Assembly: GCA_943736015.1 (NCBI GenBank)
Contig: OX031063.1
Coordinates: 35,122,172-35,186,171, forward strand
Direction of reading: 5' to 3'
DNA from: Tridacna crocea
Lineage: Eukaryota; Mollusca; Bivalvia; Cardiida; Cardiidae
DNA: 64,000 nt
Made by a program: the position numbers and the translations under genes. Each line of letters begins with the position of its first letter. Positions within the stretch are counted from its first letter, which is position 1. The notes under the pieces were generated by a model that saw only the letters and a program-made list of their open reading frames with translations, ran no database searches and was not told the DNA's origin. Below are positions 1 to 64,000 of the stretch, one piece after another.

Positions 1-1019
1 CCATAATGATTGATTCCTCTTTTTTGCAAAGTAATTTCTGACCAATCATAAAACTATGATACTTGAATACCAGGTTTTGGTTTAGCGTCTGCAAATGCGT
101 CCAATTTAGAAGATTCTAAACTTAGTCTTTTAAAATGGGCTAAATGCTAACATCAGTATTACATTTATATGCTATGATTGGGTTTATTATGACCAATAAA
201 CTTGATTCTTATAAATATCGATGTACTATTGAAAAAAATGAGATAATTTACTTCACATAATGTCTTTGTTTTTGACAAACTGTACATTTATCAATTAGTT
301 AGTGCCCAACCCACAAAATTAAAATGCATTTTCTTGAAAAATAAGGCTGGTGAGCTATATGTTTTAAGCCGGATTCTTTTAGTTTAGTACCTGAATATTA
401 TCTACAGTAAAAATAAGAAAAATCTGAATGATAGAACATTTAAAAAAAATAACTTTAAAAGATACTCTTATTTGTTGTTGTTGTTCTTGTTCTTGTTTTC
501 CCCAAACTAAATGTATTTTAGCCATAAGTTAAGTTTTTTTTTAAAATGATACACGGTATACTTTATATTTCTTTCATTGAATTTTATGTTTCTCCAATAC
601 AATGAACTAAAACTGTAATTGTTGTCATTTAAAAAATACAAAGACTTAGTTTTCATGGGTGAAATTACATCAAAAACTGCTGCAATGCAGGATGTACTAA
701 AGGAATTATTCATAGAATTTTCCCAAAGCTGGTGACCCCTTCTTTTTTATCTCCTATTTTTGAAGATCACATGATAAGCTATCACTATACAAAGTTTCAC
801 TAAAGTCTGAAAGTTTTGACAAAAATGGTAAAACTTACTTAGCGATCGTCTGTAAACGTCGAGCACCACACTTTTAATTCTCATTGCCGCTCAGCTGGTC
901 AGATCAACATTACGTCCATCAATAGTTTTTTCACCAGGCGGGTAAGCTGACAAACAAATTACTCAACAAGTAAGCGTCCAGCTGGGCGGTGAAGGGCAGT
1001 TTTTTTTTCTTTTATACAG
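1..1019. other. 5' flank, probably intron of gene 1
   Basis: AT-rich sequence with no sushi-like exon, repeat family or RNA gene that I can identify. A short TTG/TTC-rich run lies near 473-497. It ends in the T-rich acceptor tract of the first visible sushi exon, which begins in phase 1, so at least one more exon must lie upstream of the window. Confidence 0.5.
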
Positions 1020-1187
1020 TTATTTGTTCAACTATTGAAGTACCATCCAGTGGAAATGTCTCTGTAACCAGTAAAGGTGTAACAAGTCAGGCAGTTTATA
1101 CATGTGCCCCTAGCTACACACTCCTTGGTGAAAACACAAGTACTTGCAATTCAACCGGCACTTGGTCAGCTGCAACACCCACCTGTC
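1020..1187 (+). CDS. Gene 1 sushi exon 1 (type A2-like)
   Basis: 168 nt, phase 1-1, between a tttatacag acceptor and a gtaagt donor. Four cysteines in sushi spacing, with SYTLLG between the second and third and GTWSAATPTC at the end. Three N-glycosylation sequons (NVS, NTS, NST). It is the first coding exon visible; the adjoining upstream exon is outside the window. Confidence 0.85.
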
Positions 1188-4100
1188 GTAAGTACCGATG
1201 AACGTGAGAAGAAAGGGAGGACTCTTTACTAACATTCTACCAACACTCACCTGAACAACATTTATCTTTGCTAAACAACTTTCTGTGTCTCTTTCAGATT
1301 TCTTGACTGTTCTCATTTGTGCATCATTAATGAAAAAAACAATCTCAAACAAAAATGACACAGAATTTAATGGGGGTCGTGCATTATGAGAATAAGAGTA
1401 GTTTAAATACGATCGACGCACGTTTTGAGGTGACGAATAGTCCAAGAATATAACAGTCACTTCTACTTTCCAACGTAATTAAGCTTATTTAATTTCTTTA
1501 GAATTTATGAGTTGCAACATGGCAGAAAACTCTTAATACAAATTTTGTTATAATGTATTTGTATTTCAATCTACAGTTTGCGATCACGTGACAGTGCCGT
1601 ACAATGGGAATGTGATTTACGATTCTGGAAACACCACAGCGTACTATTCTTGTTCCCTTGGATACTCTTTGAGCGGGTCCTCGGTACGAACTTGTGAGAC
1701 CGACGGATCAGGGTGGTCTGGAGTCGAAAGATCTTGTGGTAAAAATATCACTTTTGTACCCAGTCTTAACCTTACTGTATTAAAGAGTATAAGCAAAGAA
1801 ATGCAAGAATTCAAGAAGGATAGACAGCAAGTGGAAGAACTACCAGTGACAAACAGACAAGACCTATTGGTAAAAGAGAGAATGAGCATAAAAACACAGT
1901 AAAAATATATATGTAACTGCTCCAATAAGATATATAACGACACTGTTATAGATTATAAAACAGATATGTAACAGAATGGTGCTCTTTGAAGAAAATAGGT
2001 AAAGAACAGGAATTATCATTTTTTCCAGAATAGAAAACTTCACGGTACAAATAATTATCAGAATATCAGTATAACAGTATTTCATATTCAACTTCAGAAA
2101 CCTGTGCCGTATTAAACATCATAACAGGAGGCAATTACAGTCTTTCTACAAATACCGTTAACACTATGGCCGACTTTACATGTGATGTTGGTTACACGAT
2201 CAATGGAACGACAAGACTGACTTGCCAATCTGACGGTTCGTGGGATTTTACACAGCCAACCTGCAGTAAGTAATGAATAGTCAATAATTCTGTTATAAAA
2301 AAATAACCAATTTCATTCCGGCTAAGGAGTAAAATTTGATAGACCGTTTTCGGTACACGGTCTAACCTTTATACATTTATAATTCTCTCCTCTGTTATTG
2401 TTTTACGATTTCATTGTTGCAGTGTTGTTGCCCATTAAGTCACCACAGTTTAATTTTTACACGTTACCAAACAATTAAAAACAAGGGGAAAAGAGAATTT
2501 GCTAATTTTCTCCTTGTCCTATGCTATTTACCACCGCGTCATAGAAAATTTCATTATTTAAGTCACATTTAAGTTGTCGATCATTGATTCTGTATAAATC
2601 ACTGCTTATTGAACATACATTGCAGATTAGACAAGTCATGGATACATGTAGTAACAAGCATGTGATACCATACATAGCATACATATTTTTCGGACATTAT
2701 TTATGCAGCTAAAGATCTTTCACAGTGAATTCTTACTTAGTTATCATTTATTGAATTTCTTTTCTCATACAGCAAGGTGCGCCAATCTGTCTACACCGAC
2801 AGGGGGCAATGTAACACGGTCAACATCAGGAACTGTGACACAGGTCCTGTTTACCTGTGAAGCTGGGTCTACAATTAGTGGAACAGCATTGCTGACATGT
2901 GATGAGAATGGAGACTGGGACTTCATTGCACCAACTTGTGGTCTGTATTGATAATTCCAGTGCAAAGGCTGACAATTTGGCCCTGTTTATTTTCGTTTTT
3001 CCTTTTGTTGGATACCATTTGAAAACTATTCACGAACCGTATTAAAGAGTAAATTGTATCAACACATGTATTTTTGATATTGTTATTCCAGCACTTGGAT
3101 CTGAAAAACCCATATGACGCTTTTCGAGACAAGGTTCAACACCCCTGTTTGTTTTTATGTGTTTAATGCGGTTTTCAACATTGTTTCAGCTAAATGTTTC
3201 GACCAGTACATGGTCACATGCTTTCCTGGATTTCATTTCACACAGTGCATTGTTACTCGAACCATGCAATTTTCAGAATTAGTAAATTCAGCAGGGAAAA
3301 TGTATAAGCGACTTATTCTACAAGAGGCAAGAAACATTCGTTGTTTCCAAGGCCACGTAAAGTGCATTAAAGACATATCTTCAAGTACATAAATCTCAGA
3401 AAAGCTAGAACTGTAGCATTTTGGGTTACCAGTATAGTTTCTATCAACCTTGTTATCCTTTCGCAGTCGAATGTCCTGATAGACAAGCCCCATTAAGCGG
3501 TTTTATCAACATGTCGACTGATGGAAAGGTTAGTGTGGCCACATACACGTGTGCATCAGGTTATACTTTAAGTGGACAGACAGCCGTGACGTGTCTTCCA
3601 GACGGAAACTGGAACTTTCCGGAACCCACTTGTGGTAAGTATGCGCCAGATTATACAAATGAACTTATAACACCTGCAAAACGTATCAAACTATATCAGC
3701 CTACGCAGTCCTAATCGATAATTGTTGCTATGAGTATATTTTCTGTGTGCCAACGGACCATTCTACTTCATATTTAGGAATGTTTGAAGACAAGTTAGTT
3801 TCATAGTATACGACAATAGCCTTAGTATGATTCATTTCAAAACCACATTAAACTTCTTTTTCCTAGAGCGCTATTAATTCCCTTTTTTCCATCTTTATAG
3901 ATAGTGTGTATGTATATAGTATATATTCTACGTGTTTAGACCTATATAAGTTTAATATTTCTGTGGTTTATATTGTATTTGGCAATGAATTTGCCATTTT
4001 CGAACATTAAATGTCCTCTGTACCCCCGTACAATTCAAAGATTGCTATCAAATAAATGTCTTGAAATGATATTGGATCTCATAGCAGATTATGATTTACT

Positions 4101-7100
4101 GGTAACAGTCATGATGATTTTTATCAAAGGCATCAGCAATTTATCATTTGAAACGTTCTTGAACAGATTGTGATTCACCGGCGGCACCACTGAACGGTGA
4201 TGTCCAAGTATCTGGCGATGAAATCACTTTCAGCTGCAATGTGAACTTCACTATGTCTGGTTCTGCCACCGGGACATGCAAGACGGACGGGACCGGTTGG
4301 AGTATTCCAACTCCAACATGCGGTAAGTACTGTATACGTGGAAATTTATGCGATTTCTCGAATTTAGAACATTCGCAACATTTTCTGTTCGCGTAATTTA
4401 CTGCAAGTATACTTACAGATAAGGACCGCCTTGAGTTGGCAAATATTTCCGTATGCAAAATGTCCGTAATTGGTAATTCGCATTTTTTTTCGACATGCAT
4501 ATATATTCACATATACATCCTGTATTGGTAGAAATGCAACTATCACTTCTCCTGCTGAATAAATTAATTGAAACTTTTCAAGCCAATAGTAAAAACCCTA
4601 ACGATGCTATTTCAAATGGATTTTGTAAAAGAAAAACATCTTCATATCGGACAGTGTAGATCCAAGATCAGACTGCACGTTCTGTGCAGTCTGATCTTGA
4701 TCTACGCTGTCCGCAAATGGTCAGCAAGTCGCGATAAGCAGGATAAAGGTTAAAAGTAAAGTATCTTATAACTTCAAAACAAGAGTACTACAAATGAATT
4801 CGAAAATAAGGTAGAGTTTGCAAAATCTTTGGACGAAAGAGTTTGCTTCTCAAAATACACATCAAACTTAGTAATGCTTATACTCTTTACCATACAATCC
4901 CGCGTTTTTTACGACCCTGCAGAAAAAGACAAATATGGTTTGGAAATGAGAAACTGCTGGTAAATTGCATTTTCCCTATTTTTAGAAGGTATTCTACCCT
5001 TCATAAAACTATCATTGCGTCAAAGTTAACAGGGTGCCTGCAGAAGCTACTAAAATGAGCAAGTCTAAATTTTTTCTGAGTTGTATGTGTTAAACAGCGA
5101 CAATATAATCGTTTTAACTATTATAGTTTGGCTACCATAGATAAAAATCCTCACTATCACTCATTCTTCAGTAGGATTCATAGAGAAGATCTATAATCAA
5201 CAGTTGTCGAAAATGTCGAATGTTTAGTTCTTTCGTGTTTTTCGTATAATAATATACAGATGATTCTGTATCATTTACAGTATCCTGCGACTCGCTATCG
5301 AACGGTTCTGGCAGAAACCTCACATTATTCACAGATGGTATAACTACACAAGCTGTCTATACATGCCCTCTTGGCGCAAGTATCAATGGAACACAAACTG
5401 TCATGTGTAACCCAGATGGCGCATGGTCAGATTTCCAGCCAAAGTGCGGTAAGATCCAGTGTTACAGTATTAATTGATTGCTCAAATAGTTCAAGATAAT
5501 AGACAAAGAAAATGCACTCATTATGATGAAGTATATTTCACAAAGTTACATTATACATTAGATTATCACTATTAGCTTCAGAGTTTACTGTTATCATTAT
5601 AAATTGTTTTCTCTCTTTTGAATTTTAATACATATTATTTTTAACTTCTTTACAAGACATCAAAAGACACCTGAAAGGGCGTATGAGATATTTCCTGTGA
5701 GAAAAAGTCGTTTCTTTGTATTGTTATTTTCATACTTTCCGAGAAATAATTGTAAACTATTTTTCGATATTCCATGGAACCTTCCGACCAGTGAAAATAC
5801 CGATTTTGTATTCTAACTCTTCAACTGAAGGTGGAAACAAGTGGAAACAACAGTTCCCGCGCATTAGTTACCTAGGTAAAATGCGTGTGCCTCTGACCAG
5901 ATGGAACTATAACACAATTTAGACATATTTACGCTTTATGTAATATTGTAAAACGTTGCTATGGAGGAGGGGGGGCGTGCGGGGGCGCCATAAGGAATAA
6001 CCGAAATGAACAGTACTGGATTCTGCTGTAAGTTCCTCTAATAAAAGATAAAACGTATGCAATTCATAGATTATGATATTATATTTTTTTGCGGTGAACA
6101 ATGGAAATTTAATTCATCTCGTAGCTGCGCCATCCGTGAAAATATTACCGATGATGTTCACTCTCTCAATCTTTCACCGTAAAAAAATGTCTTTTTTTTT
6201 CATATAAATCGGAGCAATATTCATAGAAATTTCTGCTACTTTATAGTTTCTTATTGTTTCAGCTATTGTTCTTGTAGTAACTTTGTTTTTTTTCTTTTTC
6301 AGTTACCTGTCCGACATTGTCACAATCAGTGGACAGTGGAAATGTTGACCTAACAACAAATGGATCCATGACCATAGCAACATATACATGTGTCGATGGC
6401 TATTATGTAAATGGTGCCTCTATTCTGACCTGCACTGTAGACGGAGTATGGGACGAGACCGAGCCAATATGTTGTAAATTAAAATTCTTAATTGTTTTAA
6501 CACACTTCATGCGTTGCAAATTTTGTTTGTCCCTTATTTGTGACCCACAGGGTAAAGGAGGTGAAATAGATTAATTTTTACTTCCCCAAAACACCATTTT
6601 AGCAACAAATGTTTGTTAAGCTTGATTTGAAATTGTTCTTATATGCAAATTAACAGAATCTTGCATATAAAATGTGGTAAATTCATAAATCTTGATTTAC
6701 AAATATGCAGTTTTCTCTTTATTTATTCGGCTGTTCTCTTCTGAAAAGTTCTTGATGGAAACGACACACAAAGACAAATAATTTGAGATCAGTTTTCTGA
6801 GGCTAAATATTCTTCCAAACAGCTTGTGACCCATTGTCAGCCCCACCTGGCGGGTCTGTCAATATATCAGACGATGGAATGAGCGCAAGCTTTGGTTGTG
6901 ACACAGGCTACACGATAAACGGCGATGTAAAGATTTCGTGTGCAAGTAATGGAAGTGGATGGACTGTGGAAGAGCCTAGCTGTAGTGAGTAAAATAAAAC
7001 CCAGGTTTTACAAAAAAAACGAATGACTATCAATTTACTTGGACAACAAGGCAACGAACTTGTAAATAAATCCAACTATACCATTAATTTAAAAGTATGA

Positions 7101-10100
7101 AAAAATATTAATCAGCATGAATACTTATACTCTGAAAATATAGAAATAAAAATATTGTTGAACATTTCTCCATTAAAAGAGTGGCGCACTGTGAATCTCT
7201 ATGATGCTATATAGAAAGCATGTCATCACAAAACTACGGATCCATAAAATCCACATCGTTTTACAACCAGCCGAATCATGCCATAGAATGATTTTTTTTT
7301 CTTTTTTTTTTTGAAATTCAGAAAGTTTACAAATGGCAAAACGTTTCGACACATGAATAGATGTGGGTTTTTTTTTTGCAAATGCATTAAACCCCTTCTC
7401 TCAGAGCATTATTGATGTAGAAATAATGTCGCAGAGAAAAAACAAAGATTAAATTTTATAGAAGAAGAACAAATGAAAAGTTCTTAACAATGATTGAGAA
7501 TCTAATGGTTACACTTTCAAGAGATCACTATTTAATTCAAGAAGTTTTGTAAAATTATTAAACCCCCAACAACGTAGTAGAGGGGGGTATACTGGAATCG
7601 CTATGGCTTTCTGTACGTCTCTCCGTAGACACAAATTTGTCCGGAGCAATACTCCCACAGTTTTTCACGCACTGAACTCAAATTTAAACACAGGGTTCCT
7701 ATATATATGTAGTTGTGCATGTGCAATTTTCATGACCCTGCTGTGATACTATCCCCTTAAACTTTTTTCAACTCTCACTTTTGTACTAAACCATTCTGCA
7801 TTCTATGACAAAGACCTGTTTTTGTGATTAGGAGCCGGTGTTGGTATATTCACGTTTAGTGATATGTCTAGGTTGAACAAAAACTGCGTTTCTTCTTATT
7901 TCCCTTATTTTTTCAAAACCGATACGAAGCTCAGTGACATAACAGCAACCGATGAATCCCACACAGCATCAAGATACCAACGAAAAAAAAACCTTCAGGC
8001 AATAATGGTGAAAAAAAAGCTGCTGAATGGACAATTTTGGATGTAAAACTTCCCTGCAAATCTGATATCGTTACTTTTGTTTTCAAATGAAATTGGTGCT
8101 TCCTTATGGCAATTTCTTTTTTTCGCTTGTTAAAGTGACTGGCCAGAGAAAAATATGCTTAAATCAGTGCGAGAAATAGATATGCCAGTTTTCGCCACAG
8201 AAAAGAATATTGCATTTTCTAATATCTTTCAGCCAAATGTGATAACCTGACAAATCCCAGTGGGGTACAAATATCATTTTCATCGAATGGTACTCAAACA
8301 GTTGCTGTATATAACTGCAGTATTGGATCCACTTTATCTGGACTAATCCAGCAACCAAGCTGTCAATCTGATGGCACATGGGATTATGTCAATTCAACAT
8401 GTGGTATGTTTTGTTAAATTAGCGATTAAATTTTACCAATGACCTGCTGATAGACCTAAAATATACGTTGTTCTTGGGACGAGGAAACATGTTACAAATT
8501 TCGCAAGGAAGAAAACATTTGAGAAAAGGAAATCTAATGGAAATGTTGCAAGCAGTCACTCCCTTAGAAACAAATTTTACATTAATCAGAGTCCATGTGC
8601 CGTTAAAGGTCGTATTTTGTAGCTTTGAAATAATTAGAAATAAATAACTGATACGAGGCAATGCAAACAGTGCAAAAAAGTACAAGATTTATACATTTTT
8701 GTTTTTTTTGTTTGTTTTCATACTTTGGTGGGCCAATAATTTTGAATACATTTTTTTACTTATAACAGTGTGCATTCCTATTACTTCTCTATAGTTCCTT
8801 CAATAGAATTACACAAAAATGTCTTTTAATGCCAAACTGCTTCCTTCTATACATGATTAATTCGATATTCGCAAGAAGTAACTTCTGTTGCATTTTTTAT
8901 CCGCCTCTACTGTCACAGAAAGTACATACTCAGGTTTTCGAGGTTAAAGTTTGGTGAAAAATACATTTGAGTCGTGCTCCAAGGCAGAGGTTAAAATAAT
9001 GTATCTCCATAATGCATATTAAATTAATGCAGTGCAACACGCGAAAAGGGTCATTCGGACATTTGCGTAAAGTGTCGTCTCTAATCAGCGTTTGCAGTCC
9101 GCACAGGCTAATCCAAAACGATACTTTCCGATTTTATGTGATTTTCTGTTTTACGCAAGTCTACTGTAACACAAAATCTAATGTAGTCGTAAAGTGCCGT
9201 CTCGGATTAGCCTGCGCGGACTGCGCAGGCTAATCCGAGACGACACTTTACGCAAATGTCCGAATGCACCTTTTCGCGTGTTGCACTCCATTTGTGGATC
9301 CATAAGATCTTTTCTGTTTAACAACCAACTGAATCCAAAAGTAGACAGACCGTTTATCTGATAACAAAAAGTTTAGACCATTATGAGCCTCCGCAGGCAA
9401 TACTTTTTGTCAATGCCTTAAATCCCTTTTTTACAGAGCACGGCTTATTCTATTTATACAAAACCATAAAGCTCTTGGAATAATGATCTACTACAATACC
9501 TTATCAATTTTAAACTCTTACGATAACACAGCTTTCCCAAAAACGAAATCATCTCTTCGAAGGCTGGTATTGAAAATTAACTCTTTACGTCATTCAGGAA
9601 TTAATCAATGTGTCTCCCAAATTTTACAGTGGAATGTCCGTCTGATGTTTTGAGTTTGACAAATGGTAATGCTCTACAGATTTCTGATGGTCACAGAACA
9701 GTCGTCACGTATAGTTGTAGTGCTGGATACAATCTTGAAGGGGCCATCAATTTAACTTGTCTGCCAACAGGTCTTTATGACAATAACGTACCAGTCTGCT
9801 GTGAGTACTAAAAGCCATGTCATGGAAATATATCAAATACACTTGAATGCAAAAGTTGTGGCTAGTATAAAAGTTATGTTTTGGAGTCGAAATTAAATTT
9901 ACTTTCTTACTTTAGAAAAGTGACTTTATCCATTCCCAGAAATTGGATCTCTGTATGTAATCTTTTTTTTTTATTATTATTTTAATGTTTTGTTGTAATT
10001 TTAATACCGCTGCTCCTTGTTGTCGGTTTAATCGATTTCAAACCGACATTTAATTGTTTAATGACTTAAATTCTCCGGACAATTGAAGCTGTTGCGTCAT

Positions 10101-13100
10101 GATAATTTTCAAATTGTTGTCTGTCATTCACGCTATAGATTCTATTAGTCGCAAAGTATTTTTATAGATCGTCACAAGTAATGACTTAAAAATACTTTTT
10201 TTCAAATACCTTGTCAAACATCTTATTTCCAATTGTTGTAAATGAATCTGTTTAATATAGCTATTTTTAAAAAACTTTCTCTTCTGCTTGTTAGTAGCTT
10301 TTTCATAATTTCCTCTCTTCATTAGATTATTTGTTAATTTTATGTACCGTATAATGACAGTTTCATCTTCAATAACAGGCAAGCCATTTTCAATTATCAT
10401 TCACTGCACAATAACCAGTTTGGTCGTTATAAATCATTAATATAAGTACATGTATCTTTCGAAATACAAGTATCATGTTTTCATCACATTCATTCATGAC
10501 TATATTTATTTCCTAACCAGACTGCAGCGTTCCATCCTCCCCGACAAACGGTATAGTGACTGTGTCGGCAGACAGATCTGTGGCCACATACAGCTGTGAC
10601 TCTGGGTACATATTGAAGGGCGTTGTCAATCGAACTTGTCAAAATGATAGCACCGGTTGGAGTGATTCTGCTCCAACATGTGGTATGCATGTTATTTTTT
10701 AATACACCGAACATAAATATATGAGTTCCACGACCTAAATATTTACATTTATGACTGAACAGCTTCTCAGAATATTGCAGAACTTGGAAATTACAGGTAG
10801 ATACTAACAACACTAAGATCGTGATATTATATAATGATTTTGATTTTTTTGAATTTTTGGAAATGGGTTTAGAACGTTATAAGGGTTTAGGAAAAGTCTT
10901 TCTTACAGGTGATTTTAATGCAAGATGCTCTACAGAGAATAATATACTAGATTTTGACATGTACATAGACAATGACAGCTACCTGTCACATGATGTTTAT
11001 ATACCACCACGTGCTAGCGAGGATCACGTGACCGATATCTATGGTAGACGGCTGATTGAACTTTGTTTATCTACGTCGTTTATTATAGGTAACGGTCGTC
11101 TGCATAATGATTCAGGTATTGGCCAATACACCTTTCACTCAAGCAACGGAGCAAGCGTTGTAGACTATTTTTTGCTTGGTAGCAATGACTTCAATTGCAT
11201 CTCTTTTTTTAATGTTTTACCACCAACGGAATTTTCTGATCATTCACCGGTACATTTTAGCTTTCATAGTAAATATTGTTCTATGAGTACAGAGCAACAA
11301 AATAATATCAAAAGTCGTGTAGTATATGATTGGAGTGATGAAAAAGTTTCAGAGTTTAAACAATCAGTGCAAAGCAGAAATACTGAAATATACGATTTAA
11401 AAGATCGTGTATTAACACATGAAAATATAGAAGACATTACAGATACATTTACAAAAGTTATACAATATTGTATCAAAGAAGTATTTTCTAAAAATTTCCC
11501 AAGTTCAAAATCGATTCCTGGCAAAAAAAGAAATAATAAACCTTGGTTCAATCATGAATGCTACATTGCAAGAAAGCTATTTAATAAGACTAGAAATAAA
11601 TATATGAAAGATAAATCACAGTTAAATAAAAATGCTCTCATCGAAGCAAAATCGGAATACAACAAAATAAAGAAAAAATGCAAACAAGATTATGCTAAAA
11701 CAGAAAGAAAGAAAATGGCAACACTTGGTAAGACTAAACCAAGAGAGTTCTGGAAAAAAGTAAGAGAGCAGTACAAAAAACCAAAATCTGAAAATACAGA
11801 TATCAATATCGAGGAACTGTATAATCATTTCAACTACTTGTATCAAGCCGATACAGTAAATAATGAAAATTCTAATACAACATACGAACTTCAATTTGAT
11901 GAGGAATTAGACAGTGAAATCACTCTGGAAGAATTACGAACAGCCACATTCAAGCAAAACGATAACAAAAGTTGTGGGATAGATAATATTGCGGCCGAAG
12001 TATACAAACACTCTTTCGAAGTTACGGCCCCTTTTATTCTTTCTTTATTTAATAGGCTATTTTTGAATGGTGAATACCCAAAGTCATGGGGAAATGGGAT
12101 AATATTTCCAATTTTTAAAGGGGGTGAGACAGGCAACCCAGAGAATTATAGAGGCATAACATTAATAAACAGTATCTCAAAAATCTATTCACAGTTACTC
12201 CTAAATCGTTTAACAAAGTGGACAGAAAAACGATCTAAAATTATTGAAAATCAATTCGGATTTCAAAAAGGAAAATCCACGACCGATTGTATATTCATTT
12301 TACACGCTATAATAGCAAAAACATTAAGTGTTAACAAAAAACTTTATTGCGCATTTATAGATTTTGAAAAATGTTTTGATAAAATTGATCGATCTTATCT
12401 TTTTCAAAAACTGTTGAAAGAAAATGTAAGTTCAAAATATGTAAACGCAATGAGAAACATGTATACCACTATAAAATCTTGTGTCAGAATCAATAATGAA
12501 TTATCTCCCTTTATTAAATCCAATATAGGTGTAAAACAAGGTGATCCTAGTTCTAGTTTACTGTTTCTTTTCTTTGTGAACGATATACTTTTAAATATGA
12601 AAAGTGATATTGATGATCTTTTTACCATTGATGATCTAAAGGTATTTCTGTTATTATTTGCTGATGATGCTGCACTGTTTGCACATTCACCACAAGCATT
12701 ACAATCATTACTTGACGATTTACATATATATTGTACGACTTGGAATCTAACAGTCAATACTAACAAAACTAAAATAATGATATTTGAGAGAGGAAGACAT
12801 TCTACCTTTGATTTTGTATATAATGACACAGTTTTGGACGTCGTTGATAATTTTAAATATTTGGGAATATACTTTTTCAAAAATGGGAGTTGGTCTAGAA
12901 CGCAAAAATATATCGCAAAACACTCCCAATCAGCACTACATAATTTGTTTATTGTTTTCAACCAGCTTTCCTTAAATATCGATGACAAATGCAATCTCTT
13001 TGACAGTTTAGTCGGCTCAGTCCTAAATTACAGTGCAAGTATATGGGGAAATCATCCCTGTAAAAATATTGAATTAATTCATTGTAAATTTATGAGAAAA

Positions 13101-16100
13101 ATTCTTGGGGTTAAAAAGTCAACTAATTTAGATGGTCTTTATGGAGAGTTAGGAAGATATCCTATGGAAATAAACAGAAAATTACTTATCATGAAATTTT
13201 GGATGAAAATCATGGAAAAACCAGAAAGCTCAATGGTTAAAAAGATTTATCTTATGTTAAAAAGAGATGCAGATGCCGATAACAATTATAACAATCTAAA
13301 TTGGGCTTATCATGTAAAACAAACACTCAATCAAATTGGCATGACAAATCTGTGGCTTAGTCAAAATGGAAGTAATTTTTTTGCTAAATACATTGAGCAA
13401 CGAATAACTGATATATTTAAGCAAAAATGGTATTCAAATATAAATAATTCAGCTAGATTGGAATCATACAGTATCTATAAACATAGTTTTGAAAGAGAAA
13501 AATATCTGGAATGTATAACTAATGACAAATTTAGAATAGCCCTGTCCAAATTCAGATTATCTTCACATCATTTGGCTATAGAATTAGGTAGACACCTAAA
13601 CATCCCAAGAGAAAATAGACTTTGTCCGCACTGTAATCAAAATATGGTTGAAAATGAATACCATTTTCTTCTCACCTGCACAAAATATTATGAACTCCGT
13701 AAACAATATCTGAAAAAATATTATTATCAATGGCCAACTATTAATAAATTTGAATCCTTAATGAGTTCAAAGTCGACAAAAACAATAAATAACGTCGCTC
13801 GTTTTATTTTTGCTGCAACAAGACAAAATACAGAGTTCTAATCTATAACGAAAATCGCTTTTATTTAATATAGTTTCAAAAATATATTTCATAAGAAATT
13901 GTGCAATCATTAACAATGCAAGCCATTAGCGCCGATGAAGCATTTTGGCATTCTCACAGAGAGTTTTGCTCGAGATCAGACTACTCCTTACGAGTGGTCT
14001 GATCTTGAACAAAACAAAATGATGTATCATTACCAATACAGTCCTTTAACGCCAATCAATTAATTTGACATTCCTATAGGGAGTTTTGTTCGGGATCAGA
14101 CTACTCTTGGGGAGTGGTCTGATCTAGAACAAACAAACAGATGTATTATGGAAAATCTTTAAAAATGGCGGTGTAAATTATTTCATACTTCTCAGATAAT
14201 AACATTCTATTTATGTCTTTGCTTTCTGCGCATGTGGGTATAAATTTGTTTGATATGTTGTAAGCTATAAACATGCAAGTGCTGTTTTATGCTGAATAAA
14301 TGTTAGATGTTAGATGTTAGATATTTGGCGGTAGGATAAAAAATAGACATTTATCTAAACTTGGAAACAGGAATTTTGAAACAGTTAACTCATTACCAAA
14401 CGACAATATTTTAGATTGGTCCAAATTGAAAGCATTTGCAGACGACAAAATAAAGATGACTGAAAATCTGAAATTTGTTTTGTGAAGGGTAGAAAACATT
14501 GTGGGAAAAGGAGAAAATGCTGGTGGTTACCAGCATTTTCTCCTTTTCCCACAATGTTTTCTAAAAGCTTCTTTCTCAGGGGCGTCAAAAGTAGGGATTG
14601 TGTGGTAATGGGTTAAATTATACAAATATCTGGGTGTTTACTTTTCTTCATAAATAGGACATATCTCTTACAACAAGCAACAGTTATAATTTGTTTCTTT
14701 TACCGAAGAAATAACAACTTTAACTAAAGTGTTGATCTTGCGTTTAAGTTATTTAACAAATTCTAACGTTCTCCTCGGAAGTACGGGGATATGACGATCA
14801 TAATTCTTTTGAAAAAATACATTGTGCAATCCTTAGGAAATTTTACACTTCAAACAGACTATCCACGAACATATGCTATATGCAGAAACAGGGAGGTTCC
14901 CTTTGGAAAAAAATGGTATAAACAAAAATAATAGCTTATTGGAGTAGATTAGCGACAGGAAATCAAAGCAAAATTGCATAAAATTCATATAAAATCATGA
15001 TTCATACTGCTGATTTGTAAGTCCAAATGGACAGAACATATAATAAGTATACTAAATGGAATAGGAAAGCCAGAAATTTGGATAAATTGTTCTACAAATA
15101 TAAATGATGATGCACCCATCAAAATAGTAAAAAAATCTATTGATCATTATCAACAACATTGGTATAACAATATAGAAAAGTCTGGTGAAGGTACTAACCA
15201 TGGCTTACGAATGTCCCTTCTTTAACACAAGTCGAGCTTCACTAAAAACAAAAGTAGATCTAATCAAGGTTAAAATGATTATGTTCGAGCAATGAATGAC
15301 CTGCAAATTAGTTAACCAATTGAAGAAATTTTTATAAGTTGATAAAAACAGTAACAAGTTATTTTAAAAACTAAGTACTACTTTTTCATTATCTTACATT
15401 GCAGTTCAGGATCAAACAACACTTATTCTGCTGTCGATTCCTGACCAGCACTATGATCGACAGAGATAAAAATCTGTTAAAATACAGTGGTATTAAAAGT
15501 TTGAAGAAGAGAAGTAAAATAACATGGTTGTCCATACAAACCTAACATTGTTATTAATTCAGCATGGTTAATTCCGGCGGATTTAAACAAAGAAAATACA
15601 CCTTACAGATGAGACCAGATCAGAAGCACAGAAATCGGTTGCTGAAATCTTTCAAGTGTTTAAACTTTTGATAGCGTAATAACTAACTTTTAGAAATACT
15701 CTTTTTATGTTTTTCATGTAGATCTAATGCAACTATTGCACACAAATCACTCCTTTTTCACAAAATTTGAGTAAGGTATCTCAAATCACGTCAACCGGTG
15801 TCTGTGTTAATAACCTTAAATGAATAAAGATATAAGCGACAAGTCGGCTGCTGACAATGATAAGGAATTTTGTAAAGAGCATTTGGTACCTTCAGTCTCT
15901 CTCCCTGTTTGGGATGAGGAGTAAAGATTTAAAATGCTTTAATTACGTAATTATGGCGTCTCTTGGAAAAACCTCAACAGTATTTATTTATATAGACTCC
16001 TCTACTATTGAAAAGAAAACCCCCATCGCCACGTCATTTTTTATGAATGGTTGGAAATGATCATATATATTTTAGTACTAATATCTGCGTTAATTGAAAT

Positions 16101-19100
16101 ATGTATTTGAATTGAATTGGTTTTAAAACATGTCACTATTAAATTTACTCAACTATGTCAAGAGCAACAAATGTCATTTTTCTCCACCATTTTAAGATTC
16201 TTGCGACAGTTTAACTGCACCTTCTGGAGGAACCTATACTTTGACGACAAATGGAGAGGTCACAACAGCACAGTTTTCGTGTTCACTTGGGCATGCACTG
16301 AATGGTACCGTGGTGCTTAGTTGCCTTGATGACGGCACATGGTCACAAAGCCCTCCATCATGTGGTAAGTCCTCATTTATATATAATTCTGAAAAACAAA
16401 TGCATACCTTGACACTCTTGATTACATCGTTTAAAAAATATTCAGGCGCTTACTCTTGATATGTTTAAAACATAGGTGTATAAATATGGTTTATTTTCGC
16501 AAAATATTTCCGAGTCAGTTCATAATAAGAAATGAATATGTTTTGTGTAAGGTTTTACTTGAAAAAAAAAGAAAACGAAAATAAAACTTTAAAAAACAGG
16601 TATTGGATCGTAAAATGGTTCATTGTAAAAGATGTCTTACGAAAGAATTTAGCCAGCCTACCACATTGCAAATGTACATAAATTTGTTAGGGATGACTTT
16701 AATTAAGTCTTTGCAAAAAATAGACTTATCCATATTCTGGCGATAAATTAAATGCGTCTCTAATGCTAATAATTGTCTATAAAAGGATACATAGCACTGT
16801 GGGGAAAAAAGGGGGGAAAGCTGATTACCAACATTTTTTTTTTCTCCTACAGTGTTCTAAAACAGGCTCCCTCCTAAGAGTTTTAAAACAAGTCGATTAA
16901 TAGCGGACTAATTATGAAAGAAAATGCCTCAACATGTATCATTATTTAAATTGACATGTGAAATGGATTTTTTTAACGTCAATTCTCTTTTCTTTTTCGG
17001 TTAATAGTTCAGTCTTGAGGATTGTGTTGAAAATTCACCTCCGCCCACCATAGGAACTTGTGTATCTCTTTAAAGAATTCTCAACTTTACATTCTTTAAG
17101 GTAATATAGGTTTACATGCTTTAAAGTAACATAAGTTTAAGTACAGACAAACGATGACAGATCACCTATATCTTTGATTTCAAGAATTTTTCATTTTTAT
17201 TGTTATTCATAAGGTTTATAACAGATTAATTAAGAGAATAACATTTCTTTCCTCTGACATTTTGTTTGTTTCTAGCGAAATGCCTAGCGGTAACATCCCC
17301 AAATAGCGGCAATGTAACACTGACCACAGACGGATTAAATACGCGCGCTCAATTCACTTGTATGGATGACTATTACCTTGCTGGTGCAGAGAATTTGACT
17401 TGCAACTCTCTCGGTTACTGGAGCGATGCTCAACCAAAATGTGGTAACTCTATAACCTTACATTACTATACTGTTTATCATGGTAAAGAACATAGGCTCT
17501 ATATTTCTACAAAATGTTTCATTTATTTGTACGGGTCCATAATAATTCGGATGGGTACTTTGAAGCTCTAGATCTCTGTAAGACCAAAATTTTCCAAGTA
17601 TTTGATGTGGAGTTATGTTGTGGCCAAGCTATCATCGCCCTTTAATGTATGGTCCATAATATGTAAGGGAGTTATGGTGGTATTCGAGTGAGTCTATATA
17701 TAAGTGTTAAGCTAGATAGAAAAAAAATCTGTTGAAATTTCGGATGCAATTAAGTGCTTTTGTTCCCGTAGTCTTCGTTACCTGGCTGGTTTCTTGGACA
17801 TGTTTTGCAGGCCTTTTACTGTCTTAAACATACAAAAGAAGATAGCGTCAAATATAAAAGAATGATATTTTCAGTTTGTAGTACCCCACACATTCCAGAG
17901 AATGGACAAGTAAATATTTCAGTAGACTTTATGACGGCAAGTTTTTCCTGTTATATTGGATATTCCATAAGTGGAGTCTCTACAATCACATGCGGAGCAG
18001 ATGGAACGGGATGGTCCGATATTAGCCCAACATGTGGTATGGACAGTTTATCTTACCTCTTTCTACACAAAACATTCTCTCTCAATAATTTAATGTCCAT
18101 CGGATCTTTGAATCAAAATATGATCAAGACGTGTCATTGAGAAGTTGTTTATGCTCCCAAGGATATTAATTAGCCCTTTCCTGTCAGCTGTGAACATGAA
18201 CATTGGCTATCGACATAACACATCTTATCTTGCATTGTCATTGACTTTTGACTCACAGATAAGGCTCCTTGTGGTTAACACGTGTGCCAAGTTATCTTGG
18301 TATAGGTCAAAAGAAAATGATTTGTGGCCCGGACACGAAAACGTATCCTTGACCTTGCCATGACATTTACCCTTGATCTATGGATATGTTACTTGTGCAC
18401 AACATGTTATCATTGTGTAGTTTACCATTCTGCACAATTGCATTCAAAATTCATTCATAATTGGAAAAAGAAAAAATAATACAAGCTGAACACGAACATA
18501 CCCTCCCACAAAAAAAAAAAATGCATTTAAAATGATTTTTGACATTGCCTGAGAGCTTGACTTTTGATCAGATAAGTTATTCTTTTGGTCCGCAACATTG
18601 TTCAGACGTGGTGGACAAAATTAATATATACTGAAATTCATTGATGATTAAAAAAAAGTTAGAGGTTGGACACAATCATAACGCAAAGATATTCTCTTTC
18701 TAAAATAAATGATCTGACATTGACCTTGGCTTTTGACCAATTGACATGGATCTAAGATACGACAATATTTTATAAGTGGTTGACAATTCTACGAAATTTC
18801 ACGGAATTTCATTCATAACTATAAAAGTTACAGGCGGGGCATCAATACAATACCCCCACCCGCACACATATATTTGACATTACTGTGATCTTGACCCTCA
18901 ACCAACACACATGACTCGTGCGCAAAACTTAAGATACCAACACAAAAATAGACAAAAGAATTTTTTAAGGGGGGCATATAAAACCGTATACTCTTCACTA
19001 TCATCTTTAATTGTGTTTCCAATATCCATTGTATACTGCAATAAAATAGTAATTGATATATATTTCGAAATCATAACATAACTTTACAGTGGCGTTGAAG

Positions 19101-22100
19101 TACAGAAACTGCATGAAAGAAGAGGAAACAAACGGTTGCAGTATTTGCCTTGCGATTGTTCGGCCTTGTTGTGAACTTCACCTTTTGTTTATAACATTAT
19201 TCTTGTGCGGGACTTATTTTCTTCATGTATATGACAAAAATTGACAGTTGTACTCTGTATTTAGACTAATTCAATAATATTAAAAGTAAAAGGTTTGACA
19301 TGAAAATAACAGTCAAGTCTTTTAGCGATATTTGACCTCACCAGGGCTTTGACCTTTTACCCATTAATATGCAGTTAACAATTCTGCAATATTTGACAGA
19401 AATTCATTCCTAAAATAAAAGGTTACAGGACAGAAACGAAAACTAGGTTCCTCCTCTCAACCGAAATATTTGGCATAGTTGAGACCGTGACATTTGATCT
19501 GTAGGCATAACGATTATGCATGACACATCATCTAGATGTGGTTAACATTTGTGAAAATTTATTTTGAAATTAAAAACTAAGGAAAAACATAATGACTCGG
19601 ACACGAAAACGGACGGACTGAGAGACAGACAAACAGACCAAATAAAAATCTTATGCCTTCATTTTCTTCCGCCAGATGGCATGCTACAAATACACATATA
19701 CCTGATTGGGGGCATTCTAGGTACAGAACAAGACTACTTTTCAAAAAGGACAACCATTACTTTGAATTACAACAAAATGACACCTGGTGCGGTTCATTCA
19801 GCTGCACGATCAGCCATCATGTAACCCATGCACCGGCTATTTATAACAAATAGCTTCAGTATAATCCCTACTTTTCCCAAGTACATTGGATGCGTCATAG
19901 AAGACGTCGAATCTTCGTAGAATATGACCATGTATATGCCCCGAAAAATTGTTTAGGGGCAAAAGAAACACACTAAACCATAAACCTTAGTTGTTACTAT
20001 TCTATGTAAATAAAAAACATTTATGTATGTCATCAACATCATTTAACTTCCTATGCAATGATTTTTAAGATTATTTCCTTACCACCAATAGCGGCATGCC
20101 CGAATGTTACCGCCCTTGCCAACGGTCTTTCCCAACTTGTGACAAACGGTACAGTCTCCACTATTCAATACACGTGTAACGCTGGCTCTTCCCTGAATGG
20201 ATCCTCCACGATACTTTGTCTCAGTGATGGAACTTGGAGCACTTCTGAATCAGCATGTGGTAAAAATATAGCAATTTGTTTTACTACTTTTTACCCTTCA
20301 CCACACAATCCCGATTTTGAAAGACATCGACGAAGAACATTTGGAAAGGTTTTCAAAAACATTGTGGAAAAATGAGAAGAAGTATTTTCAATTTCTGAGT
20401 CATTTTCATTACGTCTCCTGCAAATGCTTTCTTTTTGTACAAGTCTAAAATTCTTATCAATTAGTACAGGGACGTTAGTGTAGGTAAATGCCTATAACAG
20501 TTAGTACTTCCTGTAATTTTTTTGTTTGTCTCACAAACGTCAAATTTCAAAAACAGTGTGACAATAAGACATACTTTTTCACCCAAAGTTTTTATTTGTC
20601 AGCATTTAGAAAACCCTAACTTGTGCTGATAATTCCATTTTTACTTTCTTTTTTCAGATAATATTTTGCAGCAGGCATTTATTTTAATCAGGGTTCTTTG
20701 CTGGAAAGGACTATAGGTATTTCAATCAGAGCAAGAGGAACATTGAATAACACTTGATATTTTTTTTTATACTGCCATGTTTTACAGCGTCGTCGTGCAT
20801 ACCAATCGTTATTGTACTCTATTAAAAGTTTCCGCTCAGACTTCCATTGACTATTTACCTGACGACAAAATTAAAAATTTATCCAGAATGAAAGCGTTTA
20901 AAGTCCATAAATAAAATAGAGACCAGATATTTGATATAGCTTTTAACATCGTTGGAAATATCATGGTAAAAGGAAATAATGCATGTTACTATGGAAACAA
21001 AAGGCAAAGACAAACGTTATATGTTGTAACATAATAAATGTGGTCATTTGCTTGTCACAAAAAGTACCCTTACTATAGAGATATTCTATTTCTGAATATT
21101 TAAAAAAATAAAGAGACTGCCATTTTTTCCTCATTTTTCATTTTGTATGACTTTCTCTTAAATACAGTCGAGTGTCCATTGCTGGGTGAAATCGCCAACG
21201 GCAATGTGACAATAACAACAAATGGAAAAGTAAGCACTGCAAATTACAGATGTTTCCATGGCTACAGTTTAGTCGGCCAAGCGTCCCGTTCGTGTCAAAC
21301 TGAAGGATATTGGTCCGGTTTTAACTCCTATTGCAGTATGTTTTTCTATTACTACAGTTACATTCACTGTTGTCGTCAGCTTAGAACACAGTATATGAAA
21401 AAGGATAAGTTGTTTGTAATGGCAAATTGCTTCTTTCTCGAACTAAGTTTTCCTATCATTTCACAAAGATTGATTTTCTTCTGTGTTTTCAATGTTAATG
21501 CTCTTTCTAGCAACATTTTGTACCAATTTTGTTATGTCCTAAAGTATGCTGCACCCCTGGGCTTCATGCAAAAATCACTTTTGTTTATTTCATGATGGAC
21601 TTTTGCACCTGACAACTATAAGTGTCGAATAATTCTTGAAGCTCAAAAGCAGGTAAAATAAAAATAGGAGGGGTGGGGAATTTGTACGCAACATAAAACC
21701 GAAGATTATACTCGAACAGAGATGAAAGGGTTTAAAAACGTAACCACAACATCTCTAAAACATTAGTAAAACGCTGATAATGACTGGAAGAGAGTTACGT
21801 CACAAAGTATTGGAAAAGAAACTCCGAGAAGCATCGATGGTTGGACTTGTTTCTCTGATAACATGAAAATGAGATACTGCTGTAAAGGTATCTGACGCCA
21901 GAGTAACTGTATCTCAGTTATTAAAGTAGTCACTATTAAGTAATTGTTCGATATGTATACCGGTTCTATGTAGATGGAAATCATTTTTTGTTAAATTATT
22001 TAGTTTGTGACTCTCCACAAAACATTAGTCATGGACAAGTGATTTTGGGCGCCAACAATACGCTGGTGACGTATATTTGTGATGCGTACTACACATTGTC

Positions 22101-25100
22101 GGGTTCTCAAAGCAGGTCCTGTATGCAGGATGGAACTGGTTGGAATGGCACAGAACCCGTCTGCGGTTTGTACCTAGATTTCATATAACCTTGATTAAGT
22201 AGTCATTTATCAAAAAAAAAAGTCCTTGTATGTTTCAAATTAAACTTTACACTTGCAATTACAGGAGAAACTTTTATCCAGTTTTTAGTCATATTCATAC
22301 GTAGGGAATAAAACGTAAAAACACTCCTTTGATAATGATAACCCCTTTTTCTTTGAACTCAAATTGTATGTAAAAATGTCAGTCCAGGGATCAGTTAATG
22401 GTGTTCAACAATATATATGATTTCAGTTGGTTGTCCTGTGCTCTTTCCTCCAGTGAATGGCACTGTCAATATTACATCGAATGGAATACAATCAACTGCA
22501 GTGTTTAGGTGTGACATTGGAACATCACTGCAAGGTCAAAGCATAAGTATATGCAATGTAGATGGTCAGTGGAATAATGCAATGCCAGAATGTAGTAAGT
22601 CAACATATGTTCTCTTTTTGTGTAGGACAGTACGGTTGTAAACTAACACAGAAGTACTGTACATGCAAAATTGCCAAGCACATTGACATGACAAGTTGGT
22701 ATTTTGTGTCATATGTCAACGAAGCATAAGGTCGATTATTTTTAAACTAAGATTTGTTGAAAAAGAGAAAATATGATTTTTTTCTTCTTGCACAGACCTA
22801 GTCTGTATAATATTTAGTAAGAGCATGTTATGTCTTATTCTCAAAAATATTCTAAATATGAAAGTAACGCAACTTTTGATTGACTAAAACAACTGCTTTA
22901 GGCAAGCAGAAAACGCTATGCTTTTTAAACCTAGAATGAGAGGTAGAATGCAATTAAGGACGGTTGTTAAATACGGATCAAGGACAACTTAACTACTTAC
23001 TCCTATTTGCCACTAAAGACCATGCTTACTCTTTTTTCCATGGCAAAAATATGCACACAATCTTTGAACAAAAATATCATCTGATTTGCTGATTATATAT
23101 TTTTTTTAAAGAAAACCTCACTAGATAGTTAGTGAAAAGTGGCTATTTTATCGGTTTCTAATTTCAAAGGAGGTGCAAGAAAGTTTAAGTTACATACGAG
23201 TAGTGTTTCAAGTTAAGGTGTTGTGGTTATAGTAAAAGCTGTCTTGTTAGTCTAGTTTTCTGAAATAAAAATGTATCCGAACATATGGTATAAATGGGGT
23301 TATTACTGTTAGGTAAAGGCTGATGAAAATTCTGACATACCATAAAGTTGGTACCGTGGTATTAGTGATAATCAAACTATATGCACTTTTTTTTTCTTTT
23401 TAAGTTGTGTGTTCGCCACCTGTAGATGTCGACAATGGAAACTTTACTTTGTCTACAAATGGATTAAATACAGCGGTCACTTACTTATGTGCAACCCATT
23501 ACCGCTTGTCTGGAAGTGGCAGCATCACGTGTCTGTCAGACTCATTGTGGGACGCTGCATTTCCTACATGCTGTAAGTCTGGTTGAATTTGTTCTTATCT
23601 GCTTCTAATTTTGACGTTTGTCCCTACGCAATTTATTGGAAAGCTTAATTAATCCCTTACCACAATAAGTTTTACCAAATCCGAAAGAAGGAGCATTTTG
23701 AAAGCTAAAAAGGAGAAAATGCTTGTGACCAGCATTTTCTCCTTTTTTCCGCAATCGTTTCTACTCAATAAAGAGAACTTCTATCATTTGAGTCAAATTT
23801 GATAATTTAATTTGTATTTAGCAAATGTTTCCAATGTGGACTACTGAAGTATTTCCTTCTGTGGTAAAGAGCTATACAGTTGATACGATGATCACCTATG
23901 GCATAGAAAAACAGATTTTTTTTTTTTCAATAGTACTTAATGTTCATCCATGGTCCAAACTAATCATGTTAGCATATGGCATAAATGCGACTATTCATTT
24001 CACATGGAGTATAGCAAAGCAGGAAAACATCCACTGGAGAGATGGCAGGATCCTCTTTGTCACTTAGAGAATACAAGAAGATGTAGGACAGGAAATGTGA
24101 GGTGAATAAGACAAAACAATCAAGTAAATGTTTCATTGTCGTCTATATATTTATCTTTGCCTGTTGTAGTTTCATAGCTGTTATGGTTACATCTATTTTG
24201 AATATTACTATTATTATTGTTATCACTTTTATCATCATTACTATTATCATTATAGTGTGTGAAGATCCAGTTGTACCAAATAATGGGTCAATTACCTCAG
24301 ATGGCATCACAGTTTCCTACAGTTGTGACGTAGGATATTCTATAACAGGAGACCGATTGCGGTCATGTAAGAATGATGGCAGTGGATGGGCAGGCACGGA
24401 CCCAACTTGTAGTAATTTATTTTGTTGTGTTACATATAGATGATAAACACCTTGTGGCAATAGACGTTTACTTTAAGGACAATTTTCCCTCAAGATTTAA
24501 AGAAAGGAAACGAATACTACTGGCCTATCTCACACTAAAATTTGTACGCATGAAATCTACGTATGCATGCAGTTTAGGGAAGAAAGCATCAACTCTGAAA
24601 AGAAGTATCACTTTGCTGCAATATTTAACGATTTTAGTAAGTAGTTCAATGTTTTGGACCAGCTTACACGTTTAGGCAAAGCAGAGATCGTATACAGTCC
24701 CAACTATTTTGCTTAAATATACGCAGTATAATGTAACGCTCCCCAGATCATTATGTTATTCCTTAGTTTCGTTTCAATTTTACACCTTTTAATTCGTGAA
24801 ACACCTTTTTTCCACGTGTTATCTCCAGAAAACTCGTGATACAGCTGGCATTTATTAAAGACAACAAAGTTTCAACACCAGTTCAATCGTATCACGGTGA
24901 CAGCTCAAGGTTTCTTTATGTCCTAGATTTCGTCAGTGTTAGGCTCTGAAATATGCCACCTTAGGACACTACGACCAAATGCACACTGCTTCTAGTCAGG
25001 CTCGAACCCCATTGCCTGCAATTTACCATTGAGCTACACAAGACCCGTATGATCTTTAAAACGCAGGATTGTTCGGAAGAAAGCTTCAGCACATAGGTAA

Positions 25101-28100
25101 TTAAGTCAACTCCTTTAAATACAAAGTCTACTGTCTTTTTTAACAAATTTGTATATATGGCTCCTGCGTTAATTTATTGTCTACTTTTTTCTCGTAGCTC
25201 GGTGTCAGGGATTGAACAGTCCCCAGAACGGAAGCTATGTAATAAGCACCAATAGTACCAATTCTATTTCAACATTTCGATGTGACATAGGAACAAGTTT
25301 AAACGGAACTGACACATTAGTATGTTTTCCTGATGGGTCCTGGGATGCAACAAGCCCATTCTGTGGTAATTATTTTCATGTTTCTATGGAATACTAAATG
25401 ATTAACTTCCGTTTGATATATGTATGACGAAGAGTCAAATCTATTTTAATATATGAAAAACAATGAATTCCAAGCCTTGGTCAGTTGGTGCGGAAAGCCA
25501 AACAGTGTTCAGCGAATGATGTGAAAAGTTCATAACTTTACAGAAAATTAACCAAATACAACAAATAATAAATATACCAACCTGATATTCAATTAGTTTG
25601 ATCTTGGATTGACGTCGTTAATGTAGAAGTAACTTATCAGCTATATGCAAACGTCCCTTATGCATAGACGGACAGTTCAATTTTAAGCAAGTATAAATAT
25701 CAATCTAATACTGAATGATGCCATAAAGGACGGGATTTGTATGCTAATAAGATCACGACACGTACGGTGATTTGACAAGGTCCGCACCTTTATTTCCAAA
25801 AGAAGAACGATGTTTTTTTTTTTTGTAATTTCAGTAACATGTGAGCCTCTGTCCCAGCCAGCCCATGGGGAATATACCTACACAACAGACGGTGTTACAA
25901 CTTTTGTTGATCTTCAGTGCAATACCGGATATGAAACCACTGGATCAACGTCGGTAACGTGTCAGAATGATGGTACCTGGAATATTCAAGGAACCCTGAC
26001 ATGTGGTAGGTGCAAATATGCTTTTAGAAATATTTATTATTAATAAGGCTTTGTTTATCAATGTAAAAAAGGCAATTAATTGTACATGAATTCGTGTTTG
26101 CTTGCTTCCTTTCTAAGATCGTTCGAGTCATTCTACATAGCTTCCATATAATCAAGTTTAGTCAGATGTTTGAAATAACCAACAACAACCAAAATATTTT
26201 TTTGCTGGATCTGCTGTTATAAAAGAACAAGAAGATCTAATGGTTGTTCGATTCAAGGCAGTAATAAGTGCATCGTAGCCTTCGTCATGTGGACCAACTG
26301 CACTACAATTAATGGAAAAGAATCCAAACTTTACAAATTAATTTTGAAATAAAGTCCATCTCTCTGTAAAAATGTTGAAGTTTATTTTTTACGAAATAAT
26401 GTAAGTAACCGTGCATGGCTGTTCAAGTATTTGATATTCTCAGATGAAACCGTAGCATGCATTTTTATTGATATCCTAACTTTCTCTTTTTACCAGAAAG
26501 AACTACAAATGTTACAACCGACAAAGATTCCCTGCTACCAGCTTTAATTGGCGTCAGTATCGTCTCCGTCTTTATTATTACAGTGTTGGCCATTTTACTG
26601 GCTAGGTTTGTGTACCTGTACTTCCGAGGAACCAATAGGCATGTCTACACACCTCGTTCGTCTTTGACAGGTATAGCAATCATTGTGTTCAATCAGACAA
26701 AATCTGATTTAAAAAAGAAATCCATTCCAACTAATTACACGGAATCCAAAGTTTATAATGCAGACCGATTTCCATAGGTCATTGCAATAACCTATCAATC
26801 ACATGGCCACTTTTTCCTTTTCCAACAATAATTCATACCCGACCAAAACACAAAAATTCAGGTTTAGTCACATTTACTTTGTCTTATAAAGGATCACCTA
26901 TTCGTAACTGCAAAGATTCATCCCGGAAAATTGAGGATCTTTTCCGCACAGGGTCGAATCCCGCCAGGTGCGGTTTGTATTTCAGCTATGCATTTGTTGT
27001 GAACTTGTTCGTAAAATGTTGGCAAATCTGTCTAGGATTGTACATTGAGTCATTTGTTGTGTACAAAAAAGAATGACCTCCTGATATGATTTTCTGTCAT
27101 CAAACTGGTGACACTTAAAGGGCGTGTATTACGAGAGATTATTCCTTCCTTACTGCATACCATCATTCCGTATAAAATCAATACCTAATAACTGTGTCGT
27201 AAAAATAGCTTTAAATTGCTCAGTCAAAAAACGGGGATCTTTTCCGCACTGGTTGGAACCCAACTAGGCGCGGTTCGTATTTCAGTTATGCATTTGTTGC
27301 GAACATATCTGTACCTAAGACTTTGGCGTCTACAAATGCTTGTTTCGTAAAGAGTTGAAAACAGTTAAGATCAAGCATCTGTGAAGAGAGCTTTGTTTGC
27401 TTGTGATTATGTCAAACAGCAGCAAGTATATAGCTGAATGTGTTGTGCTTTAGTGTATTGATATTTGCTCCGGTTGCCTTATTTCAATTTAAATGCTATT
27501 GAACATTGAACTCATCAAAATTAAATTACTTTGACATTTTTCATATTACAGTAAACGAATAGATAGTATAGCCATATGTAACAAGCGATGCTAAATTTTC
27601 TACATTCGCACGTATTGTAAATCATTTCCAAATAATATTGAACGTATGAAATGCTGTGTAGTACATCTTGGCTTTTTTTTCCACTTTATATACGCTAAAC
27701 CGAAATTATATAGAAACTAGATTTCCAAAACTTAAATCGACAATATGTTATTTTCATACACAGAATCGAAAGACTCCTCAAAGGGCAGCAAAATCAGCCA
27801 TTCTGATGAAACTACTAGCAATGAACAATTCAAAATTCCACCGGTGAAATTAACCCCTGCGGCGGCTCCCATTAGTCACCGACATCACGTGTTAGACAAG
27901 GGACCACTATCGGCATCCCCTGCTCCAGTCGAACACGGAAATTCGATATTTGGTGATGGCGTCATCTCATGGTCTCCATCTCCCACATTTTCGGGACAAA
28001 CACCTCGAAGTATCACGAGTGTGTCAACTATAAGCCTAAGTCAACTGAAAACGAACATGCTTCCACCAATACGAACTAGACACAACAAACCTTCGTTTGT

Positions 28101-28311
28101 CATCGATGATGCAGATACTTTGTCGATATCAAACTCACAGACACCGTTACCAAAAGTCTTCGGTGCGCCAAAAAGGCAACTTACACCTAACCGTTCACTT
28201 ATGATACCTAGACCCTCGACACCAGTAAACCAGCCGTTAAGTATTGTCGAACCCAATGATACCCCAAGAGAAAATGGTATTCGACGATCTCAAACACCAG
28301 TCTGGGACTGA
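1020..28311 (+). CDS. Gene 1: multi-sushi (CCP) type I transmembrane receptor, 5'-partial, 25 exons in window
   Basis: Joined exons: 1020-1187, 1577-1738, 2098-2265, 2773-2940, 3467-3634, 4167-4322, 5281-5448, 6303-6473, 6823-6984, 8233-8403, 9630-9800, 10521-10682, 16197-16364, 17276-17443, 17875-18036, 20092-20259, 21168-21335, 22004-22165, 22427-22594, 23405-23572, 24256-24411, 25198-25365, 25835-26005, 26497-26670 and 27764-28311. The first 23 each encode one four-cysteine sushi domain of 52-57 residues; then come a membrane span and a tail of about 200 residues. All internal introns are phase 1, so any sushi exon can be skipped in frame. No start codon or signal peptide is visible, so the gene begins upstream. 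Sushi modules bind proteins or glycans in complement regulators, selectins and adhesion receptors. A surface recognition or adhesion role is inferred. Many N-glycosylation sequons support an extracellular location. Confidence 0.88.
1577..1738 (+). CDS. Gene 1 sushi exon 2 (type B)
   Basis: 162 nt, phase 1-1. Carries the type B signature DGSGWSG before the last cysteine and GYSLSG between cysteines 2 and 3. The donor is the weak gtaaaa, so reading through into the intron is possible; the read-through frame stays open to 1902 but shows no domain. Confidence 0.85.
2098..2265 (+). CDS. Gene 1 sushi exon 3 (type A, extra copy)
   Basis: 168 nt, phase 1-1, acceptor acttcag and donor gtaagt. GYTINGTTRLTC and DGSWDFTQPTC are ordinary sushi features. 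It follows type B exon 2 and precedes an A1 exon, so it is the one unit that breaks the three-exon rhythm of this gene. Confidence 0.85.
2773..2940 (+). CDS. Gene 1 sushi exon 4 (type A1)
   Basis: 168 nt, phase 1-1. GSTISGTALLTC, with Gly-Ser where most sushi domains have Gly-Tyr, marks subtype A1. The donor gtctgt is weak. Two sequons (NLS, NVT). It starts the regular series of A1-A2-B cassettes. Confidence 0.85.
3467..3634 (+). CDS. Gene 1 sushi exon 5 (type A2)
   Basis: 168 nt, phase 1-1, acceptor ttcgcag and donor gtaagt. Four cysteines, GYTLSGQTAVTC and DGNWNFPEPTC. One sequon (NMS). Confidence 0.87.
4167..4322 (+). CDS. Gene 1 sushi exon 6 (type B)
   Basis: 156 nt, phase 1-1, shorter than the A exons, as all type B exons are. 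The signature DGTGWSIPTPTC precedes the last cysteine. Unusually, FTMSGSATGTC replaces the GY motif between cysteines 2 and 3. Acceptor gaacag, donor gtaagt. Confidence 0.85.
4652..4717. repeat. Short hairpin repeat (family C) in intron 6
   Basis: A near-perfect inverted repeat: GATCCAAGATCAGACTGCAC pairs with a reverse complement ending GATCTTGATCTAC around a short loop. Degenerate relatives lie near 34075, 36890, 42877, 59850, 61556 and 62305, so it is a dispersed hairpin and not a local accident. Confidence 0.6.
5281..5448 (+). CDS. Gene 1 sushi exon 7 (type A1)
   Basis: 168 nt, phase 1-1, acceptor catttacag and donor gtaaga. GASINGTQTVMC is the A1 form. Three sequons (NGS, NLT, NGT). Confidence 0.86.
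6303..6473 (+). CDS. Gene 1 sushi exon 8 (type A2)
   Basis: 171 nt, phase 1-1. The T-rich acceptor is strong and the donor is gtaaat. GYYVNGASILTC and DGVWDETEPIC are the A2 form. Confidence 0.86.
6823..6984 (+). CDS. Gene 1 sushi exon 9 (type B)
   Basis: 162 nt, phase 1-1, donor gtgagt. GYTINGDVKISC and NGSGWTVEEPSC give the type B form. Gly residues flank the Trp-containing turn as in the other B exons. Confidence 0.86.
6985..8232. repeat. Gene 1 intron 9 with dispersed-repeat fragments
   Basis: About 7180-7410 holds a decayed copy of a dispersed repeat whose hallmarks (CTACGGATCCATAA..., then GCAAATGCATTAAACCCC) recur at 9290-9450, 37110-37200, 42480-42550 and 46310-46530. From about 7561 a second repeat begins with CCCCCAACAACGTAGTAGAG and continues through a CT-rich stretch resembling abundant bivalve repeats. 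No exon is seen. Confidence 0.45.
8233..8403 (+). CDS. Gene 1 sushi exon 10 (type A1)
   Basis: 171 nt, phase 1-1, donor gtatgt. GSTLSGLIQQPSC and DGTWDYVNSTC give the A1 form. Four potential sequons (NLT, NGT, NCS, NST); the one containing cysteine is unlikely to be used. Confidence 0.86.
9031..9287. mobile_element. Family B palindromic MITE in intron 10
   Basis: 257 bp with terminal inverted repeats AGTGCAACACGCGAAAAGG and the matching reverse complement. An inner hairpin lies around the GCGCAGGCTAATCCGAGACG segments. Nearly identical full-length copies lie at 34837-35093 and 42056-42298. There is no coding capacity; it is a non-autonomous DNA element of unassigned superfamily. Confidence 0.8.
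9630..9800 (+). CDS. Gene 1 sushi exon 11 (type A2, Trp replaced)
   Basis: 171 nt, phase 1-1, donor gtgagt. GYNLEGAINLTC matches A2. The near-invariant sushi tryptophan before the last cysteine is Tyr here (TGLYDNNVPVC). All four cysteines are kept, so the fold should survive with an altered core. Confidence 0.84.
10521..10682 (+). CDS. Gene 1 sushi exon 12 (type B)
   Basis: 162 nt, phase 1-1, acceptor cctaaccag and donor gtatgc. GYILKGVVNRTC and DSTGWSDSAPTC fit type B. It is the last exon before the LINE-bearing intron. Confidence 0.86.
10821..13841 (+). CDS. LINE ORF2: endonuclease C-part, reverse transcriptase, C-terminal zinc knuckle
   Basis: An uninterrupted frame of 1006 residues. 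Residues ~28-145 are the C-terminal half of an APE-type endonuclease (GDFNARC, then DHSPVHFSF). Residues ~400-690 are the reverse transcriptase: ENYRGITLINSISKIYSQ, QFGFQKGKSTTDCIF, CAFIDFEKCFDKID, GVKQGDPSSS and the catalytic FADD, where most relatives have YADD. Near residue 945 is a CPHC...EYHFLLTC zinc-binding motif. The first codon is GTG and the frame is open upstream, so this is a truncated frame and not a true start. The absence of stops suggests recent insertion. Because the endonuclease is incomplete, this copy is probably not autonomous. Confidence 0.9.
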   Translation: MILYNDFDFFEFLEMGLERYKGLGKVFLTGDFNARCSTENNILDFDMYIDNDSYLSHDVYIPPRASEDHVTDIYGRRLIELCLSTSFIIGNGRLHNDSGIGQYTFHSSNGASVVDYFLLGSNDFNCISFFNVLPPTEFSDHSPVHFSFHSKYCSMSTEQQNNIKSRVVYDWSDEKVSEFKQSVQSRNTEIYDLKDRVLTHENIEDITDTFTKVIQYCIKEVFSKNFPSSKSIPGKKRNNKPWFNHECYIARKLFNKTRNKYMKDKSQLNKNALIEAKSEYNKIKKKCKQDYAKTERKKMATLGKTKPREFWKKVREQYKKPKSENTDINIEELYNHFNYLYQADTVNNENSNTTYELQFDEELDSEITLEELRTATFKQNDNKSCGIDNIAAEVYKHSFEVTAPFILSLFNRLFLNGEYPKSWGNGIIFPIFKGGETGNPENYRGITLINSISKIYSQLLLNRLTKWTEKRSKIIENQFGFQKGKSTTDCIFILHAIIAKTLSVNKKLYCAFIDFEKCFDKIDRSYLFQKLLKENVSSKYVNAMRNMYTTIKSCVRINNELSPFIKSNIGVKQGDPSSSLLFLFFVNDILLNMKSDIDDLFTIDDLKVFLLLFADDAALFAHSPQALQSLLDDLHIYCTTWNLTVNTNKTKIMIFERGRHSTFDFVYNDTVLDVVDNFKYLGIYFFKNGSWSRTQKYIAKHSQSALHNLFIVFNQLSLNIDDKCNLFDSLVGSVLNYSASIWGNHPCKNIELIHCKFMRKILGVKKSTNLDGLYGELGRYPMEINRKLLIMKFWMKIMEKPESSMVKKIYLMLKRDADADNNYNNLNWAYHVKQTLNQIGMTNLWLSQNGSNFFAKYIEQRITDIFKQKWYSNINNSARLESYSIYKHSFEREKYLECITNDKFRIALSKFRLSSHHLAIELGRHLNIPRENRLCPHCNQNMVENEYHFLLTCTKYYELRKQYLKKYYYQWPTINKFESLMSSKSTKTINNVARFIFAATRQNTEF
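13966..14132 (+). repeat. Twin hairpins in the LINE 3' untranslated region
   Basis: Two tandem, diverged units of about 120 bp each carry a stem: AGATCAGACTACTC pairs with GAGTGGTCTGATCT near 13974-14007, and ATCAGACTACTC pairs with GAGTGGTCTGAT near 14095-14126. LINE reverse transcriptases often recognise 3' stem-loops, so these may be the template-recognition structure. This is inference. Confidence 0.65.
14330..15480 (+). pseudogene. Decayed LINE reverse-transcriptase fragment
   Basis: Translated with frame changes, it gives KYLGVYFSS, then YAETGRFPLEKN and later SKWTEHIISILNGIGKPEIW and HYQQHWYNNIEKSGEG. These parallel the C-terminal part of the intact LINE (KYLGIYFFKN, YGELGRYPMEIN, the IW and W positions). 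Many stops and frameshifts make it a relic of a related but distinct element on the same strand. Confidence 0.65.
14395..14616. mobile_element. TTAA MITE (family A) inside decayed LINE
   Basis: 222 bp, TTAA at both ends, termini CTCATTACC and GGTAATGGG, with a long central hairpin built on GAAAACATTGTGGGAAAAGG and its complement. The LINE-like reading continues across the insertion (residues resembling YKYLGVYF directly follow), so it landed in the older LINE. Confidence 0.8.
16197..16364 (+). CDS. Gene 1 sushi exon 13 (type A1)
   Basis: 168 nt, phase 1-1, acceptor ttttaag and donor gtaagt. GHALNGTVVLSC and DGTWSQSPPSC give the A1 form. Splicing must bridge the LINE-filled intron. Confidence 0.86.
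16790..16905. mobile_element. Degenerate TTAA MITE (family A) fragment
   Basis: Keeps a decayed central hairpin (CACTGTGGGGAAAAAAGGGG then TTCTCCTACAGTGTTCTAAA) but not clear ends. It lies in intron 13; the rest of 16365-17275 shows nothing recognisable. Confidence 0.5.
17276..17443 (+). CDS. Gene 1 sushi exon 14 (type A2)
   Basis: 168 nt, phase 1-1, acceptor gtttctag and donor gtaact. DYYLAGAENLTC and SLGYWSDAQPKC give the A2 form. Two sequons (NVT, NLT). Confidence 0.86.
17875..18036 (+). CDS. Gene 1 sushi exon 15 (type B)
   Basis: 162 nt, phase 1-1, acceptor attttcag and donor gtatgg. GYSISGVSTITC and DGTGWSDISPTC give the type B form. One sequon (NIS). Confidence 0.86.
18145..19650. repeat. 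Degenerate tandem array rich in TTGACC/TTGACATT in intron 15
   Basis: Units of roughly 160-180 bp share the order GGACACGAA... then TTGACCTTG/TTGACATTG, then a CTTTTGATC-like motif and ATTCAT..ATAA.. before the next unit. Starts are visible near 18331, 18489, 18668, 18834, 19430 and 19595. The array closes with GGACGGACTGAGAGACAGAC, a terminus that resembles other bivalve tandem-repeat elements. It is strongly diverged and has no coding capacity. Confidence 0.6.
20092..20259 (+). CDS. Gene 1 sushi exon 16 (type A1)
   Basis: 168 nt, phase 1-1, acceptor accaatag and donor gtaaaa (weak). GSSLNGSSTILC and DGTWSTSESAC give the A1 form. Three sequons (NVT, NGT, NGS). Confidence 0.86.
20283..20998. 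mobile_element. Two degenerate TTAA MITE (family A) copies in intron 16
   Basis: The first, at about 20283-20466, keeps ACCACACAATCCCGATTTTG and the TCTCCTGCAAATGCTTTC segment. The second, at about 20851-20998, keeps TTTACCTGACGACAAAATTA and the ATGAAAGCGTTT segment in the opposite orientation. Both have lost most of the central hairpin. Confidence 0.5.
21168..21335 (+). CDS. Gene 1 sushi exon 17 (type A2)
   Basis: 168 nt, phase 1-1, acceptor taaatacag and donor gtatgt. GYSLVGQASRSC and EGYWSGFNSYC give the A2 form. One sequon (NVT). Confidence 0.86.
22004..22165 (+). CDS. Gene 1 sushi exon 18 (type B)
   Basis: 162 nt, phase 1-1, acceptor tatttag and donor gtttgt (weak). YYTLSGSQSRSC and DGTGWNGTEPVC give the type B form. 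Three sequons (NIS, NNT, NGT). Confidence 0.85.
22427..22594 (+). CDS. Gene 1 sushi exon 19 (type A1)
   Basis: 168 nt, phase 1-1, acceptor gatttcag and donor gtaagt. GTSLQGQSISIC and DGQWNNAMPEC give the A1 form. The intron before it is the shortest here, 261 nt. Confidence 0.86.
23405..23572 (+). CDS. Gene 1 sushi exon 20 (type A2)
   Basis: 168 nt, phase 1-1, T-rich acceptor and donor gtaagt. HYRLSGSGSITC and SDSLWDAAFPTC give the A2 form. One sequon (NFT). Confidence 0.86.
23649..23812. mobile_element. TTAA MITE (family A), shortened, intron 20
   Basis: Begins TTAATCCCTTACCACAATAA and keeps the central hairpin AGGAGAAAATGCTTGTGACC / GCATTTTCTCCTTTT. The right terminus is eroded. Confidence 0.65.
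24190..24252. repeat. ATT/ATC microsatellite forming an acceptor tract
   Basis: Imperfect (ATT)n/(ATC)n repeats run directly into the AG of sushi exon 21, so the simple repeat supplies its pyrimidine tract. Length variation here could change splicing strength. Confidence 0.6.
24256..24411 (+). CDS. Gene 1 sushi exon 21 (type B)
   Basis: 156 nt, phase 1-1. The acceptor tattatag lies at the end of an (ATT/ATC)n microsatellite, and the donor is gtaatt. GYSITGDRLRSC and DGSGWAGTDPTC give the type B form. Confidence 0.85.
24955..25050 (-). repeat. tRNA-like SINE head or tRNA pseudogene
   Basis: On the minus strand TAGCTCAATGGTAAATTGCA resembles a pol III A box and GGGGTTCGAGCCT a B box, 30-odd bases apart as in a tRNA. 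Flanking stems do not form a convincing cloverleaf, so a SINE promoter or tRNA relic is more likely than a working tRNA. Confidence 0.5.
25198..25365 (+). CDS. Gene 1 sushi exon 22 (type A1)
   Basis: 168 nt, phase 1-1, acceptor ctcgtag and donor gtaatt. GTSLNGTDTLVC and DGSWDATSPFC give the A1 form; its central motif is close to that of exon 19 (GTSLQG), suggesting recent common origin. Confidence 0.86.
25835..26005 (+). CDS. Gene 1 sushi exon 23 (type A2), membrane-proximal
   Basis: 171 nt, phase 1-1, strong T-rich acceptor and donor gtaggt. GYETTGSTSVTC and DGTWNIQGTLTC give the A2 form. It is the last extracellular domain before the membrane span. Confidence 0.86.
26497..26670 (+). CDS. 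Gene 1 transmembrane exon
   Basis: 174 nt, phase 1-1, acceptor tttaccag and donor gtatag. It encodes a short stalk (TTNVTTDKDS), a hydrophobic span of about 23 residues (LLPALIGVSIVSVFIITVLA followed by ILLA), and a basic/aromatic juxtamembrane stretch (RFVYLYFRGTNRH). This sets type I topology, sushi domains outside. Confidence 0.85.
26671..27763. repeat. Gene 1 last intron with two 70-bp SINE-like copies
   Basis: The segments at 26935-27004 and 27235-27304 share GGATCTTTTCCGCAC, GCGGTT.GTATTTCAG and TATGCATTTGTTG, exactly 300 bp apart. The first contains GGGTCGAATCCC, resembling a pol III B box. They are probably body fragments of a dispersed SINE. Nothing else is recognised in the intron. 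Confidence 0.5.
27764..28311 (+). CDS. Gene 1 terminal exon: cytoplasmic tail and stop
   Basis: Begins in phase 1 after catacacag and runs 182 residues to TGA at 28309-28311. The tail is rich in Ser, Thr and Pro, with repeated proline-directed phosphorylation-type sites (SQTPLPK, LTPNRS, PRPSTPV, NDTPREN, and SQTPVWD at the end). I see no ITAM, death, TIR or kinase motif. It may act as a phosphorylated scaffold for adaptors; that is inference. The chain ends WD. Confidence 0.85.
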
Positions 28312-28560
28312 GCCTGTCTATACCTAAATGACCTTGTCAACCACTGGTCATCTAGCATACCACCATCTATACTTATTTGAGGGTAAATTACAACTCTTAA
28401 AATCAAAAACTGTTACTGATTATATATTTCTGAACCACATGTTGGAATTAGAAATGTTTTGATGATATTGTTCGTAAATCAACCTCCATAAATTGAAATA
28501 GATATTTATTATCTTCCAGTTGTTGAGACATTTCTGTACATGCACAAAGCAGGTTTACGA

Positions 28561-28566
28561 AATAAA
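28561..28566 (+). terminator. Candidate poly(A) signal for gene 1
   Basis: AATAAA lies about 250 nt after the stop codon and is the first canonical hexamer I see downstream of it. No cleavage-site evidence is available. Confidence 0.4.
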
Positions 28567-28639
28567 ATGAGCCATAGTCTGTGTACAGATGGCTAAATTT
28601 ACCTGCAAAACGTATGATATATGTTAGCCTACACAACCC

Positions 28640-28813
28640 GTGTAATGCAGAGATTTGACCCTCCCCTACAAAATCACCCAGGTCATTATTCTACGTAGAG
28701 TAATGACACCAGAAGTCATTTCACTACGTAGAAAAATGACCCAGATTATTATTCTACGAAGAGAAATGACCCATGGGCCATTTTGTAAAGGGGGACATTT
28801 CTCTGCATTACAC
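28640..28813. mobile_element. Family D MITE with nested palindromes
   Basis: Ends GTGTAATGCAGAGA and TCTCTGCATTACAC are inverted repeats. The interior alternates ATTCTACGTAGA-type palindromes with AATGACCC/GGGTCATT blocks. Copies lie at 40055-40283 and 46859-47035. It has no coding capacity. Confidence 0.8.
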
Positions 28814-28932
28814 TCGCAAAGGCTGACATGTGTCGAAACTTTTTGCTATTTCTCTTTTTTTTCATATCGAGAGACCAGGCAACTCCAGAATTTAGTCAGG
28901 TGAAAGACATTTTGGATTATACAGATCCATGA

Positions 28933-29145
28933 TTAACCCTTTCCCAAACGACAAACTTTTGGACTAGACCAAATTGAAAGCATTTGCAGACGACGATTCA
29001 TCTCTTGCTAAAAAGATGATCTCTGTCTATGAAAGGGTAGAAAACATGTACATGGTAACCAGCATTTTCTCCTTTTCTCACAATGTTTTCAAAAGGCTTC
29101 TATTCCAGACTCGCAAAAACCAGGGATTGTTTGGGAAAGGGTTAA
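28933..29145. mobile_element. TTAA MITE (family A)
   Basis: 213 bp, TTAACCCTTTCCCAAACGAC at the left, GTTTGGGAAAGGGTTAA at the right. The left half of the central hairpin is partly deleted (AAAACATGTACATGGTAACC). Immediately after it lies a 190-bp segment repeated after the MITE at 40840-41067. Confidence 0.8.
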
Positions 29146-29345
29146 ACGGTCTTTTTGGGAGCCTGATAGATGCAGGAGTTTAATGCCAATGTAATAATTT
29201 GTGACCTTTCTTATAACTCATCCGGCAAATCTCGGGTGATCAGTTGATCCAATACCTCTGATATATTACAATGGGTGATATCGTCGGTTTACCTCTAAAA
29301 CCTCGTAACTACAGCTTGTTTCAAGCCAGTTCAAGATTTGTAGCT
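29146..29345. repeat. MITE-linked dispersed repeat, copy 1
   Basis: CATCCGGCAAATCTCGGGTG, then a GATATCGTCGG.TTACCTCTAAA block and CTACAGCTTGTTTCAAGC, recur at about 41068-41260. In both places a TTAA MITE lies directly upstream, so the two are parts of a larger dispersed repeat. Confidence 0.6.
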
Positions 29346-29363
29346 GTTTAGTCTTTCAAACCA

Positions 29364-29426
29364 ACTATTAATAAAGGCTATTATTCTAGACCCGTAAAAA
29401 CCAGGGATTGTTTAGGAAAGGGTTAA
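29364..29426. mobile_element. TTAA MITE (family A) right-end fragment
   Basis: Only the right terminus remains: CCCGTAAAAACCAGGGATTG followed by TTTAGGAAAGGGTTAA. Confidence 0.6.
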
Positions 29427-29577
29427 TGTGATGATTTACGTGGTGAAAGGGATCTTCTATGAGATACGTTCAACCTCTTTTTTGTCGGACCATGTCTCAG
29501 ATTTATTGAATACGTTTGTTGTGATAATTGTAAGAAAGAAATTTTTAAAAAAAAGAGAAATTTTTAAGTGCATTGGC

Positions 29578-29805
29578 TTAACCCTTTTCCAAACAAGCCC
29601 TTGTTTTTACGTGTCTGCAGTACAAGTCTTTTGAAAACACTGTGGGAAAAGGAGAAATTGCTCGTAACGAGCAATTTCTCCTTTTCCCACAGTGTTTTCT
29701 ACCCATTCGGAGAACTTTGTGCCATTTTTATCAAATTTGAAATGGTCGTCAGCAAACTCTTTGAGTCTGGAAGAGTCTGAATTTTGTCGTTTGGGAAAGG
29801 GTTAA
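29578..29805. mobile_element. TTAA MITE (family A, second subfamily), near-intact
   Basis: 228 bp with intact TTAA ends. The hairpin apex reads AAATTGCTCGTAACGAGCAA instead of the usual AATGCTGGTAACCAGCATT form, and the left arm is AAACAAGCCCTTGTTTTTAC. The copy at 46016-46239 shares these features, so a distinct subfamily exists. Confidence 0.8.
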
Positions 29806-30385
29806 GGTCTGTATGTAAAGCCTAAAGCATTCGTAAGAGGTTACATGGAGACACTTTCAGGTGATAGTACCAAACTCGGTGTTAGTAAAACATTTGGCAT
29901 TTAGATGAGACTCATTTTTTGACACTAGTTATGCTTGTCATTCAAGACGTATTTCACATGCATTAACAGACTTCTATAATGTGTTCAGGTCGAGTGTTGA
30001 CACAATATTTCAGATTCAACTCATCGAAAAAATCGGTTTAAGTCTGTGACTGACTTTTAAAGTGCATTTATTTTGCATAGTTGACTCTAAAACGCAGTGA
30101 CATCTCGGGATTTGAGAACGTTACTACAGTCTGTTTATGTTACTGAAATCCGTCTCAAATAAAAAACGCAACATAAGTCAGAACCTGAAACCGTAAGTAG
30201 AAATGACTAAAGTAAGACACTTTGCTTTTAGTAAAACCGGATCATAGTGTTATATCCTAGTGAAATATCGTCTATCAACATAGAAAACACACATTCATTA
30301 ACGTCTTACATCAAAGCTTTATATGTATGGCCTTTCTTCACAAACTATATATGAAGAAGGCCATAATACACCGTCTATGAGGTTT

Positions 30386-30614
30386 TCAACCCATTACCAT
30401 TACCATACCTACTATTGACTACCCTGAGAAGGAAGCCTCTAGAAAACATTGTGGGAAAAGGAGAAAATGTTGGTAACCAGCAGGTCCTCCTTTTCCCAGA
30501 ATATTTTCTATCCTTCACTAAACAAATTTCAAATTTTCAGTCACTTTTATTTTGTCGTCTGCAAATGCTTTGAATTTGAACAATCCTGAAATATTGCCGT
30601 TTGGTAGTGAGTTA
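30386..30614. mobile_element. TTAA MITE (family A), slightly decayed
   Basis: CAACCCATTACC at the left, CGTTTGGTAGTGAGTTA at the right. The left arm AAAACATTGTGGGAAAAGGA is intact; the right arm has substitutions (CCAGCAGGTCCTCC). Confidence 0.75.
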
Positions 30615-30811
30615 TTTTTGTATTGCCTTGAATTTCAGTATGCCGTGATTAACGTCAAAAAGTGAATCAAAAAATGTCTTCAATAGTGCAAAATTTTATA
30701 CAATACCCGTAGCTATATATGAATTACATATACGAGTATTGTTCCTAGTGCCCATACCATGACCATTTTATGTATAAAATTGTAAATGTTTATGCGTGAA
30801 TTTACGGTGTG

Positions 30812-32191
30812 CGGTAAAAAAGCCAGATGTAAAAAAGCCATAGGTAAAAAGGCCATAGGTAAAAAAGCCAGAAGTAAAACGGTAAGAAAACCATAGGTAA
30901 AAAGGCCATAGGTAATAAGGCCATAGGTAAAAAAGCCAGAGCTAATTTAGTAGTATTATATGATGTACAGAAAGCGTTTTATTTCACAAAATCTTTAGCA
31001 GTATTTTGGGAAATGAAGAAGCCAATTTTTCCTTTTCCCACAATGTTTTATATCCTATGTTGATGTATTGTATGCAGATTATTTCAATATGTAAGAGTCT
31101 GATATAAGTTGTTTGATAAGGGGAACTAATCGTAAATAATACTTCTCCAGTCTTCAGCTGCTGATTTTAGAAAACATTAGGAAAATAAAAAACTGCTGAT
31201 AACAGACAATTTCTCCATTTCCCACACTTTCGTATATTGATGTGTTGTATGCAGATTCTTTCATTATTTACAGCTTTCCCATACAGTGCAATTTTATACG
31301 GGTCTCCTTTTACTTTTCTTGCACATAACAAACAATTTCTACTTTTCCAACAAGGTTTTTTCCTATCTTGATGTGTTTTATGCATGCTCTTTCAACATAA
31401 AAGAATCTAAAATCAGTTGTTTGATAAGTGAAACTGGTCATACTTAAGACTTTCACAGTAGCAGCTGATGACTTTAAAAACATTTAAATGAAAGTTCTTC
31501 ACAAACATAATTTTGACTGATATTGGGGAGTCCCTAATGTTTATTATTGGTATCATTATTAAGAAGCAAATAAACTAATTGCAATCATTGCATACCATTT
31601 TTTCATACTTTAAGTTTAATTCTATGGAAAAACCTTCAATACAAAAACAAACTAATTACAAACATGTGCAAACGGTTATTTTACAAGTCAAAGTTTTAAT
31701 CATAATAATGCAACCGGTCAATAACAGTTTAAAATAATACTGTTAAATTATGTATAAGGGCATTTCTTGGACCTATTATTGGTTTCAATTATTTATCAAG
31801 AAGTACTTGTAATAAACGAACAATATAATTTCTGAAATAATAATAAAAAAAAATATATTATTGCCCTACCTTTTTGATAACAAAAAAAATTATCTTCATT
31901 TAGATACCACATAATGCCTTGCATAAAGTATGGTTAATTCTTTTAATTTACCTAATAAATGTTAAAATCAATACACAAATCATTATAAATCATTTTATTA
32001 AATATCTATATATATTAAAAATATCTGGTATTTTCTTAATAAACCATAAATACTAAATTAGATCTGGCTTTTTTACCTATGGCCATATTACCTATGGCTT
32101 TTTTACAGTTTTACTTCTGGCTTTTTTACCTATGGCCTTTTTACCTATGGTCTTTTTACCTATGGCTTTTTTACCTCTGACTTTTTTTACC
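30812..32191. mobile_element. Foldback element with minisatellite arms
   Basis: The left arm, 30812-30957, is a tandem run of AAAAAAGCCATAGGTA-type 15-16-mers ending GCCAGAGCTAATTTAGTAGT. The right arm, 32048-32191, is its reverse complement, starting ATACTAAATTAGATCTGGC and running through TTTTTTACCTATGGC units. The roughly 1.1-kb interior is AT-rich with decayed MITE pieces near 30995-31060 and 31165-31240 and has no coding frame. Large inverted arms made of tandem repeats are typical of foldback-type non-autonomous elements. Confidence 0.7.
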
Positions 32192-32764
32192 TAGATTCTA
32201 GATTTACTCCTGTTTTATTGCCAAACATTTGTGTTGACCTTGATCTTAGTTATAGCAGAAAGGCCGTCTTCCTTATGATAATTAAAACAGGGTATTGTTT
32301 GTTTAAAGGTTAAGATATAGAATTTGTGACAAGACTGTTCACACGTCGATTCTCACTCGAAACTGACATAGTTACTTGCCTAGCCATTTGGGAAGAAATT
32401 ATATATATATGTGATCCATCACGCAAAAAGGGACTTATGGGAAGTGCGAAAAGTGTCAACCCTGCGCGAATTGCACTTTAAGGACATTTTCTGTATGACA
32501 AGTGGTCATTCAATCATTTTTCTAATTATCAACTTATAATAATCTGCACTATCGTTGATCTGGCTTCATCTAATTGATGTACAGAATTCCCAGATGGTCC
32601 TTTTTGTATGATGAGTCACATATGAATAAAGGTAAAATTACATGATTTCCAAATATATAAATCAAAATTATATACTTAATTACAATAAAACCTTTGTCAA
32701 TTCTATAGATCTTGTCATTGATTTTACAATGTTTTGAATGGTTAGTGAGGATCGTATCAAACAG

Positions 32765-32812
32765 TGCTTCTTTCTTCTTCTTCTTCTTCTTCTTTTTCTT
32801 CTTCTCATTACT
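32765..32812. repeat. CTT/CTTCTT microsatellite
   Basis: About 48 bp of imperfect (CTT)n, reading as poly-Lys on the minus strand. That explains a spurious lysine-rich frame there. Confidence 0.85.
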
Positions 32813-33387
32813 ATTATTATAATTACTGATTTTTATTAAGAATAAAACTATTGCTACTGTCACCAAACACCTCATACTTCAAATGGCCTGTCACTTTATG
32901 ACAAAAACCCATTTCGTATCCGACATGCAATTCACACAGATTATAAAGACCTGCCAATCATGCTCCTTTCAAAGTAAACTATGGAGATAATATTTTGGGT
33001 ATATCATTAGAACTGACAAAACGACATCCTGTATTTTCCGACACTGACTGACGTACATATTCTAGTATATAACTGGTTTTCCATAGTTTCAGAAAATTAG
33101 CTTCTCTTCTGCATAATTCGAAGGAGAAATTTCTCGAACAACAGAACACTAGATATTGGCCAATAATAAGTGGAATTGAACCATAAATAAATAATGATCA
33201 CAAAAATGCTTGTTAGAATAGCTAATTGGATTTTAGTTGTCGCCTGCAACAATCAGTATCCAAGCTCTAGAGGAAGCAATATGAGTTGTTCCTTTGCTAG
33301 AGACGCAGGTCTTCGAATATTGGCGTACTACTGCATATCTGCTCAATTAAAATTCAGGAGCAAAACCGATCTATCCATCGAATAAAA

Positions 33388-33717
33388 ATGTACCTATTTA
33401 AGTGTTTTTGTATCGTCTCCATAGTGTTGTATGGATTCATACCGCCAATATATATGGGCGACAGCAGTTGTGGAATTGACGTAGACAAAATAGTTTCAAA
33501 AGGAGTCGCCCTTCAGCACCATCAGTTTTGGAGCGCGAAAACTGCTGACGTCGTAGAATGCGCGAGGATTTGTGTAAAACGTAAACTCTGTAAATCGTTC
33601 AATTTTGATACAAACACACGACAGTGCGAGCTGAACAATGAATTCTTTGACGAAGGAAAAGAGGTTAGATCGAGCGAAAATCTTGTCTACTCAAATATCG
33701 ACCGATGGCCAGCCCAG
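33388..33717 (+). CDS. Gene 2 exon 1: signal peptide and PAN/apple-like domain
   Basis: Starts at ATG 33388. Residues 1-23 are a hydrophobic signal peptide (MYLFKCFCIVSIVLYGFIPP). It is followed by a cysteine pattern of the PAN/apple type: CGIDV, VVECARICVKRKLCKSFNFD and RQCELNN. ECA-C...C-SFNFD-----CELN is the hallmark of PAN domains, which bind proteins or carbohydrates. The donor CAG|gtaaga leaves phase 0. An upstream frame ending at 33385 has no recognisable features and is discounted. Confidence 0.82.
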
Positions 33718-36700
33718 GTAAGAATGTAAAAGATCTTATTGAACAGAGAAATTAATGAAGTCCTACTTCTATATTCTCTTCCATACATTTCGCGGTAGGC
33801 GTAACTCACCAATGAACGAATTTCAGACAAGTTAATATAGAACGCTTCTGTAGATTACTCATTGAATTTACACTAAATGATGCAAGTTGTTCTTGAAAAG
33901 GTAAAAATAGTTGGAGAACGGAGAATAAACTGGTCACAGGCATTTTCTCTTCTTTAAATAGTATACTCAAAAGCCATGTTCTTGGAGCTTTGAAAACCCT
34001 AGACAGATATTATATATGCTGAAGGTTTAAGCTAATATGAAACTAAGGGCTTTTTTCTGACGGTATGAAATCAAGATCAGTCTGTACAGTCTGATCTTGG
34101 AACTAAATAGTCCGTTTATATTGTCACGCAAGTTAGATTAATGAAATTCAATTACTTACATAGTACCTGCGCTAAATCACATCTGAGCAAAAGGATGATT
34201 ATCAAAGGAATAGTCCTGTTCATCGTCTTTTGTGTAATTTGATATATCTATGTGTTACGTAGTTTAACTCGTTATTATACTGTCTACGTGTCCTTTTAGA
34301 CACTATATTCTTAGCAACAACTGGGTTAATATCTGATTCCAAAAAATAGTTCTCTCTAGAAATCTAAAGAGAAAACCAATGATGGTGCTCGATGGTATAG
34401 GTAATTTTCATTATTTCTCTTTATATCCAATCATTAAAAAAACTCAATTTCATATCAAGCACCTATTATGCATCTTATACAATTTTAGGAATGCTACGTG
34501 GAAAAGGAATTTATTGCATATGCACAGAGAGACTTGATATTTTAGCATTCGATGCAATGTTTAAATACATGTATCTGAACAAGAGAGCCTGAAAATGGTG
34601 GGAAGATTGAAAGTTATTCCGTGTATATGATTTACCTGATTATGATAACTACAAACATGACATTTATTGTTTGAGACTCTAGTGAGCCTGTCTAGTCCGC
34701 GTAGGCTGACCTGTGTTGAGACATTTTGCTTTTTCCAATTTTCTGCATGTCCAAGAAACATTTGAACTCGACGTTCTGTTGGTTTTTTGGACATAAGGGA
34801 TGTTATGGACCCATAATGAGATTACGAATTGCTTGGAGTGCAACACGCGAAAAGGGTCATTCGGACATTTGCGTAAAGTGTCGTCTCGGATCAGCGTGTG
34901 CAGTCCTTACAGGCTAATCCGAAACGACACTTTTCGATTTTATGTGATTTTCTGTTTTACGGAAGTCTACTGTAGCACAAAATCTAAGGTAGTCGTAAAG
35001 TGCCGTCTCGGATTAGCCTGCGCGGACTGCGCAGGCTAATCCGGGACGACACTTTACGCAAATGTCCGAATGCACCTTTTCGCGTGTTGCACTCCATATA
35101 TCAAGAAGATTCTTAATGAAAGAAAGGTGCAAGAGCGCCTCTCAATTATATACTCATTTTATAGATTGAACCCAACTGCTTTGCCAGACCATGTAACATC
35201 GATGAAATCTGTATACCTGGACATTTATCGGGGAATGCTGACTGTTCATATAGCTGCTTGAAAATGGGTAAGAGGTTTTTTAAAGCAAAAAGTACAACAG
35301 GTCTCCAATGTAAATTATTAGTTGTAAGGTCAGGTGGTATTGGACTTGGACACTTTTTCATTGCTTTGGTGAATCATGTCGCCTCGAGCCGAAGGCATGG
35401 TGGCGGCATGAGGTATGATTCACTACAGCCGTGAACAAGTTTCCATTTCACCTTCCACTTGACCGTATAACGAATTTATTATATTTCAAAGTATTACGAT
35501 TCCAATTTGTATTCTTCGTTTAATGTCCTCCCAACTTGAGTACGCTGGCAACAGAGAATTTCCCTTCTGAGTGTCCCAGTTAAATGAAATTTCGTCACTG
35601 AAACTGACGTTACTGAAACCTAAGTAAAACGTTCAGTTTGAAGGATGAACTTTATGTCACTGTCATAGATATTCGTCACATTTTTATTTCAGCACTGGTT
35701 TAAACAACTTCAGGGTAAGTCACTATGTGTTTTGATGATTTGTTGTCAAAAAGTGAACGGCAACTAGGATATCCTTTTAAAGTTACTATGATTGAGTTTC
35801 GACACTTCATAATTTGCTTACCTGACAAAGGGATTGTTCGTTTTAACCCCGTAAATTTCTTTTATTTATTTTCAAAATTTAATCCATTCTTTCCGATAAC
35901 CGTGAAGGGAAATTAGAATGATAAGGTGCAGGTTACTCGTTATGATTATGTTGCTGGCTCGTATCGGTCAGCGCCGCCATTCTGGATGTTGAGTCGAAAG
36001 TTAAGTCATGCATACGGGGCCTTCAAAAGGAAACCCACTTATACACGGATTTTGCCATTTTACATGAATGTATGTACAGGGCATATTATCCAATCAAATC
36101 GCGAGTGACTTCTGTGCAGCATAAGAAAAAGATATATGTATTACTGACAGAGGCTATTTTGAGGATTGCTTTCATTGCACAAACAATATCAGTTGAGTTA
36201 GCCATTCGGAGGGTCTTTTAATAACCACATCAGGTCTCAGTAGATTGATCACTGCTGTTGACGCAGCTAATCATTATTATGTACATACAAATGGGACTAA
36301 CTCATGTCTCCGCTGGTGAAAGACGATGCGTGCAGATTACGCAATGTACATTCTGGTCAGTGTTTGGATAGATGAGTAAGTCGATGCACATTACGTAAAT
36401 GAATATATGTTCTTTAACAATCATTAAAGTCTGCAAATGAGTTCACACACACCCACACATAGAAAAAAACACACTGAATTACTGTGTTATCTGCACAAAA
36501 GCCACAAAAAACGCGAATGGCCTCCCATTATGAAAAGAAAAGTGCAGAACTCTGTCTTTTTCAGTTGCCTTACAGGTAGCTTGATGTTCAGAGGGAACCC
36601 CTTACCCCTGAATTGAAAAAAAAAAATCGAAAAAGCTTTAGCTAATGTACTGAAAATCTGCATAGTTGATAATATTACCTTTACCAACTGTGGGTGAGAT

Positions 36701-39700
36701 TTTCAAAGTCTGTGATACCTTTAACCCTTAGTTTGATATTTTGGCATTCGATGCAATGTTTAAATACATGTATCTGAACAAGAGAGCCTGAAAATGGTGG
36801 GAAGATTGAAAGTTATTCCGTGTATATGATTTACCTGATTATGATAACTACACTCATGACATTTATTGTTTGAGTAGCAGTTCACGATTAGACTACACAG
36901 AAAGTGCAGTATGATCTTGGATCTATACTCTTCGGAACTGTGAAATGATTCTGGCTTTGATATAGCAAAATTCTGGTTCTGAGTATCTGGTTAAATCTTT
37001 TATGATTTCATTTAGGAAAGTGAACGATTAAAGAAATGAAATATGATGAATGCCAAATGAATTGGGCATGCTCCAGGAAATGGGAATTTTATGCATGACT
37101 CTGACGTGTTATATGAGCAACTCATCACTTAACTATGGATCCACAAGATTCATTTTGTCAGAAACCACCTAAATCATGTGATAAAATGGTCCTTGGACAC
37201 AAAGAAAAATAACAAATAACAAAAAGGTCAGACCCATATCCTCTGCGGACTTGGTAGGATTACATTTGTCGATACTTTTTGCAGATGTACCTTTCCCAAA
37301 CAATCCCTGGTTTTTACGACCCTGAGATAGAAGCCTTTTGAAAACCCTGTGGGAAAAGGAGAAAATGCTGGTAACCACAATGTTTTCTACCCTTCCCAAA
37401 GCAAATTCAAATATTTGAGTTATGTTAATTATTTTTGTCATCTGCAAGTGCCTTCAATTTGGACCAGTCTGAAATTTCGTCGTTTGGTAAAGAGTTAAAC
37501 CCCTTTTCACGGAGCATAACGCATATTTTGTAGGTAAAGGGTTTTAGTTCTAGTCATAGTTTGGTAATAGATAGCGGACAGTAATGATCATAGATAAAGA
37601 TTCTATGCAGTCTGATCTCAATAACACCATCCTTTAAAAGCTTTAAAAGTCGCCATCAGCAGAGAAAGAACTAGGATATTGATTTCTTGCAACTAAATGG
37701 CCACCCAGAGACGAAACGAGATAGGATATTTTACAAAAAAAATGGGGGACATTCCTCATGTTTTTCGGCATGTGCTTCCGTGTATATTGTAGATTAAGTG
37801 CTATCGTTGCAGACGTATAAAGGGTGAGGTTTTTTTTAATTTTATAAACATATTTATTCATCAAAACTCAAAAGCTTGCTACACGAAATATTTGCTAATT
37901 TTAAACCACAGATGAAAATGTTTTAACCTGTATATTGTGTTCAGTCTTTTCGATACCAACACCTACTGGATTAGCAGAAGGACCAACAAGCGAAGTTTCT
38001 ACCATAGCTCTAGCCACAATATCAGATCCGGCATCATCAGTATCAACATCGATCCCTTTATCGTCAGCCAAATATGGACCTTCCACAAAAGTGGATACAG
38101 TGATACCTGTCAGTACTGAAGTGTCAACAGCTGTCCCAGTTACATCCACCACACCAATTTACACTACAGATTTACAGAGTGAAGGAGCTACAACTTTCCC
38201 AGAACCACTTGGTAATGTAATTAATCCTTTGTGCTGTGAAACGAGTCTCGGTGAGCTTTAAATAGCAGACAGTGTAGATAGAAATCAGACCGTACAGACA
38301 TGTCGGTCGATTTTGGATGTATTGTCTTCTGTACTTTCAAGTACAAATCCCTGCATTTGTGCCACATGTAATGTATCGTTTGGAAATGTTTTTATCGTGA
38401 ACAAGTCTATCTTTTGGCAAAGAGTTAGGCGATGTAGCTCGTATCCCTGGTTCAACCTTGCCGTATTAACTCTTTACCAAAAAACATGATTTTAGACTAG
38501 TTCAAATTGGAAGCATTTGCAGACAACGCAATAAATGTGATTAAAAAAATTAAAATTTGTTTCGGGAAGAGAAGAAAAAATTGTGGGAAAAGGAGAAAAT
38601 GTTTGTTACTGGACTGTTATCAGAAGGCTTCTTTCTTGGGGACGTGAAAACCTGGGATTATTTGGTAAAGGGTTACAGGTTTGATATCATAAGATAAAGC
38701 TTGGCGAAAACTGACGCTCGTAAGGTCTAGCAACATACTTTTTTGATCAGAACAGTAGGCCTTTATGTTAACGGTCTTGTTATTCCTCCGGGCATATATG
38801 GTAAAGTCAAGATCTCCCAGTAGTATTTTATTCTACTTTAGATAATAAGAAAATAAGTTCACATCATTTATAGTAGAATGGATATTGACATTACATGCTG
38901 GAGTTAACGTATATAGTGCCTCTTCCCGCTACTTCGAAGAATAGAGACAATAAGAAAACTTAATTTGAAATATGTTTCGGCTATCGACGAGGCTTTTCCT
39001 CTTAATTTCTGTCTAATCTTTCGAGACAAATCTAGGACCCACTCGTAGTCAGAAAGCCACATCTGCAAAAGACACCAGCGACATCTTCGGTTTCACAAAA
39101 TAGAGACTAATTGAATGTCTCTTCGGGAGAACAAGACTTTATGGAAATCATAATCTCCCTTCCGTTTTCCAATCTTTATATTACGAACCAACGGTCATTC
39201 AACATTCTGGACTGACCAGAACAAAAACATGGGTAGATAATTATCCTAAATGGAGAGTAAAGAGTTTGCCGTGTTAAAAAGTATGATGTTTTCTGTTAAG
39301 AGCAGGGTCGATCTCATCGAATTGAAGATAAACAAGCAATTTCGTTGAAATGATATCCCCCGCCGAAAAAGACCTTTTTTTGATACAAACGTATAAGAGG
39401 TATTGTGTTTTGCATGTACATGTGGCCTACGGCGGGGGATAATAATTCTATAGAGTAGGTAAATAAATCTAGCATAAGATTTCAAATAGTGCATAAGTTG
39501 AGAGTAATAACCAGGTGGAACAAAAAAAAAATAGATCTTACTAAAAACAAGACAGCCACATTAGAAAATAAATGCAATCAAGTGAAGAGAAATTATTGAG
39601 CACAATCCCGACAGAAAATATCAGACGAGAAAATATCAAATGTTACATGGTCAAAAGGAAACAAAAAGAACACATATCTTTCACGAGGGCTCGCCAACTT

Positions 39701-42700
39701 ATGATTTCAGCACAGGGTTGAATGAAAATCTTTGAAGTAAACTAACTAGTAGTCGTTATAGATAATCCAAACGCTCACGTGACGATAACGGATGATCTGA
39801 ATGCCCGTTGTGGAGAACTACAAGATTATTTTATACTTAGTACCGTAATTAAGATTTCTTACTTTGACGATGACACTAATTCAGAACATGATCATTTCAA
39901 TCTCCCAGGAAAACCAAAAGATAAAGAAGCAAACTGTTATAGATACATTTTATTGGGAATTTCAATCACACTTTATCGAAAGTGGCCTAAAGCATCTGTA
40001 AAAAGTATCGATCCAGGTCAGCCTATGAAGTCTGCATGGGCTGACATATGGCGGGTGTAATGCAGGGAAATGACACTGGCCCATGGGTCATCTCTCTACG
40101 TAGAAGAATGACCCGGGTCAGTATTCTACGTAGAGAAATAACCCTCTGGGGTAATTTCTCTACGTGGAAGAGTAACCCCGGTCATTATTCTACGTAGAGC
40201 AATAACCCTGTGGGTTCATTTTTCTATGTAGAATAATGAACCATGGTCATTTTGTAGGGGAGGATCATTTCTCTGCATTACACGGGACCTTTTGCTGTTG
40301 GTGAACTTTCTACATATCTAGGGACTATCCTATCACAGAATAAAACAATTTATAGAAAAATGGCTTAAATAGTCAACAGTTTTTCATATCTTACTTGGCG
40401 TATTGGATCATGGATATTCACTAAACACTCTTTTACCAGAACATGGCTCATTTTCAACTGTGTCATTTTCCTTTTTTACCTATATTATTTCAGACTGTGG
40501 TGACCCACCGAAAGTGTTAAACGGCACATTTTTACTAAAGTCAGGTGGCGCAGGAAACTTTCAGCTCGTTTGTGACGAAGGATTTTACCTGCAAGGTACA
40601 GATGTTTATATTAGCTGCTTACCAAATGGACAATGGACCTCGACAGCCGCTGTATGCAGAACCAAAGGTAAACAGATGTAAATAGCGCTATGGAAAACAA
40701 GTTTTCCAAATGCATAAAACCAAATAAGTCGTGGCATAGTCAATTAACTCTGAAGCATGACTGAATCATTACGTAGAACGCTACTTGTAAACTTAGAAAA
40801 CTGTGCAGTCTGACATGGGTCAATACTTTTGCAAATGTATTAACTCATTACCAAAGGACAAAATTTTGGACTGGCCCAAAATGAAAGCATTTGCAGACGA
40901 CAAAATAAATGTGAGTCAAAAATTGGAATTTGATTTGGAAACGGTAGAAAACATTGTGGGAAAAGGAGAAAATACTGGTAAGCAATATTTTCTCCTTTTC
41001 CCACAATATTTTCAAACGCTTTCTTTCTCAGGGTATTGAGAGTAGGGATTGTGTGGTAATGGGTTAAACTATCTTTTTAGGAACCTGACAGATACTGAAT
41101 CTTCATGTCAATGTCATCCTTTTTGGCCTTTCTTAATGTCCATCCGGCAAATCTCGGGTGGTCAGTTGATCCAATCCCTCAGCTGTATTACGATGGGTGA
41201 TATCGTCGGATTACCTCTAAAGCCTCATAACTACAGCTTGTTTCAAGCTGTGATTACGAAGTTTTTCAGGCAAACCGACGATATCCTCCTACGTAAATAA
41301 GCCGCTATACCGTTCTTATAATTGTAAGACAAAGAAAATACGTGTCTTAAGTTTTCTCTCAAAATGTTTCCGAGTCTATTTCCGCTGACATTCATTTCCG
41401 TTGGCATTTATAAGTCTAAAACCACTATATTCTCATTACAAAGGGAGATAATAATTACCTCCCTTTTCTGGAAACTAACAAAACCGTCAACAAATAATTT
41501 CAAGATAGACATCAAAGGAACTTCTGGTCGGTTAAAAATGTGCAAAAGTATTTTATCTGTATAAATTCGTATTCATCAACTATGTTTTCTACCCTATCAT
41601 AGACAGAAACCATCTTTTCAGCAAGAGTTGAATTGTCGTCTGCAAATGCTTTCAATTCGGTCTAGTCCAAAAGTTTGTCGTTTGGGAAAGGGTTAAAACC
41701 CCAAACTCTGCCACAGTTTTTTCTGAGAACTGGTAATCGTAATTGCGACAGGTTTCATTCTTTTTTCAACGCTGATCATTGCGTCTTCAAGTGGGAAAGT
41801 AGCTCTTAGCTTTGAAAGAATACTGTGCGATGTAGTGGGAAAAAAAACTCGAGACAAGCATGTATCGGTGCATGGCCGCCAATAAGTAATTGAAATAACA
41901 TTGTGAACGAATTTAAACACAACATAAAATAAGCTGAATTCCCTTTTGTTTGGTTGTCTGTTCAATTCTCAATGAGTCTTTAAAATTTTAGACTTCTCCA
42001 TGATGCAAATCTTTGCAAATGTCTATCTTCTTTCGGCGCCAAATATAATTATGGCCTGTAACACACGCAAAGGCCCATATGGACATTTGCAGAAAGTGTC
42101 GTCTCGGATCAACAGGCACAGGCTAATCCAAAATGACACTTTCCGTTTTGGTGCAATTTTCTGTTTTACGCAAGGGTGTTGTAGCATAAAATCTGTGGTC
42201 ATAGAGTGTCATCTCGGATTAGCCCGTGCGTACTGCGCAGGCTGATCCGAGAGAACACTTTACGGAAATGTCCGAATACCCCTTTTCGCGTGTTGCAAGC
42301 CATTATTGAGCAAAGCTCGGTAAAAGGAAAAAGTTTAATGCATCTGCGAACAGTATCGAACGCTCAGTGTAACCTGGGTCGATACCTTTTGCTTTTGGTC
42401 AATTTTTTGAAAGTCGAAGGACAAGTATACCTTAACGATTTCGACCGTCGGTTGTAGGGCAAAATTTATTTTTGTGGATACATAATTATGTGATGACTTG
42501 ATCTATATAATAGATCACAGAGATACATTAAACCCCCTTTTTTGCCAAAGCATGGCTCCTAAAACATCAGCATGTTTCAATTGCTGCATAAATTAACCCT
42601 TTCCCAAACGACAAACTTTTGGACTGGACCAAATTGAAAACATTTGCAGGCGACAATTCAAGTCTTGCTGAAAAGATGGTTTCTGTCTATGACAGGGTAG

Positions 42701-44483
42701 AAAACATTGTGGGAAAAGGAAAAAATGCTGGTTACCAGCATTTTCTCCTTTTCCCACGATGTTTTCAAAAGGTTACTATTCCAGACCCGTAAAAACCAGA
42801 GATTGTTTGGGAAACGGTTAAAATCATTATAAATCAAGAAAGTTTTATTCTCATAGGCTTTAATGAAAAGGCGATGCTATATCAGACTGTACATTCTTTA
42901 CAGTCTGATCTTAATGTTCATCGTCCGCAAAGCTCGATCGGTAAAGTACAGGTCACAGGTTGGAATACCCAGTTCGAATCATTCCTTTCCCTAGATGATG
43001 ATAGTCGTTGCCACAGGATTTATTCATCGCTCAAGGTGATCATTCTTTCGACAAAAGTTATGTCGGAAAGCAACCAGTTGCTAGAGAAGATCATTGTACA
43101 TTGTACCGGTAAAGGAAAATCTAGAGAGTATAATTAGATGCACTGGCTGCAGCCGGGTAAAGGTAACTATTAGAACATTCAATACGGTGAAAAACACTAT
43201 TCAAATAAACAAATGTTGTTGGGTTATATTTTTTTTTTTTACATTTTTAAGCTTTGAATGGACGTAGGTTCTACACAACATTTCCCAAAGTGGGAACAGA
43301 TGAAGAAAATGACGAAGAGGGATCCCTTCGTCAAATTTTCGTCACATCGTCGACACCAGTAAATGTACATTTTACATCCCGAATACTGTCAGCCCAGCGT
43401 AACGTCCAATCAGATTCTGTTATTGTGCAGAATTTTTCAGCAGAATTTAAACTGAGCAATGGAACAGGGGTTAAAGTTGTAAAGATAACATCTGATCAGT
43501 CAATCAATGTTCACACAATGATCATAAAGAACTCAACAACGGAAATAGCATGCGACTCTTTTTTCGTGCTACCAGAGGACAGACTTGCACGCGAGTACAT
43601 TCTTGTCACAACCGATATGACTCCCCAGTTTTTTGTGATCGGAACCGAGGATGAAACAACTGTGGAAATCAACCTCATGAACCAGGATGTTCCTTTCAAT
43701 ATTTCTATTTCCGAAAGTGAAGTATTTACATTTTTCAAAGATGTCAAGAACAACGTAAACCAAGATTTGACCGGAACTATCATCACATCTGATAAAAATG
43801 TAGCCGTTATTTCGGGAGGTTTCTTTGCCTCTATTCCGTGGTCTGTTGGTAATAGAAATCGAGACACGAGTGTTGTGCAGATGATTGGCATTACCGATTG
43901 GTTAAAGACATGTATCCTAGCTCCCTTCCAACCGCAGGACCAATTCGAGTTCAAAATCGTTGCCAGTGACAATGACACAATAATTGATATCATTACAATC
44001 AATTCAACCACTACGGTTTTATTGAGTCGTTCAGAAAAATATCAAAGAGTTCAGGATGAGAAAAGCCCGGTATTCGTCCAGGCGACAAAACCAATAATGG
44101 CGGTGATGTTTGCTATAAGCAGTTGGGAAGACAACAACGATATGGGCGATTCATCAATGGTAGAGTGCCAATACCCAGAACGTTATCGAAGTTTTTATAC
44201 TTTCTTTGTACCGGATGCGTTTAACAGCTACGTCAGAATTGTAATTCAAAACGAGTATACAGCTGATCTTCGTCTGAATTCCATGTCGTTAGAAACAAGT
44301 CTTATTGAAACGCTAAATATCACAACACCAGGAGGCACTGTTTATGTAATTATCTATTGTTCCGTGAAGGAAAATACATATAATACATTGGAAACTACAA
44401 GCGGGGCGAGATTTGGAGCAGATCTCCATGGTTATAGATTTGGAGCCAAATACTGCAACAAGATAGGGGAATTTTTCGGTTGA
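33388..44483 (+). CDS. Gene 2: secreted PAN / mucin-linker / sushi / IgGFc-binding-domain protein
   Basis: Proposed joined exons: 33388-33717, 35693-35714, 37945-38211, 40494-40667 and 43252-44483. The 22-nt second exon is needed to reconcile phases: the first exon ends in phase 0 and the third starts in phase 1. The product is about 675 residues: signal peptide, PAN-like domain, Ser/Thr-rich linker, one sushi domain, then an IgGFc-binding domain to the stop. Without a membrane span it should be secreted. IgGFc-binding domains occur in mucus-associated proteins such as FCGBP; a mucosal or haemolymph binding role is inferred. All exons except the microexon have strong individual support. Confidence 0.75.
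34075..34125. repeat. Family C hairpin, degenerate
   Basis: AAGATCAGTCTGTACAGTCT followed by GATCTTGGA is a palindromic relative of the hairpin at 4652-4717, inside gene 2 intron 1. Confidence 0.45.
34534..34675. repeat. 142-bp near-identical dispersed duplicate, copy 1
   Basis: TTGATATTTTAGCATTCGAT through CATTTATTGTTTGAG matches 36733-36874 over the full 142 bp with only a few substitutions. Both copies are in the same orientation in gene 2 intronic DNA. Confidence 0.8.
34837..35093. mobile_element. Family B palindromic MITE
   Basis: 257 bp, same ends as the copy at 9031-9287 (AGTGCAACACGCGAAAAGGG) and nearly identical in sequence, which indicates recent spread. GGAGTG precedes the left end and CACTCC closes the right end, extending the inverted repeat by two bases. 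Confidence 0.82.
35369..35424. repeat. Imperfect hairpin in gene 2 intron 2 flank
   Basis: GTGAATCATGTCGCC pairs imperfectly with GGCGGCATGAGGTATGATTC, with a GC-rich loop. It lies before the microexon. Its origin is unknown. Confidence 0.35.
35693..35714 (+). CDS. Gene 2 exon 2: candidate 22-nt microexon
   Basis: CACTGGTTTAAACAACTTCA plus GG lies between a strong acceptor (catttttatttcag) and a consensus donor (gtaagt). Its 22 nt change phase 0 to phase 1, exactly what is needed between the PAN exon and the linker exon. The joined reading adds HWFKQLQ and a split Val. No other exon with this property was found in the intron, but the search was by eye and transcript data are absent. Confidence 0.5.
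36733..36874. repeat. 142-bp near-identical dispersed duplicate, copy 2
   Basis: Matches 34534-34675 in the same orientation, about 2.2 kb away. Sequences outside the 142 bp do not match, so this is either a short mobile element or a small templated duplication. Confidence 0.8.
37286..37498. mobile_element. TTAA MITE (family A)
   Basis: About 213 bp: left end CTTTCCCAAACAATCCCTGG, right end CGTTTGGTAAAGAGTTAA. The right arm of the central hairpin is mostly deleted (GGTAACCACAATGTTTTC). Confidence 0.75.
37945..38211 (+). CDS. Gene 2 exon 3: Ser/Thr-rich mucin-like linker
   Basis: 267 nt, phase 1-1, acceptor tattgtgttcag and donor gtaatg. 89 residues dominated by Ser, Thr, Pro, Val and Ala (PASSVSTSIPLSS, TKVDTVIPVSTEVSTAVPV), with no cysteine. 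This composition suits dense O-glycosylation and an extended spacer. Reading frame and symmetric phase match the sushi exon that follows. Confidence 0.72.
38466..38675. mobile_element. TTAA MITE (family A), right arm decayed
   Basis: TTAACTCTTTACCAAAAAAC at the left, GATTATTTGGTAAAGGGTTA at the right. The central hairpin is damaged (GGAGAAAATGTTTGTTACTGG). Confidence 0.75.
39354..39444. repeat. Small GC-tipped inverted repeat
   Basis: ATCCCCCGCCG at 39355-39367 and CGGCGGGGGAT at 39430-39440 enclose about 65 bp of AT-rich DNA. The GC-rich tips stand out from the surrounding base composition. A tiny foldback element is likely. Confidence 0.5.
39750..40000 (+). pseudogene. LINE endonuclease fragment
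   Basis: The frame around 39755-39900 reads ITDDLNARCGELQDYF, which matches the GDFNAR(C) motif of APE-type LINE endonucleases. Nothing of the reverse transcriptase follows. A short dead fragment in gene 2 intron 3. Confidence 0.45.
40055..40283. mobile_element. Family D MITE, longest copy
   Basis: 229 bp with ends GTGTAATGCAGGGAAATGAC and TCTCTGCATTACAC. Five TCTACGTAGA/TCTACGTGGA-type palindromes alternate with ATGACCC/GGGTCAT blocks, more than in the other two copies, so the interior expands in modules. Confidence 0.8.
40494..40667 (+). CDS. Gene 2 exon 4: sushi domain
   Basis: 174 nt, phase 1-1, acceptor tattatttcag and donor gtaaac. CGDPPKVLNGTF, LVCDEGFYLQG, YISCLPNGQWTST and AVC form a textbook CCP module, closer to vertebrate consensus than the gene 1 domains. 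It joins the linker to the terminal IgGFc-binding exon. Confidence 0.87.
40840..41067. mobile_element. TTAA MITE (family A), near-intact
   Basis: 228 bp, TTAACTCATTACCAAAGGAC at the left, GATTGTGTGGTAATGGGTTAA at the right with strong central hairpin. It is followed by copy 2 of the MITE-linked repeat at 41068-41260. Confidence 0.85.
41068..41260. repeat. MITE-linked dispersed repeat, copy 2
   Basis: Matches 29146-29345: CATCCGGCAAATCTCGGGTG, GATATCGTCGGATTACCTCT and CTACAGCTTGTTTCAAGC in the same order. Confidence 0.6.
41583..41696. mobile_element. TTAA MITE (family A) right-half fragment
   Basis: Starts in the distal hairpin arm (TGTTTTCTACCC) and runs to GTCGTTTGGGAAAGGGTTAA. The left half is absent. 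Confidence 0.7.
42056..42298. mobile_element. Family B palindromic MITE, diverged copy
   Basis: About 243 bp. The right end CTTTTCGCGTGTTGCA is conserved, the left end is mutated (GTAACACACGCAAAGG). More diverged than the copies at 9.0 and 34.8 kb, so the family spread over some time. Confidence 0.75.
42593..42821. mobile_element. TTAA MITE (family A)
   Basis: 229 bp, TTAACCCTTTCCCAAACGAC at the left, TTTGGGAAACGGTTAA at the right. Closest to the copy at 28933-29145 (same ACAATTCA.GTCTTGCT interior) but with the hairpin complete. A degenerate family C hairpin lies just downstream near 42877-42915. Confidence 0.82.
43252..44483 (+). CDS. Gene 2 exon 5: IgGFc-binding domain and stop
   Basis: 1232 nt, entering in phase 1 after a T-rich acceptor (ttttttttttacatttttaag) and ending TGA at 44481-44483. 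About 410 residues without interruption. RRFYTTFPKVGTDE, FVTSSTPVNVHFTS, CDSFFVLPEDRLAREYIL and SFYTFFVPDAFNSYVRIV fit the N-terminal IgGFc-binding domain found in FCGBP and many molluscan proteins. It closes with ARFGADLHGYRFGAKYC. Eight or more N-glycosylation sequons fit secretion. The family is implicated in mucus and immune binding; the ligand is unknown. Confidence 0.85.
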
Positions 44484-44595
44484 CTCGGTTTAAATCATTT
44501 TTTTCCCCCGGATGGATCATCTGGTAGAATTTTTGCTCTGTGAGTGTGTTTGGGAGGGTGAAGGTGTGATATATAAAGAAAAAGCATTCCGCTTA

Positions 44596-45741
44596 TAACG
44601 TTAGTACGGTCACAAATCAGTAAATGCCGCCTGCCGGCGTGGTTACTGCCAGTTTTGTGGCCAGTTTTTACTCAAATTCGGCCGGTGGCAGCTTGGTGGC
44701 ATGCACAATCGGCAGGCGGCATTTTAGACGCCGCTAGGACGCCGCTGAAGTTTTAAGAAAAAGTTAAAATTCTGACTGCCACCGGCCGATTTTTTCCAAT
44801 TGTACAATTTTCCAATTGTATCGTCAGGGCGCCGGCCGGGCGCGGCATTTCGCAGTCGCGCGGTGGCTATCAAGCGGCAGGCGGGATGCAGCGCGATTTT
44901 TACCTGATCGATGGCCTTCAAAGTTCGGCCGGCGATCGGTAGGAACTAACTGCAACTCTCCAGCATCCGACCTGCTACCGACATGCCACCGTACGATTTC
45001 AAAATATCTGCCGGCCGCAGGGCGGAAATTGAAAAACAGCTAGGAGGCGGCAAGCGGTGTTGGTATGTGGCAGGACGGCGATCTGCCGAATGCAGATTCC
45101 CAGGCCCCTAAATACAAAATCTAAGGCCATTCACCATACAAAATAGTCATGGCGATTCTAAGAGCACTAGAGCGGCGTATCGCTGGGAATGGGGCTCTGG
45201 TCTCTGGCGCATCGCTGCTAGCGCCTTGTCCTTCCCCTTGTCGCTGCCTTTAGTGGGCATCTTGTTCGAAGGAAAAGAAATCCTAAAAATTAGGTCTATT
45301 TATCTTGTGGTTGATAGTAATGATAAACACTTTGTAGTGATACGAGAGCAATCTAGCTTTATATATCCCCGTAAACCGGCCTGCCGCCGTCAGATTATCG
45401 GGCGGGTGTCGGCCAGTGGCAGTTCGAACGCCCGATCGCCGGCCGGTGTAAGATGTAAATGGCCGGTGTTCGCCAGGTCGCCGGCCGGTGGCAGGTAAAT
45501 CTGTCTGCTCCCGGCCTGTCGCCTAACTGCCACCGACCGATATCCTGATGACGTCACACACCCCTCCTACTTTAAATACTGCCTGGTGCGGCCCGGAACC
45601 CGTCAGGCAGCATTTTACTGGCAGTTATTTATGACCACTCGCACCGATTTGTGAAAAATCGGCCGGAGGCATGTAACTTTAAGAATCCACCGATGTCTAA
45701 AAATCGGCAGGCGGCATTTTCACATTGTGACCGTAGTGTTA
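44596..45741. mobile_element. GC-rich element with inverted termini
   Basis: TAACGTTAGTACGGTCACAA and downstream AAATGCCGCCTGCCG at the left face CGGCAGGCGGCATTTT and TTGTGACCGTAGTGTTA at the right. The 1.15-kb interior is full of GCCGGCCGGTGGCAG-like motifs on both strands and is far more GC-rich than its surroundings. Frames inside it show no domain. Probably a non-autonomous DNA transposon or a recently arrived foreign-composition repeat. Confidence 0.7.
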
Positions 45742-45790
45742 GGTATATGTTCAACAAAGCATATCCACTTTAGTATAACCTTCGGACCCA

Positions 45791-46019
45791 TTAACCCAAT
45801 ACCACACAATCCCTACTTTTGACGACCCTGAGAAAGAAGCCTGTAGAAAACATTATGGGAAAAGGAGAACATTCTGGTAAGCAGCATTTTCTCTTTTTCC
45901 CACAATGTTTTCTACCCTTTACAAAACCAATTTAAAATTTTCAGTCACTTTTATTTTGTCGTCTGTAAATGCTTTCGATTTGGACAAGCCTAAAATGTTG
46001 TCGTTTGGTAATGGGTTAA
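45791..46019. mobile_element. TTAA MITE (family A)
   Basis: 229 bp, TTAACCCAATACCACACAAT at the left, CGTTTGGTAATGGGTTAA at the right. Its right TTAA is also the left TTAA of the next copy. Confidence 0.83.
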
Positions 46020-46239
46020 CCCTTTCCTAAACAAGCCCTGGTTTTACGTGTCTGCAGTTCAAGTTTTTTAAAAACACTGTGGGAAAAGGAGAAATTGCTC
46101 GTAACGAGCAACTTCTTTTCCCACAGTGTTTTCTGCCCGTTAGGATAATTTTCTGCCATTGTTATGAAAGTTAAAATTGTCGTCTGCAAACTCTTTCAGT
46201 TTGGAAGAGCCTGAAATTTGTCGTTTGGGAAAGGGTTAA
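46016..46239. mobile_element. TTAA MITE (family A, second subfamily), abutting previous copy
   Basis: Shares TTAA 46016-46019 with its neighbour. The hairpin apex is the GCTCGTAACGAGC form seen at 29578-29805. A back-to-back pair sharing one TTAA is what insertion into an existing TTAA end produces. Confidence 0.83.
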
Positions 46240-46249
46240 GTAATACACA

Positions 46250-46530
46250 ACTCTGACTTCAGTGACAGATAAGTTTGTTTTCTATACGATGGGGCTTATT
46301 GCATTGATCTCAGCGAAGCATTATACCAGGCGAGTCGTCACATGATTATGGATCCCTAAAAATCCTTTTTTATAAACAACCGATTGAATCAAGAGCTAGA
46401 ATGATCATTTGACATGCAGAAAAATTAAGATAGCGGAAGGTTTCGAGGCATGTCACCCTGCGCGGACTGCGCAGACGGACATGGTTCGATACTTTTCGCA
46501 AATGTATTCAGCCCCCTTTGCCCAGAGCAT
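46250..46530. repeat. Dispersed-repeat fragment
   Basis: GATTATGGATCCCTAAAAAT and ACAACCGATTGAATC, then ACTTTTCGCAAATGTATTCA before GCCCAGAGCATAGCTCA, match the repeat also seen at 7180-7410, 9290-9450, 37110-37280 and 42480-42560. Confidence 0.5.
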
Positions 46531-46580
46531 AGCTCACGTAATTCGAGTTGCGCTCAGAAAACACAGTATTTAGTAATTTA

Positions 46581-46804
46581 TTAACTCTTTGCCAAATGAC
46601 AAAATTTTAGACTGGTCCAAATTGAAAGCACTTGCATACGACAGAATGAACGTAACTCAAACATTGAAATGTGTTTCCAGCAGGGTAGAAAACATTGTGG
46701 GAAAAGGAGAAAATGCTGATTACCAGCATTTTTCTCCTTTTCCCACAACGTTTTCTACAGGCTTCTCTTTCAGGGTCGTGAAAAGTAGAGATTGTGTGAT
46801 ACGA
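46581..46804. mobile_element. TTAA MITE (family A)
   Basis: TTAACTCTTTGCCAAATGAC at the left with intact central hairpin. The right end is eroded (GATTGTGTGATACGATCC). Confidence 0.8.
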
Positions 46805-46858
46805 TCCTGTATATAAGAAGGCGTTTGAGAAAAATTTTGGGAAAAGCAGAAAATGCCG

Positions 46859-47035
46859 GTGTAATGCAGAAAAATGACCCTTCCCTACAAAATGACCCGT
46901 GGGTCATTTCACTACGTAGAGAAATGACCCATGGGTCATTTCACGATGTAGAGAAATGACCCGGGTCATTACTCTACGTAGAGAAAAAAAAACCGTGTCA
47001 TTTTGTAGGGGGGGGGGTGATCTCTCTGCATTACA
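46859..47035. mobile_element. Family D MITE
   Basis: GTGTAATGCAGAAAAATGAC at the left and TCTCTGCATTACA at the right, with three CTACGTAGAGAAATGACCC-type modules inside. Confidence 0.8.
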
Positions 47036-47268
47036 TCGGCAGACATATGTTCAGCCAGGAAAGCACTCGAGCTTATGCGCGTCTATATTTGGCGCTTACA
47101 GACGGTTAACGAATGGCCCAACAAGGTTTAGCTTAAACTGTGTAATTCCTTATAGATTAATAACTAGTATTATACTTTCAACATCGATTTCTAGTGTTTG
47201 TATTTCTCTGAAGTCATCCTCTTGGAGGTAGAGGTTATTGGGGTATTTCATTGTCTACAAAATAAAAA

Positions 47269-47725
47269 ACACTAGACTCGTCCAGAAAAAAGTTTGCAGA
47301 CGATAAATTAAATGTAGCCAAAATGATTTAGTTGTTGTTCTATTGGGGTTTAACGCCACTTTAACAGCTAAGGTCATATCATGGCGGTCGGTGACGCACA
47401 TGTGTTTCCTGGCTTTCTCACATCGGTACTACCACAACTTTCTTTCCAAAGCCACCAACTACTTTTCTCACATGCTTCAGGAGAGGTGAGAGACGAAAAT
47501 ACGCCGGAAAGAAAGTTCGCCTCAACCGGGTATCAAACTCACAACCACCAGATCATGAGTCCAACACGCTCACCACTGAGCCATCCGGGCGGGCAGCTGT
47601 TCTAGAAAATGCGGGAAACACTTTGAAGAAAGATTAAAATGATAACTACCAGCAATGTATCCATTTCCACGATGTCTGAAAAATCTTTCTACCCCCGAGT
47701 GGTTATTTTGAAATTCCTGAAACTG
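47269..47725. mobile_element. Decayed TTAA MITE split by a SINE
   Basis: The left part (ACTCGTCCAGAAAAAAGTTT, GCAGACGATAAATTAAATGT) and right part (CTAGAAAATGCGGGAAACAC, GATAACTACCAGCAATGTAT) are the two halves of a family A MITE, interrupted by the SINE at 47330-47596. Confidence 0.55.
47330..47596 (-). mobile_element. tRNA-derived SINE (SINE-1)
   Basis: On the minus strand it begins GCCCGGATGGCTCAGTGGTG (A-box-like) and continues through TGGTTGTGAGTTTGATACCC (B-box-like), a body with CACATGTGCGTCACCGACCG and a tail ending TTAAACCCCAATAG. A second copy lies at 59948-60215 and a diverged one at 63718-63930. No protein is encoded. Confidence 0.75.
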
Positions 47726-47873
47726 TGGGTTTAATTCTAACGACATTACTTCTCACTGGTACCTACGTTGTGGGTAGTAATTCATTGGAATAGTCTCGTT
47801 CAGACAGTTGTAATCAGTGACAACAGCATCGATTGCAATGGGAAAAAAAGTAGTGTATTTCTTCAAACAAAAA

Positions 47874-48500
47874 AAGAGGGCCATGATGGCCCTGGATCGC
47901 TCACCTGAGTCAATATAGGCGAAATTTCACTCCACATGTGTAATTCAATTGCAAGGCCAATTAAGCTTGAAATGTGGCCTCTAGAGGGTCAACATGGAAT
48001 TTCCTAGGTTGGCATAGTGACCTACTTTATCACCATGGGTGACCCAATAAAGAACTCATCACAAATTGTTCAAAACGCACGGAACAGTTTTCAAATTAAT
48101 TGAGCAATAAATGTGGCCTCTAGAATGCCCACAAGGTAATTCTTTAATCTGACCTAAAGACCTAGATTATGATCCCAGGTGGCTCCTTTTTCCATGACAC
48201 AACCTGTATTTGAGAAACCGGGAAAGAGGTATCATAAGACAATTTTTTATATGAAGCCCCCTTTTTCCTTGATGCAGCCTGAAATTGAGAAACTGGGGAA
48301 GAGGTTTTGAGCACTAATGTAGGAGATATTAGAGATAAACAATTTTTTACATGAAGCCCCCTTTATCCGTGACCCAGTCTCAAACTGAGAAACCGGGAAA
48401 CAGGTATTTTCGCAATGTTCCAAGGAGTTCAGATATGGAATTTCATAAAATTTGGTCTAGGGATTGTGGAGAAATGGCTTCGGACGGCTTTATTCTCTAA
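47874..48500. repeat. Relative of the tandem-repeat element family
   Basis: Opens with AGAGGGCCATGATGGCCCTG then ATCGCTCACCTGAG, the same start as the elements at 50119 and 53637. Its interior has three or four degenerate units with GAAACCGGGAAAGAGGTAT and CCCCCTTTTTCC-like blocks. The right end is lost. Confidence 0.6.
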
Positions 48501-48678
48501 TAAATATTGTTAAGTGTTAAAGGCTTGTTGCTGGTTTTTTCTTTCTCGTTATGCCTGTCTCGTAACAAGTGACATGTATTGCATGTATATGAGCCTTAAA
48601 ATTTTCAGTTATATTATAACACTATCTATTTTACATCAATTTTGAATCACATTCTTACAACTTATGCCAATCGCTCAG

Positions 48679-48911
48679 ATTACTAATGAAACAACAAAAT
48701 TTAGATTCTATCAAATTAAAAACATCTGCAGATGAAATATTCAAAATTGGTACAAACAAGCTCAAGCTCTCTGATAGAGGAGAAACTGTTGTGGGAAAAA
48801 GAGAAAATGCTGTGGGAAAAGGAGAAAGAAATTTTCTCCTTTACCCATATGGTTTTCAAAAGCCTCTTTCACAGGGTCATAAAAACTCGGAATGGTATGG
48901 TAAAGGATTAA
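48679..48911. mobile_element. TTAA MITE (family A), rearranged centre
   Basis: Right end GGTATGGTAAAGGATTAA. The centre repeats its left arm (GTGGGAAAAAGAGAAAATGC then GTGGGAAAAGGAGAAAG) before TTTCTCCTTTACCC, suggesting slippage in the hairpin. A SINE-2 tail fragment lies just upstream at about 48610-48678. Confidence 0.7.
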
Positions 48912-48991
48912 ACAGTACTTGAGCCATGGTTTTTTCAAAGGTTAGTGATTATCAATATAAAGATACAGCATTGTACTCTGACTTATCCCTT

Positions 48992-49403
48992 TAACCCATT
49001 ACCCTACTTTTAGTTTAAACATATTTATTTTACATTGATTGAGAAACAAGTTCTTACAACTTATACTAATCTCTCTCGATTCTGCTTCCTGAGTACTCAG
49101 GCCGAATGTGTGGGCCAATGAAAAATCCCAAACTTGACACCCGCTCCCAGGTATCGAACTTAGGACCCTTAGGTTATGAGGCCGATGCTCTATCTCACGA
49201 CCACATACACCACACAAACGAAACCCTACTTTTGATGACCCTGAGAAAAAAGCCTTTAGAAAATAATTTGGGAAAAGGAGAAAATGCTGGTAACCAGCAT
49301 TTTCTCCTTTTCCCACATGGCTTTCTACTCTTCACAAAACAAATTTCAAATTTTCAGTCATTCTTATTTATTATTGAAATATTGTTGTTTGGTAATGAGT
49401 TAA
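48992..49403. mobile_element. TTAA MITE (family A) interrupted by SINE-2
   Basis: Left TTAACCCATTACC and right GTTTGGTAATGAGTTAA belong to one MITE. Between its first 20 bp and the rest lies a SINE, bounded by CCCTACTTTT at 49003-49012 and 49224-49233. Confidence 0.75.
49013..49223 (-). mobile_element. tRNA-derived SINE (SINE-2)
   Basis: On the minus strand the head has GTCGTGAGATAGAGCATCGG (A-box-like) and TAAGTTCGATACCTGGGAGC (B-box-like). The body contains TTGGGATTTTTCATTGGCCC and the tail AAGAACTTGTTTCTCAATCA before AAATAAATATG. A 5'-shortened copy lies at 61338-61500. Confidence 0.72.
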
Positions 49404-49482
49404 ATTCTTTATTAACTAACCATTCATAAGAACAATCCGAGTCTTATTCTTCAGAATTTTGTCAATGAGAAAGTAACAGAAC

Positions 49483-49535
49483 TTCTGATTAGCTGAACCA
49501 TTTGGTTTAGCCAATCAGAAGGTCTGTTACTTTCA
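49483..49535. repeat. Short palindromic repeat
   Basis: AAGTAACAGAACTTCTGATT pairs with AATCAGAAGGTCTGTTACTT around TTTGGTTTAG. A relative lies at about 62922-62984 (AAGTAACACAAAGTCTGATT facing CAATCAGAAACTGTTTTACT). Confidence 0.6.
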
Positions 49536-49661
49536 CAGTCAGAAAATCTTGAAGATTAAGACAAAGAACATTCTAAAGACTGGTTGGTGAATATGGACCC
49601 GGGTCACATCAGCATATAAAAGAATAACATACATTACAGTACAGGCACACTATAGGCGAGG

Positions 49662-49853
49662 ACTAACTCTTAGCATACAGCAAACTTTCAGACTTTTCTA
49701 CATTGAAAGCAACATACAAGACGAAAATGATTATGTCTAAACAAAAGGTTATTTTTGAGAAAGAGATGAAAACACTTTATTAATAAAAGAAAACTCTAGT
49801 AAGGAGGACTTTCTCTTTTTCTCTGAATGCTTTCTACAGACTTCCTTTACTTT
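49662..49853. mobile_element. Degenerate TTAA MITE (family A)
   Basis: Retains ACTAACTCTTAGCATACAGC, ACATTGAAAGCAACATACAA and a decayed hairpin arm (GAATGCTTTCTACAGACTTC). It lies directly beyond the gene 3 stop codon and includes the candidate poly(A) signal. Confidence 0.5.
49776..49781 (-). terminator. Candidate poly(A) signal for gene 3
   Basis: AATAAA on the minus strand about 75 nt after the gene 3 stop. It lies in a decayed MITE, so the element may have supplied the signal. Unproven. Confidence 0.35.
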
Positions 49854-50107
49854 TCAGTCACTTAACTTAACACCCAGTATCCCACCTTTTCCATCTCTCA
49901 TATACACATACGAGCCAGCCTTTGAACCAAGTTCTGCATTTAGATCACTGTTGTCATGGAGATATGCTACATGAAATGACCTTGGCCCCTTAGCTAGAAA
50001 AGGTAAAACTCCCTTCAGTTGTCCCCTATTGTCAAAGTAGAATACATGTTCATGATAGTTCCTCTGCTCTTCATTGAGGCACATGGTGAGAGAAACAAGG
50101 AGTCCCA
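49854..50107 (-). CDS. Gene 3 last exon with stop
   Basis: 254 nt, entering in phase 1 after ttattacttttcag. It begins VGLLVSLTMCLNEEQRNYHE (first V split), continues HVFYFDNRGQLKGVLPFLAK and AGSYVYMRDGKGGILGVKLS, then Asp and TGA. A weak donor (AAAAG|gtggga) near the end leaves open a further exon. Its acceptor lies only about a dozen bases from the 5.3-kb repeat insertion. Confidence 0.7.
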
Positions 50108-53100
50108 CTGAAAAGTAATAAAACAAGAGGAACATGATGGTCCTATATCGCTCACCTGAGTACCAAGCTGTAAAATCAAACTTGTGACCCCTGGGCCAGT
50201 TTTGACCCCAGGGGCATCCTAAGAAAAAACTTGGTAGAGGTCCACTAGGAGATGCTATTTCCAAAATATCAAAGCTCTACGCCTTCTAGTTTCAGAGAAG
50301 TAGAATTCTAAAAGTTTTCCTTCTTTGTTCCTATGTTTAGAACTTGTGACCCATGGGGCAGGGCAAGTTTTGACCCCAGGGAGAAACTTTGTAGAATTCC
50401 TCTAAAAGATGCTAAATACCAAATATCAAAGCTCTACGCCTTCTAGTTTCAGAGAATAAGAAATTTAAAGTTTTCCTTCTTTGTTCCTATGTTTTAAACT
50501 TGTGACCCCCAGGGCTTGGGCCAGTTTTGACCCAATGGGCATCATATGAACAATCTTGGTAGAGGTTCACTAGGAGATGCTACATACCAAATATCACAGC
50601 TCTGCACCACCTAGTTTCAGACAAGAAGAATTTTAAAGTTTTCTTTCCTTGTTCCTATGATTCAAACTTGTAACCCAAGGGCGGGCAAGTTTTGATCCCA
50701 GGGGCATCATATGAACAATCGTGGTAAAGGTCCACTAGGAGATGCTACATACCAAATATCAAAGCTCTACACTTTCTAATTTCAGAGAAGATTTTTAAAG
50801 TTTTCCATCTTTGTTCCTATGTTTCAAACTTATGACCCTCAGGGCGGGGCCAGTTTTGACCCCAGGGACATCATATAAACAATCTTGGTAGATGTCCCCT
50901 AGGAGATATTACATACTAAATATAAAAGCCCTACGCCTTCTAGTTTCAGAGAAGTAGACTTTTGAAGTTTTCCTTCTTTGTTCCAAGGTTTCAAACTTGT
51001 GACCCACGGGGCATGTTTCACACTTGTGACCCCCGGGGCGGGACCAGTTTTGACCCCAGGGGCATCATATGAAAAATGTTGGTAGAAGTCCACTAGGGAG
51101 ATGCTACATACCAAATATCAAAGCTCTGCACTTTCTAGTTTCAGAGAAGAAGAGTTTCAAAGTTTTCCTTCTTTGTTCCTATGTTTCAAATTTGTGACCC
51201 CCAGGAGGGGCCAGTTTTGACCCCAGGGACATCATATGAACAATCTTGGTAAAGGTCCACTAGGAGATGCTACATATTAAATATCAAAGCTCTGCACCAT
51301 CTAGTTTCAGAGAAGATTTTCAAAGTTTTCCTTCTTTGTTCCAAAGTTTCAAACTTGTGACCCCCAGGGCAGGGCCAGTTTTGACCCCAGGGATATCATA
51401 TGAACAGTCTTGGTAGAGGTCCACTAGGACATGCTACATACCAAATATCAAAGCTCTGCGCCTTCTAGTTTCATAGAAGAAGAATTTTGAAGTTTTCCTT
51501 CTTTGTTCCTGTTTCAAACTTGTGACCCTCAGGGCGGGGCCAGTTTTGACCCCAGGGACATCATATAAACAATCTTGGTAGATGTCCCCTAGGAGATATT
51601 ACATACTAAATATAAAAGCTCTACGCCTTCTAGTTTCAGAGAAGTAGACTTTTGAAGTTTTCCTTCTTTGTTCCAAGGTTTCAAACTTGTGACCCACGGG
51701 GCATGTTTCACACTTGTGACCCCCGGGGCGGGACCAGTTTTGACCCCAGGGGCATCATATGAAAAATGTTGGTAGAAGTCCACTAGGAGATGCTACATAC
51801 CAAATATCAAAGCTCTGCACTTTCTAGTTTCAGAGAAGAAGAGTTTTAAAGTTTTCCTTCTTTGTTCCTATGTTTCAAATTTGTGACCCCCAGGAGGGGC
51901 CAGTTTTGACCCCAGGGACATCATATGAACAATCTTGGTAAAGGTCCACTAGGAGATGCTACATATTAAATATCAAAGCTCTGCACCATCTGGTTTCAGA
52001 GAAGATTTTCAAAGTTTTCCTTCTTTGTTCCAAAGTTTCAAACTTGTGACCCTCAGGGCAGGGCCAGTTTTGACCCCAGGGATATCATATGAACAGTCTT
52101 GGTAGAGGTCCACTAGGACATGCTACATACAAAATATCAAAGCTCTGCACCTTCTAGTTTCATAGAAGAAGAATTTTGAAGTTTTCCTTCTTTGTTCCTG
52201 TTTCAAACTTGTGACCCTCAGGGCGGGGCCAGTTTTGACCCCAGGGACATCATATTAACAATCTTGGTAGATGTCCCCTAGGAGATATTACATACTAAAT
52301 AATAAAAGCTCTACGCCTTCTAGTTTCAGAGAAGTAGACTTTTGAAGTTTTCCTTCTTTGTTCCAAGGTTTCAAACTTGTGACCCACGGGGCATGTTTCA
52401 CACTTGTGACCCCCGGGGCGGGACCAGTTTTGACCCCAGGGGCATCATATGAACAATCTTGGTAGAAGTCCACTAGGAGATGCTACATACCAAATATCAA
52501 AGCTCTGCACTTTCTAGTTTCAGAGAAGAAGAGTTTTAAAGTTTTCCTTCTTTGTTCCTATGTTTCAAATTTGTGACCCCCAGGAGGGGCCAGTTTTGAC
52601 CCCAGGGACATCATATGAACAATCTTGGTAAAGGTCCACTAGGAGATGCTAAATATTAAATATCAAAGCTCTGCACCATCTAGTTTCAGAGAAGATTTTC
52701 AAAGTTTTCCTTCTTTGTTCCAAAGTTTCAAACTTGTGACCCCCAGGGCAGGGCCAGTTTTGACCCCAGGGATATCATATGAACAGTCTTGGTAGAGGTC
52801 CACTAGGACATGCTACATACCAAATATCAAAGCCCTGCGCCTTCTAGTTTCATAGAAGAAGAATTTTGAAGTTTTCCTTCTTTGTTCCTGTTTCAAACTT
52901 GTGACCCCCAGGGCGGGGCCAGTTTTGACCCCAGGGACATCATATAAACAATCTTGGTAGATGTCCCCTAGGAGATATTACATACTAAATATAAAAGCTC
53001 TACGCCTTCTAGTTTCAGAGAAGTAGACTTTTGAACTTTTCCTTCTTTGTTCCAAGGTTTCTAACCCACCGGGCATGTTTCACACTTGTGACCCCTGGGG

Positions 53101-56100
53101 CGGGGCCAGTTTTGACCCCAGGGGCATCATATGAACAATGTTAGTAGAAGTCCACTAGGAGATGCTACATACCAAATATCAAAGCTCTGCACCACCGAGT
53201 TTCAGAGATTTAGAGTTTTAAAGTTTTCCTTCTTTGTTCCTATGTTTCAAACTTGTGACCCTCGGGGCGGGGCCAGTTTTGACCTCAGGGGCATCATATG
53301 GACAATCTTGGTAGATGATTACTAGGAGATGCTACATACCATGTATCAAAGCTCTATGCCTTCTAGTTTCAAAGAAGAAGATTTTCAAAGATTTTGGTAA
53401 TTTTTTTTCCCTTTTGGTTGCCATGGCAACCAGATTTTTATGGCTGGAATTCAATCTCTTGAAAAATTTTGGTAGAGCTTCACCAAAGGAACATCCCTGC
53501 CAAGTTTCATCAAGATTGGCCCAGTGGTTAAGGAGGAGATGTTTAAAGAAATTGTGGACGACAGAAGACGCATGACGCACAACTGACATTTGGCGATCAC
53601 AAAAGCTCACAATGAGCACTTTGTGCTCAGGTGAGCTAAAACAAGAGGACCATGATGGTCCTAAATCGCTCACCTGAGTACCAAGCTTTAAATGCAAACT
53701 TGTGACCCCTGGGCAGGGCCAGTTTTGACCCCAGGGGCATCCTAAGAAAAAACTTGGTAGGAGTCCACTAGGAGATGCTACTTACAAAATATCAAAGCTC
53801 TACGCCTTCTAGTTTCAGAGAAGTAGAATTTTAAAGTTTTCCTTCTTTGTTCCTATGTTTCGAACTTGTGACCCATGGGGCAGGGCCAGTTTTGACCCCA
53901 GGGGCATCATATGGATAATCTTGGTAGAGGTCCACTAGGAGATGCTACATATTAAATATCAAAGCTCTGCACCATCTAGTTTCAGAGAAGAATATTTTTA
54001 AAGTTTTCCTTCTTTGTTCCAAAGTTTCAAACTTGTGACCCCCCCGGGGCACGGCCAGTTTTGACCCCATGGGCATCATATGAACACTTTTGGTAGAGGT
54101 GCACTAGGAGATGCTACATACCAAATATCAAAGCTCTGCACTTTCTAGTTTCAGAGAAGAAGAATTTAAAGTTTTGCATCCTTGTTCCTATGTTTCAAAC
54201 TTGTGACCCTTGGGGCAGGGCCAGTTTTGATCCCAGGGACATCATATGAACAATCTTGGTAGGTGTCCCCTAGGAGATGCTACATACAAAATATCAAACC
54301 TCTACACCTTCTAGTTTCAGAGAAGTAGACTTTTAAAGTTTTCCTTCTTTGTTCAAAGTTTCTAACTTGTGACCCCTGGGGCGGTGTCAGTTTTGACCCC
54401 AGGAGCATCATATGAACCATCTTGGTAGAGGTCCACTAGGAGATGCTACATACTAAACGAATCAAAGCTCTGCGCCTTCTAGTTTCAGAGAAGAAGAATT
54501 TTAAAGTTTTCTTTCTTTGTTCCTATGATTCAAACTTGTGACCCCCAGGGTGGGGCCAGTTTTGACCCCAGGGACATCATATGAACCATCTTGGTAGAGG
54601 TCCACTAGCAGATGCTACATACCAAATATCAGTGCTCTGCCCTTCTAGTTATATAGAAGAAGAATTTTAAAGTTTTCCTTCTTTGTTCCTATGTTTCAAA
54701 CTTGTGACCCCTGTTTTGACCCCAGAGACATTGTATGAATAATCTTGGTAGATGTTCCCTAGAAGATGCTACATACAAATTATCAAAATTCTATGCTTCT
54801 AGTTTCAGAGAAGTAGAATTTTGAAGTTTTCCTTCTTTGTTCCTATGTTTCACACTTGTGACCCATGGGGCTGGGCCTGTTTTGACCCCAGGGGCATCAT
54901 ATGAACAATTTTGGTAGAAGTCTACTAGGAGATGCTACATACCAAATATCAAAGCTCTGCACTTTCTAGTTTCAGAGAAGAAGAATTTTAAAGTTTTCTT
55001 TCTTTGTTCCAATGTTTCAAACTTGTGACCCTCAGGCCGGGGCCAGTTTTGACCCCAGGGGCATTATATGAACAAACTTGGTAGAGGTCTTCTTGGAGAT
55101 GCTGAATACCAAATATCAAAGCTCTTCACCTTCTAGTTTCAGAGAAGAAGATTTTCAAAGATTTTGCTATTTTTTTCCTTTTGGTTGCCATGGCAACCAG
55201 AATTATGGCTGGAATTCAATCTCTTGAAGAACTTTGGTAGAGCTTCACCCACAATACATCAATGCCAAGTTTCATCAAGATTGGCCCAGTGGTTTGGGAG
55301 GAGATGATGTTAAAGAAATTGTGGATGACGGACGATGGACATTGGGCAATCACAAAAGCTCACCATGAGCACTTCGTGCTCAGGTGAGCTGAAAAGTAAA
55401 ATTAACATCTGTTACTTTGTATTGTGTATGTCCACTTCGGTAACATGATTGCTATGACATGTGTTGGCTAATTTATCATTTCAAACATCCGATTTCAAAT
55501 TTTGGAGGAGAAAATAAGAATTGAAAGATGTCTTAATAGGGCCTATTAAGATTTCTTAGTTGTAAGTCAAAGTTTCTAGTAAAAGACTGATAGATTTAAA
55601 GTTTTTTTCAAAAGAAAAAGGAACAGTTGCCTTTAATAAAAAAAAGCAATATATGTGTTATAATAATGATATGATAGTGATGCAATCTGTTACTCATCTA
55701 TTGCTACAAGACTAGATATGACATCATCTTGCATATTTCAATATGACTCCACATGATGGACAGTTACCCTGATCAGCTGGTTAACAGCATTTTCCTTTTC
55801 TCTCAACTCTTTCTGAGATAATTTGCAGCATCTAAGCCACGCTTTATTTGTTGTCTGGAATTGCTTTGGATATGGAAAAGTCCAATATTTTGTCTTTTGT
55901 GAAAGGGTTGCAACAAGAATGCCAATAGCACTTATTACCTTCTTTGCTGACAAAGTGAGCCTCTTTTGCAATTCCAGGCAGACTGACTTTATACACAAGG
56001 TTTACAGACACCACCTCCTTGTTCGGCTCTCGAATCAAATCCACAACAAGGACAGTGTTTCTTACAGCCAAAGCCGACCTACATACTTTACAGCTATCTC

Positions 56101-59100
56101 TCTCAAACAGATTTTCTGTCAGGATTTTAACACTATCAAACTGACCAATCAGTATCTTTCTATCATCTGTAAGATTTTCTTCAATAAGGCTGCATAAAAG
56201 AAAGCAAACAGACTCATTATAAAGTCTTAACCCATTACCAGATGGAAAAATTTTATACCTATCCAAGTTTAAAGCATTTGCAGACGACAATTTCAAAGAG
56301 GCTGAAATGGTGTAATTTGGCTTTTATAGGGTTGAAAACTTTGTAGGAAAAGGAGAAAATGCTGGTTACCAGCATTTTCTCCTTTTCCCACGATGTTTTT
56401 AAAAAGGCCTATTCCTCCAGGGCCGTTAACTCTGTACCACACGAGAAAATTTTAGACTGGTCCAAACTGAAAGCATTTGCAGACAACAAAATGAAGGTGA
56501 CTGAAAAATTGAAATTTGTTCTGTGAAGGGTAGAAAACACTGTGGGAAAAGGAGAAAATGCTGGTTACCAGCATTTTCTCCTTTTCCCACAGTGTTTTCA
56601 AAAGGCTTCTTTCTCAGGGGCGTCAAAAGTAGGGATTGTGTGGTAATGGGTTAATAGTAGTCATAGTATGGTAAAGGGTTAAACACATCATTCCAAGCTT
56701 GTATGATTCTGGCTTAAAAGCCTGTTGAAAACATTTTAGACAAGGGAGAAAATGCTGCTATCTAGCTAGCATTTTCTCTTTTTCCAATCATGTTCTATAA
56801 CCCATCAGAAACAAATCCAATTATTTTTGCAACATTTATTACATTGTCTGCAAATGCTTTCAATTTGAACTAGTTTAAAATTTAGTTATGTGGCAAAGAG
56901 TTAAAAAACAGAGAGTCCAGTAACAGGCTCAAGATTATTAGGAAAAACCAATCCCTTAACTCTTTATCAACGGACAAAATTTTAGACTGGTCCAAACTGA
57001 AAGCATCTGCAGACAACAAAAATAAATGTGACTGAAAAAAAAAAAATTGGGTTGGGAAGGGTAGAAAACATTGTGGGAAAAGCAGAAAATGCTGGTTACC
57101 AGCATTTTCTCCTTTTCCCACAATGTTTTCAAACGGCTTCTTTCACAGGGTCGTTAAAATTTGGAATTGTGTAATAATGGGCTAACTCTTTACCAAATGA
57201 CAAAATTTTGGACTAGTCCCAATTGAGAGCATTTGTAGATAACAAAATAAATGGGAATCAAAAATTGAAATTTGATTTGGAAAGGGTAGAAAATATTATG
57301 GGAAATGGAGAAAATGCTGGTTACAATTATTTTCTACTTTTGCCACAATTTTTCAAAGGCTTTCTTCATCAGGGTCATGAAAAGTTGGATTTTGTGGTAA
57401 AGGGTTAAACAAAATACAACATTTAAGTTTGGCCCAAATTGGAAGCAACCCCAGGTGTCAAATTAGATAGTGCTCATATGATAGGGTTTGTCTATGAAAG
57501 AGTATTAGAAGTTGTAGGAATAGGACAAGTTACCATCGTTTTCTCCTCATCCCACTACGTTTTCAAAAGCCTTTTTCGACAGAGTCACACAAATATGACA
57601 TTATGTTATATTTCATAAAGCAACAGGACAAAAGTGACAAACTTTAGCTTTATGAGAACAGATTATATCCTTTACCACTAAATCCCTAGTTTTAACAACC
57701 CAGAGGAAGAAGGTTTTGAAAACATAGTAGGAAAATGAGAAAATGCTGGTTAACAGGCATTTTCTTTCTTCACACTGTTTTCTACCAGTTCAATGGCAAA
57801 TCCCCTAATTTGCAAAAGCATTCACTTAGCCTTTAATCATACAAACCTGTGATTTAACAACCCTGAGGAATTATGTATTTTGAAAAAAAAAATGGGTATA
57901 GGAGAAAATGCTGGTAACCAGCAATTTCTCCTATTTACACAGTATTTTTGTCCCTTTAATAGAAAAAATTCCATGATTAAAGATATTAAACTTTGGTTCA
58001 TAGATTCTTTCAGTGAGGATAAATCTGACATTTTGTCATTTATTAAAAACTTAACCAGTGTTCCCAGGATTGAACTACAGAAATGGTTCTCACCTTTCTG
58101 ACAGGTCAATGGTAACAAATTCCATGGACAAGGGATCCATGAAACCCAGGCCAATGGATAAATGAAGTAGTAAGAGTTTACCAGTGGCCGACTGGCCAAC
58201 TGTTTTCAAATGCAACACTTCATTTTTGACCTCTGGTTTACCAAGCAGTGACCAATACTGGACAATGGACCAAGTGACTCCTTCCTCTAAATCTTCCCTT
58301 CCTCGCTCCATGCCAATCATGTGTTTCCATACACTATAATATTAATAAATACAAGAGGGCCATGATGGCCCTGTATCGCTTCACTGGACTTTTTAACCTT
58401 TACCACACAAATTGAAGTGTTCATGACCCTGACAAAGAGGGCTTTCAGAAACAATTAACACTGTCAGGCAATACAAGCAGTTTAATTTATTGGCAAGAAA
58501 TGTAAAGTTCTTGGGAAAAAAAACTGAATGATAGAAACCATACTCTGAATTTAAAATTCCAATCATGTGAGCATAACTATTTGCATCAAAATGAATCACT
58601 CTCCATGAAAACAGAATATTTTCTATCAAAAAACTTAATATCTAGCACCAATCATTAATCATTGCAGTTTTATAATCAAGGAAAGGAAATAGTAATAAAC
58701 TTTATCCTTTATTAAAAGAGTTATTTCCCTTGATTAATGTTTTAATTGAAATTGCTTTTAAGGTAAGACATGTGTAATGCACTTCCGGTGAACATTTGGC
58801 AAAAATTCTAATTGGTTGTTAAATAAGGATAAATAAGGATTTATGCAGAAATAATATTTTTGCACATTTCTAACGGAGCAGAAATTCCATTTGAAACTAT
58901 CTTGAAACTATTATTTGATATTTTTGTTTGTTTTCTAAAAAGGGAGGTAATTATTATCTCTTTTTCAATTGAGAATATAGCCGTTTTAGATTTATAAATG
59001 ATAATTCAAAGAAGTTAAAAATGGAAAAAATGAAAAGGTGAAAGTAGTTCAATTATATTCATTTTTAATTATAGCTAATTTTGTATGATGATATTTTAGT

Positions 59101-62100
59101 GGAAATAGCTTTTTTCTATTACACAGGTCTTACCTTAAAGGTCTATTAGATAAAGCTACATGCCAAATTCAGTAGCCCCGGGCCTTGTGGTTTCAGAGAA
59201 GATTCTTAAAAATGTTAACTTTTTTCAATTTTGTTGCCATTCTAAAGAGGACCATGGCAGGATCATTTCTGTGAAGTTTCATCAAATTTGGACGGGTAGT
59301 TTCAGAGAAGATGTTTGAAATAAAAGTTAATGCATAAACGGATGGACACACGCTCACACGCACGCAGGATGGGCCATGACATAAGCTCGCTGGCCTTCGG
59401 CCAGTGGAGCTAAAAAAGTACTGCATGCTGGATTAATGCTTATCTGCAGGTTCTTTTACGGTTAAAATTCTAAGTCAAAATAGGGGCATAGCAGTATCAA
59501 AATATGTTGATTTACCTTCCCATTTGGTATGAGCAGTGCTTGACCCTACCAAACCCTGTACCCAACAAGACGTGGTTTTCATGACTGTGGGGAGAGAAGC
59601 TTTTGAAAACCTTGTGGGAATAAAAGGAAATGCAGGTAACCAGCATTTTCTTCTTTCCCATAAGGTCTTCTATACCTGTATTTTCAGCAACAAATTTCAT
59701 AAAATGGGACACTTTTAATTTGACTGCTGCAAACACTTTCAATATAGACCAGGCTACACATCTTGTCATTTGGTAAAGTGTTAAAATTGCTAAAACCAAA
59801 ATATTGTGATTTTAAAGACTATTTCTTTGGATAAATAATACTATATCAGATGGTGCAGATCCAAGATCAGAGTGAACGTATTGTCTAAATTTCTGTGGTC
59901 CATTAACACTCTTGATCACGTGATCCTGACTTGTACAGACCCTGAGACTGATGTTGGTTGGTTGTATTGGAGTGTAACGCCACTTTAACAGCTAAGGTCA
60001 TAACATGGCGGTCGGTGACACACATGTGTTTCCTGGCTTTCTCACACCAGTACTAACACAACTTTCCAAAGCCACCGACTACTTTTCTCACATGCTTAAG
60101 CAGAGGTGAGAGGCGAAAATACGCCGGAAAGAAAGTTCGCCTCAACCGGGTATCAAACTCACAACCACCAGGTCACGAGTCTGACACACTAACCACTGAG
60201 CCACCCGGGCAGGCCCCCTGAGAAGGAAAGTTTTGGAAAACATTGTGGGAAAAGGAAAAAATGCTGGTAACCAGCATTTTCTCCTTTTCCCACTATTTTT
60301 TTCTATCCTTCAAAATCAAAACTCAATTTCTGAATCACATTTATTTTGTTGTCAGCAATTGCTTGAAATTTGGACTAGTCCAAAATTTTGTCGTTTGGTA
60401 AAATAATTACTGAGGGAACCCCTTAACCTTTCACTAAAGCACAAAACTTAAGACCGATCCAAATTGAGAGCAATTTCACACAAACAATTAGATGATGCTC
60501 AAATGATTTTTGTCTTTGAAATACTAATGCCATCAAAGGAGCCTCATTTGATTTGCAGTTTGCAAAAGCAAGTCTGAACTTCTGACATATGGTGAAGAAA
60601 TAAAGAGTAATCGAAACCGAAACAATTTTAATTTTTGAGGCCATTATGATTTTTTTTGTATTGTTGCTGCAACAAACCTGGTCCTATCGCTATTTATTCC
60701 ATAGGCATAAGGTCCAACAATATGTAAATTACAATCCTCATGTTTATGTTCTCCTGTGTTCCAATCATGAACATCAATTTCTTCCACAAGAGTACCAAAC
60801 TCATTGAAAAATCTAAACCTGTAAAAGAAACGTTGAAGTTTCCATAAAATATCAATGTTCTGACATTAAGATGATATTAAAATAACCACAGACACCATAT
60901 CAAGGAAAACTAACAGAAACTATCTATGGACAGAAGGTTTTTGTAAGATTTGACCTTGTGTCTTGCTTTTTGATACCACATGACCCACTCTCAATCTCGT
61001 TAAAAATATTATCAAATCAAACATTCTGGCCAACTTTCATAAGTATTGGGCTGAAAATATGGCCTCTAAAAGTGTAAACAAGATTTTTCGATAAATTCAG
61101 GCTAGTTTGTTACTTGATTAGTCAAAAGATTAGACTGTAGTATTCATCCATCATACATAAAAAACAAATTTTACCATCCAAACCAGTATGTTTGTTGAGA
61201 TTTTTTTTTTTTTTACCATTCTCAAATAAAAGTGTAAATAATTGCAATATTTCATAGCTGAAATTGGTAAGGATATTAATGTAAAGAAAACATTATGTAA
61301 TTTTACTGGTGCTTGGTTTTTGCTCCTTGCCTTTGAATATTTATTTTACATCTATTGAGAAACAAGTTCTTACAGCTTGTAATACTCTCTCTTCATGCTG
61401 CTTCCTGGGAACTACAGCAGTACTCTTGCCCAATGTGTGGGCAAATGAAAAATCCCAAATTTGACACCTGCTCCCAGGTATCAAACTCGGGGACCCACTG
61501 CTTGTCTCTATAAATACTTAGGCTGCTAAGTGTGACCTACTGACATTTTGCAGGCAGTGTAGATTAAAATCAGACTACAGAGAATGTGCAGTATGATCAA
61601 AGATCTACACTGACTTATAAGGAGATATTTATCCCCCAAAATACCTTAGGAACAGCAAAACTTGGGTTTGAAAGTTTTATTTAGCTGGATAATGGTTGAA
61701 GGATTAGATGATGATCTGTGCCGTAAATGCTAAACTTTATAAAAGCAAAACTGTAGGCTTCTCCAATAGATTCCATCTACAGATTATAAATAACATATGA
61801 ACTGATTGATGGAAAGGGTAGAAAACACTGTGGGAGAAGGAGAAAATACTGACTGTCGACACTGTCCTTTTTCATTACAGTGTTTTCATAGGCAACATTT
61901 CTCAGAGCAATGAAAATATGAGTTTGTTGGATTAAGAGATAAGAGCATGGTTCCCTACCGTGAATTTGGACTATATACACATAGAAACTCCTCATCTTTG
62001 CCAAAAGATTGTTTCATGATAGTAGAGTTGTGGGGAATGTCTAAAATCTTGATGCTCTGGAACTCCGCTTTGCATGAGAGTCTGATAAACTGAAAATGCA

Positions 62101-63295
62101 ATAAGGTCTTGTTTATTTCAAATTATATTATCTGATAATTGTGTTTTTCATGATATAGAAAACATTTTAGTAAAAGGACCAAATTCTTGTCAAATGAAAA
62201 CACAGGATGTGTCCAGTAAACATGTAGGTAAAGTTTAGGTAGTGAAGAGAGTTGTGTTCATACAGTAATATGTTGACTTGAGTTTTGTTTAACAGTTTGC
62301 ATTCTGTGTACAGTCTGATCTTGGTCCATACTGTTGAAAATCACAAGTTTTCAAAGCATTCACACAATTTAGAAGTTGTACCCATTTAACCCATTACCAC
62401 ACAATCCCTACTTTTGATGACCCCGAGAAGGAAGCCTCTAGAAAACATTGTGGGAAAAGGAGAAAATGTTGGTAATTTTTCTTCATAAAATAAATTTCAA
62501 ATTTTCAGTCACTTTTATTTTGTCATCTGCAAATGCTTTCCATTTGGACCAGTGTAAAATTTTGTCATTTGGTAAAGAGTTAACTCTTTACCACAGGATA
62601 CAATTTTGGACTTGACATTAAAACTGAAAGCAACTCACTTCAACTGTAAACAACAAATCAATCGTAACTTAAGTAATAATTTTAGTCTTGGTATAAAACA
62701 TTGTGGGAATCGAGAAAATTTGGTTCTCCTTTTTTTACAATGTTTTCAGAAGCCTTTTCTTTCAGGGTTGTTAAAAGTCTACATTATGTGTTTAACTGGC
62801 AAATATAACCTGTAATTTTCTACCCTACAAAGGCCTTGCTAATCTTGATATCTGGGTCTATAATCACTTTGAATTCTTAATGACAGTCATAGATATTCTC
62901 AAGAATTCTCTAAACTTTAAAGTAACACAAAGTCTGATTAGCTTCACCATTTTGTTGAGCCAATCAGAAACTGTTTTACTTCCCTAATCTAGAGTAGCAA
63001 TTCGAGAGCTGTCTGTGACTAAATGTATATGGGCTTGACAATATGTGAAACATGTTGAACGTCAATTTCATATCCTTACCAGAAGCAGTGTCTGGCTTCC
63101 TCCATTATGAACCCGAATGTGAAGAACAACAGACTGGCCAAAATTTACTTGGGGTCCTTCTAAAGTAAAGTTAAGCCCCCAATGATGCATATATGGTTTC
63201 TTTTTCTTGTCAGATTTTTTAATTTTCTTCTGTGCATCTGTCTTTTTGCTTCTCTGCTCATCTCTGTATCTCTGTTCAGCAGTGAATACTATAGT
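49854..63295 (-). CDS. Gene 3: unrecognised conserved-looking gene, 3' part, six exons
   Basis: Exons in coding order (minus strand): 63295-63080, 62089-61959, 60818-60678, 58333-58094, 56189-55939 and 50107-49854. Junction phases 0, 2, 2, 2, 1 match at every join, and the chain of about 410 residues ends at a TGA. That agreement across five introns is strong evidence of a real gene. The sequence starts with a Lys-rich stretch, then looks beta-rich with alternating hydrophobics and Gly-Asp turns. No transmembrane span, signal peptide or catalytic motif is seen in this part, and I do not recognise the family. The N-terminal part lies beyond 63295. Confidence 0.72.
50108..50118. repeat. 11-bp target duplication, left copy (contains gene 3 splice acceptor)
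   Basis: CTGAAAAGTAA here and at 55389-55399. On the minus strand it reads TTACTTTTCAG, the pyrimidine tract and AG used by the last gene 3 exon. Confidence 0.7.
50119..53636. repeat. Tandem-repeat element 1 in gene 3 last intron
   Basis: Starts AAACAAGAGGAACATGATGG and TCGCTCACCTGAG, ends GAGCACTTTGTGCTCAGGTG AGCT. Between lie about 20 units of ~172 bp, each with CTTGTGACCC, CAGTTTTGACCCCAGGG, CATCATATGAACAATCTTGG, CTAGGAGATGCTACATACCA and AGTTTTCCTTCTTTG. In 50.8-53.1 kb, groups of four units repeat at about 690 bp, marked by GGGCATGTTTCACACTTGTG near 51009, 51699, 52389 and 53071. Weakly coding-looking minus-strand frames simply mirror the repeat. Confidence 0.85.
53637..55389. repeat. 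Tandem-repeat element 2, head-to-tail with element 1
   Basis: Starts AAAACAAGAGGACCATGATG directly after the end of element 1 and closes with GAGCACTTCGTGCTCAGGTG AGCT. It has about nine units of the same ~172-bp family, less ordered than element 1. Last unit carries TTTTGGTTGCCATGGCAACC, as does the last unit of element 1. Confidence 0.82.
55389..55399. repeat. 11-bp target duplication, right copy (second splice acceptor)
   Basis: Identical to 50108-50118. On the minus strand it places another TTACTTTTCAG upstream of the whole insertion. Confidence 0.7.
55760..55908. mobile_element. Degenerate TTAA MITE (family A) next to gene 3 exon 5
   Basis: Retains GCTGGTTAACAGCATTTTCC and TTGTCTTTTGTGAAAGGGTT. 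It lies 30 bp downstream of the exon 5 donor on the minus strand. Confidence 0.5.
55939..56189 (-). CDS. Gene 3 exon 5 of the visible chain
   Basis: 251 nt, phase 2 in and 1 out, acceptor gctttcttttatgcag and donor gtaata. It encodes LIEENLTDDRKILIGQFDSV, ERDSCKVCRSALAVRNTVLV and NKEVVSVNLVYKVSLPGIAK, ending HFVSKE. The CKVC pair is a possible disulfide or metal site. No family recognised. Confidence 0.75.
56227..56425. mobile_element. TTAA MITE (family A), right end lost
   Basis: TTAACCCATTACCAGATGGA at the left with an intact hairpin. Its right end was replaced where the next copy begins at 56426. Confidence 0.78.
56426..56654. mobile_element. TTAA MITE (family A), intact
   Basis: 229 bp, TTAACTCTGTACCACACGAG at the left, GGGATTGTGTGGTAATGGGTTAA at the right (last 20 bases ATTGTGTGGTAATGGGTTAA region). 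Perfect central hairpin. Confidence 0.82.
56678..56904. mobile_element. TTAA MITE (family A), diverged
   Basis: GGTTAAACACATC at the left, TGTGGCAAAGAGTTAA at the right. The hairpin apex reads GCTGCTATCTAGCTAGC. Confidence 0.72.
56956..57185. mobile_element. TTAA MITE (family A)
   Basis: TTAACTCTTTATCAACGGAC at the left, AATTGTGTAATAATGGGCTAA at the right (right TTAA mutated to CTAA), with strong central hairpin. It shares its right end with the next copy. Confidence 0.8.
57182..57408. mobile_element. TTAA MITE (family A), abutting previous copy
   Basis: Begins in the shared CTAACTCTTTACCAAATGAC and ends TTGTGGTAAAGGGTTAA. Second of three back-to-back pairs in the window. Confidence 0.8.
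57415..58055. mobile_element. Run of three degenerate TTAA MITEs in gene 3 intron 4
   Basis: Copies at about 57415-57600, 57668-57835 and 57835-58055 keep the ATTGGAAGC, GAGAAAATGCTGGT and hairpin-arm motifs but have eroded ends. Together with 56227-57408 they almost fill this intron. Confidence 0.55.
58094..58333 (-). CDS. Gene 3 exon 4 of the visible chain
   Basis: 240 nt, phase 2-2, acceptor ttattaatattatag and donor gtgaga. It encodes VWKHMIGMERGREDLEEGVT, WSIVQYWSLLGKPEVKNEVL and GKLLLLHLSIGLGFMDPLSM, ending IDLSE. The hydrophobic LLLLHLSIGLGF is too short and mixed for a membrane span. Confidence 0.75.
58350..59416. repeat. Element of the GAGGGCCATGATGG family with nested insertions
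   Basis: The start ACAAGAGGGCCATGATGGCC lies 17-20 bp upstream of the gene 3 exon 4 acceptor (minus strand). The far end, GCTGGCCTTCGGCCAGTGGA then GCTAAAAA, lies at 59416. The middle is replaced by MITE debris (58396-58460) and the TTAA element at 58758-59138. Confidence 0.6.
58758..59138. mobile_element. Second TTAA-flanked MITE family
   Basis: TTAAGGTAAGACATGTGTAA at the left and TTACACAGGTCTTACCTTAA at the right: 18-bp inverted termini with TTAA duplicated at both ends. The roughly 370-bp AT-rich interior is unlike family A. The TTAA duplication fits a piggyBac-type transposase. Confidence 0.75.
59549..59784. mobile_element. TTAA MITE (family A), diverged
   Basis: ACCAAACCCTGTACCCAAC at the left, GTCATTTGGTAAAGTGTTAA at the right, decayed hairpin. 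Confidence 0.68.
59902..60405. mobile_element. TTAA MITE (family A) interrupted by SINE-1
   Basis: The MITE's left arm to CCCTGAGA (59940-59947) and its continuation from CCCTGAGAAGG (60216) are separated by a SINE. The right end is GTCGTTTGGTAAAATAATT. Confidence 0.75.
59948..60215 (-). mobile_element. tRNA-derived SINE (SINE-1), second copy
   Basis: About 90% similar by eye to 47330-47596, same orientation, flanked by the perfect 8-bp duplication CCCTGAGA. Confidence 0.78.
60678..60818 (-). CDS. Gene 3 exon 3 of the visible chain
   Basis: 141 nt, phase 2-2, acceptor cgtttcttttacag and donor gtttgt (weak). It encodes FRFFNEFGTLVEEIDVHDWN, GEHKHEDCNLHIVGPYAYGI and NSDRTR. Gly-Asp turns between beta-like strands suggest a propeller or Ig-like fold; this is inference only. 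Confidence 0.75.
61338..61500 (-). mobile_element. SINE-2, 5'-shortened copy
   Basis: Shares GTTTGATACCTGGGAGCAGG, TTGGGATTTTTCATTTGCCC and the tail AAGAACTTGTTTCTCAATAG with 49013-49223. The A-box end is missing. A family C hairpin follows at 61556-61612. Confidence 0.7.
61783..61945. mobile_element. Degenerate TTAA MITE (family A) beside gene 3 exon 2
   Basis: Keeps GGGTAGAAAACACTGTGGGA and TTACAGTGTTTTCATAGG. It ends 14 bp from the exon donor, so it lies at the very start of the intron. Confidence 0.6.
61959..62089 (-). CDS. Gene 3 exon 2 of the visible chain
   Basis: 131 nt, phase 0 in and 2 out, acceptor aattgcattttcag-like and donor gtaggg. It encodes FIRLSCKAEFQSIKILDIPH, NSTIMKQSFGKDEEFLCVYS and PNS, the last Arg codon split with the next exon. 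Confidence 0.75.
62386..62583. mobile_element. TTAA MITE (family A), right arm deleted
   Basis: TTAACCCATTACCACACAAT at the left, GTCATTTGGTAAAGAGTTAA at the right. The right TTAA is shared with the next copy. Confidence 0.78.
62580..62795. mobile_element. TTAA MITE (family A), abutting previous copy
   Basis: TTAACTCTTTACCACAGGAT at the left, ATTATGTGTTTAA at the right; a decayed hairpin in between. Third back-to-back pair. Confidence 0.7.
63080..63295 (-). CDS. Gene 3 exon 1 of the visible chain (not the first exon of the gene)
   Basis: 216 nt, phase 0-0, acceptor tttctttttgtag and donor gtaagg. It encodes TIVFTAEQRYRDEQRSKKTD, a Lys-rich stretch (IKKSDKKKKPYMHHWG) and LNFTLEGPQVNFGQSVVLHI followed by RVHNGGSQTLLL. 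The last part resembles an Ig-like or immunoglobulin-type beta-sandwich edge. The acceptor at its 5' side shows that more exons lie beyond the window or in 63296-64000. Confidence 0.75.
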
Positions 63296-63305
63296 CTACA
63301 AAAAG

Positions 63306-63450
63306 AAACAATTGGGCCATGATGGCACTGAAGTTTCTCATTTGAGCTCTTTGACCACATGTTACCCCTTTCCAATCTCAACCAAGATATTATGACAAAC
63401 ATTCTAACAAGCTTTCATAAGTTGGACATTAGAGTGTACACAAGTTTTTT
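63306..63450. repeat. Start of a GAGGGCCATGATGG-family element by gene 3 splice acceptor
   Basis: ATTGGGCCATGATGGCACTG then TTTCTCATTTGAGCTC is a mutated start of the family, beginning about 10 bp upstream (minus strand) of the exon at 63080-63295. Inside it ATATTATGACAAACATTCTA matches a piece near 61000-61060. Confidence 0.55.
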
Positions 63451-63497
63451 CCAAAAATAAAGTTCTTTGTGAGTGTGTTTCAAACAGTTTTAACAAC

Positions 63498-63714
63498 TTA
63501 ACTCATTACCATACAATCCCTTCTTTTGATGCCCCCAAGAAAGAAGCCTTTTGAAAACACTGTGGGAAAAGGAGAAAATGCTGGTAACCAGCATTTTCCC
63601 AGTGTTTTCTACCCTTTCCAGAACAAATTTCAATTTTTCAGTCACATTTATATTGTCGCCTATAAATGCTTTCAATTTGGACCAGTCTAAAATTTTCTTG
63701 TGTGGTAAAGAGTC
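63498..63714. mobile_element. TTAA MITE (family A)
   Basis: TTAACTCATTACCATACAAT at the left, TTGTGTGGTAAAGAGTCA at the right. The distal hairpin arm is shortened (CCAGCATTTTCCCAGTG). Confidence 0.76.
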
Positions 63715-63717
63715 ATA

Positions 63718-63930
63718 TCACAGTGGCCAGTGAACCAACACACCTGCTTCGTGATTTTCTCACTCCGTTGCTCACACAACCTTCTTTCAAGCCGGTGATT
63801 ACTTTCTCACATGCATCACAAGTGAAAGGTGAACAAATCGCCAGAAAGAAAGTTTGCCTTACCAGGGTATCAGTAGTAATCACCAGGTCACAAATTAGAT
63901 ACACGCTAAACACTAAGCTACCCAACAGGG
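63718..63930 (-). mobile_element. SINE-1, strongly diverged copy
   Basis: AACCAACACACCTGCTTCGT, GCCAGAAAGAAAGTTTGCCT and ACACTAAGCTACCCAACAGG align with SINE-1 in order and orientation. It directly follows a MITE end. Confidence 0.6.
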
Positions 63931-64000
63931 CTCTGAAAAGTCAGATGACCTTCCACACTTGATTAATTTGTATAACAATTAATTAGTTTCTATCTTGATA

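Follow-up and report, generated by a model that had tools for sequence, protein, structure and literature searches.

Putative non-autonomous Helentrons in the final splice acceptor of a probable Tridacna crocea gene

The window, a 64,000-nt stretch of the Tridacna crocea genome, probably contains a gene on the reverse strand. On the gene strand, an exon at 56189-55939 is followed by ~540 nt of intron, the sequence TTACTTTTCAG, a 5.3-kb insert, a further TTACTTTTCAG and the last exon, which begins at 50107. The features of the gene and of the insert's borders are as follows, with slashes marking exon boundaries:

55939..56189, minus strand: previous exon, with acceptor TTTTATGCAG/CC and donor G/GTAATA, phase 1
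55389..55399, minus strand: upstream acceptor-like TTACTTTTCAG, made up of flanking TTAC and of TTTTCAG in place of the family 5′ end TTTTTAG described below
50108..50118, minus strand: exon-proximal acceptor TTACTTTTCAG, with the element's CCTCTTGTTTT before it
49854..50107, minus strand: last exon, 83 codons after the split codon, then a stop

The donor GAAG/GTAATA at 55939 and the acceptor TTTTCAG/TGG at 50108 join two open frames in phase 1, which end in SD*, and an AATAAA starts 72 nt past the stop. The Fickett scores of the two exons were 1.05 and 0.99, placing them in the top 1.6 % and 2.8 %, respectively, of 2000 window segments; joined in frame, the exons scored 1.05 (top 0.7 % of 2000 segments). 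The predicted two-exon protein had no Pfam or NCBIfam match at E values up to 1, its best PDB match was unconvincing (E 0.078), and no paralog of the two exons was found at the protein level in the genome at E up to 0.01. These null results would suit a dead gene, or a last exon that is unused and has no working splice site, in which case the insertion would be neutral. We consider this unlikely: canonical sites join the two open frames in phase, and the Fickett scores of the exons, singly and joined in frame, argue against it.

As originally predicted, a perfect 11-bp direct repeat borders the insert, and on the gene strand it corresponds to the pyrimidine tract and AG of the last exon's 3′ splice site. 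Within the window, CTGAAAAGTAA occurs exactly at 50108-50118(+) and 55389-55399(+), at either edge of the insert; a third copy lies outside the insert, at the stop codon (49847-49857(-)). A mean of 0.08 copies was expected from 100 shuffles. The last G of the upstream TTACTTTTCAG is also the first base of a 5′ subterminal repeat of the insert. The proposed hit on the acceptor of the last exon was likewise borne out: the 5.3-kb repetitive insert sits in the pyrimidine tract of this site in the probable gene, and the acceptor beside the exon is intact, with another acceptor-like AG 5.3 kb upstream.

The insert had been described as a tandem-repeat array at 50119-55389. The tandem repeats are real: among others, Tandem Repeats Finder reports 50193-53065 with a period of 165 and 53695-55179 with a period of 167. 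However, the insert is not a bare array: judged from its sequence, it represents two mobile elements, namely head-to-tail copies of one non-autonomous Helentron (HINE) family in the gene's orientation. Unit heads lie at 50122 and 53640, and unit tails at 53614 and 55367. The components assigned to the two copies, A and B, are:

53638..55395, minus strand: HINE copy B, the upstream copy in gene-strand order, with a 5′ end, a hairpin, ~167-bp repeats at its centre, a 3′ subterminal repeat and a palindrome
55358..55389, minus strand: 5′ subterminal repeat GCTCACCTGAG and its inverted partner, forming a hairpin
53647..53661, minus strand: 3′ palindrome of copy B, GGACCATCATGGTCC, in the family form
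53630..53645, minus strand: head-to-tail junction of copies B and A, CTTGTTTTAGCTCACC
50120..53637, minus strand: HINE copy A, adjoining the exon, with central ~165-bp repeats, some stretches of which recur about every 690 bp
50150..50160, minus strand: 3′ subterminal repeat of copy A, gene strand CTCAGGTGAGC
50129..50143, minus strand: 3′ palindrome GGACCATCATGTTCC of copy A, which differs from the family form at one base

On the gene strand, the family unit starts with TTTTTAGCTCACCTGAG (with TTTTCAG in copy B) and ends with CTCAGGTGAGC...GGACCATCATGGTCCTCTTGTTTT; a GTCC-like stretch was recognized in it by eye. The 5′ hairpin had a predicted energy of -14.5 kcal/mol as DNA (z -5.2), a value matched by none of 200 shuffles. 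Subterminal inverted repeats are also present, with 18-nt arms that are 89 % complementary (55372-55389 versus 53668-53685 or 50150-50167). The GGACCATCATGGTCC palindrome occurs near the 3′ terminus of many relatives of copy B as well, and a stable hairpin was not predicted for the palindrome of copy A. According to Tandem Repeats Finder, the array of copy A comprises ~17 units or more. The head-to-tail junction is exact at eight places, including the window's own. Because the 5′ ends of the two copies share 89.9 % identity across 218 bp, a recent dimer was ruled out. Each copy is ~5 % from the family majority, which alone yields ~10 % between copies, and the pair may stem from one old dimer or from two insertions, with the later element entering the T-rich end of the earlier one.

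The family has thousands of copies in the genome (1.05 Gb). The 5′ end with TTTTTAG is present in 2379 exact copies, the same end with TTTTCAG in 29, including that of the window, and the 3′ end in 1116. In a search for an autonomous counterpart, Helitron_like_N gave 32 matches in the genome, four of them within open frames of >2500 codons. The family 3′ terminus lies ~7 kb downstream, on the same strand, of one such match on C1, and is 100 % identical over 47 bp to that of locus L041. Among the matches listed, the similarity of a 271-base stretch of C1 to HINE copies never starts before base 170. From the shared 3′ end, the C1 Helentron is a candidate mobilizing partner; the terminus could also belong to a separate HINE at that place.

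The original prediction attributed the 11-bp repeat to target-site duplication. We paired the outer flanks of 23 insertions, one of them that of the window and the other 22 drawn from 20 fetched loci. Some of the 22 are diverged relatives, with values of 61 % and 84 % for 5′ ends and as low as 52 % for 3′ ends, and the pair from L044 possibly joins two elements; all were retained. The longest flank word shared within these 22 had a mean of 5.23 bp and never exceeded 7 bp. In 506 mismatched pairings, the mean was 5.28 bp and the maximum 10 bp, with two pairings at 10 bp and none at 11 bp. Since the matched and mismatched means are about equal, we conclude that insertion of this HINE family does not duplicate the target. 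The window pair is an outlier, with 11 bp against a maximum of 7 bp in the 22 others. In a wider pool of 2651 pairings of 5′ and 3′ flanks, the window pair being left out, 10 shared at least 11 bp (0.4 %) and 61 at least 9 bp; this pool includes some pairs from a single locus (L058 harbours one of the ten), as well as ends that had been selected for CAG or for acceptors. Based on these 10 pairings and on the absence of any in the 506 cleaner ones, the 11-bp repeat is unusual but not astronomically so.

The flanks were also examined for composition and for other copies. The T content was 55 % in the first 8 nt after CTTGT versus 35 % further out, and 34 % before TTTTTA; the first base on the 3′ side was T in 23 of 25 cases. 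Most copies have five T at the 5′ end, perhaps the element's own; a clear T-richness was thus seen on the 3′ side only. In the 5′ flanks of the 28 other TTTTCAG copies, TTAC precedes TTTTCAG once, at a different site. No second copy of either flank of the insert was found in this genome among the candidates scored, neither in a set of 15 that was scored in full nor in 40 of a set of 4128, mostly another repeat.

These data do not support target-site duplication as it was put forward, given a family that lacks duplications and whose own 5′ end is TTTTTAG. As this is the family 5′ end, an AG after a T run is to be expected from the element at the upstream edge. More specifically, seven of the eleven repeat bases sit where the family has TTTTTAG, so TTTTCAG is element sequence by position, differing by a single T-to-C change. 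We therefore favour a chance match between two T-run-AG sequences over a true duplication, and consider it probable that two HINEs entered the tract of the last intron, that the upstream acceptor is mainly the element's 5′ terminus and that the exon-proximal acceptor was kept. Helentrons reportedly use a rolling-circle mechanism, choose TT within T-rich DNA and make no target duplication, and a pyrimidine tract would be a natural sense-strand target for them. The TTAC beside the 5′ terminus would then be a chance match. This reading needs two coincidences, the TTAC and a T-to-C change that is rare in the family (29 versus 2379 copies), and it would imply a pre-insertion site with a longer T-rich tract, such as TTTTAC...TTTATTACTTTTCAG. 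The outlying length of the window pair and the flank composition, with clear T-richness on one side only, also count against it.

The alternative is a true 11-bp target duplication by an atypical insertion, for example the repair of a staggered break with a 5′-truncated element. Both copies of TTACTTTTCAG would then be host-derived, and the original site would have read GTTAATT TTACTTTTCAG/TGGGACTCC, containing a single TTACTTTTCAG and no further T-rich sequence ahead of it. Such an event would account directly for a perfect repeat at the insert borders, for the match of the rare C before AG to the host acceptor, and for a length that no mismatched pairing reached. It would also require that the element lost TTTTTAG and then gained a target ending in TTTTCAG, with six of seven bases equal; moreover, the 22 relatives bear no such sign, and at least 11 bp was shared in ten pairings of the larger, less clean pool. 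We regard this alternative as possible but distinctly less probable. A satellite array grown in place by unequal exchange, with no mobile element, would be consistent with the tandem arrays and the ~690-bp higher period in one of them, but it is scarcely credible for sequences with defined ends that are common to thousands of dispersed copies and with flanks that differ among the 20 fetched loci.

Under the favoured reading of HINE insertion into the tract, the exon-proximal acceptor probably remains the one in use, because the element's pyrimidine-rich 3′ end, CCTCTTGTTTT, would help to rebuild the tract ahead of the old AG. This acceptor, tcctcttgttttattacttttcag/TGGG, has 13 pyrimidines of 16 at -20 to -5, and the upstream acceptor 11 of 16. 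The proposal that a duplication restored the splice signal is incomplete: the acceptor is indeed intact, but only ~12 nt of host tract adjoin the exon and the sequence before them is HINE. A duplication, if one occurred, could not alone have restored the signal. Unless it falls within these ~12 nt, the old branch-point zone would now be ~5.3 kb upstream, and the element would therefore have to supply one. The suggestion that the upstream acceptor could turn the array into exon holds to a limited extent, as translation in its frame adds nine residues (AHLSTKCSW) before a stop and yields no long coding exon.

We also looked for HINE ends at other acceptors. TTNCAGR lies within the set distance after 36 of the 1116 exact HINE 3′ ends, versus 20 for the scrambled control TTNGACR, a modest difference; about six of the 36 were judged by eye to be a different repeat that ends in GCATTTGCAGA or similar. 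Twenty of the 36 sense sites were read, as were 20 of 224 antisense sites, the 224 being raw pattern matches; both sets were picked by eye for good tracts, the antisense ones among the sites listed. An open frame of at least 25 codons follows 10 of 20 sites in either set. The Pfam scan covered seven chosen ORFs from seven sense loci and ten chosen ORFs from nine antisense loci. At one sense-strand site, 53 exon residues matched GRB2 SH2 structures at 2e-20 (Pfam SH2 1.6e-4, above the cut-off); a second adjoins a Rif1_N (RIF1-like) exon (Pfam 2.3e-7, above the cut-off), and a third gave a weak MFS match (0.0024, below the cut-off). None of the ten antisense ORFs, from nine of the 20 loci, had a Pfam match. 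By hand estimate, 3 of 20 versus 0 of 20 is not significant; with this and the modest 36 versus 20, a firm acceptor enrichment was dropped. A tract comparison of 7 of 31 versus 0 of 33 was likewise rejected as built in, since the element's own pyrimidine-rich end counts towards it.

The window case is not unique, because sense-strand HINEs also abut the acceptors of the GRB2-like and RIF1-like exons. The GRB2-like site has both element ends, and its flanks share a word of 5 bp at most; its upstream end, ctttttcctttttaGCTCACC, with ctttttcctttttag, is a putative decoy acceptor. At the RIF1-like locus, the element's 5′ end was not seen within the 2.1 kb fetched. We tentatively raise the idea that HINEs carry, in their ends, a portable kit for 3′ splice sites, although we do not favour it. 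A preference for T-rich DNA would steer sense-strand HINEs into pyrimidine tracts, their 3′ end would restore the tract and branch-point zone such that genes survive, and a decoy TTTTTAG acceptor would be left at each site. The equal share of open frames at sense and antisense sites counts against this idea.

In architecture, the insert resembles known elements. HINE/Cg_HINE of oysters, non-autonomous Helentrons with central repeats, and Pearl-type elements of bivalves are described with subterminal repeats, a 5′ inverted partner, a GTCC-like stretch, ~160-bp central repeats, a 3′ palindrome and no duplication, oyster HINEs being reported to make none (PMC7492417). By contrast, the window has two head-to-tail copies inside an acceptor, one of them with ~17 or more units. 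The arthropod elements DINE-1 and HINE-Mo have ends of the same plan and are described as T-flanked insertions that leave the target unmodified (PMC4067079); the likeness is again one of architecture, and the host group differs as far as is known. In introners, as is proposed here, transposon ends and target are reported to make splice signals jointly, and for some introners the source of a splice site is a target duplication (PMC9860276). In the present case, the element lies inside an intron with ~540 nt of other sequence. We noticed nothing on Helitrons or Helentrons in pyrimidine tracts in those parts of the literature that our search covered.

The element is an ordinary HINE, and what is notable is where it lies, within an acceptor, together with the further cases of this kind and the mimicry of splice sites by its end. 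Because the element end and the acceptor both consist of a T run followed by AG, one cannot assume that direct repeats next to a transposon in a splice site arose by target duplication. If the Helentron at C1:73.58 Mb shares the HINE ends, TTTTTAGCTCACC would be the motif for its 5′ end. Encounters with intronic pyrimidine tracts are to be expected for a mobile element that favours T-rich DNA. If the ends of such an element replace the tract and branch-point zone, copies could build up at acceptors with little harm and, if so, the decoy acceptors left behind would be a possible source of new exons.

Within the HINE copy on the exon side (copy A; 50120-53637, minus strand), stretches between 50819 and 53065 were repeated at a spacing of ~690 bp, in approximately four units. 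This recurrence is a higher-order duplication inside a single element. Close to the insertion, the minus strand also carried a diverged third HINE 3' end, GGGCCATCATGGCCCTC (47865-47910), which, by sequence comparison, matched the head shared by the two inserted copies at 88 % over 41 bp. A candidate autonomous partner and further repeats were as follows.

Genome G000, C1:73579700-73588420 (loci L139 and L130): candidate autonomous Helentron with the same 3' terminus as HINE
28671-28773, 40080-40253 and 46890-46986: short tandem arrays, unit ~30-32 bp
30816-30952 and 32051-32187: long inverted arms, 137 nt, 85 % complementary

The unit of the short arrays contained CTACGTAG plus GGGTCATT or similar. 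The inverted arms were built from 15-bp repeats and enclosed a 1.1-kb core; together, arms and core (30816-32187) look like a foldback-type element.

An abundant repeat carrying AGAAAATGCTGGTTACCAGCATTTTCT foldbacks occurred at 56221-57400 and in other places. The flanks of some HINE copies elsewhere in the genome (loci L036, L038, L040 and L130) resembled this repeat, and such flanks could supply empty sites for studying HINE targets.
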